The notes beneath the pieces are model-generated. The model did no database searches. It was not told the origin of the DNA and saw only the letters and a list, made by a program, of their open reading frames with translations. Positions 1 to 64,000 of a DNA stretch of 64,000 nt are shown here, in pieces. This DNA is from Trigonopsis variabilis. Lineage: Eukaryota; Ascomycota; Trigonopsidomycetes; Trigonopsidales; Trigonopsidaceae. Each line of letters opens with the position of its first letter. The stretch's first letter is position 1. The stretch covers positions 62,001 through 126,000 of the forward strand of contig PPXM03000004.1 of NCBI GenBank assembly GCA_003707065.3. Direction: 5' to 3'. The position numbers and the translations under genes were made by a program.

Positions 1-818
1 GCGCGCCGTGCCTTCGGCACTGGCCTCGATATAAAAATTTTCCCCTGCTAAATCTCGGCAAATCGGCCGGCAATTTGCAGCAGAAAGTCTCTGCTAGTGC
101 CAAATGAGCACTGCTGAAGGACTATTCGTGTAAAAAAGTGCAGTTTTAGTACTCTGGCAGCAGTAAAGCCCCGGTGTTCCACAAAGCTTCTAGTGACTCC
201 CGGGCCACAAGTGTACGCCGGGAAACGGACAGTTTGTGTAGGCTAAGAATCTTAGGGCGAATACGACGGCCATAGCTTGAGACCACGCCGTGTAAAGATA
301 AGATCGAGAGGCCTGTTAGTGCATGTTAGACTCGGTTCTTTTTTGTTTTTGCCTGCGAGCTCATTCCGCTGTTATCTTGCGTGCAAAGTGGCTCTCAGTG
401 TGGCGCCGTAGTATTGGCATGACTCGTCCAGTGGACAGATAGTGGGTTGACGTAGTCCGAAATGGGACAGCCGATCATAAGTGAATCGAGTGATTAAAAG
501 GGTGGTTTGATCAGGGAGGCAAAGGAGCGAGAGCGTACAAGAATTTGCTAAGAAAAGATAACAGACTGAGGAGATTGCCTCTTTGGTCGGCGCTCTTGGC
601 CCCGGTTCCATGGCCCCTGCTTATCAGACGGACACTAATGCTGCGGGCGATGATGGCTTTAGCGGAAGGCACTCTGGGGCCAGTGCAAAAGAGGACGAGG
701 ATATTGACCCTCTGGGGCTTCGCTTTATCTGCGCCGCCTTGTGTTCATATAATGTTTCAAGTCATATATATAGACCGGCTCCCTCCTCCCCTCATCCAAG
801 CATTGACCAGTTCGAGCC
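1..818. promoter_or_regulatory. Gene-free 5' end of window; GATA-rich promoter of the amino-acid permease
   Basis: No coding region is convincing here. The stretch precedes the permease at 819. It holds five GATAA motifs (GATAAG 297-302, TTATC 372-376, GATAA 557-561, CTTATC 620-625, TTATC 725-729), plus a GATAG near 438. Roughly one GATAA would be expected by chance in the last 525 bp. In ascomycetes GATAA is bound by Gln3/Gat1/AreA-type nitrogen regulators, so nitrogen-source control of the permease is a fair inference. An ATATATATA tract at 764-772, 47 bp before the ATG, is a plausible TATA box. The first 60 bases are GC-rich and could be the tail of a gene lying outside the window. Confidence 0.5.
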
Positions 819-2579
819 ATGTCGTCTGAAATTAGTCGTACCGAGGTGTCCAAGGCCTACGATGACGCCAAAGATTTTGAAGAGCCCGTGTCGGTCGACA
901 CTGAGAAGGGCCAGATTGCGCTGACCACGCGCGGAGGGTTCATGGGATGGATAGACACGTTCAAGCCCCAGCCGCCTCGAATGGTGATCAACCCCATCAC
1001 TGGCGAGCTGGAGGAGATCCAAGAGACTCCGCAGCTCAAGCGTCGTCTCAAGGGACGTCACTTGCAGATGATTGCCATTGGTGGCTCCATTGGCACCGGT
1101 CTGTTTGTGGGTTCTGGTTCCGCGCTGGCCACTGGCGGCCCTGCCTCGCTGATTATCGACTTTTTCATCATTGGCATCATGTTGTTCTGTACCGTCCACG
1201 CTCTTGGTGAGCTCTCGGTCACCTTTCCTGTCGCGGGTTCGTTTGCCCAGTTTGGCTCGCGAATGTTGGACCCCGCCTGGGGCTTTGCCATGGGTCTGAA
1301 CTACGCCCTTCAGTGGTTTGTTGTCTTCCCGCTCGAACTCACGGCCGCGTCGTTGACCATCCAGTACTGGCCTGGCGCGCAGAGCGTCAATCCGGCTGCC
1401 TGGGTGGCCATTTTCTGGACCACCGTCGTTGTCATCAACTTTTTTGGTGTCCGCGGGTACGGTGAGGCCGAGTTTGTGTTTTCGTTTATCAAGGTGATTG
1501 CTGTTTGTGGCTTTATCATTCTCGGAATCATCCTGGTCTGCGGTGGCGGTCCCGACGGACACTATATTGGTGGCCACCACTTCTACGACCCGGGTGCGTT
1601 TGCCTATGGATTCAAGGGTCTCTGCTCGGTCTTTGTCACGGCCGCGTTTGCTTTTGCCGGCACTGAGCTGGTCGGGTTGGCTGCTGCCGAGACTCAGAAC
1701 CCCCGCAAATCTCTGCCCACGGCCACCAAGCAAGTGTTCTGGCGGATCACCTTGTTTTACATCATCTCGTTGCTTTTGATTGGCCTCTTGGTTCCCTACA
1801 ACGACCCTCGACTGTTGAACGGAACCTCGTCTGCCGACGCCAAGGCCTCGCCCTTTGTCATTGCCATTCGAAACGCTTCTATTCCCGCCCTGCCCTCCAT
1901 CATGAACGTGGTCATTATGATCTCTGTCCTCTCGGTCGCCAACTCGTCTGTCTATGCGTGCTCGCGAACGCTGGCGTCGCTGGCCAACCAGCGCATGTTC
2001 CCCTCCATCTTTGGCTACATTGATAGAGAAGGCCGTCCCTTGGTCGGTATTGCCTTCACCTGCATGTTTGGGCTCCTGGCCTTTATCGTGTCTGCCGGAA
2101 GCGACACCGAGACCCAGGTCTTCAACTGGCTCCTGGCCATCTCGGGTCTGTCGTCCATCTTCACCTGGGGCTCCATCAACCTTTGCCACTTGCGATTCCG
2201 TCGCGCGTGGAGAATCCAGGGCCACTCGTTGGACGAGCTGCCTTTCAAGTCCTACGGCGGTCTCATTGGCTCGTGGCTCGGCTTCATCATCAACTGCCTC
2301 GTCCTCATTGCCCAGTTCTGGACCGCCGTCTGGCCCATTGGCGAGAAACCCAACGCCGAGACCTTCTTTGAGGCGTATCTTGCTGCTCCTGTCGTCTTGG
2401 TTTCATATGTCGCCTGGAAGATCTGGTTCCGCCCGGGCTTTGTCCGCGCCAAGGATATGGATCTTGTCACGGGACGACGGGAGGTCGACGTCGATGCTCT
2501 CATTGCCGAAATCAAAGCAGAAAAGGAAGAACTTCGCAAGAAGAACTTTTTTATCCGAGTTTATAAGTTCTGGTGTTGA
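819..2579 (+). CDS. Amino-acid permease, YAT/AAP family (GAP1/AGP1-like)
   Basis: Intronless gene for a 586-residue plasma-membrane amino-acid/H+ symporter. After a hydrophilic N-terminus of about 85 residues, the stretch HLQMIAIGGSIGTGLFVGSG opens TM1, as in the yeast amino-acid transporter family, and about twelve hydrophobic segments follow. The protein ends in Phe-Trp-Cys. That FWC end is the palmitoylated C-terminus of yeast permeases handled by Pfa4/Shr3-type factors. Which amino acids are carried cannot be read from sequence; a broad-range GAP1/AGP1 type is the best guess. Codons end mostly in G or C, unlike most neighbours but similar to RPL7, which suggests high expression rather than transfer. 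The GATA-rich upstream region suggests nitrogen regulation. Confidence 0.93.
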   Translation: MSSEISRTEVSKAYDDAKDFEEPVSVDTEKGQIALTTRGGFMGWIDTFKPQPPRMVINPITGELEEIQETPQLKRRLKGRHLQMIAIGGSIGTGLFVGSGSALATGGPASLIIDFFIIGIMLFCTVHALGELSVTFPVAGSFAQFGSRMLDPAWGFAMGLNYALQWFVVFPLELTAASLTIQYWPGAQSVNPAAWVAIFWTTVVVINFFGVRGYGEAEFVFSFIKVIAVCGFIILGIILVCGGGPDGHYIGGHHFYDPGAFAYGFKGLCSVFVTAAFAFAGTELVGLAAAETQNPRKSLPTATKQVFWRITLFYIISLLLIGLLVPYNDPRLLNGTSSADAKASPFVIAIRNASIPALPSIMNVVIMISVLSVANSSVYACSRTLASLANQRMFPSIFGYIDREGRPLVGIAFTCMFGLLAFIVSAGSDTETQVFNWLLAISGLSSIFTWGSINLCHLRFRRAWRIQGHSLDELPFKSYGGLIGSWLGFIINCLVLIAQFWTAVWPIGEKPNAETFFEAYLAAPVVLVSYVAWKIWFRPGFVRAKDMDLVTGRREVDVDALIAEIKAEKEELRKKNFFIRVYKFWC

Positions 2580-2874
2580 TCATGTTGTCTTGTATTTTTA
2601 GTTAGGTCTGGTCGTTTATATGGTCGTACGGTGAATAACTGAGCAGTAGCTAGTATATATTCCAAGATGATTAGTTTTATCACCTAGTGATGAGTAGTTT
2701 TCACCAACTATCCTAATCACTTGTTTGGCAGCAGGTGCTGCGGGACCTTGGTGAGATGCTCTCGTAGCATGTTACCGAGGCGCTCGTTGCCTTGTAGTGA
2801 GCTCTGCGCTTTAGTACCGCCGATAGTTTTCACTCCCATCTCGACTTTGACTGTCGATCAACTCTTTCTATATA

Positions 2875-3689
2875 ATGTCGACGGTTGCTCCAGCGTTTCG
2901 TCAGGCCAAAATCCTACCCAAGAAACCTCCAGCATTCGACGGCGGAGAACAGAAGACGTTACGGATCTATCCCGTGACGAATTATACGTTTGGCACCAAG
3001 GAAGCCCAGCCAGAAGAGGATCCGTCGGTTGCGTCTCGGCTACAACGGTTGAAAGATCAATATGAAGCTTACGGAATGAGACGATCGTGCGAAGGAATCC
3101 TGCTGTGTCATGAGAACGGGCATCCCCACGTTCTGACTCTTCAGATTGCCAACGCCTTCTTCAAATTGTAAGTGATTAATTGGTTGATGTGAAGCTAATC
3201 ATTCAGACCGGGAGACTACTTGGCGGCAGATGAAGAAGAGGTAGAAGGGTTCACTAAACGGCTGAGTGAGCGGTTGGGCGAATGTTGGTGCTTCCGCTGA
3301 GAATAAACTAACTGGCAGCTGGCGACGGGTCGAAAGAGTGGAACATTGGAGACTGTATTGCCCAGTGGTGGCGGCCGAATTTCGAAACTCACATGTATCC
3401 TTACCTTCCTGCTCATGTGACTGAGCCCAAGGAGTGCAAGAAACTCTACCTAATCAACCTTCCTCAGCATAAAATCCTGAACGTCCCGAAGAATATGAAA
3501 CTGCTGGCCGTTCCGCTATTTGAGTTGTATGAAAATAGTGCTCGATATGGAGGGCAACTGGCTGTGAGTGCTAGTCGTATGAGGAGTCGCTAACAACAGG
3601 CTGTTCCCCAATATCTAAGTCGGTACCATTTCGAGATCCTCGACGCTGATGGGAATGTCCTGTCTACTACCAAACTCAACGAGAATTAA
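2875..3689 (+). CDS. NUDT21: Cleavage factor Im 25-kDa subunit (CFIm25/NUDT21 orthologue)
   Basis: Four exons (2875-3167, 3207-3283, 3319-3563, 3600-3689) give 234 residues, against 227 in human. CFIm25 is the RNA-binding Nudix-fold subunit of mammalian cleavage factor I, which reads UGUA and steers poly(A)-site choice in the nucleus. The match runs along the whole protein: HVLTLQIANAFFKLPGD, then QWWRPNFE, YPYLPAHVTEPKE and VPLFELYENSARYG, mirroring human PHVLLLQLGTTFFKLPGG, WWRPNFEPPQYPYIPAHIT and APLFELYDNAPGYG. The introns are 39, 35 and 36 nt; the second has an unusual GTTGGT donor, chosen because it keeps the frame. S. cerevisiae has no CFIm25, so this gene is informative about lineage. 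It converges on CAB5. Confidence 0.9.
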
Positions 3690-3787
3690 TATTGAATGTT
3701 GGCTTGCGAGTCTATAGACGGTCTCCTGGTCTTCCCCGGATCCATTCCACCCGAAGCAGCCTTGTCGGCGATCGAATCTCCCCGGCC

Positions 3788-4492
3788 TTACAATTTGGCC
3801 TTTAAATGATAATAGTTTCTGATAAAAGTCCATAGACTTAGAATCAGCCCTATAGGAGGGAACCATTCTAGATAATATCGTACTTTCCCGGGCGAGATCG
3901 ATTCTACCAGTTGATCAACCCGGGCATACAAGTCTTGCAGCGTAGAATCATTCACCACAATCGCATCGGCCTTACCAGCTTTCTGCTCAAGAGGCATCTG
4001 GCTATTGATCCGCTGGTTCGCCTCTTCTCGACTCAGCCCGTCGCGTTTCTCCAGTCGCTTGATTTCATTTTCATGGGAACAGATCACCACCACAGTCATG
4101 CCACAGAACAGATCAAGCCTGGCTTCAAATAATAGAGGTACGTCCAGCACGACCATCTTTGCCCCAGACAGCCAGCTCCAGATGACCTTTTTGATGATCT
4201 CCCGCCTGACCAGCGGATGAACGATCCTGTTCAAGTCTTTCCTCGCTTCGGGATCGTTGAAGATGTACCGTCCTAACGCCATTCGGTTCACCTGCCCGTC
4301 CTCCTGAACCAGATTAGGGATATCCTTTCCAAACCGTTTCAATATCTGCTTGTACCCGCTCGACCCAGGCTCAACCACTTGCCGAGCTATCTTATCAGCG
4401 TCGACTATCTCCAGTCCATGATGCTCTCCGAGATATCTAGATACCGTAGACTTTCCGGTGCCAATCCCTCCCGTTAATCCAACCACTAACAT
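3788..4492 (-). CDS. CAB5: Dephospho-CoA kinase
   Basis: Intronless, 234 residues. The enzyme phosphorylates the 3'-OH of the ribose of dephospho-CoA with ATP, the last step of coenzyme A synthesis. The P-loop GGIGTGKST lies at residues 8-16, followed by the CoaE signatures IVDADKIAR, IVHPLVR and VLDVPLLFEARLD, then KRDGLSREEA in the lid region. A hydrophobic C-terminal segment (WFPPIGLILSLWTFI) resembles the membrane-anchor tail of the eukaryotic enzymes, which sit on mitochondria or lipid droplets. The start is the first ATG and lies directly before the P-loop strand, as in the family. The stop is 98 bp from that of the convergent NUDT21 gene. Confidence 0.93.
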   Translation of the reverse strand: MLVVGLTGGIGTGKSTVSRYLGEHHGLEIVDADKIARQVVEPGSSGYKQILKRFGKDIPNLVQEDGQVNRMALGRYIFNDPEARKDLNRIVHPLVRREIIKKVIWSWLSGAKMVVLDVPLLFEARLDLFCGMTVVVICSHENEIKRLEKRDGLSREEANQRINSQMPLEQKAGKADAIVVNDSTLQDLYARVDQLVESISPGKVRYYLEWFPPIGLILSLWTFIRNYYHLKAKL

Positions 4493-4831
4493 TATCTGAA
4501 ACTGGAGCCGTTACCGCTCTTTACCTAATTGCGGGGGAATTTTAACGTTATGTCGACGAATCGACAAATGTCGGCTGGTTACAGCTCATTCCTGGAATGC
4601 CCCACCCATAGTCGTCGTGGCCTCACAACGAACACATACCAGGAACTCTTTCGACTTTGCATTTAATTATCTACAAAGAGAGCCATACGAACTATTTACG
4701 CTATACTTGTCCATGCAATAGCAGCCTTACTGATTACTCTGCGTCGAGTGCGTACACTATAGAGAGCGTAGCAACGCATCCTCCCCCAAGCTGTTGCATC
4801 GTTCTTGCTCTGTTACAATCTCCCAACCGTC

Positions 4832-5797
4832 ATGCTATTTCGCCACCATCTGGCGCGAATCTCGTTGGGGGATCTCCTCCGACAGATCTCGCAGCAGGCC
4901 AAGCGGGTCAAGCAGTCGCTGGAATCCTTAGCAGACAGTCTCTCGTCTGCTTCGGAGGACCTGGCTGCTGAGCTCCAGCGTCGGCCGGCTCGAGTTCCCG
5001 TTCCCATCCCAGCTCAAACACGACAGGGACACGACCGTCTCAGGCGTCTCTTTAGTTCACATAGACCTCCGCTGGCCCGTCTTTCTTATCGGCAAAGTGG
5101 ATCCGCCACACTCCAGACCCGTTTCTACCACGAGCTGGTCCGTTCATGCGGCCCAGTTGGCACTCGGATGGCTCTGAGAAGGCGTTTTGATAGCCAGGTT
5201 CGGGTTCCAGACTGGTTCCTGACTCCTTTTGGCCGCAATCCGTCGTCTAGATTCTTCTCATCGTCTAGTCGTCTGGCTGCGAGGGCTGTAAATGATATCA
5301 AACGCTACTGCATACTCCCGCCGGCTGCGGAGGACGCTGTCGATAAAGTGACAAGCGTCAGTGCCAGTGCCAAACCCATTAAGACATTCCGGCCACTCAG
5401 AGACCGTGACGGCCCTAATTCTTTTATCGACTTTGATCTCGTTCCAGTGCTTGGGTTTTCGAGTGTCTTCTCGTTGACTCCTTCGGCAACACAGACCCTG
5501 GCGTCCGACTTGCGTGCTCATGTTAAATCCTTGGATGTCATCCGTCTTGATTTAGAAAAACTGTCTGGTCTTGGATCTCTTAGTGTCACCTGTGAAAATG
5601 GAGGTACACTGCGGGTGCATTTCCCGGGAAGAGATTCGGATGAAGTCAACCGTTTGGTCCGCGATCTTCAGCTAAGCAGAAGCAAGGTGTGGCAAGAAAG
5701 AATGGATGACTCGGTCTTGTCTCTGTACGACTCTGATTTGAATGCAAGCGACCGTTCCTGGGGCTCTGACAGTTCATGGTCTCGACAAAGCTTATGA
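4832..5797 (+). CDS. Uncharacterised protein, possible mitochondrial presequence
   Basis: Intronless, 321 residues from the ATG at 4832. I do not recognise the family. The N-terminus (MLFRHHLARISLGDLLRQIS) is basic and amphipathic like a mitochondrial presequence, and the first 150 residues are rich in Arg and Ser. From about residue 190 the sequence looks like a folded domain: FIDFDLVPVLGFSSVF, then VIRLDLEKLSGLGSLSV, a GGTLRVHFPG strand and a predicted helix EVNRLVRDLQL. The tail is acidic and Ser/Asp-rich. The open frame, coding-like composition and position between two transcribed genes argue that it is real. Mitochondrial location is inference only. Confidence 0.7.
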   Translation: MLFRHHLARISLGDLLRQISQQAKRVKQSLESLADSLSSASEDLAAELQRRPARVPVPIPAQTRQGHDRLRRLFSSHRPPLARLSYRQSGSATLQTRFYHELVRSCGPVGTRMALRRRFDSQVRVPDWFLTPFGRNPSSRFFSSSSRLAARAVNDIKRYCILPPAAEDAVDKVTSVSASAKPIKTFRPLRDRDGPNSFIDFDLVPVLGFSSVFSLTPSATQTLASDLRAHVKSLDVIRLDLEKLSGLGSLSVTCENGGTLRVHFPGRDSDEVNRLVRDLQLSRSKVWQERMDDSVLSLYDSDLNASDRSWGSDSSWSRQSL

Positions 5798-5951
5798 GTA
5801 ATGATTGGTAAACTATTAGATATATTTATGGATATATATGGAGAAATGGTAGTTCGTGACCAAATAAGTGAATTAGAATGCTCAAACACAGCTAAAAATA
5901 CATTTCATTCCTATCTTACAGTTGCAGCGACGCCGCTAGGGGATACTTGCC

Positions 5952-6663
5952 CTACCCTCTACCCGGCTTTGCCTTGAAAAATAGCTGCAAAAAGTACTCC
6001 TTTGTATCCTTATTGTAGTAATCCCATAGCCTACCGGGCCGTCTATCGATTTCCCGGTTTTCGAGCTTAAAAGCACACGATTCGTATGGCTCGGCTGCAA
6101 CGACGAGATACTGGAAACTCTTATTGGGCGGCAGGTCTACTTTTTGCTCAAATGCAGACATCAATCGAAAGCGAGGCTTGATTTCAGTGCCAATCTCGGG
6201 ATAAGTCAACTGGAAGAACAAACCAAGCTCCATAGTCACCGGATCCCGAATCTTTGTAATCTTGTAGCCTGGACGTCCAATCTTCACGATATTCTTTCTG
6301 ACCTGGATCCCTTTGGATGAGACTGTCATCTCTCCTCCATCTGCTCCCTTTTTCGCCTCTTTGGTGGCTCGTCTGGCCAGATTGATCTGATGCTTCCTTC
6401 CCTGCGTATGAGCAAGATAGGAGCCTTCACTCGAATGAGACGTCAGACATAATTTACATTCCAGATACCCAAGATGGTTCTTGAACATGTACGGGTCTTT
6501 TTCAATATCGATCGTTTCCAGAGCTAACTTCCTCAACCGCTCCTTTCGCGCAGCATTAGTCTCGCTCCAGTCGGCCACTCCACCGCCTAAACATTATTAG
6601 CTACACTGTCAAAAGACTTGGCTTACCTCCTCGTCTTGAACCCACTCGGTTTTGGTAGTCCAT
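5952..6663 (-). CDS. PRP11: Splicing factor SF3a subunit 2 (Prp11/SAP62)
   Basis: Two exons (6627-6663 and 5952-6586) with a 40-nt intron give 223 residues starting MDYQNRVGSRRGG. Prp11/SF3A2 is a zinc-finger subunit of the SF3a complex of the U2 snRNP and is needed for prespliceosome formation. The matrin-type C2H2 finger is visible (YLECKLCLTSHSSEGSYLAH, then HTQGRKH). The C-terminal half carries KIGRPGYKITK, YPEIG, PRFRLMSAFEQ and VAAEPYESCAFK, all diagnostic of SF3A2. The length is short, like yeast Prp11 (266 aa), without the proline-rich repeats of the animal protein. The small first exon was added because DYQNR..G is conserved at the start of the family. Confidence 0.93.
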
Positions 6664-6905
6664 GGCAGATGTCTTGTGAGATGGACCTGATCAAGTTTCC
6701 AGTACGAACCGTTGCCACACTGACCAGCCGGAGCAGTACGCTTTAGGCCTCGCTTCAGCAGCCTTCGCATGGCAGATGAGCCCGACTGAAAGACGAAATC
6801 AGAGATTTTCACAAGTTTGGAATCCTATGCGTGGTTACAATAATAAAACTACGTAGAACTGCCGATCATTACCTTCCTAGACTTTTCGTCTACTGTACAA
6901 ACACA

Positions 6906-8151
6906 CTAATTTTGGGCCTTGATAAGGTCATTGATCTTGTCCTCGCGATCACCGAGAGAACCACCCTCGATGAAGTGCTTGAACTTTCGGCGGACACCCC
7001 AACCTCCAGAGGGGTTGGACAGCTTGAAGGGCCAGAGGAAGTTGGCGGCTTGCTTGAAGTTGGGTCCGACGGTGTAGATCTCGTGGATGAGATCCTCAAT
7101 ACAGATGATACCGTATTTGCCGAGGCTCTCCTCGATGATGGCGTTGTCGGTGAGGGCAGTTCGCTGACCGTTGACTTTACCGTAACCTCGCTTGTAGATG
7201 AGAGATCGAACGGAGGAAAGGTTGGGGTAGCCGTAGGCAATGTAAGGCTCGACGATTCGGAGCATTTCAATGGTGGCCTTGGTAGCCTTGATGAAGACAC
7301 CGTTGTTGATTTGCAACAATCGCAAAAGCTGGAGAATCTTTCGAGGCTTAGGGGCGATCTTGTTGATACCCTTGATTCGGACGGCAAAGATCAGTTTGGG
7401 TTGGGCAGGAACGTAGTATTCGCCCTTGGACTTGGCAAGTCGGCGAAGACGGACCTCCTCCTTCTCGGCCTCGAGGTACTCTTGGACGTACTTCTCAGCG
7501 CGAGTGAAGATCACCTCATTCTTCTTCTTGAGGGCCTAACCTGGTTAGTCGAACGAAGGCAATCGATAAACTTGAGTGACCTTTGCAATCAATTGTCAGC
7601 CCCGAAAGATGGTTAACGATCGACATCATCGCTTGAAAAGCTAGCCGTATACAATATATGTTCACATCACCCATACAAAGGTCACTCGATGGTGTTTGAC
7701 TTACCTCCTTCTTGGCAGCAGCAGCGGCAATCTTCTTCTCACGAAGTTGATCCTGAGTCTTTCGCTTCTTGAGGATGTTTTCGGGAACTTGAGCACTACC
7801 AATGTTAGTTTTCTCTTTGCTTAAAGATCCATGGCAAAAAGGTGAAGAAATCCAACCCAAGACTTCCCGATATCATTAATCCAAGTTGAAATTCTTTCAA
7901 CAAAGACAAAACCCGTTCAGATGAAATCATCTGAAAGGATGATCTTATAGGTCCCAGAACCACTTGAACACTGCATGAACGGAAAACCGTTCACGAGGAG
8001 GATCCTTCACAGACCTATAAGGCTCATTTATTTAAGACAAACAAGTTCACCAGGAACTTCTGAGTCCAACACATTTTCACTTATTCTCGTGAAAATAACC
8101 TAGTCCACCGGAATATCCATCACCCACCGCCGAATAAAGCACTCACGCCAT
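6906..8151 (-). CDS. RPL7: 60S ribosomal protein L7 (uL30), host of an intronic snoRNA
   Basis: Three exons (8147-8151, 7705-7795, 6906-7535) give 241 residues. uL30 is a large-subunit ribosomal protein. [54 protein letters not shown] and [17 protein letters not shown] match yeast Rpl7 almost residue for residue. The first exon is only ATGGC; the second supplies the basic N-terminal arm. The introns are 351 and 169 nt, far larger than the 32-45 nt usual in this window. The second encodes a C/D snoRNA and the first is full of perfect hairpins. Codon usage is strongly biased, as expected of an abundant protein. A HomolD box lies 65 bp upstream of the ATG. A 261-codon open frame on the other strand is a shadow. 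Confidence 0.96.
7574..7687 (-). ncRNA. Intronic C/D box snoRNA, snR39/snR59/snR39B family
   Basis: The snoRNA lies inside RPL7 intron 2. A perfect 12-bp terminal stem pairs 7676-7687 with 7574-7585. Reading the minus strand, box C is GTGATGT at 7670-7664 and box D is CTGA at 7599-7596; a C'-like ATGATGT is at 7629-7623. The bases just before box D read ACCATCTTTCGGG, then one G. This is a 13-nt exact complement of the conserved 25S rRNA segment CCCGAAAGATGGT. In S. cerevisiae snR39 and snR59 sit in RPL7A and RPL7B introns and guide Am807 there, while free-standing snR39B guides Gm805. The D+5 rule applied here points to the G805 equivalent. Family and host are secure; the exact ends and modified base are inferred. 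Confidence 0.88.
7885..8096 (-). ncRNA. Hairpin-dense segment of RPL7 intron 1 (unidentified structured RNA)
   Basis: This segment of the 351-nt first intron of RPL7 (7796-8146) holds five perfect inverted repeats. They are: 8073-8080/8089-8096 (8 bp); 8043-8048/8054-8059 (6 bp); 7944-7953/8012-8021 (10 bp), which encloses 7976-7982/7987-7993 (7 bp, AAAA loop on the plus strand); 7916-7924/7927-7935 (9 bp); and 7885-7891/7895-7901 (7 bp). An ATAAGA that fits the H-box consensus follows the large hairpin on the transcribed strand, but I find no ACA box at the right place. It may be a divergent H/ACA RNA or a splicing-control element. The function is unknown. Confidence 0.45.
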
Positions 8152-8215
8152 TGTTGTCGAAAGGTTGTTGAAGAAGAAGTTTTGAGTCGGGTCTCGGAGT
8201 GTAACGTCCGCACCT

Positions 8216-8223
8216 TGTGACTG
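8216..8223 (-). promoter_or_regulatory. HomolD box in the RPL7 promoter
   Basis: The plus strand reads TGTGACTG, which is CAGTCACA on the RPL7 strand, 65 bp upstream of the RPL7 ATG. CAGTCACA is the HomolD box of ribosomal-protein genes in Schizosaccharomyces and many other ascomycetes, where it stands in for a TATA box. No Rap1-style element was found upstream of the gene. Confidence 0.65.
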
Positions 8224-8636
8224 TCATGGACCGCCAGGGTTTGCAGTGCTGTGTACGGTGGTCACCTTGCTGCCCTGCCCATGGTTACCATCAACTTTTC
8301 CGTCGCCTCAGCTTTTGATATCGCCAGTAGATATAAAGGTACGGACTGCTTTAGTATAAATATAGAGAGATATACCCTTGCTCTCGTGTATTATGGCCCG
8401 TCATTGGAGTTATAAGTATATGATGGCACCACCACGCTTGCCCTGAATCCTTACCCTAAGGACGCTTCTGGTAAGTTAAGGAGTCGTTACTGGCAGTGAT
8501 TATCAATTCTTCCAATTGTTCCGTCTGTATCAGATATGAAGACAATCGTTATTTAAAGTTTCAGCCTTGTATGAGCCAGATTAGTCTGTCGTTGACGTAT
8601 TTCTAACTTCAGATGGTATGTTACCTTTATTTCCCT

Positions 8637-8737
8637 GAGGTTTAATGATGATTGAATTCGACCGGGCGGACATATTCATTGGTCTTCACCCGTCAGGGTA
8701 GTCGTCTCCAACTGTACAATTGGATACTGAAGGCCTC
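8637..8737 (+). ncRNA. Candidate C/D box snoRNA
   Basis: Box C ATGATGA is at 8645-8651 and box D CTGA at 8727-8730, 75 nt apart. The flanks GAGGTTT (8637-8643) and AGGCCTC (8731-8737) can form a 7-bp terminal stem with two G-U pairs, placed directly outside the boxes as in C/D snoRNAs. I could not match the bases upstream of box D to a remembered rRNA target, and no clear C'/D' pair is visible. It is therefore a candidate only. Confidence 0.35.
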
Positions 8738-9237
8738 TGTTGATGAATGGTCGCACTGATACCTCAACCTGGTTTTGAACATTGCTAATCTCAATAGTGC
8801 TGCTAGGCGAAAGAGGCGTCTTTTTGTAGTAGTAAGTGATGCTGCTGGCTCAATGATGACTATTTTATTCACACTGTTTGATCTATAATGATTTTTTCAA
8901 AATACTGATTTAATGACTCTGAGGGCCTGTTCATTGGATTCTCTAACCTCTTAGATGGCTTTTATGTAAATATTTGAATAACATGGGCGTTAATGATAAA
9001 TAAACTACAGTGGAAATGACCGATGACTGAACGTATGGAATGCGTAGACTCACCTTTGAGAAGGAATCCTTTGTATTGCCAGTTTCTTGAGAAGTGTATG
9101 TACAAGTATCTGGAGCAGCTCTATCCGTAGATCAACTGTCAGTAAAAAATCGGTTTCTGGAATCTTTCTTTCTCCCACCGTTACACTTCATCGTGACTCG
9201 AGCAAGATTAAGAGCCATCCCCAAGCTAATCCGGTCA

Positions 9238-11735
9238 ATGTCCCTTTCAAATGATTTAATTACACGCTATTCTTCGCCAAAAGGTAATGTTCTTTTTCAG
9301 CAGCTATGCAATCAGTCTTTACCAGTGCAGTCCAAGGCTCAACCTACCCTAATGACCTTCAAGTTGGATTCTGGTCTCACAGTGACTAGAATTAAGTTCA
9401 AGGACCATTTATATTATAAACCTAGCACTCTACCTACCCTTAGCAGGGGGTTATTCGTTTACGAAGATCCAAGCGATGGTAAATATGACATCTTGATCCG
9501 AGGTTACGACAAGTTTTTTAATCAGGGAGAGCCTACGTTCAAAGATGTAAGCCACAAGAGTGTCTATGTCCCTTCCTAACATTTTAGTGGCAAGAGATCG
9601 AATCATCAACCAAAGGACCTTACTATGCTACTAGTAAAGAGAATGGGTGTATCATATTCTTTTCGGGAGCCCCAGATGGCTCTCTGGTTACAGCCAGCAA
9701 GCAATCATTGAACGGAGCGCATAAATTAAAAGGAGAAGAGTGGATAAAGCGTCAGCTGGCGGGGATCGGGAAGAGCCCTCAAGATCTAGCAAAGGCGCTT
9801 TATCAAAATAAACTGACCGCGGTTGCAGAATTATGCGATGACGAGTTTGAAGAGCATGTCCTACCCTATCGTCCTGAAGACTCGGGGCTGTATCTCCATG
9901 GGTTGAACATGAACACGTTTCGCTTCTCGACTCTTCCTCCTCAAGACGTTGATCAGTTCGCTTCAGAGTTTGGCTTTAAACATATCAAGTATCAGAAATT
10001 CGACAGTGTAACAGCCCTTCGCTCGTTTCTCGAGACATGCGCCGAGACCGGATCATGGGATGGTAAAGAAACGGAAGGCTTTGTTGTTAGATGCCAGCGC
10101 AAAAGCATCAACGATGAGCTTCCCAGCGGAACTTGCGGGGACTTCTTCTTCAAATACAAGTTCGAAGAGCCTTATCTGTTCTATCGCCAGCTGCGAGAGC
10201 TTACCAAGAAAGTGATCAATAAGCAGCCGGTCAATATTAAAGCTCATGTTGAAATTTCTCAAAAGTATGTCGCTTATGTGGCCTCGCGACTGAAAAAAGA
10301 TCCTGAACTTGGTTCCTCCTTCATGGCTGGTAAAGGAATCATCCAGTTACGCAACGATTTCTTTGACTATCTCAAGTCAAATCCCTCAGAAGCCATCGAG
10401 TTGCCTTCTTCTCCGTCTCATTTTGTTATCTTGCCCATCGGAGTCGTCGGTTCCGGTAAATCCCTGATCTCTAGAGCCCTCAGCAGTCTCACATCATGGC
10501 CAATTGTCGAAAACGACTTTATTCCACAGTCCAAAGGAAAGCTAAGTTTTGCTATTGAAGTTGCCAAACAATTAGAGAATCATAAGGTTGTCATAGCCGA
10601 CCGCAATAACCATTTTATCAAACAGCGGGAGGATCTAGTGACAGAGATAGGGAAACGGCTTCCTGTTGATGCGCGGGTTGAATACATTTACGTTCCATTT
10701 CTAACTCCCGATGACCGCTCTGACACAATCTTCCCTTTAGTTTTATCCCGCTTACTCGAGCGAGGCGACAATCATCATACAATTAGAACATCTCAACTGA
10801 ACCAGGGCAAAATAGCAGGCATCTGTCGAATGTTTCTCAAGCAATTCCAATATCCTCAACTAGAAGGGCCCCACCCTGAACCGTGCAGCCTGTTAATCCA
10901 GTTGCACTACCAAGATACTCCTTTAACCAATTTGAAATCTCTCCTGTCCGCCCTGCACAAAAACAAACCCGAGCTGGTACCTGTGATCCCTCCTGACGAT
11001 GCGATTACCTCAGCGCTCCAACAGGCTAGGGCTTGGATTCCGCCCGAAAAGCCACAGCCTCGGAAGCAAGCAAAAGACTCCAAGAAAGGCAAGACCCAGA
11101 CCACATTGGACCAGCCTGGATTATTTGATCGTGCCAAGAAACTGGGCGATATCAAAAAGTCAGTCGAGTATTTTGGCGTGGAACTCGATTCTAGTCCTCC
11201 CAAAGTTGTAGAATGCTTTCTGGCTACACACTCTGATGTCGCTGTTCCTCCTATATGGAACAAGCTAAAAGATAGTGGTCGAATTCAAGCTGATTTTCAT
11301 GTCACTATCTTGCACTCGGCCGAAAAATTGACCCAAGCGGATCATTGGAACATTTTGGCTGAACAGTACCTCAAAGACCAGGAGGCAGAAGGATCAAAAG
11401 AGGGCTACCTGGCCCTCAAGGTCAATGTAGTCATTGATGAAATGATATACAATGACAGGGTGGCCTTTTTGACCGTTAGCATTCTTGGTCCTGGCTCCGA
11501 CCAGATCTCCAAACGAGCGCAAGACTTACACATCACTTTGGGAACTGAATCGCCGAAGATCAAACCTGTCGAATCTTTGAGTCTCTTACGACAGGTCAGA
11601 TCTGGCTCCCAACAGTCTGCAAACCGCATACCTATCCGCTTTTCCGAAGGAGTGTACCCCGGCTTCCGAGTGAACGAAAGCGGAAACGCTGTTTTGGAAA
11701 ACATGCCTGTTAGAGTTTATTTCCCGAAACAATAA
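9238..11735 (+). CDS. TRL1: tRNA ligase (ligase, kinase and cyclic phosphodiesterase)
   Basis: Two exons (9238-9546 and 9588-11735) with a 41-nt intron give 818 residues, close to 827 in S. cerevisiae Trl1. The enzyme heals and seals tRNA half-molecules after intron removal and joins HAC1 mRNA in the unfolded protein response. The adenylyltransferase motif KENGCIIFFSG contains the nucleophilic lysine (about residue 120). The ligase domain continues with GLYLHGLNMN, EGFVVRC and FFFKYKFEEPY. The kinase P-loop GVVGSGKS lies near residue 390 with ADRNNH after it, and the phosphodiesterase domain shows two HxT motifs (HVTILHS near 673 and HITLGT near 750). All three activities look intact. It converges on RPP40, with 67 bp between stops. 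Confidence 0.95.
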
Positions 11736-11802
11736 TGTAAATATATGGGAAATATATACAAGGTTCTATCCAGATTTCAATTGATCCATTTCGTGTTCCT
11801 CA

Positions 11803-13215
11803 TCATCGCGATTTTGTCCATCCATGCAAATCGTCATGATCAACAGTTTCGTATAGGCAGACCCAATCCTCAGTATCGACTATAGTATAGCAGTTCTCAC
11901 CGCTGGTTGAAACCCCGTGCTCTTGGTTGGACCAACTAACAGGAGCATCTCTGAAGCCAAGGACGACCAGACAAGAGAAGGGAGTCATCTTTGCACGGAC
12001 AGAACGAACAAATAGGGGAGCAATGAGACCAGTCCAGGAGATGCGTAGTAAACTTAAGGAAGAACAGGGCCCATTGTTATTTTCAGCGGTATAGGAGGAT
12101 AAAAGGGGATCAATTGAGTCGGATGCGTTGAGCCTGTCTGCAGATATACATGCCAATGCCGTCCATTCCTGCCAGTGAAGAGCCCATTCTTGGAAAATTG
12201 AAGATCTTAATTCCTTAGATAGGGCCATATCCTGAGCAGACAGAGGGGAGTTTCTGTTTGGCGTCTTGATGGATCCCAAAGGTGTGATAGTAGGATTGCA
12301 GCTCATAGAGTGGAAGGGATAGTCTGCAAATATAGTCTCAAGACTTTCCCTTACTTCTTTCGTGATAGAGTCTGAGTCAATAGCGATTAGGAATGGAACT
12401 GGATCTGACAGTACATTAGATAGAGACCACTTAACTCGCTGAAACAGTTTTGAGCCTTGTGAAAAAGATGGTGAATAGGTATAGGATGTGATAAATCTAA
12501 GTGGTCGCTGGCCAGGGATCCGGTTCGAGTGTAGTTTTGAAGGTTTTCCCTCCAACCCCGCTTTATCGTAGGTATCTCTGGTTAAGGAAAGATGCAGGCG
12601 TTTTTTGAAGACACAAAAGATATCATCAGATTCGAGCGAGCCATAGGACAGGACGTATATTGAGGGAGCTGGGGTTAGTGTCATTCCAGTTATCCCAGCT
12701 TCATCGGTAAAAGTTCCCTCGTAGACACTAGAGGCGAGGTGCCACAGGATTTCAGAATATATGAGATAGGAATTATAATTGCGAGCCACTGGGCTAAAAC
12801 AAGGAATAGACTCACCAGTATTTAGCAGCCGACGAAATTCGTCAGAAATCAATAGCGTCGGGGAAGCAACTGTATAAAAGTTCTCAAACTTCATTGACTC
12901 GAACGCTGTCCTGTTCTCGGGCGTGTCAGCTAGAATCACATTCAACTAAGTAATCAGCCAAGGTCCCAGATCATGTCTTACCTGCTGATTGAAATAATGG
13001 GTATCTATACAATTTTCACACGCCTTGAGGATCTTGCTATTTTTCCCTTGGAAATGAATGCTCGTTCGAGCTTCATGACTTTTTATAGACCCGACCAAGC
13101 TCATTATATGCGATGGATAGTTTTGTATATTTCCAGGACGTCGATGGTAATGTAGCGCTACACCGATATTTTTTTGTGTGCGGAGCCAAACCTGCCTTTG
13201 AGCTTTAGCAGACAT
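11803..13215 (-). CDS. RPP40: RNase P/MRP subunit Rpp40 homologue
   Basis: Two exons (12982-13215 and 11803-12945) with a 36-nt intron give 458 residues. The C-terminal block (LGFRDAPVSWSNQEHGVSTS, then GENCYTIV) matches human RPP40 GFADSPVSWEKNEHGF and GGEHLYNFV. The middle (LSLTRDTYDKAGLEGKPSKL, then LRFITS) matches LSLDKDTYEETGLQGHPSQF and KFIVSI. Rpp40 is a protein subunit of nuclear RNase P and RNase MRP, which trim the 5' ends of pre-tRNA and process pre-rRNA. I know of no Rpp40 in S. cerevisiae RNase P. The N-terminal 40 residues match nothing I recall, so an internal Met may be the true start. Confidence 0.82.
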
Positions 13216-13275
13216 GATCCTTACAGCAGTTGTGTGAAAACATTTACATAGCAGACCTCTAGGAAGATATATACA

Positions 13276-14496
13276 TTAAGCCCTGTTTGAAGCACGGTCA
13301 GCTTTTGTTCTAGGGCGGTCCCGGACCTTCATCTTATTAACATTCTTTCCGCGGCGAGTCTTGAATCCACATTTCGCCAAGACGCCCCAAGGAGATTGGG
13401 ACGGAACGTTTCCCTTGGATTTACCTCGGCCACCACCGTGAGGATGGTCGTGAGCATTCATGGCTACACCACGCACAGCAGGACGCCATCCCAACCATCG
13501 GCGTCGTCCAGCTTTTCCGTACATTTCCTTATCGTGCGCAGTGTTGCTCACAATTCCCAAGGTCGCACAAGCATAGAGATCAACGTATCGGTGCTCTCCA
13601 CTCTGCAACGCCACAATGGCTCTACCTGCAGCCTCATCTTTGGAGATGATGCGACCAAACGTTCCAGCAGCGCGGCATAGCTTGGCGCCATCATTTTTGA
13701 AGATTCCAATGTTGTGAACGATCGAGCCAATTGGGATCAAAGAGATTGGAAGACAGTTACCCGATCGAGCAGTCTTGGTAGCCAAGACAGCCAAATCGAC
13801 GTACCCGCCCATTTCATCGATCAATCGATTGGGTACCCCCGATCGAAAACTCTCGACGTGATCGCCGGCGCGAAGATCTTGAGGTGCTATAATATATGAT
13901 TTCTCTCCAGTTTCAGTGTGCTCCAACAACGCAATATGAGCACTGCGATTGGGATCTCGTTCAATTCGCAAAACTTTCTGGACACCAGGAGTCCTTCGGG
14001 AGAAATCAATCAGTCGTAATCGTCGCCTATGACCTCCTCCACGATGGCGGGTCGTGATCCGACCTTGGTTGTTTCGACCTCCCTTTTTCCTCAGCGCAAG
14101 AGTTAATGGCTTGTACGGTCCTCCTTTATATAACCAAGGGTAAATTGGTCGACGATGCCACCGCTGACCAGGATTCCTCGGCTTTGGTTTCCGGAGAGTA
14201 ATCCCTTTAGCAGTAGAGTTCTTTAAGAATGATCGTAATTTCCGATCCTGATCGGCAAGGGCAATTGCGCCTTGTTCATTCACACTTTGAGTCATAGAAA
14301 TCCCACTCATATCCACCTCGGGAGTTTCCGGCTTCGAGGTATACTTAGTTGCTGCACGCTGTCCCTTCTTGAGCTTCGGCGGAGGAGCAAGTGGATCACT
14401 GTGATCCGCAAATTTTCGCAACGAGTATGATGACCGGACAGAAACACGAGGCAAGATGGTCGGAATGACCCGTGCTGTCCGTAAAAGAGACATCAT
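13276..14496 (-). CDS. RML2: Mitochondrial ribosomal protein uL2m (Rml2)
   Basis: Intronless, 406 residues beginning Met-Met. The product is the L2 protein of the mitochondrial large ribosomal subunit, close to the peptidyl-transferase centre. An Arg/Ser-rich presequence ([20 protein letters not shown]) is followed by a family-specific spacer. The L2 core then begins at [20 protein letters not shown] and continues through [20 protein letters not shown] and [14 protein letters not shown]. It ends with [20 protein letters not shown], which includes the catalytically important His region, and the basic tail [15 protein letters not shown]. Everything expected of L2 is present. It lies 311 bp downstream of TEX1 on the same strand. 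Confidence 0.95.
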
Positions 14497-14807
14497 GACT
14501 GGATGACTCTAGAGTGGAATGAGAGGTGAAGGAGAATGGGAAAATTTCCCAGCATGGCAACGCTCGGTCGGGAAGCGCAGAGTCGAGTGAGAGAAAGACA
14601 GAAGCAAGTAGGGGCAGCAGAGTAATTGATAGGTCACTGTGTGAATTGAAAGTTAATAATATATAAAAATGGTCATTGGTGGAATGTTGATTTGGTCGCG
14701 TGATTTTATTGGGAAGACAAATGAATGTGTGGTAGCGAGAGGAATAAAACGCCAGTCACCCAAGTAGTTAACATGAAAAATCTCACCATAACCTAACTAT
14801 ATCACAT

Positions 14808-15867
14808 CTATTGTACACGACGACCCGGGTTCATTCGTCTTCGGGTATTTCTTGGAGGTGAATGGTGGGTTGCCCCTATAATCTCAACACCGCGGACAGT
14901 TGAAGAATAAGCCAGGATATACTGATTGGGACACCATTCAAGCCCAGACAAGCCAATATTATGAGACGATTTAAAGACCTTGTCGCCAGTTTTAGTTGAA
15001 TACTAGAGTCAGTACTGTTAACTCGTCAAGCCATACGATTTCAAAGCCTTTACCACCCAATGCCAGTAGAGAGCCGTCAAACGATAAGTCCATGAGGGTA
15101 ATCGGAAAACTAGAGTTAGCTAATAGTGCCAACAGGAGTACTTACTTTGAAGGAGAAAACGTGCGGACAACTGTCCAGTAAGTAGTTTCCCATAAGGAAG
15201 CGGTACTATCTTGGCTAGCAAGCACCATAAATCGGCTGAATGAGTCTAGACAGATCTTATTTATAGCGTCACTATGGCCTGTAAGTGTTTTCAAGTTCTC
15301 CCACGTATTAAAGTCAATGATATGAACCGATCCTGAACTCGTTCCAATAAAAAAATATGCTCCATTATTTGCCCAAGTGAAACAAGTAATTGTCGATTGA
15401 GTTTGCACATCCCATTCCAATGTTTTAATTACGGTCAATTGGTCGTTCTCCGTGGACAAGATGGTCACAGAATCAGACGAAATTGCAGCAAGCCTCGTCC
15501 CATCGGGATTATAAGAAATGGAAAACGCATTGGGAACTGATTTTTCATCCAAGCGATCCCGGTATCGTAGTTCGAAAAGGCGAATGACTCGATCATCAGA
15601 TAATAAGACGATCCTTTGAGTCGAGGACGGACTAAACGCAAAATCCCTCAGCTGACCTTGTCTAATTATAACATTGGGGTTTGTGTCATTTCTATCAAAA
15701 GAAAATAATCTCATGGCTCCATCTTCCAGCTTCATGCCTACCTTGGTCCCTATGGGATACCAATGCACTCCTCCAGCAGGCGCACTTGCTAGCACCCGAG
15801 GATCCTTTTGAAATATTTTTCCATTGTCAAGTACAGATACCGAATCAGTTATTATCCGGTCTGTCAT
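14808..15867 (-). CDS. TEX1: THO complex WD40 subunit Tex1/THOC3
   Basis: Three exons (15146-15867, 15037-15109, 14808-15002) with introns of 36 and 34 nt give 329 residues. The reading frame needs the 34-nt intron, which has donor GTATGG and branch TACTGAC. Tex1/THOC3 is a WD40 propeller in the THO/TREX complex that couples transcription to mRNA export. Repeats end in the usual W/F-D or L-E pairs (IIDFNTWENLKTLTGHSDAI, ASLWETTYWTVVRTF). The C-terminal blade GFEIYSTKTGDKVF followed by LEWCPNQYILAYSS aligns with human HFIDIAEVETGDKLW and VAWHPKRPLLAFA. Length fits the family (351 in human). It is divergent from the orphan gene at 16319. Confidence 0.85.
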
Positions 15868-16318
15868 CCTACTCGGCCGACGTCTCGAGATCGATGGTCG
15901 TTACAGTCTTGTCGTTCAGTCTCGAGGCCACACACGACTGCAACAGCACGATAATTCGGCCCACACCTTCACGGTTGACAGTTCTGCACGTACAGAATGA
16001 TGGGCTTGTTTCTAGGCCGAGCTCCCGGTCTTGGCTCATGATCCTAGCTGCATGGCTTTCGTTATGCTCATATATACCACTCGTGAGCTCTATTAACCCT
16101 ACGTTGTGAAGTACATTACTTAATCTATGACCACAGAGCTAGTGCGTACCGCCTATATGTGCCTTGAATAAAACGACTCTTTCGCGCCTTGAGGCGTGAC
16201 AGGCTCACTGGCTCACTGGTTCACAGGCTTACACTGAGAATGCGCCTTTCTTTCGCCTCATATGATATCTATAAAAGCAGCATGAGCTGCTGTAAATATC
16301 CATCTAGTTTGATTCAAA
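15868..16318. promoter_or_regulatory. Divergent promoter TEX1 / orphan 16319
   Basis: This is a 451-bp gene-free stretch. A textbook TATAAAAG box at 16270-16277 lies 42 bp before the ATG of the orphan gene; few other genes here have so clean a TATA box. A short imperfect repeat of CTCACTGG/TTCAC words occupies about 16202-16226. I see no RNA gene. Confidence 0.5.
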
Positions 16319-17179
16319 ATGAGCTATTCAAATATGAACCATATCGACTTCTCTTTCTTTACTAGAGCTCACTCTTCTCGCACGGTCATCTCCGTCCCTG
16401 TTTTTAATACCTACGAGCCTTATCATCGATTCAAACGTCCTGACCTTCGTGATGAACGCCGAGCCTTTGGAATTTCGGAACCGTTTACACTATATGAAGA
16501 TCCTGAGCCTACACCTGATCCTACACCCGATCCTATCCCAGAGTTGAGTATTGTTGGCCCGCTAAGATCGCGCTATTTTGAAAATACTGCTGGTATTGCT
16601 TTGGAAGGTTTTGATGAGGAAAATGTGACTGAGGCCGGAGGATATCAAAATGTCGAGGAAATACTTAATATCTATCAGGCTGACACCATCAATCATGTCA
16701 TTGATCTCGCTAATACACGAGAAGCTGATGAAACCACGGATCAAGATCATTTATTGTTTACTGATTTAATCGTGAGCCTGTTGCCTCACTTGCAATCCAT
16801 GCAGCTTGCTATCATTCAGTACTTTCATGTCTTTAACGCCGCCTTCTTGCAGGAGGCTCAGGCTCAGGCGCAAGCTCAGGCTCAGGCTCAGGCTCAGGCT
16901 CAGACTAATGCCCAAGCAGAAGCTGACAATGAATACCATGCCTCTATTCAAAATGATACCAATCATTTGATCGGTCTTTTGCTTGGCGCTCTCTTACTTA
17001 TACCATTGTCGTGCGCTTTGGTCGGTAGTATCGCTTTTGCTTTCATAGGCTTGGTCTTCCATCGTCTCGCCTTAAGAGCCCAGGATAGAGCTCTGCTCTT
17101 GACAGGCCACACTCCTATTCTCGAAGCTGACCGCCTGAGGCGCCGCAATCAGAGAGCAAATCTTAACCACCCTTCCTAA
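16319..17179 (+). CDS. Orphan protein with Ala-Gln repeat and C-terminal membrane segment
   Basis: Intronless, 286 residues, unrecognised. Visible parts are a short Asp-Pro-Thr repeat (PTPDPTPDPIPE, about residues 63-74), an acidic middle, eight or nine Ala-Gln pairs near residues 180-196, and then one or two hydrophobic helices (LIGLLLGALLLIPLSCALVG, then SIAFAFIGLVF). The tail is strongly basic (DRLRRRNQRANL). There is no obvious signal peptide, so it may be a tail-region membrane protein. The AQ repeat is encoded by GCTCAG-type hexamers (16857-16905) and should vary in length between strains. A strong TATA box upstream suggests inducible expression. It is probably lineage-restricted. Confidence 0.65.
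   Translation: MSYSNMNHIDFSFFTRAHSSRTVISVPVFNTYEPYHRFKRPDLRDERRAFGISEPFTLYEDPEPTPDPTPDPIPELSIVGPLRSRYFENTAGIALEGFDEENVTEAGGYQNVEEILNIYQADTINHVIDLANTREADETTDQDHLLFTDLIVSLLPHLQSMQLAIIQYFHVFNAAFLQEAQAQAQAQAQAQAQAQTNAQAEADNEYHASIQNDTNHLIGLLLGALLLIPLSCALVGSIAFAFIGLVFHRLALRAQDRALLLTGHTPILEADRLRRRNQRANLNHPS
16857..16905 (+). repeat. GCTCAG hexamer tract encoding (Ala-Gln)n
   Basis: About eight near-identical 6-bp units (GCTCAG with GCGCAA/GCTCAA variants) lie in frame within the orphan gene at 16319. Nearly identical synonymous codons suggest recent slippage expansion rather than old selected protein sequence. Confidence 0.8.
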
Positions 17180-17308
17180 CATTCTGAGCCTTCAACGCAG
17201 TAGATAGTAATCATATTGCATGTTTGATGTACGCACGTATAAAGGCATCTTACATGTCGAGTTCCACATTAATCCTATGAAACTTTCAAATATACAAGTT
17301 TAATAGCC

Positions 17309-19024
17309 TCATTTCTTCTCAGCATCATCATCACCATCATTTTGCACGTCATTTTCCACATCATTCTCATTTTCACGTTGCTCATCTTTTGTATGAGCGT
17401 CATGCCCACCTTCCACTTCCTCTTCCTTCGTAATGCCTTGACTATCCTGCTCAGCTTGTTCAACTTCACCGGTTTCCTCGGTGTCCCCAGCAACACTAGC
17501 ATTTTCGTCACCTTGAACATTTTCCTCGCCCTCATCATCATCATCCTCAGGCGACTTACGCTTTAATGATGTCCCGTTTGGATTCTCTGGTCGTTGCTTT
17601 TTCTTCGATTTCAGTTCCCGACCGAACAGACCATCCAATGCTCTCCATGCTGTATTTTGAGGTACCAAGAAAAGCACGGACTTGAGATCGTTCACAAACT
17701 CGGCATCATCCGTGACATTTGGTCGAGTGGCATATGTCTTAACAAGCTGCAATAACTTCGCGACAGCAGTAGATAAAGGGGAAGGGACATGCTGGTCAGA
17801 AGACGTCAGCCCATCCTGTTGAAGGGAAGACGGCGACGGCAAGAATGGAGGAGCCAGGATCCGTTGGGCGAGCTCCATGACTATATCAACATTAGACAGG
17901 TTCCCGTTGACAAATTCACTTCTTGCGCTCGGATCACCAACAGAACTGTCTCTTGCCCATACACCGAGTAATCCCTGGAAATCTTCCACATTGTCGCCGT
18001 CTGTGACATTGAGTATAAACCTGCTTCTGAATTTGGACCGACTGTCGATATTATCTTTAAGATTCCCCTTAGCCCATTTTGGTTCAGGCAAGGGCAGGAA
18101 CTTATTGATCCAGATTTCAATAACTTTGGATTTGCCGAATTCTCCATTTGTAGGGTCATCACATGGAACAAACTGGTTCGCATGACCAGACGAAGATCGA
18201 GAAGGAGGAGGTCTGGACGGGTCAAACTGCTCAAATCGACCCTGGCCATTAGTTTCAATCAAAAAATACCCTTCGCGACGAGTGAACGAGATCTTCTCAA
18301 TATAATCAGCTGGAATTATAAGACGTTTTGAACCCTTCTCAAACGAGATGCTTATGCGATCTGGGTCACTCCAGACTTTCTCTTCCGGTGTCTTGCCATG
18401 GGCCGCTTCATTGCTGGATCTGAAATAGATTCGTAAACGAGAGTCCCTAGAGTCATTTTCTTCTTTGTTCTCAGTGATTTCAAAGTCTCCAATGACCAAG
18501 CGTTGAATGCGGAATTCACTAAAGATCTTCTTAGAGTGGTTCCTAGTGCCATTTGACTGGTTCGATTGGTTCGCCGAGCGATGTCCTGGCGGACCGAAAT
18601 TCCCGCTCTGATCTAACCGGGTTCGTTTTGGATTATTCTGATTATAAGGACCTCGACGATTTTGGCCTTGTCCCTGCCCATGGCCCTGCCCATGGCCGTG
18701 CCCAGGCCCCATTGGATATCCGCGATTCATACCTCTATCCATCGGTCCTCCATAGCCCCTGTAACCAGGGTTATGTTGAGGATTCATTGGAGGGGGAGCA
18801 TTCCTAGGAAGCGGGGGATAAACAGGTTCGTTTGGATAGCGAGAGCCGTAACCCGGTGGACCAAGGGAACCAGGTGGACCCGGTGGACCAGGAGGGTGAG
18901 AAGAATATCCATAATTGCCTTGCCTAGACTGTGAGTGATTCTGTCTTCGATTATTCCCTGGATTTCCGTACGGCACAGCCATAGTGCGATTCGTTCCCGG
19001 TGGAGGAGGATAATGATGGTCCAT
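17309..19024 (-). CDS. Uncharacterised protein with Gly/Pro-rich N-terminus and acidic tail
   Basis: Intronless, 571 residues. I do not recognise it. The first 150 residues are low-complexity: Pro-Gly-Pro repeats (GPPGPPGSLGPPGYGS), RGY/MGP motifs and an HGHGQGHGQGQG run, typical of nuclear RNA-associated proteins. A folded-looking region follows at about 165-370 (IQRLVIGDFEITENK, RLRIYF, RISISFEKGSKRLIIPADYI, KSKVIEIWINKFLPLPEPKW). A second helical region (STAVAKLLQLVKTYATRP, DLKSVLFLVPQ) precedes a bipartite basic motif KSKKKQRP and a long Glu/Asp tail. Nuclear location is an inference from composition and the basic motif. The acidic tail produces several spurious frames on both strands. 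Confidence 0.75.
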   Translation of the reverse strand: MDHHYPPPPGTNRTMAVPYGNPGNNRRQNHSQSRQGNYGYSSHPPGPPGPPGSLGPPGYGSRYPNEPVYPPLPRNAPPPMNPQHNPGYRGYGGPMDRGMNRGYPMGPGHGHGQGHGQGQGQNRRGPYNQNNPKRTRLDQSGNFGPPGHRSANQSNQSNGTRNHSKKIFSEFRIQRLVIGDFEITENKEENDSRDSRLRIYFRSSNEAAHGKTPEEKVWSDPDRISISFEKGSKRLIIPADYIEKISFTRREGYFLIETNGQGRFEQFDPSRPPPSRSSSGHANQFVPCDDPTNGEFGKSKVIEIWINKFLPLPEPKWAKGNLKDNIDSRSKFRSRFILNVTDGDNVEDFQGLLGVWARDSSVGDPSARSEFVNGNLSNVDIVMELAQRILAPPFLPSPSSLQQDGLTSSDQHVPSPLSTAVAKLLQLVKTYATRPNVTDDAEFVNDLKSVLFLVPQNTAWRALDGLFGRELKSKKKQRPENPNGTSLKRKSPEDDDDEGEENVQGDENASVAGDTEETGEVEQAEQDSQGITKEEEVEGGHDAHTKDEQRENENDVENDVQNDGDDDAEKK

Positions 19025-20248
19025 TTTAAATAATGGAGTAAATAAAAGCCTCAGATACCCCTTCTAGGAAGATCAAGCTAGTAGAGACGATCAATTGAAT
19101 ACAACAAGGTCCAGTGTAACACTGAATTAAACAGCTTGCTTCAGATAAATCACGCGAATCTCTCAAGCACTTGAAGCTATAGGCTTGAAAACGACAAGAT
19201 CTATGTGCTAATGGATATGAAAGTCGACGATCACCGAGTCGACCTTATGGAGGGGTTGGGTCAAATCCATCTCTAGTGGCGACCAAATGGTTGGTGAGAT
19301 TCACGGCAACGAAATAGATTGAGAATAAAACAAATCTGACAGATATCTCATACGAAGAGAATAATGGCGTTAGAGAATAAGAATGCATCGTGAAATCGTT
19401 TAATAGAAACAAGAGCCGAGCAATTGATAAGTGTAAGAGCGAAAAATACAATATTAAGGTCATTAAAAGAGCAACTATTTAAGATCACTCGACAGCTTTA
19501 GTCTATCCTCAACGTAACGTGAGGTGAGAGAAACTGCATTGACCAGGGTCAGAATTACCAGAATGAGTAAGTTTTGCTATAGTGAAGAAGAAAGGGCTCT
19601 AATATAGGGTATTTTCGATGCTGGTAGGAGCTAGATTCTTGCAGAAGACTGTCAAACCAAGACGAGTATCACAGTAGCCGCATAGAGAGAAACATTATTC
19701 GAATGAGGTTATAAAATGTGTACAATTAATAATTCCAGTCCACTATTTTCAACACTACCGAACATTATAATGCTCACAAAAGAAGAAAAGAACCAATACT
19801 TCGTAAAGTCAATATTATGAAAAAAACGCATCAGAGATGTTCCATTACATATGTTCACAGGAAGTACCGTAGAAAGAGAAGAAAAGCCAAGATACAGGCA
19901 CCCATCAAGCTCCTTCACAGGAAGAACAGAGAGAGAGTTAGGTATATATATATATATATAAACCAATAAAGAGGCAGGTAAAATCAATCTAAAGGGCAGA
20001 CCCAAGTATCAGATTCAAGTCCTTATCGATGACGATTTAGCGCCCACCAATTTAGGCACGCCACTTATTCAGTTGTTCTGATAACAGTGAAGAAAAGTTA
20101 AAATAGCCGAGCTCACATTAAATATCCATTAAAATATTAATAACCTGAGCTTTTCTCGACTTAGGGTAGCATAGAATGCAGAGCGAGCCTTACACTTTGA
20201 TGAAGTGTCGTTTAGTAAGAGAAGCCATCCAGGGTAACGCTCCAAGCC
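19025..20248. other. AT-rich gene-free stretch
   Basis: This 1.22 kb AT-rich stretch contains a (TA)9 microsatellite at 19943-19960. The longest frames (72 and 98 codons) have no coding character. A TGATAACAGTGAA word near 20080 resembles half of the element found at 30152 and 31703. I see no tRNA, snRNA or snoRNA. It is the promoter side of both flanking genes and may hold an origin or an unrecognised RNA. Confidence 0.4.
19943..19960. repeat. (TA)9 microsatellite
   Basis: Nine perfect TA units lie in the gene-free region between the unknown gene at 19024 and HTD2. No function is implied. Confidence 0.9.
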
Positions 20249-21676
20249 ATGAAGTGCAGGGTGAGAGGATTCCATGTTTCGGCGCGATGGAATCAAACCA
20301 AGATGGCTATGGGCCATGAAGATATTACGTTTGGGAATTTATATGGAAGGCACAAATTTAGGGTCTCAAGGCCCGAGGATGAAGTTCTAGAAGGCCAGAA
20401 CGAGATTACTAGAATAACATCGGTGAATGACCCCACAAAAGTGGTGGAGATGGAAAAAATAGTAGATAAAATTCTGCCTCCTGTGCATAAAGACTCTGTC
20501 ATGGCAATTCTCATGAAAGAGTATACTATGAGGAAAGTTTTAACTGCTAAAGGGCATGAGCTTGGTGAGCAGCCAATTTTCGACCAAGTTCCCATGTGCT
20601 TGATACCAGGATATCATTTGTTACTGTTTAATAAAGAACTTAAGCCTTCTGAATTGGCTTCTGATGGATACCAACGTCTGTACTCACCCAAAAGTACAGA
20701 CAAGGCAATCAGCCGAGTCTGGGTGCGAGGGCGAGTGAAACACAACATGGACATTCTTCAAACCATGCCAGTATTTAGTCCAAGAAATGAGAAGAGAATG
20801 ATGCTCTATGGAATGAAGGAATGGATTGACGGAGTCAATTTCCGAAGAATTCCCAAAGTCACTGGTCCTCATGACCTTTTTAGAAGTAAAGAAATAGCCG
20901 AGGCAGATGAGATACCTACGTTAGAAAACAGCAAATTGTGGGTTCGACATGAGCGAGAATATCGGAGTGACTTTGTGAAGCTAATCCACGAGCGCCCGGT
21001 GATTAACGAGTCACGAACTATCTGTTATTATTCGAATTCGACCAGTAAACAGAGCCGAAAGGAGGAGCTCTTAAGGATTATCCCAGAACCAGTTTATGAA
21101 TTTAAAGGTACCAAAGATACGGGAGACTTGGCTAAAGATTACCCTGAGCTTGGTATGATAGACGTACCATTTACGATTTCAAGAGAGAACCTAGCCAAAT
21201 TCTCTGAATTGACTCTGAACCCACATAAAATTCATACAGATCTTGAGTATGCTCAATCAGTGGAGAATTGGCCTGATTTAATAGTCCATGGACCTTTGCT
21301 CGTCATCCTTGCTCTTCAAGGGTTTTTGCGTTCCTCTCTTTCCTTACCTCTAAAGTCCAGACTTCAAGCAACCATACACCCATCTGAAGGCCATGATTTC
21401 GCAACCTTGCTTGACTATCGATACTTTAATCTTATCCCCATGCTCGCAAATAGAAAATATCGGCTCAAAGTGTTGGTCATGAAACGAGATCAGGACGAGT
21501 TCCCCAATGGTATCTCTCCTGTGTGGAGTCCCTCGAAAGCATATTTAATTCAACAAAATAAGCGGTTTCTAGTCTGGATGGTCGATGAAGAAACTAAATC
21601 CACTACCTTCAAGATGGAAATCAACGATAGACGGACCCGTATCGATAGGCACCATGAAACAGGCAAGTATGATTGA
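20249..21676 (+). CDS. HTD2: Mitochondrial 3-hydroxyacyl-thioester dehydratase (Htd2-like)
   Basis: Intronless, 475 residues. Htd2 dehydrates 3-hydroxyacyl-ACP in mitochondrial type II fatty-acid synthesis, which feeds lipoic acid. The C-terminal hot-dog fold carries the diagnostic stretch FSELTLNPHKIHTDLEYAQS followed by LIVHGPLLVILALQGFL. This matches the HxxHxD-like catalytic helix region and the V-P/H-GPLL strand of the family. The N-terminus (MKCRVRGFHVSARWNQ) is a plausible presequence. The protein is longer than the roughly 280-residue S. cerevisiae enzyme, with an extra N-terminal half of about 200 residues (PVHKDSVMAILMKEYTMRKV onward) that I cannot assign. The family call rests on the C-terminal half. 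Confidence 0.75.
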   Translation: MKCRVRGFHVSARWNQTKMAMGHEDITFGNLYGRHKFRVSRPEDEVLEGQNEITRITSVNDPTKVVEMEKIVDKILPPVHKDSVMAILMKEYTMRKVLTAKGHELGEQPIFDQVPMCLIPGYHLLLFNKELKPSELASDGYQRLYSPKSTDKAISRVWVRGRVKHNMDILQTMPVFSPRNEKRMMLYGMKEWIDGVNFRRIPKVTGPHDLFRSKEIAEADEIPTLENSKLWVRHEREYRSDFVKLIHERPVINESRTICYYSNSTSKQSRKEELLRIIPEPVYEFKGTKDTGDLAKDYPELGMIDVPFTISRENLAKFSELTLNPHKIHTDLEYAQSVENWPDLIVHGPLLVILALQGFLRSSLSLPLKSRLQATIHPSEGHDFATLLDYRYFNLIPMLANRKYRLKVLVMKRDQDEFPNGISPVWSPSKAYLIQQNKRFLVWMVDEETKSTTFKMEINDRRTRIDRHHETGKYD

Positions 21677-21994
21677 ATTAGGTTCTATAGCAATGACTGT
21701 AAATAAAGCTATTGCCAATTCTGTGTATAGTAACTAGCCTCTTTTATTATTCTTGGCTGTCTTTGATGATGAAATAAAACGATTCTGTGGATCTCACTCA
21801 TATGAAAACCAAATTACCAAATTACACACATTCTGCTAATTGAAAATATGGACCGAATACATCGTTTATACTCCTGTATCTTTTCATGATATCTGTGTAA
21901 TTAGAGATCACTGATATGATACGAGGCTGTAACGCATACGATATATACACTCCTCCTTGTTGTCAGTTAAAAAAAATTCCTTTCACTTGACATC
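21677..21994. promoter_or_regulatory. Intergenic HTD2/SUP45, SUP45 promoter
   Basis: A 318-bp gene-free stretch. A GATATATACAC word lies about 50 bp before the SUP45 ATG and may act as a TATA element. Nothing else was identified. Confidence 0.35.
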
Positions 21995-23403
21995 ATGGCG
22001 GGAAAAGAATCAGAGACAGACGCCGAGAAAAATGTGGAGATCTGGAAGGTTAAGAAGTAAGATATATTCAGGATGATAGATACTAACAATCAGGCTTATT
22101 AAAAAGTGAGCAAAGTGCTTGTACTATCGTACTGACCCGTTACAGTCTCGAGGCAGCCCGAGGGAGTGGAACTTCAATGATATCGTTGATTATCCGACCT
22201 AGAGATCAAATCTCTCAGATGGCTAGGAAATTGGCTGATGAATATGGTACAGCATCCAATATTAAGTCTCGAGTCAATCGTTTGAGTGTCTTATCGGCCA
22301 TTACGAGTACTCAGCAACGACTCAAGTTATATAATAAAACTCCTACGAATGGACTGATTATATACTGTGGTGAAGTCATGACGGCTGAAGGAAAACAGCG
22401 CAAAGTTAATATCGACTTTGAACCATTCAAGCCGATCAATACTACTTTGTACATGTGCGACAACAAATTTCATACGGAAGCTCTTGCCGAGTTACTTGAA
22501 GCGGACGACAAATTTGGATTTATAGTCATGGATGGTAATGGAGCCTTGTTTGGAACACTATCAGGTAATACGCGTGAGGTCTTACACAAGTTCACGGTCG
22601 ATCTTCCTAAAAAGCACGGTAGAGGTGGTCAGTCAGCGTTGCGTTTTGCTAGATTGAGAGAGGAAAAACGGCATAATTATGTTCGAAAAGTCGCTGAGGT
22701 CGCAGTTCAGAATTTCATTACCAACGATAAAGTAAATGTTAGTGGAATTGTATTGGCTGGTAGCGCCGATTTCAAGACTGAATTAGGAGGCTCTGATCTT
22801 TTTGATCCTCGATTGGCCGCTAAGGTCGTTGCCGTGGTCGATGTTTCATATGGTGGTGAGAATGGTTTCAACCAAGCTATTGAATTAGCTTCTGAGACAC
22901 TCAGCAACGTCAAGTTCATCCAGGAGAAGAAGCTCATCAACGCTTACTTTGAGGAGATTTCATTAGATACAGGTCGGTTTTGTTATGGTGTCGACGACAC
23001 CCTTAAAGCTCTAGAACTAGGTGCGTGTGAGACCATCTTGGTGTTTGAAAATTTGGATATCATTCGTTACGTCTTGGCTCCTTCAGCTGGTGATGCAGAT
23101 GCTAAAGACGTCGTTGTCCACTGTACCAAACAGCAGGCTACAACTATTTACAAGGATAAGTTCCTCGACTCTGCCACTGGAGCCGAGCTCGAAGTGAAAG
23201 AAGAACGTCCGTTGTTAGAATGGTTGGCTGATAACTATCGTGATTTTGGTGCTAGCATGGAATTCGTGACTGATAAATCTTCTGAAGGTGCTCAGTTCGT
23301 CAAAGGTTTTGGTGGCATAGGCGCATTCCTGCGCTACAAAGTCAACTTTGAACAACTGGTTGAAGATGATTCCGACGAATATTATGACGATGATGATTAT
23401 TAA
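21995..23403 (+). CDS. SUP45: Translation release factor eRF1
   Basis: Three exons (21995-22056, 22094-22105, 22146-23403) give 443 residues. eRF1 reads all three stop codons in the ribosomal A site and triggers peptide release with eRF3. The stop-recognition motifs are intact: TASNIKS (NIKS) and YMCDNKF (YxCxxxF). The catalytic GGQ is present in [17 protein letters not shown]. The C-terminal domain ends in the usual acidic tail ([12 protein letters not shown]). The N-terminus becomes [20 protein letters not shown], then KLIKNLEAARG, only when the 12-nt exon 2 is included; this matches IWKIKKLIKSLEAARG in other eukaryotes. The introns are 37 and 40 nt with branch sites TACTAAC and TACTGAC. 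Confidence 0.96.
22094..22105 (+). other. SUP45: 12-nt micro-exon of SUP45
   Basis: The exon GCTTATTAAAAA is flanked by an AG acceptor (TACTAAC branch at 22081-22087) and a GTGAGC donor. It supplies Leu-Ile-Lys and parts of the flanking codons in the invariant KKLIxxLE helix of eRF1, and both flanking introns are needed to keep the frame. Confidence 0.9.
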
Positions 23404-24509
23404 CCCATGCTCCCTTGTCTCTGACGGCTTCTCATCCCGTCAATCTACTGGTATATCCATCTCATGATCCTGTGGATATGCTTTCGCTTCCTTCATGCAG
23501 GTCGCAGTGTCTCCTTTTTGATCGTGTACAATTACAATGATCGGTTAGTACCGCGTTATCTATCTCCGATTTGCTAGCACAGCTTCTGCTTTTCCGTATT
23601 ATAGACTATCGTCCTCTCCTGTTACTACTTGTAGGCTTGCTCGCCGAACGCATGCGATTTTTGGGTCTGATATTCTGTTAGATGTACTTAATGAAAATTA
23701 CAAAAGTTAAAAAATAGTTGGCCTTTAGTGCTATCCAATGAGCAGAGACAGACTAACACTCTCCAAGAACAGACCCCATTGTAGATGCAGCTGAGCGGCA
23801 CAAGCCTGAGCCAGTAAGTGCGCGTGCAAAGATATGGAATCGTGGTGCCATGTCGCATCGATTTCACCCTAGGACATATTGGTCCATCTGCTACTTGATC
23901 AAATGTGTAAATTCGGCGTAACTATGCAACTACACCTGTCACGGGCCACGAGTCTACGCGAGTTGAGGATCATCCACTCAATAATCGATGCAATTTAAAA
24001 TGACAGTAAACTTCCACAAATAGGCAGAAACACAGAGAAAAAAACAAACATAACTCCGGAAAAACAAAAAGCAGTCCCAATCTAGATAACCTTAGTCTCG
24101 TCTTTCGTGGCATCAAGGAGCGCACAATATGCAAAACCGGTCCTCGCTCGCCCAAAAAACAAATCCAAACAAATAAAATGCAATAAAACGCGGAATAATG
24201 ACAATGAAACTCTCATAATTAAGTCGACTCGATTGAATTGGTCGTGGGTTGGCGGAAAAGAGCTAATAGGAGACCAACAGGACAACTAGGATCAAGGATC
24301 CTAGAAGTTGGCGATATAGGTAAAGACACATCTGGTCACGGTATGAAAGATGAACATTGTAGAGGATCAATATTAGTCGTACTATCTCCGGAACAGACGT
24401 ATCCCATTAACTAAAAATCGTTTCTATCATTATTTATGCAGGGTCTATCTTCACCATCATTCAGGATCTCAAGTGGTCTTGTTTTGTGTCAACAAGAAAT
24501 GGCATTAAG
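23404..24509. other. Gene-free stretch between convergent SUP45 and unknown gene
   Basis: This 1.1 kb stretch lies between two 3' ends, which is long for convergent genes here. The small open frames (about 60 codons) look random. A GC-richer patch at 23760-23960 could hide a small RNA, but I see no cloverleaf and no C/D or H/ACA signature. Confidence 0.35.
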
Positions 24510-25588
24510 TCACCAAGTTAAAGTATCGTTGGCCGAGGTCAGAGTTGTATCGGCATCCTTTAGATCTTTTGGTCCTGGGGAAGTCATCAGGAACTCAAAA
24601 GGATACTCAGAAGCGGTTATCTCTTCGCCGTGAAGAGCTACCTCGAAGTAATCTCCAATGTTGTCCTCTTGAGGGGTCCTAGCCTCGGTAGATGCGCTCG
24701 TAGATGATGACATCATGCCAGATACAACTTCCATCCCGGCTGTAGCAGGGTCGACCGACTGGTGATCCAAAGCTACAGAGTCACCGATAGGAGAAAGATC
24801 ACTGATCGAATCGGTCGGATCAATCGATGGAGACGGTGAGTTTGACTCGGGCAGCACAGCAACTTCAGGTATTGGCTCGAGAGATTCGGTTCTAGAAATA
24901 ATCTGAAGATCGTTCAATCCTGTAGTAGCATCAATCGATATAAAGCTTCCTGTAGACGATAAGTTATCATCATCAATGTCATCATTCGCTTTAGATTTCG
25001 GCGTGGTCGATGATACCAAGGGGCTGTTTGAATTGGATCGTCGTTTAGCCGGTCCACCCGGAGCACTATTCTTGCGTTTCGACCGTGTTAACGGGGCATC
25101 GGACAAGCTTGAGTCATCTATATCTAAGCCAGTTTGCGAAGTTGAAGGCCACCAGTAATCAGATGACGGTCGGAAGGCATCGAGTCCGACAAAGGCTCCG
25201 TCTAGGATAGTGTCGGAAGGAGAAACAATTGAACTCGATGCAGGTGATAATTCGCGACTTTGTAAACGTCCTGGACGGATTGTCCCATCAGCTGACTCCA
25301 ATTTCCCAACTTTAGAATTTCCAGTGCTGGCGCGTCGATGCGGTTTTGGTTTTGAATCTATCCGTGAGCATTGATCTCTGGTTTCCATCGGAATCCCTGT
25401 GAAGCCTTACCTTTAACACTTTGCTTTTGACTCCTTCGACGTCGGGAAGACTTGGTATCATGGACAGGCTTCTTTGGATTTAAGGCATTGGGAACATGGG
25501 TCACAATTGCAGGTGCTGATGATGATATCGGGCCAATTGGTCCTGTGTATGGAGGCTTTGGTAGAAGCGGTCTCAACGGTAGAGGCAT
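24510..25588 (-). CDS. Uncharacterised Ser-rich protein
   Basis: Two exons (25411-25588 and 24510-25357) with a 53-nt intron give 341 residues. The family is not recognised. The protein is Ser/Pro/Asp-rich and probably mostly disordered. Visible features are a basic cluster (KSSRRRRSQKQSVK, then PKPHRRAST), a DYWWPSTSQT patch near residue 125, a second basic motif (TRSKRKNSAPGGPAKRRS) suggestive of a nuclear signal, and an acidic C-terminal third with IGDYFEVALHGEEI. The splice is supported because it removes a stop and keeps one frame through VKDSKPKPHRR. Phosphorylation-regulated cell-cycle or polarity proteins often look like this, but that is only a compositional impression. Confidence 0.65.
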
Positions 25589-26570
25589 AAAGTGTGAGTG
25601 AAAAAAGGGATGGGGATAAATTTGGAGAAAAAAGTGGTTTAGAGATCGTACGAGGTTGGCAAGGCAACCGGTATGTCGGAAGGGTCGGGCTTGAGATTCT
25701 AGTGTCAATCACTCAGCTCTTTTGCTCTTGTGAAGCTGATTTTTTAAATTCCCGAGTATTTTTCTACAGTAAAGATAATATATTAAAAATGCCTCGATCA
25801 CTCGCATGATCGCCGACTTTTCTCTTTGAGCATCGGCGCCGGACGGATGGGTCGGGACGGTGCCGGATTTTCATGCCCAGTCCCGAACTAGGGACGCAAA
25901 CTCTGACGTCCGTCCCCCGCAATCCATTATATTCTATATCAACATCCATAACTCAGCTGTATCTTATCTTTCACCCGAGTTTTTATTGTTTATGTCACTG
26001 TTCTTCCTCGAGTCCAGATCCTCGCTGTCACTGCGTAACAATTTCCTATCTGTGGAGCGCCGTCACGTGTGCGGCCGTTGACCACTAAAACAGAAGTGTT
26101 GCAAGTCATGTGTGACATTGTTCGCTTAAACTTAGAAATAAATAAGTTGTGATAGGTTCAGTCTTACCGAGCCGGAAGATCCAAGGTGAAGAATTTAATG
26201 ATTTCTTGGCAGCGGTTAAAGGCGTAGCCCAGACCGAATGAACTTATTTAGTGTCCCATGGGGTAGTGCAATACTTGCTGCTGTAGAATGATATAATTTA
26301 TGTTCCATTCTGTATACAGACAGACACGTCTTATGATCCGGGGTAAAAAAAGACAGAAAGATTGTGGGATCAGCGTTCTAAGGGTTACTTCATCCTCGTA
26401 AAACGGCGATTTTCTTAGCATTGAATTAACTAAAATTTGCTTTATCATCGTCTTTTTCTCGCCGTTTTATAGTTTATATGACACACTCCTTCTAGTGTCG
26501 TTGGCTAAGTTACGCGCAGCAGCAAATCTCGCTAAGTTACAGAGAGTATGTTAGAATCTGTTACATTAAA
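25589..26570. promoter_or_regulatory. Divergent region between the Ser-rich gene and ATP11
   Basis: This 0.98 kb stretch is gene-free. It contains GTCACGTG at 26062-26069, a full CDEI-type Cbf1 site (RTCACRTG), and a CRE-like TGACGTC near 25901. It also has an inverted GC-rich patch near 25850-25920 (GTCGGGACGG and CCGTCCCCCG words). Cbf1 sites are common upstream of respiratory genes in non-Saccharomyces yeasts, which would suit ATP11. That is inference. Confidence 0.4.
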
Positions 26571-27533
26571 ATGTATTCATTCACCTCTTCATCCAGCATA
26601 GCAACCATGCTGAAGTTTGGACTTAGGCAAGCATCCGGGATATCGTTTCATCGACTTCCCAGGACTTTCAGACGTTTGTTATCGGATGAAATATTTTCTC
26701 GTTATCAATCAAAGCTCCTCGATAAAGCGAAGAAGGAAGGCCTCTCTAGTATCGATGAGCTGAAGGCAAAATATTCGGAGAAAGTGGAGAAAATCAAAAA
26801 AGAAGATCGAACGGCCCCTAGACAGGACATACAGACTGATAAACCTACAGCAAATGATGGAGTAAAATCTACAGCTGCTAAACCATCGGGAAGCATTCCC
26901 AAGACAGATTTCAAGACTAAGATCAAAGCGCTCTCGAGTTTTGTCGACGTCGAAAAATTGAAGGATCTGCGCAACAACCCGGTTGAATTGGAATATATAT
27001 GGCGAATGAGGTTCGCAAAAGACCCCAGGAGTCTGTGTGCTGTCATTGATCCAGCGACGTTCTATCCCATTCTTTCTATGGCTAAGAAATATCCGATCTT
27101 TGTTCTTCCGTTGACCAAAGAGTCATCCATTCCAAACGAAAGCCCTCGAATAGAACTACAGCTGGTCCAATGGCAGTTTCCAGACCCAAACACAACGCAC
27201 GTGCTCATGACTTCACTGGCTGAATATAAAGTTCAACAGGCATTTGCGAGTCCTCATACCACGTTGATCTTTCACACAGATCTAGTTACCCAAGAAGATC
27301 ATAAACTTAAAGGTCTTGTTCTCATGAACGGCACTGTCATGAATGATACGGGCGTCAACGTCAGTGAAGGTCATTTATTAACCATGATGCTTCAACGATT
27401 CTATTCAGCAGAACCAGGTAGTCAGGCCAACCAATTGCTCAAGGCATTTAATGAAGCGCAGGATCAATTCGACGTCGATTTACTGATCCAGCAAGCAGAG
27501 AAAGTCCAAACAATGGATAAGGTAAAGTCATAA
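26571..27533 (+). CDS. ATP11: F1-ATPase assembly chaperone Atp11
   Basis: Intronless, 320 residues from the first ATG; a second in-frame ATG at 26607 (MLKFGLRQ) is an alternative. Atp11/ATPAF1 binds the beta subunit of mitochondrial F1 and prevents aggregation during assembly of the ATP synthase catalytic head. A presequence is followed by a helical region (YQSKLLDKAKKEGLSSIDEL) typical of the family. After a variable linker come KTKIKALSSFVDVEKL, IWRMRFA and FVLPLTKE. The core block MTSLAEYKVQQAFASPHTTL followed by IFHTDL is the best-known Atp11 signature. Confidence 0.93.
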   Translation: MYSFTSSSSIATMLKFGLRQASGISFHRLPRTFRRLLSDEIFSRYQSKLLDKAKKEGLSSIDELKAKYSEKVEKIKKEDRTAPRQDIQTDKPTANDGVKSTAAKPSGSIPKTDFKTKIKALSSFVDVEKLKDLRNNPVELEYIWRMRFAKDPRSLCAVIDPATFYPILSMAKKYPIFVLPLTKESSIPNESPRIELQLVQWQFPDPNTTHVLMTSLAEYKVQQAFASPHTTLIFHTDLVTQEDHKLKGLVLMNGTVMNDTGVNVSEGHLLTMMLQRFYSAEPGSQANQLLKAFNEAQDQFDVDLLIQQAEKVQTMDKVKS

Positions 27534-27653
27534 ATCATTAGATAAGGAACAAAGTGGGAATTAGACGGAGATAGAGTTTTTATGGTCATGAACAATTTTG
27601 CTATGCGATTTGGAGACCATTTATAACATCGGAGGTCAAAAAAAGGAGACTCA

Positions 27654-28367
27654 TTACTGTTGAAGGGCTGGATTTTCTCGTAACTCTCGATTGATTTCAT
27701 CATCCTCATCGGCGAGTAATCTATAACCAATCAGGTTGGCGAGCCATTTCCATCTCCAAGGAGGAAGAAGGGGTCTGTAGCGTTGACTAGTCAGTCGGGG
27801 GAAAACATCCTCAAAGAAAAATACAAAATGACCGACGGCTATACCGATTAAATCCGCAACTGGAATAGTATTGGCAAGTACAAATGCAGACAAAGCCAAA
27901 ATCCAGGGAACGTAAGGGGCTTTGACAACAAACAGACCCAGCAATGCAATGTCCACAGAAGGATTGCGACGACACCAAAGATAAATCAGTGAGAAGGACA
28001 TGTGGGAGCCCAGAAACGTCATTGAAGAAAAGACCGGAGTTAAAAACAATAACAAGGATCCAATTATAGTCAATAACCAGAAATAGTCCCAAGGTCGGTT
28101 GCGATAAAACCCTTCTTCGATCATCATACTGTATCGTGCCATAAAATACATTCTCAAAGGCAAGTCTCTAGTCGGGCGGCCAAGATACAGAAAAGTCGTC
28201 ACAAATCTCCAGTATTGGCCTTTATAAATCATTCTATAGGTAAAGTAGAGCTGGTATAGAGAGATGATGTTACACTGAACCAGGATCGAAATCAGAATGG
28301 CTAATCCAATCCAGATCCTCGTAACTGGGGGGATTCCCATAATCCATTCTTGGATTGGATTTGCCAT
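27654..28367 (-). CDS. Derlin family ER membrane protein (Der1/Dfm1-like)
   Basis: Intronless, 237 residues. Derlins are rhomboid-like pseudoproteases that help move misfolded proteins from the ER lumen or membrane to the cytosol for ERAD. The WR motif is present in YKGQYWRFVTTFLYLG, which follows the typical start IPPVTRIWIGLAILISIL. Five or six hydrophobic segments follow, and the GxxxG in DLIGIAVGHFVFFFEDVFPR is clear. The C-terminal tail (LADEDDEINRELRENPALQQ) is short and has no obvious SHP box for Cdc48, so it looks more like Der1/Derlin-2 without a Cdc48 anchor. Der1 versus Dfm1 cannot be decided by eye. Confidence 0.88.
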   Translation of the reverse strand: MANPIQEWIMGIPPVTRIWIGLAILISILVQCNIISLYQLYFTYRMIYKGQYWRFVTTFLYLGRPTRDLPLRMYFMARYSMMIEEGFYRNRPWDYFWLLTIIGSLLLFLTPVFSSMTFLGSHMSFSLIYLWCRRNPSVDIALLGLFVVKAPYVPWILALSAFVLANTIPVADLIGIAVGHFVFFFEDVFPRLTSQRYRPLLPPWRWKWLANLIGYRLLADEDDEINRELRENPALQQ

Positions 28368-29061
28368 TGCGGGCTATTCTTATACTTTCGACGCTGCTTC
28401 TATCTCCTTCGCAAGGGCCGAGGTCAGGGATGGCTAGAAGGTGAGTGATGCAACGGTCAACGTTACCGTGGCGGACCCCTTACTAAAAGTCTCGCCCACA
28501 GAAAGGGGCGTATCCGTAGACAGTCAAGCTTGCTCGAAAGCTGTATCGTTTCCATGCATAAATTTGGTCCATGAAATATTGTGCAAGATGATGTGGAATT
28601 AGCTCTTGGAAACTTCATAAAAGAGCAGAGAAGACCGAAGATCACTCCGGCAAACATGATTTAGGGAACTCATTTTTCCATAATCACGATTGCGAGAAGA
28701 CGTAGAGCTGGATCTAAGAATAACTTTCGCTCCATTGTAAAGCACGCTTACATAATGGACGGTTGGAAATTGCCGCTAACAGTATATTAACTCTTGGCTT
28801 TTCCAAGGGAATAGTTTTAGTGGAGTTTCCGTTACAAGATTGACAAACGTTAATCATATTAGCTTTGTTTCTGATTCACAATAGCTGAAAGCGAGCATAC
28901 AATTGAACAAGAAGAGGTCGGATTTGTAGCGGACCGTTGTGGTTAGGATGGCCCCCTAACAAGCGGTTGACATCATCCGAGAAAGGTGTATGTAACGGGC
29001 TTCGTTGGGATATCTGCATAGCCCGGGATGCCGGAAGACGAGTTGTCAACTTCCGCCAAAG
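28368..29061. promoter_or_regulatory. Divergent intergenic region derlin/FMP52
   Basis: A 694-bp gene-free stretch between divergent genes. Small frames of about 65 codons on the minus strand lack coding character. I see no RNA gene or repeat. Confidence 0.35.
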
Positions 29062-29838
29062 ATGGGCATTGAAAATCAAGGAAAATCAGTATTAGTGATT
29101 GGTACCACCGGTATGGTTGGTAGGAACATTCTCCATGAATGCGAAAGAAACCCCGACGTCTCTAGAATCGTATCAATCACCAGAAGACCTTTGACAGCAC
29201 CTCCGACTGACAAGGTCACTTCGATAGTGGAAAGTGATTCAGATAGGTGGCCTCAGATTATTGAATCATTAGATGACGACATTGATATCTTTCTTAGCAA
29301 TCTTGGAAGCCAAAAAAGTGCCGCTCTTAATATGAAAGAGAAGTATCTCATTGACCATGACCTGAATCTGGCTGCCGCTAAAGCCGCTAGAGATCGCGGC
29401 GCCACAGTCTTTGTTTTGATCTCAACGTCCAATGCCAATTCGCATTCTCATATTCCTTACTTGAAATTAAAGGGTAAGGTTGAGGATGATTTGACTGCTC
29501 TTCAATATCGAAGGACCGTTATTCTACGTCCGGGAACACTATTAGGCAAACGAGACGAACTTGGAGCTTGGAGTGTCATGAACGATTTCGGACAAATGCT
29601 TGAACATATGGTATCCAAGACTCCTTTACAGAACCACATGGGACTCAATCCGGTCGAAGCTAGAGATGTTGCAAAAGTCGCTGTCCACTTGGCAATGAAT
29701 CCTTTATCTCAACCCGACCCTGAAGTTGTTGTTGTTGAAAATAACGATATTATCGATCTAGCTAAACAATTCTCGACAGATGATTCCGGTTCGGAGGATA
29801 ATGCGGATAACGGTAATAATGCTGATGGTAACGCCTAA
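29062..29838 (+). CDS. FMP52: Atypical short-chain dehydrogenase Fmp52-like
   Basis: Intronless, 258 residues from the ATG at 29062; an upstream in-frame ATG at 29005 would add 19 residues unlike the family. Fmp52 is an NAD(P)-binding Rossmann protein on the mitochondrial outer membrane of yeast, with no firmly known substrate. The nucleotide motif is VLVIGTTGMVGRNIL. KYLIDHDLNLAAAKAARDRG, VFVLISTSNANS, YLKLKGKVEDDL and VILRPGTLLGKRDE follow the Fmp52/TIP30/HTATIP2 pattern. The C-terminus adds an acidic Asn/Asp tail (DDSGSEDNADNGNNADG). The catalytic Tyr-x-x-x-Lys of classical SDRs appears as YLKLK. Confidence 0.88.
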   Translation: MGIENQGKSVLVIGTTGMVGRNILHECERNPDVSRIVSITRRPLTAPPTDKVTSIVESDSDRWPQIIESLDDDIDIFLSNLGSQKSAALNMKEKYLIDHDLNLAAAKAARDRGATVFVLISTSNANSHSHIPYLKLKGKVEDDLTALQYRRTVILRPGTLLGKRDELGAWSVMNDFGQMLEHMVSKTPLQNHMGLNPVEARDVAKVAVHLAMNPLSQPDPEVVVVENNDIIDLAKQFSTDDSGSEDNADNGNNADGNA

Positions 29839-30199
29839 CCGATAATCTTTACGTGCTTTTACTGGCCTTTGTCTCAGTTATTTTAATCTTCCAGCTAATT
29901 GGTGTGTTAGATCTTCTGCTCATCTGAGCTCCCAATATATGGTATAAACTCCTTTTTCTGTCAGATATCTAGTAGGATTCTCAAGAATTGCTTTGATTAG
30001 AATCTTCAGTGCGTATTCAATATTCCCGTGTAGTACAGCTGACATGATGAATTCCTCTAGGCTTAATGATCTGATGCCTTGGGCTTAGTAACCAGTCGCT
30101 AGTATTTTGCACAAGCTATATTTCTAGGGATAAAGGACATAAGAGCTCACTTATCACTGTTACTGTGAATAAAGATCAAGTCACAAAGAATATGTCCGT
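29839..30199. promoter_or_regulatory. Intergenic FMP52/30200 gene with palindromic element
   Basis: A 361-bp gene-free stretch. It ends with the near-palindromic element at 30152-30171 that recurs upstream of MAK5. A five-codon upstream frame starts at the ATG at 30192 and overlaps the annotated start at 30200. Confidence 0.4.
30152..30171 (+). promoter_or_regulatory. Near-palindromic element, copy 1
   Basis: TATCACTGTTAC, then T, then GTGAA. It lies 29 bp before the ATG at 30200. A second copy with the same spacing lies at 31703. The core TCACTGTTAC(A/T)GTGA is almost its own reverse complement, as expected for a dimeric DNA-binding factor. Confidence 0.45.
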
Positions 30200-31152
30200 A
30201 TGGCTGTAGACCAGCATTTAGGACCAACGAGCCCGTCCTCTTGTCAGGCCCTTGTTCCCGAGATCGACCTGGCAACCGCCACAATGTCTGGCTTTTGGGG
30301 CTCTTTGTCCTCATCATCTAAAGCAATGATAAATTCAATCAAATTCAAAATGTTAGGTCGGCCTGTTTATTTCGGTCCTGCTAGTCGGGCTGTGCCGATC
30401 CAAATGACTCCGAGTTTGGCCCAAGCGGCTTCGAAGGTTTCAAGCCCATCTGATTCATCATCTATTGCTTCGTCAATGCCTCCGACTAGTGGAGAAAGTC
30501 AATCTTCCTCGACTGTTCATTCTCCATCGACACAGGTTGTCACCCCTCCTCCTTTTTTCTCATCCTTTCAATTGCCTTTGTCTCCCCCTCCTCCTCCTCA
30601 ACCATCACGGGCAGAAAGATGGACTAGAGTGTTATTCTATTGCTCGGGGAGTCTAGCTGTCCTTTTCTGTGGGTATTTGGCCTTGAAAAATGAGAATGAA
30701 CGGACGAAAATGGAGGAAGATATGCACATGAGCTTCTTACGTCAGCAGATGCAAACTAAAGTTCTTCAGGATGCTTATAATAAACGTCAAGAAGAGGCGA
30801 AAATGCAAATCGCACAGCTTCGAGAGAAATATGAACTGGAAGAGTTACGAATGCTCATTCATATTGGGTTGCTAGAAGAGCAGCTCCAAACGGCTTCTAT
30901 TCAACCTGGTAAGTTATGAAGTCAAAGCGATGATTCTGACGTTTGAGTTTCAATTAAAGATGTCGATAGAGAATACAATCGGACCTCCAGCAGTTACTTT
31001 ACTACTCCCTATGGAAAGATATTTCGTCACTGGATTGTCCCGAGAGGTATGTCACCATGATCCGGTTTATAAAACTAACGTTAGATTTGGGCTCTAAGCT
31101 ACCAAATAAACGCCAATATGAGATTTCTCTGAAATCTATGGATGCTGAATAA
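30200..31152 (+). CDS. Uncharacterised single-pass membrane protein with coiled coil
   Basis: Three exons (30200-30908, 30960-31046, 31085-31152) with introns of 51 and 38 nt give 287 residues. The family is not recognised. Layout: a Ser/Pro-rich N-terminal half of about 135 residues with a PPPPP stretch, one membrane helix (VLFYCSGSLAVLFCGYLAL, about 145-163), then a charged helix with heptad-like spacing (MEEDMHMSFLRQQMQTKVLQ through REKYELEELRMLI). A conserved-looking C-terminal piece from the small exons follows (SSYFTTPYGKIFRHWIVPRD). This topology suits a mitochondrial inner-membrane or ER protein with a long N-terminal region. The ATG at 30284 (MSGFWGSLSS) could be the true start. Confidence 0.65.
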
Positions 31153-31730
31153 TCATCTCTTACGATCAATGTACATACTAGAAATCCATTGGTATCCAGC
31201 CAGCCAGAAATCTCTATCTATTATTCAGCTACGCTCTTCAGCACGTATAGAAGTCGTTTTCAGTATTTAGATGAAATAGTTTCTCTTCGTATTCTATTGG
31301 TTCTTTTTATCTGATATCGCATTTATTTGAAGACATATGTTGTCTTACCGTTCTCGTTGTCGTGTGAGTTTTGAACTTAACACTCAAGATCATGTTACGG
31401 TTGTACAATGTCTCAGTGGTAGATTGATATGAGTAAAAGTTGCTCGATTCTTATGGAGAGGGCACAGCTAAAAAAAACACAATGCACAGTGACTATTCCT
31501 ATGCTGGCTCCATTAATGGCGCATAGCAACAAACTTGGTACTGAGCTTTACGTAGCCGCATAGTTCAGATCCATTATAGCGCGGTATGCGATACATAACA
31601 TATTCTCGATCATTTTCAAAGTTCTTAGCATTGTTTCAGCGTAAATCCTTACTGGTCTCTATTCAGGCCGAGCGAGCTTTCAGTCGAGGTAACGCCCATA
31701 TGTATCACTGTTACAGTGAAATTTATCTTC
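31153..31730. promoter_or_regulatory. Intergenic region upstream of MAK5
   Basis: A 578-bp stretch without a gene. The second copy of the near-palindromic element is at 31703-31722, ending 8 bp before the MAK5 ATG. Nothing else was recognised. Confidence 0.4.
31703..31722 (+). promoter_or_regulatory. Near-palindromic element, copy 2
   Basis: TATCACTGTTAC, then A, then GTGAA, in the same orientation as the copy at 30152 (17 of 18 positions identical). The core TCACTGTTACAGTGA matches its reverse complement at all but the central positions. It is so close to the MAK5 ATG that it may lie in the 5' UTR or at the transcription start. Confidence 0.45.
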
Positions 31731-33764
31731 ATGACTAGAAAACGAAAAGGACAGGATCTGCTGGATGGAGAAGATTTGCCATGGCAGACATTAGATGATA
31801 ATCCATTTGGTATCCAGGAACTAGACAACGTTGAAGTTGTTTATGAGACGGACACAAGAGGAGGCAAGAAGGCTAAATTCCGTGTGATCGAAGCCGAAGA
31901 AAAAAAGGAAGAACACAAAGAAGTGCAAGATATCAAAAAGAAGAATAAACCGAAGGCAAAAAAGCTGCGAAGTAAGTCTGATAAGGTAACAAAAGCATTG
32001 CAGGAAAAGTTAGACCAAGCATTAGAGGGTCCTGATGAAAATGAGTTTGCAGGATTAGAAGAGGCAGAAGAGGAGCACGACTTGAAATCGATGGAAGAAT
32101 GGACTAAAGCAGGAGTTGAATTAGATGAGTCGCTATTTTTCGGATTACAAAGACTAGGATATGATAAACCTACAGAAATCCAAAAGTTAGCGATTCCTCA
32201 GATACTCGAAGGGCGGGATGTAATTGGCAAAGCGGTTACGGGTTCAGGAAAAACACTAGCTTACGGATTGCCTATACTTGAAAAATGCTTAAAAATGGCA
32301 GACTCAAGTTCTCCTGGAGGGTTGATTTTCGCTCCTACTCGAGAACTGGCTCATCAGATCTGTCAGCATCTTCTCAAAGCCGCAGTTAATACACCTATAA
32401 AGGTAATCAGCGTGACTGGTGGATTGTCCATCCAAAAACAACTACGACTTTTACAGGGACATCCTAATATTATCGTTGCTACCCCGGGAAGATTCAACCA
32501 GATCATTCAGGAGGTTGGAAATCCGTCAGAGGGACATTCTAACGCCCAAGAGGATGTCGAGCAATGGCTGAGAAGAGTCAAGTTTCTAGTGCTGGATGAG
32601 GCTGATCGGCTACTACAAGATGGCCATTTCAAAGATTTGAAGGACGTTTTAGATATTCTTAACCGCAACCAAGACGGTGAACGACAATCCCTCGTTTTTA
32701 GCGCTACTTTCCGTCAAGAATTGGTTCAGAAACTGTCAAAAAAGGGCAAATTTGTTAATGACCTCGCTTCTAATGATGATGCTATGAGTCAGTTAATGAA
32801 GAAAATCAGGTTTAAAGACAAAAGTCCTATTTTTATTGACTGCAATCCTGATGATAAATTGGCATCTTCCATCAAAGAAGGTATAATTGAATGTGGTGCC
32901 CAAGAGAAAGATCTTTATTTGTATTACTTTCTTCTGAAGTATCCGGGAAGAACTTTAGTATTTGTCAATTCTATCGATGCAGTGAAGCGACTAGTTCCAT
33001 TATTGCGAGAGTTGAAGCTAGACGCGTTTGGGATCCACTCACAAATGGAACAGAAACACAGGCTTTCCTACATTGAACGATTTACGCTGAATCCCAGGGC
33101 GGTACTCATCTCGACTGATGTAACTGCAAGAGGTCTCGATATTCCTCAAATTCAACATGTGATTCATTATAATTTGCCTCGATCAGCTGACACTTATGTT
33201 CATCGAAGTGGTCGTACCGCTCGTGGTGAAGAAGGCTTGGCATTACTACTGTGTGCGCCTACGGAAGTGGCCAATCTTCGTCGAATGTTGGCTAAGCTTG
33301 ATAAGGATATCAAGGATCTTAAATCGTTCCACCTCGATAGATCGATCACTGCTACTCTTAAGCCCCGAGTGCAAATCGCAAAGGCCCTAGCGGACTCATC
33401 TTTGGCTCCTAATCCTAACGCCCGGATTGGCCATGTCGATAACTTACTACAAGAAGTAGCAGGCGATCAGGGTTTAGATGACGAATACAAAAAACTCAAA
33501 ACTGAAGAATCTGAACCCGAAACAAAGAAAAAAAATTCATATAAAAGACTTTCGAAATCTGAAAGCAGGCAATTGCGATATGAGCTTAGCCAGTTGCTGG
33601 CTAAACCTATCAATACAGGATTTTCAACCAAATATCTCACTAGCGGGCCTGTTAATCTTGCTCATCAGTTAGTGACAGGAACTGCCCACGGTTCGTTTTT
33701 GGGTTTAGGTCATTCGACGGCGCTGAATGATATCACTCGCAAAAGACCTAAAAAAACTGTATAG
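31731..33764 (+). CDS. MAK5: DEAD-box RNA helicase Mak5 (DDX24)
   Basis: Intronless, 677 residues from the ATG at 31731. Mak5 is a nucleolar ATP-dependent RNA helicase needed for 60S subunit assembly. A lysine-rich N-terminus (DLPWQTLDDNPFGIQELDNV, then KKAKFRVIEAEEKKEE) is typical of Mak5. The helicase core is complete: Q motif GYDKPTEIQKLAIP, motif I AVTGSGKT (about residue 168), Ia PTRELA, II LDEADRLL (about 289), III SAT, then STDVTARGLDIPQ and HRSGRTARGEEG. The roughly 25-residue insertion NPSEGHSNAQEDVEQWLRRV before motif II also occurs in the Mak5/DDX24 group. A near-palindromic element shared with the upstream gene precedes it. Confidence 0.93.
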   Translation: MTRKRKGQDLLDGEDLPWQTLDDNPFGIQELDNVEVVYETDTRGGKKAKFRVIEAEEKKEEHKEVQDIKKKNKPKAKKLRSKSDKVTKALQEKLDQALEGPDENEFAGLEEAEEEHDLKSMEEWTKAGVELDESLFFGLQRLGYDKPTEIQKLAIPQILEGRDVIGKAVTGSGKTLAYGLPILEKCLKMADSSSPGGLIFAPTRELAHQICQHLLKAAVNTPIKVISVTGGLSIQKQLRLLQGHPNIIVATPGRFNQIIQEVGNPSEGHSNAQEDVEQWLRRVKFLVLDEADRLLQDGHFKDLKDVLDILNRNQDGERQSLVFSATFRQELVQKLSKKGKFVNDLASNDDAMSQLMKKIRFKDKSPIFIDCNPDDKLASSIKEGIIECGAQEKDLYLYYFLLKYPGRTLVFVNSIDAVKRLVPLLRELKLDAFGIHSQMEQKHRLSYIERFTLNPRAVLISTDVTARGLDIPQIQHVIHYNLPRSADTYVHRSGRTARGEEGLALLLCAPTEVANLRRMLAKLDKDIKDLKSFHLDRSITATLKPRVQIAKALADSSLAPNPNARIGHVDNLLQEVAGDQGLDDEYKKLKTEESEPETKKKNSYKRLSKSESRQLRYELSQLLAKPINTGFSTKYLTSGPVNLAHQLVTGTAHGSFLGLGHSTALNDITRKRPKKTV

Positions 33765-34189
33765 TATAATGGGAAAGGAACTAGGACAAAAAATAGATTG
33801 CCACATGTGAGAACTGCTCCGTAACTTTATAAAGCGCTGTCGCCGTTTGTCACTAGTCATTCGTCTTCCTTTCTTAAAAGAGAAACTGATCTCTGACAAA
33901 AACTACACGTCCATTTGGACCCCTTTGGCAAAAACAAAGAGGTCCGCAGAAATAAGTCGGTGACTTGTGGCTTCAGCTTGTAATATACAAAGGTTCCAGA
34001 AGCTCAATCAGAAAAATACAACGGAAAGGTTACCAAATTTGGTTCCATCTACAAATATAGAACTTCCGTAGAGAAAATACCATTCTTTAGTAGAAACCCC
34101 CATCGTTTCGAAAGAAGCTCTGATGACAAGGAAACGCTACTGTATCGTTACAATGGGAAAAAGATCTCGGCAAGAATTTTTTCTTCACA
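33765..34189. promoter_or_regulatory. Intergenic MAK5/KAP123
   Basis: A 425-bp gene-free stretch containing the KAP123 promoter. A-rich runs and a GTTACAATG word about 40 bp before the ATG are the only features I note. Confidence 0.3.
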
Positions 34190-37100
34190 ATGGATGAAGC
34201 ATTCATACAACAAATAGCTGGCCTGCTGGAGCAGGTTACTTCTCCTAATAATGAAGTAATCAAGCAAGCAACTGACAAGTTACAAAATGAGGTTTATACT
34301 CGGCCCGAGTCTCTGCCTGCCTTGATATACTTGTTGCAGAACCATCAAAATGATTCTATCCGTCAGCTTGCAGGCGTCGAAGCCAGAAAGCAGGTACTGA
34401 ACTCATGGGAAAAACTGCGTGAACAGGTCAGACAAGATATTAAGGGATCTCTATTACAAAGTACCATGAAGGAAAGCAGTCAATCAGTGAAGCATACTTC
34501 TTCGCGGGTGATTTCTGTGATTGCCCAGATTGAAATTCCTGAAAACAAATGGACAGAGCTACCTCCCTTTTTGTACCATGCAGCTCAAAGTCAGGCCGCT
34601 TCTGATCGACAAACTGCAGTTTATATTCTCTTGACTCTGTTTGACGCCATGGAGGATATAATAACTCCCGAGCAAACTGGTCAGATGTTAAATCTATTCT
34701 CGACCACTATCAATGATCCGGAAAGTTTACAAGTCAGAGGTATCACTCTCCAAGCGTTAGGACGGCTAGCTGAGTTTCTGTCTAGCCATGAATCAAAAGC
34801 TCAGGTGGATGCCTTTGCTAACCTTTTACCAACTATGGTCCACACTCTACAGGAATTAATACAAGCTGGAGATGATAAGTTGGCTCTCCAAGGTTTTGAA
34901 GTCTTCCAGACCCTGTTAATTACCGTAAGTTAATTGGCATTTTAAATCTAATAAGAAGGATCCTGGTATAATTGGTGCTAATTTCAAAAATCTTGTGGAT
35001 TTTATGATCCAGATTGCTACTTCGACTAGTCAAGATGAAGAAATTCGCTCGGCCGCCATAAGTTTTGTGACTTCTGCTCTTCGGTTTAGAAAAAGCAAGT
35101 TCCTTTCTTTAAAGATAGGGCCTGCGTTGGTGCAAATTTGTCTACAGATCAGTGGAGAAGATTGTCGAGATGAAGACGAAGATGAAAACCTATCCAAAAG
35201 CGCTATTTTTCTTATTGACAGTTTATCTAACAGCTTGCCTCCTTCCCAGGTCGCCGCCCCATTGCTCAATCTTGCTCCTGAGTATATGTCATCGAGCGAT
35301 CCCAATAAGCGAGCAGCTGTTCTGTACGCTATAGGAAACGCGGTTGAGGGTGCTCCCGATTATTTTGCTAACAATATCGCCAATGTTTTACCTTTCATCG
35401 TTCGAGGTCTACAGGATAATGAAAGAATGGTGCGAATCGATGCTCTTAAAGCTTTAGCCATGTTGACCAGTGAAGTTCGTGATACTGTGTCATGCGAGCA
35501 TTCAACTCTTCTCCCTCTGATTACGCGACTGATCGACCCAAATGACATCAAAATGTCGAGAGCGGCCTGCACCGCTCTTGAGTCCATTTTGGAGAACATG
35601 ACTCAAGAAGAAATTTCTCCTTATTTGAGCGACTTGGTTCCTTCTTTGCTAGCGCTTTTGAACCAGGCAAAGGATACGAGCCTGATGGAGTTCGTTGTCA
35701 TTGCTATTGGCTCTGCTGCTTTTGCTGCAAAGAGAGACTTTGCTCCTTATTTTCAACAGACTGTCGAGGCTTTGACTCCTTATCTTCGATTGACCGATAA
35801 CGATACAGAGCTGGAAGTTACTGGAGCAGTGCTGGATGCAATCAGTTCCATCGCTCCATCAATTGGCAAAGAGAGATTTGCTGCGGTAGCGGAGCCTTTG
35901 GCTAACGCCGCAATGGAATCGTTCAAATCAGGAAACTCTCGTCTGCGAGAATGCGCTTTTGTCTTCATGACTATGTTGGCCAAGCTCTATGGTCAGGACT
36001 TTGGCCCATACCTTGAGCCGATTTTCAATCAAATCATGCAAACCTTAAGTCAGGCCGAATTTGATGTCGGAACCGATGATGAAGAAGGTGATATGGATGA
36101 CGATGATGAGGACAAATTTGATGTCAATAGCGCCGTGGCTATAGAGAAAGAGGTTGCTATTGACTGCTTGGGAGAAATCATTCAATCATGTGGAACTTTG
36201 TTTGGTCCCTATTATGAGAAAACGTTACATGAATTATCAGGATTGACGATGCATTTCTATGAAGGAATTCGAAAAGCTACTCTATCAACTTTGCTTAAGA
36301 TTCTTACCACGCTCTACCAGGCTACAAGTCATGAGCATTGGGTTCCCGGATATCCTGCTCACTATAAATTAAACTCTGACGTCGAAAAGGTTGCCCATGA
36401 AGTGATGACTTCGGTGAAGGAGGCTTTGGGGTCTGATGATGACTCTGGAGTCGTGACTAGCATACTCAATTGTCTTGGTGAAGCGGTCAAGATCTGCGGT
36501 CCCGCTATTTTGATTGACTTGAATGATATTATGGCTGATGTTTTGGCGATTCTTAGCCATAAGCACATCTGTCAAAACTTGGATGAGGAGTTCGAGGAAG
36601 CGGTCCCTGATCAAGAAGAAGAAGTTTCCGAATATGACGAATTCCTAGTTGATTCTGCCTTCGACTTGTTGGGTGTGATCTCCTCTGCTCTTAGGGGCGA
36701 CTTTGCTCCTTACTTTGCGGTCACATTTGGCGCCATCAAGAGACAAGCTACAAGCAAAAGTGATAGCGAAAGGCTTACTGGAATCGGTAGTCTGGCTGAA
36801 ATTGTGCTTGGCATGCAACAATCCTTCTCTCCATTTGCTGCTGAGGCACTGAGCTTACTCATGAACGCTATGAACGACAGCTCTGAAAATGTCCGCGGAA
36901 ATGCCGCCTACGGACTAGGATTAATGGCTTATTATGTCCCAGAGGCAACTTTACCACACTATTCTGCTATTCTAAGATCATTGGAAGTTCTGTTGAAAAG
37001 AGAGACTGAAGGAAGCAAAGCGGGTAAAACGTCGGCTAATGCTTCCAACGCTTGTGGCTGTGTTGCTCGAATGGCACTTAAACACCCCGAAGCTATGCCA

Positions 37101-37391
37101 TTAGATATAATCTTCCCTCATCTCTTGGGGCTTCTGCCATTAACAGAAGCTGTTGAGGAAAACGACCCGATTTTCGAGTTCTTCGCCAAACTATACGAAA
37201 CTAATAGTCCGTTAGTGCAAAGTGATGATGCTACTCGTCACATTCTTGCCATTTTTGAGACCGCCTTCACCAAACATTCCCCGTCTACTCCGCAGTTCTC
37301 CTCAGCCACCAGGCAACAAGTGGTAGCTCTCTCAAAGTATCTCCAGCAGACGCGTCCAAATATAACTGTGCCTCCAATACTGTTAAATTAG
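34190..37391 (+). CDS. KAP123: Importin-beta karyopherin Kap123 (IPO4)
   Basis: Two exons (34190-34924 and 34959-37391) with a 34-nt intron give 1055 residues. Kap123 imports ribosomal proteins and histones H3/H4 through the nuclear pore. The start DEAFIQQIAGLLEQVTSPNN, then LPALIYLLQNH and QLAGVEARKQV, matches yeast Kap123, and HEAT-like helix pairs run throughout. The acidic loop (DVGTDDEEGDMDDDDEDKFD) and the late blocks SSENVRGNAAYGLGLMAYYV, ASNACGCVARMALKHPEAMP and ENDPIFEFFAKLYETNSPLV are family hallmarks. The acceptor is a tandem AAGAAG, so ending the intron at 34955 instead would add one lysine. Confidence 0.93.
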
Positions 37392-37920
37392 CAAATATGC
37401 AATGGAGATATTCAGTACAGAAGAGGATGTAGCGAGCTCATTTTCAGCTGAGAGAAGAGTCGGGTCTAATGCATGCTCCAACATGCACCAACATGTTACG
37501 CAAAAAATAAAATGCGATTTTTGATCAGTAATTTACACCAATCCTACATGTTATCAGAGGATTCTGAAAGTATACTTCTGTAGCAACATCTGGGGATCAA
37601 ATGGGATTCCCGAGACCTAGATCAAGACAAGCGCGATAAGAGCGATAAGAGTGCAGTACAGTGGTTCAAATCTAACCTAATTAAACACATAAACTAGGTG
37701 TTAATCCAAAGAATTCTAATTGGCACCTAGAGAAAGAACCACAGTTTAGTGAGAACAAATAAGAAGGCATAGGAAGCCGCTACAATTGGATCAGCGCACG
37801 CTGGGGGGGTAAGTATCAACACGCACTCACGCATTTGATGGTTACCGTGGTTACTCCACCGCTACCGTTTAAATATTGAAGCGCACCGCTATTGTTTACA
37901 TTAGACCGAGATTCCGATCA
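37392..37920. promoter_or_regulatory. Intergenic KAP123/myosin light chain
   Basis: A 529-bp gene-free stretch. It contains a direct GCGATAAGA repeat near 37630 and a G run near 37805. I see no RNA gene. Confidence 0.3.
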
Positions 37921-38492
37921 ATGGTGAGTAAGCTGTGCATTTTTTTTAGCTGAGATATCAGGCGAGATTGATAAACGCCGCAGAGAGGAATAACGAAGCC
38001 AAGGATGAGACTGACATCTCGAGTCGAAGGAGGAATGGTACTCGTCTTACATCTGAGCGGTCCAAGGAATTAAAGAAATGTTTTAAATTCTTCGACCAAG
38101 ATGGAGATGGAATAATTTCAGAAAAAGATCTGAAAAGAACGTTTCAAGCGCTAGGGCAAGCAGTTGAGGATCAGCTAATTAAAGACATGTTGATGGATCT
38201 TCGACTTGATGAGCGAGATTCAGTCAATATGATGACCTTCATGACAGCCATGGGAGATTTATTTGATGGGATCGATCCGAAAGAGGAGTTAGAAACAGCT
38301 GCAGATGTATTTGATGAAGGAAAAGGCCGGGTGGACTCATCTAAACTAATCAGCGTCATATTTGATTCATGTCCTGAGCTGGAGGACAATGAGAAAAAGG
38401 ACATTGAAAACGTAATCGATGAATTCTCAAAAGCACGTGGATTAAGTCGTCAATTCATATGGAGTGATTTCATCAATGCGGTGACCGTTTAA
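37921..38492 (+). CDS. Myosin regulatory light chain-like EF-hand protein (Mlc2/Rlc1)
   Basis: Two exons: the first is only the ATG (37921-37923); a 38-nt intron follows and exon 2 runs 37962-38492, giving 177 residues. One canonical EF-hand loop is present (DQDGDGIISEKD), while the others are degenerate. The block VNMMTFMTAMGDLFDGIDPK, then ELETAADVFDEGKGRV, follows the myosin regulatory light-chain pattern (xxFTxFLxxMGxxxxxxDPEE). The basic Ser/Thr-rich N-terminus (SSRRRNGTRLTSER) resembles a light-chain kinase site. Such proteins bind the second IQ motif of the cytokinetic myosin II heavy chain. Calmodulin or centrin are less likely because only one EF hand is intact. Confidence 0.72.
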
Positions 38493-38710
38493 GAATACAG
38501 GCAGTACAGGAAAACGAGGTGGAAGATAATAAGAAAGAAGAATACACTCTGGAGTGAAAGATAAGACTGAGATTCAATTCAAGGGAAGCGATTATGGATA
38601 CATCAACACAGTGGCTTGGTTCGATTTCAATTTGTAATTTAGACGCACTGGATACTGAAATATAGTCTACTTGTACCTCATACACGGCCAACCAATATCT
38701 TATAAATACA

Positions 38711-39217
38711 TTAAGCGTCAACGATCAGTTCATCACATGCCCAGTCTTCATAACAACCATCAGGCAAGTATCGTCGAACTACTAATGGGATCTTTCGCTG
38801 CGACAGTTCTTTTAATGCAATTTGTAAAGGGTCTGTTTCACCTTCTAAATCAACTAATACTGGAGCATTCATACTGATTTGCAAGGCTCTTGTTCCCAAT
38901 AAACGGGCTTTCTCATATTTCGTCATGTAAGGCGTAGTAGTCCGTTGATCCTTTGCAATCTCTTTTGCTCGCAGCTTTTTTATCTTATTCAACTGACCTG
39001 CGTCACCCCCATTTGCCAAAACTTCGACAACTTGACCGTTCACTGGACCGTTTCCATAGTCTCCTCCATCCATATCATTCATTTCCTCATCGGAGAAATG
39101 AGTCTCTTCCTCAAAGTCCACAGTATTCTCGAATCCCTCATTGAACCTATTAAGTTAGACAGACGGTTTTAAACTCAAGCTTTACCCTTCATCATCATCA
39201 CCACCAAAATCCGACAT
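38711..39217 (-). CDS. RPO26: RNA polymerase I/II/III common subunit Rpb6
   Basis: Two exons (39186-39217 and 38711-39146) with a 39-nt intron give 155 residues, the same length as S. cerevisiae Rpo26. Rpb6 (ABC23) is shared by all three nuclear RNA polymerases and stabilises the clamp. After an acidic N-terminus ([20 protein letters not shown]), the conserved C-terminal half is complete: [60 protein letters not shown] and EDWACDEL. The start codon lies only 30 bp from the first in-frame ATG of the divergent TFIIIA gene. Confidence 0.96.
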
Positions 39218-39247
39218 TAGTGAGAATGGAGGATTTTAACCGTTGTC

Positions 39248-40471
39248 ATGGCAATTCCATCTTCCTCGACCTCGAGAAAATTCGACCGTTACAAATATCT
39301 TAATTATCCTTGCTCACAAGCAACTGAGATGAGGCCTAAATTACAATGTCCATATCAGGATTGCGACAGGGTTTTCGATAGACAAAGTCGATTGGATGAG
39401 CATATAAACTCTCATACCGGTCATCGTCCGTTCGTTTGTTCTATTTGTGGTCACTCTTTCTTTAGGAAAAGTCATCTCAATGCTCACCTCTTCAGTCATT
39501 CCGACCTTCGGCCTTTTCCCTGTCCAAGCCCCGACTGTGATAAATTTTTCAGAACCCAGCAACATGCTAGACGACATCATCTAGTTGCTCATCCGGCAAA
39601 TCCTCAATTTAAATGTTCACTACCTTGTTCCCCAGCTTCTAGCGAACCGTGCGGAGCGTTATTCTCAAAAAGTTCTCAACTGAAAAAGCACCAAAAGACA
39701 GTGCATAATATCATAGAATCGTACAAGTGCTCAACCTGTGGACTTGTATACTCTTCAAAATCATCGCTGGCTCGACACGCAGAGTCGCAGCATAAGACGG
39801 AACCAAAATATTTTTGTGCTGACTGCATTGATGAAGACGGACAAAATGCTCGATTCACGACCTGGTCAGATCTGCAGAAGCACATTAAGGAAGAACACCG
39901 GCTTAAATGTCCTCTTTGCGATAAGAGCTTCTCTCAAGCAACTCCTTTGAAGCAGCATGTCGAAGCTCATCAAACCCCGCTTGAATCGAGACGGATCTGG
40001 AAATGTCAGTACTGCGATAAAGGCTTCACTCGACGTTATGCGAAAACGGTCCATGAAAAAACTGTTCACCTTCAAATACGGCGGTTTACCTGCCCTCTGC
40101 ATGATTGTGATTCTACCTTCGGCCATAAGAATCTTCTTGACCGCCATTTGAAATCTAAGCACGCTCTTCAACTTACATGCGATGGAACTTTGGAGCGTGT
40201 CGAAAAGGAAGTGAAGTCAAGAAAGAGAAAAGAGCCTCCTGACCTCATCGATCAAATCTCTGGCAAAGCTTATGCTAGTCGCCCTATCCAATGCCCAGTG
40301 GAGGGGTGTGTCCAGAGGTTCCTAAGGATTTACGATGTCAAACGACATATGATTGCAACACATCCTCACGTCGTCTTGGGACTGCAGGAACCTAACGATA
40401 CCAAGACGATACCTGAGCCCGTGAACTTAGATTCCACTCTTTCGAGGCTAGGGATCAAAGCAGTTGAGTAA
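39248..40471 (+). CDS. PZF1: Transcription factor TFIIIA, C2H2 zinc-finger protein
   Basis: Intronless, 407 residues. TFIIIA binds the internal control region of 5S rRNA genes and recruits TFIIIC for RNA polymerase III. Eight or nine C2H2 fingers are visible, beginning LQCPYQDCDRVFDRQSRLDE and FVCSICGHSFFRKSHLNAHL. Spacing is uneven, with a long gap (ERVEKEVKSRKRKEPPDLID) before the last finger IQCPVEGCVQRFLRIYDVKR. That late gap before finger nine is the signature of fungal TFIIIA. The start may be the ATG at 39329 (MRPKLQCPYQDC), because an out-of-frame ATG at 39226 precedes 39248 and the promoter with RPB6 is tiny. Confidence 0.88.
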   Translation: MAIPSSSTSRKFDRYKYLNYPCSQATEMRPKLQCPYQDCDRVFDRQSRLDEHINSHTGHRPFVCSICGHSFFRKSHLNAHLFSHSDLRPFPCPSPDCDKFFRTQQHARRHHLVAHPANPQFKCSLPCSPASSEPCGALFSKSSQLKKHQKTVHNIIESYKCSTCGLVYSSKSSLARHAESQHKTEPKYFCADCIDEDGQNARFTTWSDLQKHIKEEHRLKCPLCDKSFSQATPLKQHVEAHQTPLESRRIWKCQYCDKGFTRRYAKTVHEKTVHLQIRRFTCPLHDCDSTFGHKNLLDRHLKSKHALQLTCDGTLERVEKEVKSRKRKEPPDLIDQISGKAYASRPIQCPVEGCVQRFLRIYDVKRHMIATHPHVVLGLQEPNDTKTIPEPVNLDSTLSRLGIKAVE

Positions 40472-40713
40472 AATGGGCGAGTATCAGAATTAAACGGAGT
40501 TTGGATAGGGATCTGGGAACAAAAGTTTTTGGGAGTAAATGGCGTTAGTTAATTTTTTTTTAGAACACCTTAATTATTGTACATTCTAGAACCTTTTTTT
40601 TTCTCGGATAGCTTTTAAAGTCAATTGTGACTGCGCATTCTCGAGTCGAGTAGTCACGCACCCATTGCTAGTTCCCCACATTTATCCATGTCAAGTGCGA
40701 TTTAAGCATGACT

Positions 40714-42261
40714 TTATTTCCGAGCAGCCATTTGCGCTCGTAAGCCTTCGTTTTCTTGTTGCAATTCCCGTATGTATTTGATAGCCATTTCCACAGTGAT
40801 AGCTTTGGACATGACATTATCCTCACATGGAGGTAGAAGTGCAGCCAGCTCGGTGAGAGCAGTATTGATCCGATTTCTGCGACCCTGTTCAGCAATTTTG
40901 TGGCTAGCTCGTTTAGACGTCAGATTGGATGAAACATGTTCTGGGTACTTCAATCCGAGCTGTTCGTTGGATCCTTCAATGATATGCTGATAGTTTGACT
41001 TAGTCTGGAGAAGATTGGATAACTCGGTGGGACTCAGCGATGAGGACGGAGGAGCTTGAGCGGAAATCTGAGGAGTGAGACGAGGACGTAGCTTGACACT
41101 CGAAGACTCTGATGAACCTTGGTCAGAACCTTGGGTAGCACTGTCAGATCGTGTCCGCCGTCTAGATGAAGAGTCCGGGTCTGAATTATTAGGATTTAAG
41201 CGAGGTGTGCGTCTTAATCGGTTGTTAGGAGCAGTAACCGAACCATTCCGCTGATAGGAGGAGAGTTGAGGGGATGTTTGATTTAATCCACCAGCCGAAG
41301 TATTTGATGACACCGGATAGAGGTTCGGAGTGGGGGTATTTGAGGAGGAACCGTAGACTTCATTTTCACCATGGGAAGCATGGATATTACTGGCATTTGA
41401 AACAGCTCTGATGGCATTATCCAGCGACTTGGAGTCATGGTCATGAAACTCATACTGATCTGAAGGAGGCAAAATGTTCATGAGACTAGCAGGAGTAATA
41501 GGCGACTGATCTGATGCAAAAATGTGGTTTTGCTGTTGCTGCTGCTGCTGCTGCTGTTGAGGGTTGTCTTGAGGCTGGGCAGGGTCACTGAGTAGTATAT
41601 CAGGAAGAGCTTCTGGGCTTATAGAATCAGAATCTTTTGATAAGTAAGACTGATTAGAGACTTGTCGGTTCAAAGGTCGAGCTAAAGGAGATGATTTGGC
41701 GACTCGATTAGATCGGCGCTTTGAAGCCGATAATGACACTGAAACAGCCTGCGATGGTGCCCGTTTAGGAGAGTTCTGAATGGCTTCTAAAGCCGGAGAT
41801 GTCAAGGGGGAAAAATAAGATGTTTGAGTAGAAGGCATTTGAGAAAGGTCTTGGTCAACTGGATTAAGAAAAGGCGAAGGCGTGATGGAACCATAGGACC
41901 CTTCATAAGGCATATTCGCAGGAGATATTAAAGGAGTAAAGACTCCATCAACGAATATACCTATGTTATCATCTTCTTGGTTAGGAATCGGATCACAAAA
42001 CGCCGGAGGAAGCTGTTCATGCTGTTGAACCTTAACATTCGAATCATATTTCTCTTCAGGGCCTTTTTCCCACCGGTATAAGTCTTGATGCTCATTCGAC
42101 TGAGTAAAAAACTCCATTTGCGAATCTATAGACCCCATCGTCTTGTCGGGATTGACCTTGGGAGGAGATGGAATAGTATGGGCCAGCTCATTAGGATCAA
42201 ACGAACAAAATTCAAACATTGAATCGCCTTCAGGACACTCTGGAGGATCGGGAAGACTCAT
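40714..42261 (-). CDS. bHLH transcription factor of the Pho4/NUC-1 type
   Basis: Intronless, 515 residues. The C-terminal bHLH domain (KRASHKIAEQGRRNRINTAL, then LAALLPPCE and MSKAITVEMAIKYIRELQQE) is closest to Pho4/NUC-1, which read KRESHKHAEQARRNRLAVAL and SKATTVEAACRYIRHLQQ. The His-Glu-Arg contact residues for CACGTG are in place. A short leucine-zipper-like end follows. The rest is disordered, with a ten-residue polyGln tract (about 41530-41559) and an acidic N-terminus suitable for activation. Pho4 drives phosphate-starvation genes; that role here is inferred. A CACGTG E-box lies 38 bp upstream of its own ATG. Confidence 0.8.
   Translation of the reverse strand: MSLPDPPECPEGDSMFEFCSFDPNELAHTIPSPPKVNPDKTMGSIDSQMEFFTQSNEHQDLYRWEKGPEEKYDSNVKVQQHEQLPPAFCDPIPNQEDDNIGIFVDGVFTPLISPANMPYEGSYGSITPSPFLNPVDQDLSQMPSTQTSYFSPLTSPALEAIQNSPKRAPSQAVSVSLSASKRRSNRVAKSSPLARPLNRQVSNQSYLSKDSDSISPEALPDILLSDPAQPQDNPQQQQQQQQQQNHIFASDQSPITPASLMNILPPSDQYEFHDHDSKSLDNAIRAVSNASNIHASHGENEVYGSSSNTPTPNLYPVSSNTSAGGLNQTSPQLSSYQRNGSVTAPNNRLRRTPRLNPNNSDPDSSSRRRTRSDSATQGSDQGSSESSSVKLRPRLTPQISAQAPPSSSLSPTELSNLLQTKSNYQHIIEGSNEQLGLKYPEHVSSNLTSKRASHKIAEQGRRNRINTALTELAALLPPCEDNVMSKAITVEMAIKYIRELQQENEGLRAQMAARK
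41530..41559 (-). repeat. CAG/CAA tract encoding polyglutamine
   Basis: Ten glutamine codons, with six consecutive CAGs flanked by CAAs, in the disordered part of the Pho4-like factor. The length is likely to be polymorphic. Confidence 0.9.
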
Positions 42262-42298
42262 GATAGTCGATGGTTGGCAGGACGACCGGCACTATGGA

Positions 42299-42304
42299 CA
42301 CGTG
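42299..42304. promoter_or_regulatory. CACGTG E-box upstream of the Pho4-like gene
   Basis: CACGTG followed by G (CACGTGG) lies 38 bp before the ATG of the bHLH gene. This is the core plus flank preferred by Pho4-class factors, so direct autoregulation is possible. Confidence 0.5.
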
Positions 42305-43863
42305 GACGGGTGAGTAGAAGCAGATAAAAATTCTCCTGTATATCCTGGTCTGGACCACGATGTGCGACTTACGGACCTTCATGTCTCTGACCCAGTAACT
42401 TACGAAAAGGAAAAAACTTCAGTTCAGCCTAGATTGCTCTCTCGTATTTCTGTTGATACCCTATGGACAACCGCTTCTGTTGAGAATTCATCACGCGCTC
42501 ACATCATTCAATCTTGGATCCAACTATCGCACTCCCTGTTCTCGTTTGACTGTTGCCGTCAATTGCCAAACTAAGCCTAGGGCATTCTCTAGTTGCGGCG
42601 TTGACGTGCATTCCCGAAATGACTAGTCGTCGCATAAATTTACAAACTAGGCTATCATGCAATAAAAAAAAGTAGACTGAGCCTTAATTATTAGATCAAG
42701 CTACTCTGGGATGCTAATATTGCCTTCTTCAGTGCGCTGACGATATCTAATTCTGGACATATAGTCTGTGCATCCACATAGTCATCGTACTTAGGGAAAA
42801 TTCAGTCCGACCCGTCGTTTATATTCAACTGTAGCTAGAACTGGTTACAATGAGTCTTATCCTGTTCTAGGGTGAAATCAATGGCTTCAAGAGCCTATTG
42901 CTGGTAATTTTACCCTCAAGCCTCCATGGACATAAGTAGAGTTTGAGTTCTACTGCCACGATAAACCCTTGTCCTCTCTTTGAAGTAATGCAGGCAAAGA
43001 TTCTTACCCCTTCCTGGTTTACTGGGTACGTTTTACAGGTCTCACAGAAGTTGTTTCTATGATGGTGTCGTCGTCATCTTAACCCTTTTGTCTTTAACCC
43101 CGGTTAGTATCAAGCCCTTAGAGCCGATATTTCATGTATGGCTCTATTAACAACGTGCCCCATCTCGGTCAAGGTCATGCGAGTATTCAATAATCCAATA
43201 GAGTACCTTTCCAGCATATTTTAAAATCTGCTTTTCTTCATAGACTGTGAGAAAGGTATAGAAAATTGAGTCCAAACCAACACTGTCGCTGCTGCGCGAA
43301 TTGGGACCATTGATAGCGATAAGCTTCAGGAGCAATAAGAATCAGATAATAAGCTTTAGCCAACTTTCAGTTACATATCAATGGATGTAGTTTCTCTATA
43401 AAACATGAACTTTCACATTGCTGCTTCGGAAATCTACTCGCATCTTCATTTTGTTTCTGTGTGTTCTACTCAGTCGTTCCTAAGTACATACTGATTATCG
43501 GTATTTGAGCATTAGTACTTCCACAGAAGAGGCACAAGTGCTTCTGATTCCTTTAAATTACTGGACATATGGGGTTAATCGACCTCATTAGAGCTGCTTG
43601 ACGATTTAATTCAGTTCACGTCTACCAACGAAGGGCATCCAAGGATATTATGATGACCTCGAACAACATGCAAAAAAAAGTACAAAATATTCAAACATAT
43701 CGGCTGCAATGATCATATGAGAAGTTATGATTTCTCGAGACTAAACCAACAGGTCTTAAAACAGCGCATCGCTTTATATCAGCTGTCAGCTGCTCAGTTG
43801 GCACCGGTCCCAACGGCCTTGTTACTCTTAGTCCACGTGACTTCGCAGCCTGACATAAACAAG

Positions 43864-43869
43864 ACGCGT
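43864..43869. promoter_or_regulatory. MCB element (ACGCGT) in the RAD51 promoter
   Basis: ACGCGT lies 33 bp upstream of the RAD51 ATG. It is the MluI cell-cycle box bound by MBF (Mbp1-Swi6), which drives G1/S expression of many DNA-synthesis and repair genes, including RAD51 in S. cerevisiae. Confidence 0.6.
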
Positions 43870-43901
43870 CGTCACCTGAAGCAAATCGGTGGACTCAAGA
43901 T

Positions 43902-45126
43902 ATGGTGGCGCCATCTCAAGTGGTAGAACCTGCTCCCCAGCCAGAATCTTTCGAAGCTTACGATGAAGAAGCAGAGTATGGCCCTCTTCCTGTTCAAAAG
44001 CTTGAGGTATGCTTAGATATAGTCCTTTTTTCTGACAAAAAGGGAAATGGAATCTCGAAAACTGATATTTCCAAGTTGTCGGAAGCTGGATTGCATACGG
44101 TTGAAGCTGTGGCATACACGTATGATTTCGTTCGAAAGCAATGTTAACTAAATAGACCTAAGCGATCCTTGATGAATATTAAGGGAATCTCAGAAGCGAA
44201 GGCTGATAAATTGCTCCAAGAAGGTAACGAATAATGACATACAGGCATAGAATCTAATAATAGCTGCAAAAGTTGTTCCTATGGGATTTACCACTGCTAC
44301 CGAGTTCCATCATCGTCGGAGTGAACTCATCACAATTACTACTGGCTCTAAACAGCTGGATACCTTACTCGGAGGAGGTATTGAAACTGGTGCTATTACT
44401 GAGCTATTTGGAGAATTCCGAACGGGAAAAAGCCAGCTTTGTCATACCCTTGCAGTCACATGCCAGTTGCCTATCGACATGGGAGGTGGAGAAGGAAAGT
44501 GTTTATACATAGATACCGAGGCAACTTTCCGTCCATCTCGACTACTGTCAATAGGACAGAGATACGGACTGGACGGGAATGATGCCCTAGACAATGTTGC
44601 TTATGCTCGTGCCTTCAATGCCGACCATCAACTGCAGTTACTGAACGAAGCAGCTTCTATGATGGCAGAATCACGGTTTTCTCTGTTAATTGTCGACAGT
44701 ATAATGGCACTTTACCGGACGGATTATTCTGGTCGAGGGGAATTGGCTGCTCGTCAAACCCACGTCGCCAGATTCATGAGGATGCTACAGAGATTGGCCG
44801 ATGAAGTGAGTATCTACAGCGACACTCTCTAACGATCAGTTTGGTATAGCCGTTGTTATGACTAACCAGGTGGTGGCTCAAGTCGACGGAGGAGCTGGAA
44901 TGTTTAATATCGACCCTAAAAAACCCATCGGAGGAGTAAGTCTGAAACTTTTGATCTAACTTACCATCAGAATATCATTGCACATGCTTCTACCACTAGG
45001 CTCTCTTTACGGAAAGGTCGTGGAGAGCAGCGAATATGTAAGATCTATGATTCGCCTTGTCTGCCTGAAAGTGAATGTGTCTTTGCTATTTATGAAGATG
45101 GAATCGGTGATCCAAAGGAGGAGTAA
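43902..45126 (+). CDS. RAD51: DNA recombinase Rad51
   Basis: Six exons (43902-44006, 44043-44119, 44156-44223, 44264-44805, 44840-44935, 44971-45126) with introns of 36, 36, 40, 34 and 35 nt give 347 residues. Rad51 forms the filament on single-stranded DNA that drives homologous recombination. The N-terminal HhH domain ([40 protein letters not shown]) and the ATPase core are complete. Walker A is GEFRTGKS and Walker B LLIVDS, with [15 protein letters not shown] and [18 protein letters not shown]. The [16 protein letters not shown] context separates it from Dmc1. One usually invariant Gly after Walker A strand 2 is Ala (IDTEATF for IDTEGTF). Six exons is unusually fragmented for a yeast. Confidence 0.96.
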
Positions 45127-45202
45127 CTTTTGTTTAGTTGTGTTTGTATCAGCCTATTGTACATGCTTTCCCTGTTGTTATCTCCTGCGTCGTAATCTCT
45201 TT

Positions 45203-46633
45203 TCAAAACTCGAAACTAAGGTATCTTCGAGTCCGTTCACTCCGGCCCTTTGCAGATGCTCTTCTTCGTCGCCTCTCTCGACCGTGCCTCTGGCGTATTC
45301 GCTTGAAAGGAAATGCAGCCATAGCGTCTGTGCTCGTTGTCCTTGAATAGGCATACAAGCCATAGGGCGACATTCCGAGATTTACCAGTCTTTGGGCATA
45401 ATCGGCCTTCTGGATGACATCGTACCGTTGTTTACGTATCGTTCTGTGAGATGACCGTAGCTGCTTCTTTTCCTGTCTCAGAGCTTTCTCAACCATAATC
45501 TCCCGGAACGCGAGGATCAGTGCTCTGGAGTCGCCAAAAAAAGACCCTCCAAAATGGTGAGACTCTGGGAAGAAACTGAGCCTGCGATGTTTCGGAGATA
45601 TAAGGGAATGCTCATCAGAGTGTTTGCCCGAAGGTAGGGGAATTCGCTTAATATTATCCCTCTCAAAACTTTCCTTTTTACTTTTCTGAGGGTCAATTCG
45701 ATCTTGCTCGATTCCAATAGAATGTTGATTTCCAGATTCTTGAGGGCGTGAATTAAAAGCTCGTTCATTGATCGTTTCGCTCTCTGTAGACGGAGCAGCA
45801 GCTGCATGCTGAAGAAGCAAGCCTTGAACCTGTTCTTCCCATTTGTCCTCTTGTTCAGATAGATATAGTAGCTTATTAAATTGACGATATAAATTCACCA
45901 ACGCATCACCTCTTTTCCACTGAAGATATATCCTGAACCCTAGGGTCTGAGATTGGCCCCAATTGTATCGAACAAAGAAGATTCGGCCTGAGCCCGCTGC
46001 CCCAGCATGGGTCCAGTTGATATAGGCAAAGCGAGGACTAACCTTACCCCGAATCATGGATTTCAGTTTAAGAGAATTGACGCTGGTGACGATCCGAGGT
46101 AAGATCATTTGACGAAAGGCATCAAGATTCAGATTTTTACCTCGTGGCAGTTCACCTCGGTTCTGTAGGACGGTGACATAGCGTCGAAGAAGAGACTCAT
46201 TGCGACTAGTAAGAATCTGATGAGTGCGCTTTTGGCCAGTAGGCGGAGGATTTTTTCGAAAGGTTGTTCCTGATATGCTATTTGCTGTCTCTAATGAGTC
46301 GAGAAATTCGTTGATCTCACGCAGGGCCTCAGGTTCACCTTTAGCTCCTCGGCAAAGTCGACGTTCAGCCTAAAGTAAGAAAGAAGAATGGATTTTCAGA
46401 CGTACATCTTGAGCCCTGTGAAGTTTAGATGCTATGAGAAACGGGTTTGATTCCTTTTTACCGAACTTCCAACTAGCGACCAAGTACGACCTTAGGAAAG
46501 CCACAGCTGCAATATCAAGATGATCTAAAAGGAACCGACAATGCCGAAGAGAACGACGATATAGAGCACGAACGGGCCTTTTATGAAATTGTTCATGACG
46601 TGTAATACTCGTCAGATTGTGAAAGAACTTCAT
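45203..46633 (-). CDS. LYR-motif protein, probably mitochondrial
   Basis: Two exons (46406-46633 and 45203-46369) with a 36-nt intron give 464 residues. The N-terminal helix bundle carries a LYR signature (FHKRPVRALYRRSLRHCRFL) as in Complex1_LYR proteins, which act with acyl carrier protein in assembling respiratory complexes, Fe-S clusters and mitoribosomes. Known LYR proteins are usually under 150 residues; here a C-terminal extension of about 300 residues follows, rich in Arg and Ser, with patches such as SHHFGGSFFGDSRALILAFR and DYAQRLVNLGMSPYGLYAYS. The last 50 residues are very basic. I cannot name an orthologue. An exon further upstream is possible, since no ATG precedes 46633 in frame. 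Confidence 0.68.
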
Positions 46634-47100
46634 AACATTGTCGGTTTTGTTCAGTAGTAGTAATGGTAGCAATGATGTAGCAGCGAAGGTAGCGTCGACC
46701 TTGGGATAAAGCTCACTTGGTCTTTGGTCCGACGTCGTTTAGTGACTCCAGCACTGAATTTGATTCCTAATACTTAGTTAGGCTTCCCGTTGTAGAATGA
46801 GAATTCAATCATAAATTTGGAATGATTAATATATCCCAGATCGAGCTCTCCATTCAAGCTGGTTTTTTTATCAAACTCGAGATCTAGACAAAGCAACTGG
46901 CTTGGTAATGTATTTTTTTCTATTATTTTGATCTTTTTGGACGATTTTCCGAAACATTTGCCATCCTACAGTGAAGTCGTTAGAGCGATACCGAACTTAG
47001 CTACAAGGACTTGTCGACAAACGAGAAACAAATATGAAACGCTTAGATAGCAAAGGACAGATGTAATTTCAGAAGATACATAATCTATTCAAATTCTTAA
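46634..47100. other. Intergenic LYR-gene/MMS2
   Basis: A 467-bp stretch containing the promoter of the LYR-motif gene and the 3' region of MMS2. I see nothing specific in it. Confidence 0.3.
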
Positions 47101-47725
47101 CTAATAAGTCGCCCCTTCAGGAGGCTGAGGAGCAGTGCGATTAACAGAATTAGCCATTTCCCTAGAGGAGTAAGTCAAATGCATACAGATTAACGCACTT
47201 CCGGAGTTCAAGAAGAACAGTTTCCATGGTGTAGGATCGTTTCCAGTTATTCAAGCAATTAACTCTCCTTGGGTTCACCTGCACGAGATTAGTAAAGGAC
47301 ATAGAACGAGTTATCACATACTTCGCCATTTGGTCCGACAAAGCTCAACGCAACTTTGGATGTGAACTTGACTGTAGGAGGACTATCGGGGTAGTTTTCT
47401 CCGCAATGAATTTTGAGGCTATAGATCCGATTTTCATGAGAACTCTAAGCGAGTGGTTAGTAAACTGGCTTAGATAGAGAAGCTCGTTAGAAATACATAC
47501 ATGAGGAGGTCCCAAAATAGTTCCGTTCCAATTTGACATTGTCATGTCGGTTGGATCTTCTAAACCGTAGGAACAGGCTTCCGAGCCCAATCCTTTTTCG
47601 TCATTCTCCAATTCTTCCAGTAGCCTAAAGGATCTAGGACTAATACATTAGTAAAACATGCTTCCATTACAGAGATAGCCAGCATGCGCTTCTCTTGGAG
47701 GCTAAACTTACACCTTTGCACTCAT
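47101..47725 (-). CDS. MMS2: Ubiquitin E2 variant Mms2
   Basis: Five exons (47712-47725, 47501-47639, 47322-47444, 47199-47278, 47101-47161) with introns of 72, 56, 43 and 37 nt give 138 residues; yeast Mms2 has 137. Mms2 pairs with Ubc13 to build Lys63-linked ubiquitin chains on PCNA during error-free post-replication repair. The spliced product reads MSAKVPRSFRLLEELENDEK, LGSEACSYGLEDPTDMTMSN, WNGTILGPPHSSHENRIYSL, KIHCGENYPDSPPTVKFTSK and so on to QPPEGATY. It lacks the E2 active-site Cys, as expected for a UEV. The first exon is only 14 nt. The reading frame is open only with all five exons joined. Confidence 0.93.
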
Positions 47726-47847
47726 CCTTTGTGGAGCGTAAGGTTGTGGGGGAAGGAAGAGACCCAGCTGGATACCAACCAGAATGTCCGCCCAATTGCT
47801 GTCCACTACTCTGCAGGCATTAGCAGTGGATGGAAAAAAGAAACAGA

Positions 47848-50800
47848 ATGAATTACGGCAGGTGAGTTGTTTTATACTATGCTGATTAAAAATGGGCTCT
47901 CATGCCATTTTCGCGTCAACTCCTGACAACATCTTAGCATGATCAGCGTTGAATTCAAGAAGAAACTGACGATTAGGCCGCTGAACTTTCAAGTGATATC
48001 CTAAAATCTATTCTTAGTGGGCCTGCATCAAATAAAGGCTTTCCTGATCGTGAGTCGTACCCAAGGCATATCTGATAGCAGGCTTAAAAGCCAACCCGGG
48101 ATTTATCAGTCCATTTATCATAGCATGCTCGATGAGGAGCATTAAAGAAGCAGCGCTGGCCTTACCATGCTTGCAAAATCTCATCATCACCAATGCAATT
48201 GCTCCAGTAAGTTCTTTTTTGTTCACTTGCTATCGTGGGAAATACTCATCCGATTATAGTCAGAAATTGGTGCCGTCTTACAGGCTTTACAACAAGCGAT
48301 CCGCTTAGGAACTGAGGTCCAACTAAGGGTTCTTCAAAGTCTATTACCGTTGTTGAATAACTATTGGGATATCATCTTGGATGATAAACTGATCGAGCTC
48401 TTGACGATTTGTTCTGAGCTTCAAAGTAGCAATGTTTTGTCGATATCCAATACCGCGTCAGCCACATTTGAGCAACTAGTGGTTGCAATTTTCGATCGTG
48501 TTGGCAAATCCGTCGAGGGCGAGAAGGGCTTAAAAGAACTCAGTATTGACGACAAGACTATGACTTATTCTCATACCGAATATGATGCCATTAGAATCCT
48601 TCTTGATCTCTATTACTGTTTGAATGGTAAAAAACCTCAAGTCTTCATCTTTCCTCCTAAATTGTCTACAACGTTTCTTCTGGAATTAATTGAAAGTATA
48701 CTAACTAATCATTATCAAGTATTTATCGACTGTCCTCAATTCACATTTCTACTTAAGACAAAATTCATTGGCTTGTTACTGGACATCTTCAATTCTAGTA
48801 CCGAGTTCTCCGTTATTGTGCGCACAGACAGAGTCTTGTATATCATACTAAGACGATTACTGGATGTCCTAAAAGATGACTCTGGATCAATCATGGATGC
48901 ATTGATGTCCTCATTAACCGATTCAAACCTGGTCTTTTGGAAACGTGCCCTCTGCCTCGAAGTCATCCAAGGAATTTGCTCGGAATTTAGGCTTGTTATT
49001 CAGATTTATTCTATCTATGACCTTGACTCAAACCGCAGAAACATTGTGGCGTCCCTCATATCTACATTGGTTGATCTTTGTAATGAGAATCATGCTCTTA
49101 TAGGCTTGAAGCCTACATCTGCAGAAGCTTTCAGTACTGCTCACCCCGGTCAAGATAAATTAGTCAAACCCAACACTATTTTGTCGACTACAGGCGGTAG
49201 AGAGGAGAGCAACTTGGCAGGAATTTCTTCTGCTGGTTCAGTTATGAAAATTCCTTGTATAGACCAACTGGATAAGGGAGAGCCAACCCCGATCCCTGAA
49301 ACCTACCTTTTCTATCTTTCTTTGATGTGTCTTGTCTCTCTTTCCGATGGCCTATGCCATTTCGTTATGCCCCTTACTTTAGACAGATCTTCGTCTTCTT
49401 CATCAGCTAAAACCCTCGAGGGATCCCCTGCCAAGAAAATCGCGTCACATAAAGAGTCTCTATCAGAACTCCCAAACATTTCACGGCCGAACTCTGACCA
49501 GAGCTCCACTACTCCTTCCAAAGGTGACACAACTGTCACTCCCCCGAAACAAAAGAAAAAAAGCAGCCCAAAGCTACGAACATTTATAATACCCGTCAAT
49601 ATCGAAGAAAGTCCTTTCAAAGATAGTCTTGGAATCTGCTTCCATTTTGTCAATTCATGTTGGCAAGAAATACTGGCCTGCTACTCTACCTTTTTCTATT
49701 GCACCATTGACAACAACCTGTTCCATACGCTTTTACGGTCCTTTCAAAAATACGCTCAGGTAGCTGGGGTATTCTCTTTAGGAACTGCAAGAGATGCATT
49801 TTTAAATGTTCTCATTCGTGTGTCCATTCCTACGGATAAATCCGAATTACCAACCACTCCTATTGTTGAACAAACATCCGTTTTCAAGCATATAAAAGCA
49901 GTCGAAGATTTCGTTGTTCAATCTCTTCAAAAGGGCTCACAGAAGCAGGATATTTGCGTCTATCCTCGCCACCTCTTATGTTTCAGAGCCTTGGTCAATT
50001 TAGCGATAGTGTTAGGGCCAACTTTAGGCTCCAGCTGGAAGTTCATCATTAATGCTCTAACCTATTCCAACGCTTTGATAGATGGTGCTGTTACCACTCT
50101 GAATGAGATGAATAAGGTAGAGTCCAAGACTGAGTATAGTGATTTGGCAGAGGAAGCGCAGCTTTTGGGGACCGAAGCTACTGCTTTAAAAGCCTCACTG
50201 AGGAGATTGAAGGAGAGCTGGAAAGAATATCCCGATGATGCTCTTGTGGAACTAGTCACAAGTTTTATCGAATTCGATTCCGTTTCGACTGGGCCCTCGA
50301 CCCCGAAACTTCCTACTCATCGATCTCTCTCTAGTTCTAATATTCATCTTAATGCACACTTTGGTTTTATTTTTGACAATCTGATCGATCTATGCAAAAA
50401 TAATATTACACGCTTCGCTTCGAGAGATGCATCCGTCACAGGCTGGAGTCTCGTATCAACGTTCTTAGTTGATAGCGCTCTTTCCAATCAAGCATTTGAG
50501 ACCGATGGAGAATATCCAATGAAGTTCTTGGAACAGGTTCATGAGATAATTTCGGCGCTGGCCGTTGAAGTCGCTAACGGAGAGGACGGTCAAGGCCATG
50601 AACGATACCTGGATACCCTGCGTAGGGAAGCGAACTCAATCCATAGACTGTATAAAAATGAGCAGACTTTGGAGGGAAGGAACCATGTTTACGATGCACA
50701 TACCTCATGTCTAACAACCCTTTATAATATCTTGGATCAATGTGGGATGGATATTACTCAAGGGTGGGATATTGTTTTTGATATTACAATTACTTGCTTT

Positions 50801-53026
50801 TTCGTTCCCTGCTCTATGCCATTTGGAGATATTGTTGCGCATGAGATCGGGACACCTGAACTGTTACCGATAACCAAAGAAGAAAATGCTCAGCTGGTTA
50901 AATCAAGTTTTCAATCGCTTTCTTTGATCGGTAATGACTATTTGCCTTCGATCCCTCTGACTTCTTTGGCGAAATATATAAATACACTTTACTGTTTTTG
51001 TCTTCAGCATAGTGATATAAACATATCCTTTACTGCCACTACTTTTTCGTGGACTGCAGCCGACTATTTGAAAGGCCTAAAAGAGGGGCAAGCGTTTTCT
51101 CTAAACAAGTCAGTGACATCTATCAAGGACATCAATAGACTCTTGAAGGAAAATGCAGGCGACGGTCTCGCAAAGTTATGGCTTTTAGCGTTGCTAAGAA
51201 TCTCCCAAGTCTGTTGCGATAGTCGTGTTGAGGTCCGTAATAGTGCTATCCAGATAGTGAACCGGATCTTCACCTCATATGGAGGAGATTTCACACCAGA
51301 AATATGGTTTTCTTGCTGCTATATTGTCCTCAAGACTTTTCATCATATCAAGTTTCTACAAACAAGGGAATCTGTCTCTACTAGTACAAGCTCTGAATCG
51401 TTTGAAAGTGAGTGCGGTCGGACCGTATTCTTAATCATGTCCGATGTTACTCAGCTTTACAAGGATATGATGGCAATATCAGATGCACAAGGAAAACTAT
51501 TTAACGACTCATGGCCTCTATTATCTTCTTATATGTCGTCTTTATTGAGTTATCATGTGTCTGAAATTACTGCTCAGGTTTTTTCTGCCTTTCGCGAAAT
51601 TCTGTCCCTAATCGTTAACGGTACCATTCAAGTGTCGCAACAATATAAAGAGCAGGCTTGGAAGCTATGGTTTGAAAATGGCATGAAATTGCCGTTAAAG
51701 CCTGCCAGTGCCACCTTGAAGGCACTGGTTTCAATTGTGGAGGCACTTCCTGAGCTATTAGCATTGATTGGAACACAGGCAGACGCAAACCATCTCTCTG
51801 AGGCCTTTGATGTGTTCTGGCGAGCTTTGTCGTGGAAATATTTGCCTCCGTTTACTTCTGATGTCGAAGTGATGACTGCGCTTCAACAGGCTATTTTGCG
51901 AGTTTGCGTTGAACTCGACTTTGAGAAAGGACACTTTACTGGTTTTGTTTTGAAAAAGTTGTGTCAGTTTGGCAGTTTAGCCTTTCTGAGCGAAAAGCCC
52001 GTATCTCCTAACCTTTCAGGAATACAATCAACTTCAAAAGGAGAACCAGGAATTCCCACTTATGTGGCCTTTAGTCAAGAGTGTTTTGCTCAGGTCACAT
52101 CGATCTTTACGACTTCAAGTACCAAACGAGAACTGGTTGCTGATGGTACTGTCAGTACTGTCGTGAGCTCGTTGGCACGACCAATCGAGAGAAACTTTTA
52201 CCTAGCAATCCTTAACAATTCGAGTCGAGCGGAAGCTTACAAAGATAAATTATGGCGTGCAGCAACCAACAATTTTATCACTGTCGTGGGAGATGTGCTG
52301 AAGTTGTTGCCTTCAGTGTCTGATAAATCGGTCAAGATCGAGATTTGGACAGAGACAATCAAGGGTGTCTGCTATATTCTCAACAGAAATTCCGAGGATG
52401 TCCTTTCATTTACGGAGGGTGAAGAGTTTGATATTAAGACTCTGATGTCCTTGATGGAATGGATTCGCCCTGGTATCAGTGATCCCGATATTCCGGACGA
52501 TCTGATAGAAATGCTATGCAAGCATCTCTTCTTGTGCTCCCGCCTATATGATTCAGATGATTCATTAATAGACGATTGTGCCCCGAAGGATGCACTTGAG
52601 AATCTGAGTAAAAGGCCGCGCTTTGGAAGGACAGACGAGATCTCAGTGACACCTAGGCGAAAATTAAGCCTCAAATGTTTGAATGAACTATTTGATATCT
52701 CGATTTCAGATGATAAGAGCCAAGATCGTCTATCTTGGGTGGCGATGGATTATTTTCTGTTGAGGTGCGGACTTGCTCTTTATGATTTTATGGCTGATCA
52801 GCCACTGCGAGGTCGTCTTCCAATTCCAAGGATTCAGAGAATTGAAATTGTCTCTGTATTGGAAGGGTTATTTTCGTTGTTTCAATATCGCAAAACGACG
52901 GCTACGAAACAACTTTATTCTCTCTTAGTTGGCAGTCTGGCATGGGCCTCGAGTGACTCAGAGATATTGGGTTTACTTCAGAGAATTTTCTATATAATGG
53001 ACGGAATACAGGATAGATCGGGGTAG
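47848..53026 (+). CDS. MON2: Golgi/endosome trafficking scaffold Mon2 (5' end unresolved)
   Basis: Clear exons are 47977-48049, 48082-48206 and 48260-53026, about 1655 residues, comparable to yeast Mon2 (1636). Mon2 is a large Sec7-related scaffold (DCB and HUS domains, no catalytic Sec7 domain) that acts at the trans-Golgi with Neo1 and Dop1. FISPFIIACSMRSIKEAALA, EVQLRVLQSLLPLLNNYW and SISNTASATFEQLVVAIFDR match the N-terminal DCB repeats. The middle has a Ser/Lys-rich linker. The first exon is uncertain. ATG 47848 plus a segment from 47938 (ISVEFKKKLTIR) looks right, but its frame does not join 47977 without a 29-nt intron (47948-47976) or a one-base indel near 47975. Confidence 0.82.
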
Positions 53027-53150
53027 GAAGAGAAGGAGAAGCGAAAAGGACAGCGATGGAGAAATGCAAGATGGCGTTGATGACTATGCGATAAAAAGTA
53101 CAACAGTGGCCTAATGAAATCAATACTCGCCGGTTAGGTTATTTTGAATA

Positions 53151-54634
53151 TCATTTCTGAATCCTCGGAAGTACTTCGGTCAGTAATTTTATAAATTGTA
53201 TGTGTACCTGATCTCTGAAATTTTCCTGGCCAATATCCATATTGGTGTGGCCCCTTTCACCGTAAGGTCGACGGACATAAGTTAATAATGAGCGAGACCC
53301 TGGATTTAGGAATGAATCAAAAGTTTCTTACATTTTGTAAAGTCTTGGACTGACCGGTAGCGGAGTTCCAAATCGGGATGATGAGGTAGGTTGAAGTCGC
53401 AGTTGTTAGCATAAGGGACCCAGCAGCACAGCCTAGCTCCAGGCTTGAGATGATCCGCACTGAAATTAAGAATGTCGACGATCAATTGGGGGAATGAATA
53501 AGGTTTTTTTGGAGGAATGTAGTCCGGTTTTCTGCAGAGTTAAGAAAGACATCTTAGAGCGGCTTACAAGAAGGATTTGTTTTGCTCGACGTTTATTTTC
53601 TCGAGCTTCTCTTCGTCTTTGAAGCCTAGAACCTTTAGCCCTTCTCGTACCCCATACGGAGGATCGCAGATGATTCCATCGAACTTAAAACCGCTTCTGA
53701 TTGGGTTATGAGTAAAATCAATCACCATTAGATCGCCGAAATGACAGAGGATATCGTACTGTTTGAAATTAGTGAGGACGTTCGGCTGTCCTTTTCCTTT
53801 TCCCTTCATTTGAGGTGAAAATAAATCAGATCCAAATGTCATCGCTCCAAAATGGCTCGCGCTTAGGATAAAACTACCTGTGCCGACAAAAGGATCATAG
53901 ACTAAATCTCCAGATTTTGCTTTAACCATATTTGCTGTAACCAAAGAGAGCTCTAATGTAGTTAGCAGCAGCCAGTGAACGAAGACGTACCCGCATCAAA
54001 AGAAGTCGTTCCTATATATTTCCGCTTTTTGAGATTGTAATGATCGGCGGCAGCTCTATCTGAGGCTCCAATGAACCTTCCAAGACAGATTTCTTTCAAT
54101 ATTGGAGTAGCATGAACAAAATCATCGATTATTGCAAAAGTCACATCAGGATTTTTCATACGAATAGGCCCATCGAAGCCGAGATACGAAAGTGCTTCGA
54201 ATAAATCTAATTGCTCCTTCATCGACCGACGATGGCCATGCCCAATATGGTCAAATTTAAATGAAGATGTCTTATATTTATCCTGATATTAAGCGGGCGA
54301 TTTCCTTTTATATGCTCACCCATCGTTGTCGAGATCTACTCTTGATGTCCTCGTGGAGTTCCTCGATAGATGAGCCTTTCCCCCACAACTCGTAAATTCC
54401 TCGAGCCAATATAGATCGTTTAATAAGGCGCGCAGCATCCTCATCAGAAGGTAAAGTCACGTAAACCAAAGGACTCTAGATTTGGTCAGCCTAGTCATAA
54501 GAACATTACCGTCTACGTACATGATCCCGATAAGAAGAGAAGTCCACTGATAGACCTTCAAGTTCAGCCAAGGTCTCTAGCTCTGGTTTCCGGAAATCAA
54601 AATGATCCTGAGCTAGTAATATTATATATTCCAT
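53151..54634 (-). CDS. TRM11: tRNA (guanine-10-N2) methyltransferase catalytic subunit Trm11
   Basis: Six exons (54521-54634, 54320-54475, 53991-54282, 53568-53952, 53332-53531, 53151-53299) with introns of 45, 37, 38, 36 and 32 nt give 431 residues; yeast Trm11 has 433. With Trm112 it makes m2G10 in tRNA. The N-terminal THUMP-like part begins MEYIILLAQDHFDFRKPELE. The SAM fold follows at KYIGTTSFDAELSLVTANMV, then VYDPFVGTGSFI (motif I), ICDPPYGVREGLKVLG (catalytic DPPY) and VQDFTKWSRSLLTYVRRP. An upstream in-frame ATG at 54721 would add 29 residues without family similarity. The 32-nt last intron is among the smallest here. Confidence 0.94.
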
Positions 54635-55126
54635 TTTGCACTGGGCTGGATCATGAAGAAATCTTGTTACAATTGGGAGAACTTTGAAAGTGCACGTGAC
54701 TTTATAGTCGACAGAGCCCATTCTCTTAATTAAGAATGTAGTTTGGCTCCTTGCTGCAGGAAAGTCACCGTGTAATTATGCCATAGAGTCATCAAAATTT
54801 ACAGCAATTGCTTCTATTTATTATATAGACCGAAGTCAACGGCACGCTAGCTGTCGTGCATCTATAAGAAACCGAGTTCTAGTCAAAATACAGAAAACAT
54901 CCAATTTCGGTTGAGTGAAAGTCATGTAGTATGATAAGACTCTGATATGGATATCAGTAGATATATGTTAGTTCCATAGTGTACAAAAAGACTTGAACTG
55001 TACGCCTGATCCCGAGAATCCGCTATACGAGAATGTTTTGAGAGAGATAGAGCTTGATGGTGTCAATCTTGTTTTTATAAATCTATGAATTCTATCAAAT
55101 ATTCATCTATGACATCTATGGCAAGA
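54635..55126. other. Intergenic TRM11/HUT1
   Basis: A 492-bp stretch between the TRM11 start and the HUT1 3' end, both on the minus strand. It includes CACGTGAC at 54693-54700 (Cbf1-like). No gene was seen. Confidence 0.3.
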
Positions 55127-56272
55127 TCACGAACTTTTATTCAGCCTTTTAGACCGCCGGTAAGGCGTCGACCCATTGGCTGTACCATTCCCATTGGCAA
55201 TAGCTGCTTTCTCAGCTTGCACATCAGGAGCATCTCCTTCCAGAATCTCAATCTTTCGTTTCTTCTCGACATATTTGATATATGCTTCACTACCGACACC
55301 GAGGAAAACTGCAGCTACACCTGTCCATTGACCCATGGTTAAATGATGACCAAACCAAACGACACTAAGGACCATCGAGAACATTTTTCGGGTGACTGTC
55401 ACAGTCACCAAGACCACAGAGCCGAAATGCTGAAGGGTGTAAAAGATGAAGATCTGGCCCAGAGCCCCACAAATGCCAAAAGTAAGGATATCAATTAAAG
55501 CTCGGGGATGCCTTGAGAAAAAGGCTAAAGAGTCGTTGAATTCAGATGATCCAGGGAGCAGCAGATAGATAGCCATTAGCACTACAGAGAGTGCGTTAAG
55601 GCAACACATCAACTGAGGTGCAGAGACTTCACGACGAGTTGCAAAAATGTTATCTTGAGTAGCATTCATAACACCATCTAGAAACAAGTTAACTGAGAGA
55701 AGAAAGAGACCCCATGTCCAAGACCCAGATAAAGATTGCCCTCTTCCTTTGCTTGAGCCAGGACTCGACAGAGTGAATACTAGGACTCCGAAAGTGACAA
55801 CAAATGCAACAACGTATTTATAAATGGGGTATCGCCGCCGATAAAGTGTCAAATGTAATAACATAACGGGGATCAGTTTACAAGATTTGCCCAACAGTAA
55901 GGTCACGTAATCGATATGGCGAAGACTGGCATATCCAAAGGGAGAGCTAAGGCATGATGTAAAAGCGACAAGAAGAAACCGAAAGAAAAGATCAAGGTTA
56001 CCAAAGATAGTCGTCCAGGCTTTCAAAGGACTAGCATGTGAATGGATACAGTAATAGAGATAACCAACTACTGATGCAGATAGTGACTGGATCAAATTAA
56101 TGACGACCGACCCACGAAATATTTCACCATCAGGTCCATAGGACGTGGTAGATATCCGTTCTTGAAGAATTCCCCATGACAGAAAGGCAGCGTAAATGCC
56201 TACGGTTAGCCTCAACAAGTAACCTTTCATACCTCCTATACAAATCGACAGACGGATAACGTCTTTACTCAT
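55127..56272 (-). CDS. HUT1: ER nucleotide-sugar transporter Hut1 (SLC35B1)
   Basis: Intronless, 381 residues from the ATG at 56272. Hut1/SLC35B1 is an ER membrane carrier described as UDP-galactose/UDP-glucose or ATP/ADP exchanger that supports ER folding. Eight to ten hydrophobic helices are visible. Diagnostic pieces are the start LTVGIYAAFLSWGILQERIS, ASLRHIDYVTLLLGKSCKLI (the LxKSCKxIPV motif), LFLDGVMNATQDNIFA and ALGQIFIFYTLQHFGSVVLV followed by TVTVTRKMFSM. The cytosolic tail is charged (EKKRKIEILEG and a Gly/Asn stretch, ending RRSKRLNKSS). It is divergent from the unknown gene at 56783. Confidence 0.92.
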   Translation of the reverse strand: MSKDVIRLSICIGGMKGYLLRLTVGIYAAFLSWGILQERISTTSYGPDGEIFRGSVVINLIQSLSASVVGYLYYCIHSHASPLKAWTTIFGNLDLFFRFLLVAFTSCLSSPFGYASLRHIDYVTLLLGKSCKLIPVMLLHLTLYRRRYPIYKYVVAFVVTFGVLVFTLSSPGSSKGRGQSLSGSWTWGLFLLSVNLFLDGVMNATQDNIFATRREVSAPQLMCCLNALSVVLMAIYLLLPGSSEFNDSLAFFSRHPRALIDILTFGICGALGQIFIFYTLQHFGSVVLVTVTVTRKMFSMVLSVVWFGHHLTMGQWTGVAAVFLGVGSEAYIKYVEKKRKIEILEGDAPDVQAEKAAIANGNGTANGSTPYRRSKRLNKSS

Positions 56273-56782
56273 ATGGGGGACGCAATGAGTGAGAGATAGA
56301 GAATGACCTGGTTTCAAAACGACTCAGCTGGCTTTGTATGTAACGGCACTTATGTAAGAACTTTGAAACTTTTAGGATGTAATTTGTGAATATCTCTGAG
56401 CGCACGAGTGAGTGTAAGAGCTAGTAACCAAAGTCATGAATGCTCTGGCTTTATTCAAGTTCTGAATCTATTTACTACAGTGGTTTGCAGTAACTGCGCA
56501 TAGAAATAGCGGCCTCTGACTTGTAGCGCCTTTGGAGCCAGAGGACCTCCTGATTCACCAGACATGTCCAATATTACCAGTCTTAGTAGTCATTGTGTTG
56601 TTGGTCGACTAATTGAGTAGGTTCCACAATGTATAATAGGAGGCGTTGATATGATTCACTTTTTATTTCTATCCATGCTTTTACCTGCGCTACCGATGAG
56701 CTAGCTACCTCTTGCTTCTAGTGCCAGCCACTATTACCGGAAAACGGACCCTAGATGAGCAATATAGCCAGATAATGGAAAA
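56273..56782. promoter_or_regulatory. Divergent promoter HUT1 / unknown 56783
   Basis: A 510-bp gene-free stretch. A two-codon upstream frame (ATG at 56774) ends just before the ATG at 56783. Nothing else was recognised. Confidence 0.3.
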
Positions 56783-57355
56783 ATGAGCCACTTTAGGTCG
56801 CCTAGCTTAATTGATATTGGAGATGAATTGGAGGTACAGAATGGCATTGGAGAAAAGAGAGTAAACCAATATAATGAGTGCTCAGCCATGATGAGGATTC
56901 TAAGGACTCAATTGAGAGTACTGGCGGATAACTTTTTTGTCCAGTTGAATAAATTACCGTATACGAAGAAAAAACAAGCCTTATCAGATTCCAAGTCCCA
57001 GAGGTTCTTACGAGGCTTCATGGCCTTGACTTGTGTTTTGGGGCATATCATGGCTGGAAGAAGCCGGTGGAGCAATGATCCCGCCGTACAAGCTGAAGCA
57101 ATTGCTTGTGAGACCGAATGGCAAAGTATATATAAACGATTCAGCTCTATCTGTTCTCTTCCTATTCCTAGACTAGATCGGAAAGATGTGGCAAAGCGAT
57201 ACTCTGGATCCGGCGGGGCTTGTAAAGTCTGTCGCTTGCACCCATCAGAAACTTTTCCTAGTATAGATGTTCCAGGGGTAAGCCGGGAATGGGTAGACAA
57301 TGGACATAAGATTTGTTTGGCTTGGTATAATAGAGAGACAAGGGGACAAGAATAG
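56783..57355 (+). CDS. Uncharacterised 190-residue protein
   Basis: Intronless, 190 residues, no family recognised. The middle is helical and basic (MMRILRTQLRVLADNFFVQL, KKKQALSDSKSQRFLRGFMA). The C-terminal third holds a Cys/His/Trp pattern (GGACKVCRLHPSE, then WVDNGHKICLAWYN) that could be a small metal-binding knuckle. The coding strand is open throughout, while the opposite strand carries a 130-codon shadow. A deeply diverged nuclear or mitochondrial factor is possible, but there is no basis for a function. Confidence 0.55.
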   Translation: MSHFRSPSLIDIGDELEVQNGIGEKRVNQYNECSAMMRILRTQLRVLADNFFVQLNKLPYTKKKQALSDSKSQRFLRGFMALTCVLGHIMAGRSRWSNDPAVQAEAIACETEWQSIYKRFSSICSLPIPRLDRKDVAKRYSGSGGACKVCRLHPSETFPSIDVPGVSREWVDNGHKICLAWYNRETRGQE

Positions 57356-57603
57356 CATATAATGGACCCTTAAAAATCACTCATCGTATGTATTCTATTG
57401 ATTAATCAACAACATGGTTCTTTCGCCGTTGGAAACAATCGTTTTGAAGGATGTAGGCCTGATATCGTATCTATGCTTTATCTCGTCTATCTCCGTAGCG
57501 CACAATCGCACCAACTACAGATGAGCCAGCAGGAGCAAGTGGCTCATCGGAAAGGCTACAATATGGAGTAGGCGCCAATTGGGGTAGTGAAATAATACTA
57601 ACT

Positions 57604-59380
57604 ATGCCCAGGGATCGATGGGAAACTCTTGTTGGACATAGTGGGAGAAGTCGGATGCCTCTTCGAGCATTGAGAGAGCGCTTAATAGCTGGCGGTGACC
57701 CGCTGATCAGGTCAGTTGCTTGGAAGGTAAATATAACATAAGATTATCCTTTTCTCAGATATTTCTAGATCTTATTATTATATCGAGAGCAGCCAGTTGA
57801 AGAATGGCCGAAGATGGTACATGAAAGACGAGCTTTATATGAAGATCTTCGAGATAAATACCTTACAGGCCAAAGTGATAAAGACGTCGACACTGATAAA
57901 GCCCGATTTCAAGATCCCCTTAGTGACTCTCTTGACGAAAACAAAAGTGTATGTGTTCCGAGGAACGCGGTTCTCTAATTATAGTCAAATGGAGTTAGTG
58001 TTGAACAACAAACTCAACTAAAACGAGAAATATTCCAGGACATTGAGAGAACCTTTCCTGAAATGTCCTTTTTCAGAGACCCCAAGGTCCAACAAGCCCT
58101 GTTGAATATTCTTACTATTTATGCATTATTGAATCCTGATGTGAGCTACAAGCAAGGAATGCATGAGCTACTTGCACCATTGTGTAATGTTAATTTAGTG
58201 GCGATTTGTCTAACCGCTTTTAGATTGGGTTGTTGATCTCGATTCTCAAAGTCGTCAGGGAGATCATTGTCGAGATGTCGTACTGGATGAAAAATATGTC
58301 GAGCATGACAGTTTCGAGCTATTTAGAGCTTTAATGGTTAATGGTAAAGTATGGTACGAAGATGAAGCTGGTGATATGCCTGCAACTGTGACAGTCGAGT
58401 CCAAATATATCCAGGAAGTGTTGTTACGCAATACGGACCCTGAACTGGAAGCACATCTGGAAAGATTAGAGATAGAACCCCAGATCTGGGGTATCCGATG
58501 GATAAGATTAATGCTAGGTAGAGAATTTGGCTTTAATCGACTTCTTCTTCTCTGGGATGCCATATTTGCCGCTGACACGTCCGACACATTAAACATCGTC
58601 TATTTTATCTGCTTGGCTATGTTGATTCGTCTCCATGAGATCCTCCTGAAGTCCGATTACGCGACTAATATTTCGACCTTACTTGATTACCCTTCTACTC
58701 TGACAGAAGACCCCTCTGGGTTTGTTCGTGATGCTCTCTACTTGAAGAAACATACGACAATGGAAGGCGGCCGCTATATAATGAAGATCCACAACATAGA
58801 TTCAACGTTGACTTCTCCATCAAGGCAAAACTTTGGTGGTTCATTTAAAGACTTTGCTCGGGCGGTATCAAAAAACATGCAAACGACCGGAGAAGAAATG
58901 AACCGTATGTGGGCCGAAAGAATGAAGAAAGTCGGCTCCAAATCCTCAGCCAGCCTTTATTTGAATCGCAGCGATGAGATCGACCATCCATTAGAACGCG
59001 AATTTTCTAAGGACAGGGAACGCCAGCAATTAGCAAAAGTTCTTGATCTTGCTGTTGATGTTTTGAAGGAAGAAGAATCCTCAATGGAGGCCAAATCGGA
59101 AGCCATAAAATATGTCATGTACGTCAGCGAGAGCCTCAAGAAGGAAAAACTACAAAGACTGAATAACCAATATCTACGCCCTATAAATAATTCCAGTAGC
59201 GGCCCTTCTGGAACATCGTCCAGGTCTGAAGACTTGGCCTCTTCCGAGCTTGAAGACCTTCCTAACTCAGCTAAAAACTCAAAGGATGCTCAGTTACTTT
59301 CAGGAGATTTTGCATTCCTGGTACTTGATCAAAAAACGCGTGCAGGTCTACCAGTTCCACGATCAAGGGACAAATCTTAG
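57604..59380 (+). CDS. TBC-domain Rab GAP, TBC1D5-like
   Basis: Four exons (57604-57726, 57769-57948, 57985-58183, 58224-59380) with introns of 42, 36 and 40 nt give 552 residues. TBC proteins accelerate GTP hydrolysis by Rab GTPases. The arginine-finger region is REIFQDIERTFPEMSFFRD and the glutamine finger VSYKQGMHELLAPLYWVVDL. IWGIRWIRLMLGREFGFNRL followed by LLWDAIFA is typical of the TBC1D5 group, which works on Rab7 with retromer at endosomes. The C-terminal 200 residues are a charged helical tail. The ATG chosen leads straight into the domain (SRMPLRALRERLIAGGDPLI); an exon further upstream cannot be excluded. The subfamily is judged from memory. Confidence 0.82.
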
Positions 59381-59906
59381 GATGCATGGCTAGTATCCAA
59401 ACACTCTTGATACTCATTTTTAAACAGAATACAGCATTCCAGGGTGCACTCCTTTATAATCTGTGTATAGTAATCCAAGTTTATCAAACTGATCGGATTT
59501 TTGTACTGCGATAAGGACATTTGAGATCCATTTTCTCGCAAACTTATATTTAATGAACAGATAACAGTGCTTGGTTTAGGTGGGCTAATTACCAATGTCA
59601 TTTTCCAGTATATACTGTAGCGCGGTGCATTAATCACTGAATGCGCGTTGCTATGCAACTTCACCAGCCAAATGTTTCGCACTTCTACAATAATACACCA
59701 CGAAAAAGCAGGTCCATCTGTTAACTGCGTTAATTAATACCAAGCCGTTATATATCCTTCTAGTCAAGAGACTACTTTTATTTTTTGAAGCACATCGTAT
59801 AACCTCTGATCAAAAGGTAGACCGGAGGTTACCGATTCTTTTCTTGAATTTAAGATCGCTTGGATATCTGGCATGCTTTTCTCGACAGATCTAAAGAAGA
59901 ATTATA
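59381..59906. promoter_or_regulatory. Intergenic TBC GAP/HOS4
   Basis: A 526-bp gene-free AT-rich stretch that contains the HOS4 promoter. I see nothing specific in it. Confidence 0.3.
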
Positions 59907-62427
59907 ATGAAAGGAAGCAATCAAGATAACATGTCGAATTTCTCTGACTTGAATAAGCATCCGTCTTCGCCTTTAAAAGGAAGGCCGATTCCTGAAAGTG
60001 ACTCGGAGTTGTCCGAGGCGGAAACTATTATATCGTCCCCTGTTAAGAGAGCATTAAAAAGAGAAAGAAGAGAATCATCGACTAAATTACAATCGTCTAT
60101 AGGAATTAGCGACGAAGAAGACAGAGAGGATGAAGAGGGGGACGAAGAAGAAGATCGGGAAGAATACGATTCAGTGCTCAATAAGCGAAGGCGGATAAAT
60201 GACCACAGCGTACGTGAGAGCGTGCGAATTGCAAATCTGCTAACCGTTATAGGACCAAGGATTTTCCGGGCGTAGGTCAATCGGGATCGCAAAGATCAAG
60301 AAACCCAACCGAACAAACAGAGACGCTAATGGAAGAAGTAAACTACAAAGAGCATGTGACCGAGGGAACTATGAAGAAGCTAAAGAACTAATTATGGCTG
60401 GTGCTGATGTGAACGATCAAGATTATGCAGGAAATTCAGCTTTACATGAAGCCGCATTGAACGGATATGATGATATTGTTCGGTTGCTGCTCAATAACGG
60501 TGCGACAGTAGATATTAAATCTGGCCAGGAAGACTTGGATACGCCGCTAATTGATGCAGCAGCAAATGGTAATCTTGAAAGTGTCAAGATTCTGCTAGAG
60601 CACGGTGCTGATCCAAGGATACGTAATGCCCACGGTGAAAATGCTTTGGATTCTGTTCGTTCTGATGTTGAAGATAGAGAAGAACTTGAGGAAGTTCTCA
60701 AAGAAGCTATGAGGGCAGCAAGAAAGAAGTTCGGGGTTTCCAGCACCCCAGGACAGGGTTCGAACAGTGGTGATTCTAACTCTTCAGCTCGAAGGCCAAG
60801 ATCTCAAAGGAAGAGAAGAGATGTTCCATGGGTTGATTTCACGACGCGAGCAGGTCGAGAGGCTGTTTATGATCGAGCAGCTGAGGGTGATCTTGAATAT
60901 ATTGGGGCTGCTTTGGAAGGAGGATTCAAACCTGATGCTGAAGCGGTGGCATTAGCTGCTAGGAATGGGCACAATGATTTGGTTGGTCTTCTCCTCGCTT
61001 ACGGAGCTCCAGTTAATGGCCTGGATACCGATGGTGATTCAGCTCTTCTAGCATGTGCAGGAAGAGGATATACATCGCTCATAAAGCTCCTTTTGGATTC
61101 TGGAGCCGATCCTTCGTATGTCAATGCAGAAGGAAAAAATAGCTATGAAATCGCTCGTGATGTACTGGGATCTGATGATGATGAGACTGTAATTCTAAAA
61201 CAGGCTTTGAGTAAGGTCAAAGATATCGGAAGAGGATCAGTAAAGTCCAAGGATGATGGTACTAAGCGCTCTGAGGTTTCCAATGCTGGGGATGATAGTG
61301 CGAACAGAAAAAAGGAAACGAAGATTCAGCCGTCTATCAGTAAACCGAAAAAGACTGAGTTGCACAATAAATCATCTAATGAACGGCTTGATAGTCGAAT
61401 GCTCAGCTCAAAGTTTCCGGCTCATGACAGAAAAGGATCAAAGACCGAAATAGTGGACGCAGCTAAGAGCGTGAAGTCTGATGTCAATGGAGATCAAGCC
61501 GACAAGGTCGACAAAGTCGAAAAAGCAGAGAGAGTAGCAAAAGGCTCTCATGTTGAAAGCAGTACTCATCTCGGCCCTTCGATTGTTAAAGTCAAAGTCG
61601 ACAAAGAAAGAAAGAGCACCTTTTTTCAAAGTCAGTCATCGAGAGATATCCACAAGATCTTTAGAAAAACTAGCGGACTGCCTCCCAAGATCATTCACCG
61701 GCCTTCTGAGGAGAAGAGTGATAACCCTTCTGAGAGTATGACAAAGGAATCCGGTGGCCTATCTGGAACAAGGATGGCAGAGACAGTGGAAGCAACGATG
61801 ACTGAGTCATCTCGCGAAGTGACTCCAGCTCCAAAGGAGAAACTTAAAATTAAAAGATATCTTAGCTATTTGCCATTGTTTTCGCTAGAAGTGAACACCC
61901 ACAAGATTTCTGGATATAGCAGGAAAGGCGATAGATGTGCTTGTGTGGTCAAATTCCAAGTTTTGAAGCTATTGGAAGCGTTTACAAATCAAACTATGAG
62001 TTTAGGTGAGTCAATTGGTTATATAAAAGCTAATATAGTAGACATATCAGCAGAGTACGAGGCTACACCGGAAGAGCGAGCCAAATATTGGAGTCCACTC
62101 TCATCATTATTCTTTTCGAACGCACGGTATGAACTGTATGACTACCAGGAGATGATGGTACAACAAGCCATGCGAAAGGTACAATTCTTGGAAGAGCCGT
62201 TGATTTTCGTTCCATTGGAAGATGCATTCGAGCTTTTGGAAGCTAATCATAGGGAACTGTACTCTCAAGTGAAAGCGATGGGGTTAGTATTGCTTGAACC
62301 AGTGGACAGTGAAGAGAAAACATCCTCCTCTAAGAAAATAAATGTCACAAGGAAAGGTGATTGCTTGCCGATAAATTTCCGTTTCAAACTTGGGAATCCA
62401 GAATGCCTAGAAGGTGCTGAAATATAA
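59907..62427 (+). CDS. HOS4: Ankyrin-repeat Set3C-type corepressor subunit (Hos4-like)
   Basis: Two exons (59907-60209 and 60253-62427) with a 43-nt intron give 825 residues. Hos4 is an ankyrin subunit of the Set3/Hos2 histone-deacetylase complex. After an acidic N-terminus (GISDEEDREDEEGDEEEDRE), the first ankyrin block is RSKLQRACDRGNYEEAKELI, ADVNDQDYAGNSALHEAALN and DIVRLLLNNGATVDI. A second block (AAEGDLEYIGAALEGGFKPD, HNDLVGLLLAYGAPVNGLDT) sits about 130 residues on. A Lys/Ser-rich linker leads to a fungal C-terminal domain (SYLPLFSLEVNTHK, WSPLSSLFFSNARYELYDYQ). This two-block layout fits the Hos4/ANKRD11 group. An alternative is another fungal ankyrin protein. Confidence 0.75.
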
Positions 62428-62692
62428 AGCTTGGCCACAGTGTAAAGGTTCCATGGGTCGATAAGAGGAAATTGTGTATTTTTATTATGTTAAGGTTAGT
62501 GTACGGAATATATAGTGTATCAAGCAATTCATAGAAGATTGGAATGTGAACTTTCTAACGATAGCATCACGAGTTGTAGTAGCCGTTGACTGAGCTGTCA
62601 CACAGCAGGCCGAGCGCTACAGCTAGCTATATTGGCCCATTGACTTCGGAGTACGACGCCCTGACAGAGAAGTCGGTCTACGATAGAGGAAG

Positions 62693-64000
62693 ATGGTAAG
62701 GGGAGAACACGGAATAAACTGACTGAATAGATTATCTTGACACTAATTGCCTTTCTAATCACGGCTATATGTGTGCTGCTTGTGGTGAATAGTTACACCC
62801 CTATTACCAAGACTCCAGCATATATTCTTTTGCCTCTATTTCTGGCGGTTTTCATCCCATGTTCTATTGTGGTATTGGTTCCCATAGATCTTGAATCTTC
62901 GACTGCGACAGGTTATCCTTTATTCTATTTATCCGAGCATTTCCGATTAGTGGTCTGGAGAATATTCTACTGGCTAACCTTTGTCCTGACCTGGTATGTT
63001 AGCTCAACTGACAGTTATTGACGGTCTAGGGCCATTTTACCTATTCTTCAGAGTTATGTTGCATCAGGTCATGTCGACTCAATAAAACGGCTTCAAGATT
63101 CTTTGCACCAGAACCTCCGATATCAATTAATCACACTTGGAATAGGTACAGTTGGACTGATCTATTATATAGCCGTCGCTGGATTTTCATTTGATGCGAT
63201 AAAGGCATTAGTGATTGCCCTGTCTTACACCTATGCTTTAATCCTTGCCGTTTGGTTTCTGGGGCATGGTTTGGCCAAGGTAATTCGGCAAAAATTATTT
63301 CACTGACTTCTTTAGATTCCTAGGCGTGCATTTCTCTCAATCTATCCTTCTACTGTTCTTTCACGTTTACAGAAGCAAGCACCTAAAGTCCATGACGCTT
63401 ACGTGGAGGCTTCTAATAACCTGGATGATATTTATCTTGAAATCAGTTCTTTGATTCCTGTGAAGAATGGTCCTTTCTCTGAGTGGATTGATTCGCTACT
63501 GGAACAGACAATCATTCCTGATCGATCAGTTAACCGGCCGGTGGTCGATCGATCGATTGTGAGCGAACCTTATCTGTCAGCATTGAGCCAGCGCCTTAGA
63601 ATAGCTGAATATAGAAAGGCTCAATATCAGTCAGAATGGCTGCATCTTTTAGGCAAAGCTTCTATCGCTGAAGATATCATACTGTCGAAGCAAAAAAAAG
63701 AGTTACGATTCCGAAGGAAGCGGACAATTCTATCTCCTAAGCTAGCCTTCTATTATTACTATTATGTAAAGATTTATCTTTCTTGGATCGCGGCTATTGG
63801 ACTCTCAATTTCATCTTTTGTTGTCATTTGGTCAGAGGTGTTCCATAATTCCTCAATTTCTTTAGTTGGAATCATTATCTCCGCGACTACTGGGCTTTTT
63901 CAGCAACTGATCTCTTGTCTGATCCTGGGATATATGTGCTTTGCCGCATTTTATAGTCTTTCCAAAGTCAAGGTTTTTAACATCTATGCCCTGGTATACA
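62693..64000 (+). CDS. LMBR1-domain multi-pass membrane protein, LMBRD2-like (truncated by window end)
   Basis: Four exons are visible: the ATG alone (62693-62695), 62731-62993, 63030-63279 and 63316 to beyond 64000; introns are 35, 36 and 36 nt. The visible product, about 399 residues, matches human LMBRD2: VVWRIFYWLTFVLTWAILPI, LQSYVASGHV, FLGHGLAKIPRRAF, RKAQYQSEWLHLLGKASIAE, VVIWSEVFHNSS and FAAFYSLSKVKVFNIYAL parallel its [38 protein letters not shown] and YSTVFRIRVFNYYYL. Nine or more membrane helices are expected in the full protein. LMBRD2 is linked to G-protein-coupled receptor signalling in animals; the yeast role is unknown. S. cerevisiae has no obvious homologue. Confidence 0.8.

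Follow-up and report, generated by a model that had tools for sequence, protein, structure and literature searches.

Known systems close to the RNA considered here include snR39 and snR59 of Saccharomyces cerevisiae, small nucleolar RNAs (snoRNAs) encoded within the second introns of RPL7A and RPL7B, for which A807 is the reported target, among other sources in PMC2806949. RPL7-intronic snoRNAs have been published since 2007 from orthologous loci of ascomycetes and basidiomycetes, and the position of the RPL7 intron is retained in 82% of fungal species. According to PMC2806949, positions 792-810 of the 25S rRNA cover the pairing sites of both snR39/snR59 (Am807) and snR39b (Gm805). Work considered for comparison also includes PMC5295604, PMC8476143, PMC2246297, PMC3890542, PMC2653536, PMC9606315, PMC5640933, PMC8216456 and PMC6171561.

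Outside the budding yeasts, one relative is CD47 of Neurospora crassa, which PMC2780460 lists in a table as an intronic homologue of snR39b with a D-box guide of 26S Gm785 (16 matches, 0 mismatches); the table contains no Am787 guide, but its authors do not claim that it is exhaustive. We take Gm785 to be the equivalent of G805, because the offset between the two numberings is a constant 20 at the snR60 and snR72 sites (Am797, Gm888 and Am856). A footnote in PMC2780460 characterizes asterisked genes, including CD47, as database-annotated and undetected experimentally; the expression column of CD47 nevertheless reads N and R (northern, reverse transcription). The asterisked genes are CD38, CD42, CD47 and CD48, corresponding to snR61, snR52, snR39b and snR60, while the text names four Rfam-annotated N. 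crassa genes as snR39, snR52, snR60 and snR61. Since these two sets of four run in parallel, the N. crassa gene annotated as snR39 in Rfam is very probably CD47. In Trichophyton rubrum, the intronic TRnc_2265 was assigned to RF01197 with a target, 25S Gm808, predicted by Snoscan. We accept Gm808 as the G805 equivalent because the target is a G, but are less sure of it, as the U18 site (Am651, against Am649 in yeast) gives an offset of 2 where Gm808 needs 3.

The locus described here was found in the window, the whole 64-kb stretch of DNA that was analysed, which forms part of the searched assembly (15 contigs, 11.35 Mb). The host gene is RPL7, which lies on the minus strand and whose 3 exons join in frame to encode a ribosomal protein L7 of 241 amino acids. 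Among 120 relatives listed, the closest named one is the L7 of Lipomyces tetrasporus (83% identity), while those of Tortispora, Blastobotrys, Sugiyamaella and Yarrowia reach 76-78%; by this protein comparison, the source organism is therefore probably an early-branching Saccharomycotina yeast. Intron 2 (7536..7704, minus strand, 169 nt) was delimited by the in-frame joining of the exons, and its splice and branch motifs were read from the sequence: it begins with GTAAGT, ends with TTAG and contains GACTAACC, a branch-like site. The candidate snoRNA lies within this intron.

Two further observations were made in the surroundings. Intron 1 of RPL7 (7796-8146, minus strand, 351 nt) has a strong fold of its own (z -3.57, with 0 of 100 shuffles equally stable, for the stretch 7794-8146), and structured RPL7 introns have been reported in other fungi. 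Divergent from RPL7, the region 8471-8954 (plus strand) looks like the fungal snR41-snR70-snR51 cluster. Two of its members, snR41 (8490-8579, plus strand, 61.9 bits) and snR51 (8849-8924, plus strand, 57.4 bits), score above their Rfam cut-offs; snR70 (8641-8768, plus strand), between them, is sub-threshold at 22.4 bits against a cut-off of 55. Judged by eye from splice-like signals, each of the three sits in its own intron, and a 3-nt exon, ATG (8613-8615, plus strand), is implied between the introns of snR41 and snR70. Exons of a single base and of zero length are described for other yeasts in PMC5033589.

The sequence-only reading had placed a box C/D snoRNA at 7574-7687, and both these coordinates (minus strand) and the anatomy given for it were borne out, with two small corrections, on the last base of the C box and on the nature of the stem. 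The flanks form an outer stem of 12 Watson-Crick pairs between a 5' arm, GAGTGACCTTTG (7676..7687), and a 3' arm, CAAAGGTCACTC (7574..7585), identified by complementarity and folding. No longer perfect complement exists between these flanks, and none of 5000 mononucleotide shuffles of them reached 12 bp (longest 11). The snoRNA as a whole also folds more stably than expected: its z-score is -2.96, and of 200 dinucleotide shuffles only one was as stable. The C box is GUGAUGU (DNA GTGATGT, 7664..7670), in which the UGAUG core is intact and only the last base, U instead of A, departs from the canonical RUGAUGA; the D box is CUGA (DNA CTGA, 7596..7599). The molecule thus has the C and D boxes of a box C/D guide. 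Internally, a clear C' box, AUGAUGU (DNA ATGATGT, 7623..7629), is preceded by CUAGCUUUUCAAGC (7631..7644), which contains a CUAG and a small hairpin and aligns with the conserved CUAGC...GC of RF01197; the CUAG, all that is seen on the D' side, is a possible D' box. All of these elements are on the minus strand.

Some snoRNAs lack a terminal stem, and earlier work on them underlies the way in which we read the 12-bp stem. In the candidate, no canonical stem immediately at the C and D boxes is evident within 7574-7687. As the 12-bp stem sits 5 nt outside the C box and 10 nt outside the D box, it is more likely to be an intron processing stem than a part of the mature RNA.

The guide element is ACCATCTTTCGGG (RNA ACCAUCUUUCGGG, 7601..7613, minus strand), 13 nt that are exactly antisense to the conserved LSU rRNA segment CCCGAAAGAUGGU, the segment and the positions of G805 and A807 within it being those of yeast. 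Its length falls within the 10-21 nt expected directly upstream of a D or D' box, and a single G separates it (7613-7601) from CUGA. With two mismatches allowed, the host LSU segment had 0 matches in the assembly, and a sarcin-ricin-loop pattern had 0 with one mismatch allowed. Judged by these two short LSU patterns, the rDNA repeat seems either absent or withheld from the assembly.

Reading upstream from the D box, the five bases are G, G, G, G and C, and the fifth, C7604 (minus strand), faces the G of CCCGAAAG, which is G805 in the rRNA numbering that we assume from yeast. On that numbering, the RNA falls in the class of G805 guides, defined by a D or D' box whose fifth upstream base lies opposite G805, as is the function of snR39B and SNORD2. 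Because methylation follows the D+5 rule (PMC2780460) and C7604 faces this G, the predicted site is the equivalent of G805, as had been proposed from the letters alone.

We then considered how the candidate relates to described families. A covariance search with a 156-base query returned RF01197 (snR39) as its top Rfam match (7594..7674, minus strand; 28.9 bits, E 0.0012), so that the proposed kinship with the snR39 family held in rank, while the score stayed under the gathering score of 40. The next matches were TtnuCD19 (20.4 bits), SNORD2 (18.6 bits against a cut-off of 37, which does not make the candidate a member of RF01299) and three weaker ones, all under their own cut-offs. The RF01197 alignment spans not only the antisense element but also the segment from CUAGC...GC to the C' box. 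In a search of the whole genome with an E-value limit of 10, RF01197 matched four places, of which the highest-scoring, at an unrelated location (L001, 31.9 bits), was rejected, as it is without a D box and its antisense is broken. The same model also gave matches in 8 of 14 prokaryote controls. Because L001 scores higher than the candidate and these controls match as well, the bit score alone is no proof of membership, and the case for a putative snoRNA rests on its anatomy together with its location rather than on the Rfam score.

The consensus of RF01197 reads UUUCGGGGCUGA, which has the same G805 register as the candidate, and the register UUUCGGG-N-CUGA is common to the consensus sequences of RF01197, SNORD2 and Tetrahymena TtnuCD19. 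Against this reading of the RF01197 register stands PMC3511168, which assigns S. cerevisiae snR39/59, listed with the A site, to RF01197 and snR39B to RF01299. On balance, we consider the candidate to be a box C/D snoRNA of RPL7 intron 2 that guides methylation of the 25S G805 equivalent, in a register that is probably the usual one in fungi, and assign this reading a probability of about 0.88. In our judgement, it would be orthologous to the RPL7-intronic "snR39" of other fungi.

Two histories had been proposed for the mismatch with S. cerevisiae: either the intronic gene has switched target, or a single ancestral intronic RNA served the G805 site. A switch would require an ancestral intronic A807 guide that came to act on G805 in this lineage when its D box moved by two bases, and the reported targeting of A807 by the RPL7-intronic snR39 and snR59 of S. 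cerevisiae fits such an ancestor. We nevertheless consider it improbable and the switch unsupported, because the consensus of RF01197 already has the G805 register and the intronic relatives CD47 (Gm785) and TRnc_2265 (Gm808) list G targets; moreover, neither snR39 nor snR59 can reportedly be recognised in the Candida parapsilosis group (PMC5033589), which ill suits a widely kept A807 gene. The second history, an old intronic RNA serving G805, fits this evidence better. Given a G805 guide in this intron, the S. cerevisiae split between snR39/snR59 and snR39B looks derived, and an old intronic G805 guide is the more likely starting point. A specific version is more tentative, and we would sooner doubt than assert it: the fungal ancestor may have had an RPL7-intronic G805 guide, whose intronic copies in the Saccharomyces line then shifted register by two bases to act on A807 (snR39, snR59), with a free-standing copy, snR39B, taking over G805; we take snR39B to be a separate gene in S. 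cerevisiae. If true, this would be a case of snoRNA retargeting via D-box slippage inside one host intron.

Still less probable is an unusual register by which the RNA would target the A807 equivalent, alone or together with the G805 equivalent. The duplex does include A807, and in the conservation table of PMC11542601 the A807 row is filled in nearly all columns shown, yeast Am807 included. However, the A807 equivalent lies at D+7, instead of facing the D+5 base as in guides of the S. cerevisiae snR39/snR59 type; D+5 is the stated rule (PMC2780460), and the snoRNA sequence contains no D-like box two bases upstream of CTGA.

A search of the rest of the genome for another member of the family bears on both sites. 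The exact 11-base antisense core, ACCATCTTTCG, occurs at 4 sites in the genome, against 6 for a reversed control pattern. One of these is the candidate itself. Judged by eye, two others (L005, L006) are coding sequence and were rejected. The last (L008) lies between MAP-kinase-like and G-alpha-like frames and is complementary over 13 nt, in a register like that for A807; its locus (1440-1560, minus strand, G000:C10:270084) carries TCACCATCTTTCG upstream of the G-alpha-like frame, with weak boxes. It is reminiscent of human SNORD32. Given poor C, D' and D boxes and no support from Rfam, L008 was rejected as an A807 guide and kept only as a weak lead.

The A807-register pattern ATCTTTCGNNTGA was found at 15 sites against 5 for its control; all 15 were examined and none is plausible, as the antisense extends at most 2 bases further. 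With one mismatch allowed, CCATCTTTCNNCTGA gave 36 sites against 9, of which 30 were examined (the other 6 were without a locus). A C-like box lies upstream in 3 of these 30, each with a mismatch in the antisense pattern, and the best of the three (L127) was rejected as lying inside an open frame of 536 amino acids. Another rejected site (L111) pairs 11 bases in the A807 register, but has CUGG for CUGA and no C-like box was found. Among the genome sites examined (15 of 15 for ATCTTTCGNNTGA, 30 of 36 for CCATCTTTCNNCTGA), there is thus no convincing A807 guide. When up to two mismatches were allowed, the pattern for the G805 register had 104 matches against 56 for its control; of the matches listed, the exact ones were examined singly. 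Three of the four antisense pattern searches exceed their own controls, an excess that probably reflects base composition. An Rfam SNORD2 match (L141, 28.4 bits) was rejected for a mismatch at the base facing G805 and the lack of CUGA after its antisense copy. Among the antisense sites examined, which are the scope of this search, the candidate is the only finding that shows C/D architecture.

Scans for the antisense with a D box gave 5 stretches in viral contigs and 79 in genome contigs, the latter against an estimated ~120 expected in 257 billion random bases; 4 of the 84 have a C-like box upstream. That the candidate is a chance resemblance within an intron, and no snoRNA, is barely credible. 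In favour of chance, its Rfam score is sub-threshold, the genome has no excess of the antisense core over the control pattern, and the only other exact G805-register match listed, CATCTTTCGGGGCTGA (L147, rejected), lies opposite a 620-aa open frame of another gene and has no Rfam snR39 match. Against it, the boxes, an antisense directly before the D box, the outer stem and the known RPL7 position all coincide.

If expressed in the manner of its relatives, the snoRNA would be released from RPL7 intron 2 by splicing and then debranching, a route supported by Fusarium graminearum, in which a putative intronic snR39 drops upon deletion of the debranching enzyme. The 12-bp outer stem would bring the C and D boxes together, and the snoRNP would shield the RNA from exonucleases. 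The D-box guide would then pair its 13 nt with the 25S rRNA, and the methyltransferase would act at D+5, the G805 equivalent.

By itself, the candidate changes little; it adds one genome, probably that of an early-branching Saccharomycotina yeast, to the fungi with an snR39-type RNA in an RPL7 intron, and its register is that of a guide for G805. Compared by description only, snR39 and snR59 of S. cerevisiae likewise occupy the second RPL7 intron and differ by their reported target, A807. SNORD2/snR39B (RF01299), listed for the G805 site in PMC2806949 and PMC3511168, shares the UUUCGGG-N-CUGA register, but the SNORD2 model carries its guide in the 5' half, unlike the candidate. CD47 and TRnc_2265 are intronic and have a G target like the candidate, with a host gene that goes unnamed in the accessible parts of their sources. 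The snR39 of RF01197 and the candidate have in common the C box, the hairpin region with CUAGC, the C' box, the antisense and the register of the D box (ACCAUCUUUCGGGGCUGA), the candidate being shorter between the C box and the CUAGC element and scoring below the gathering score. The candidate looks like an ordinary, well-formed member of the known RPL7-intronic C/D type, with G805 as its predicted target.
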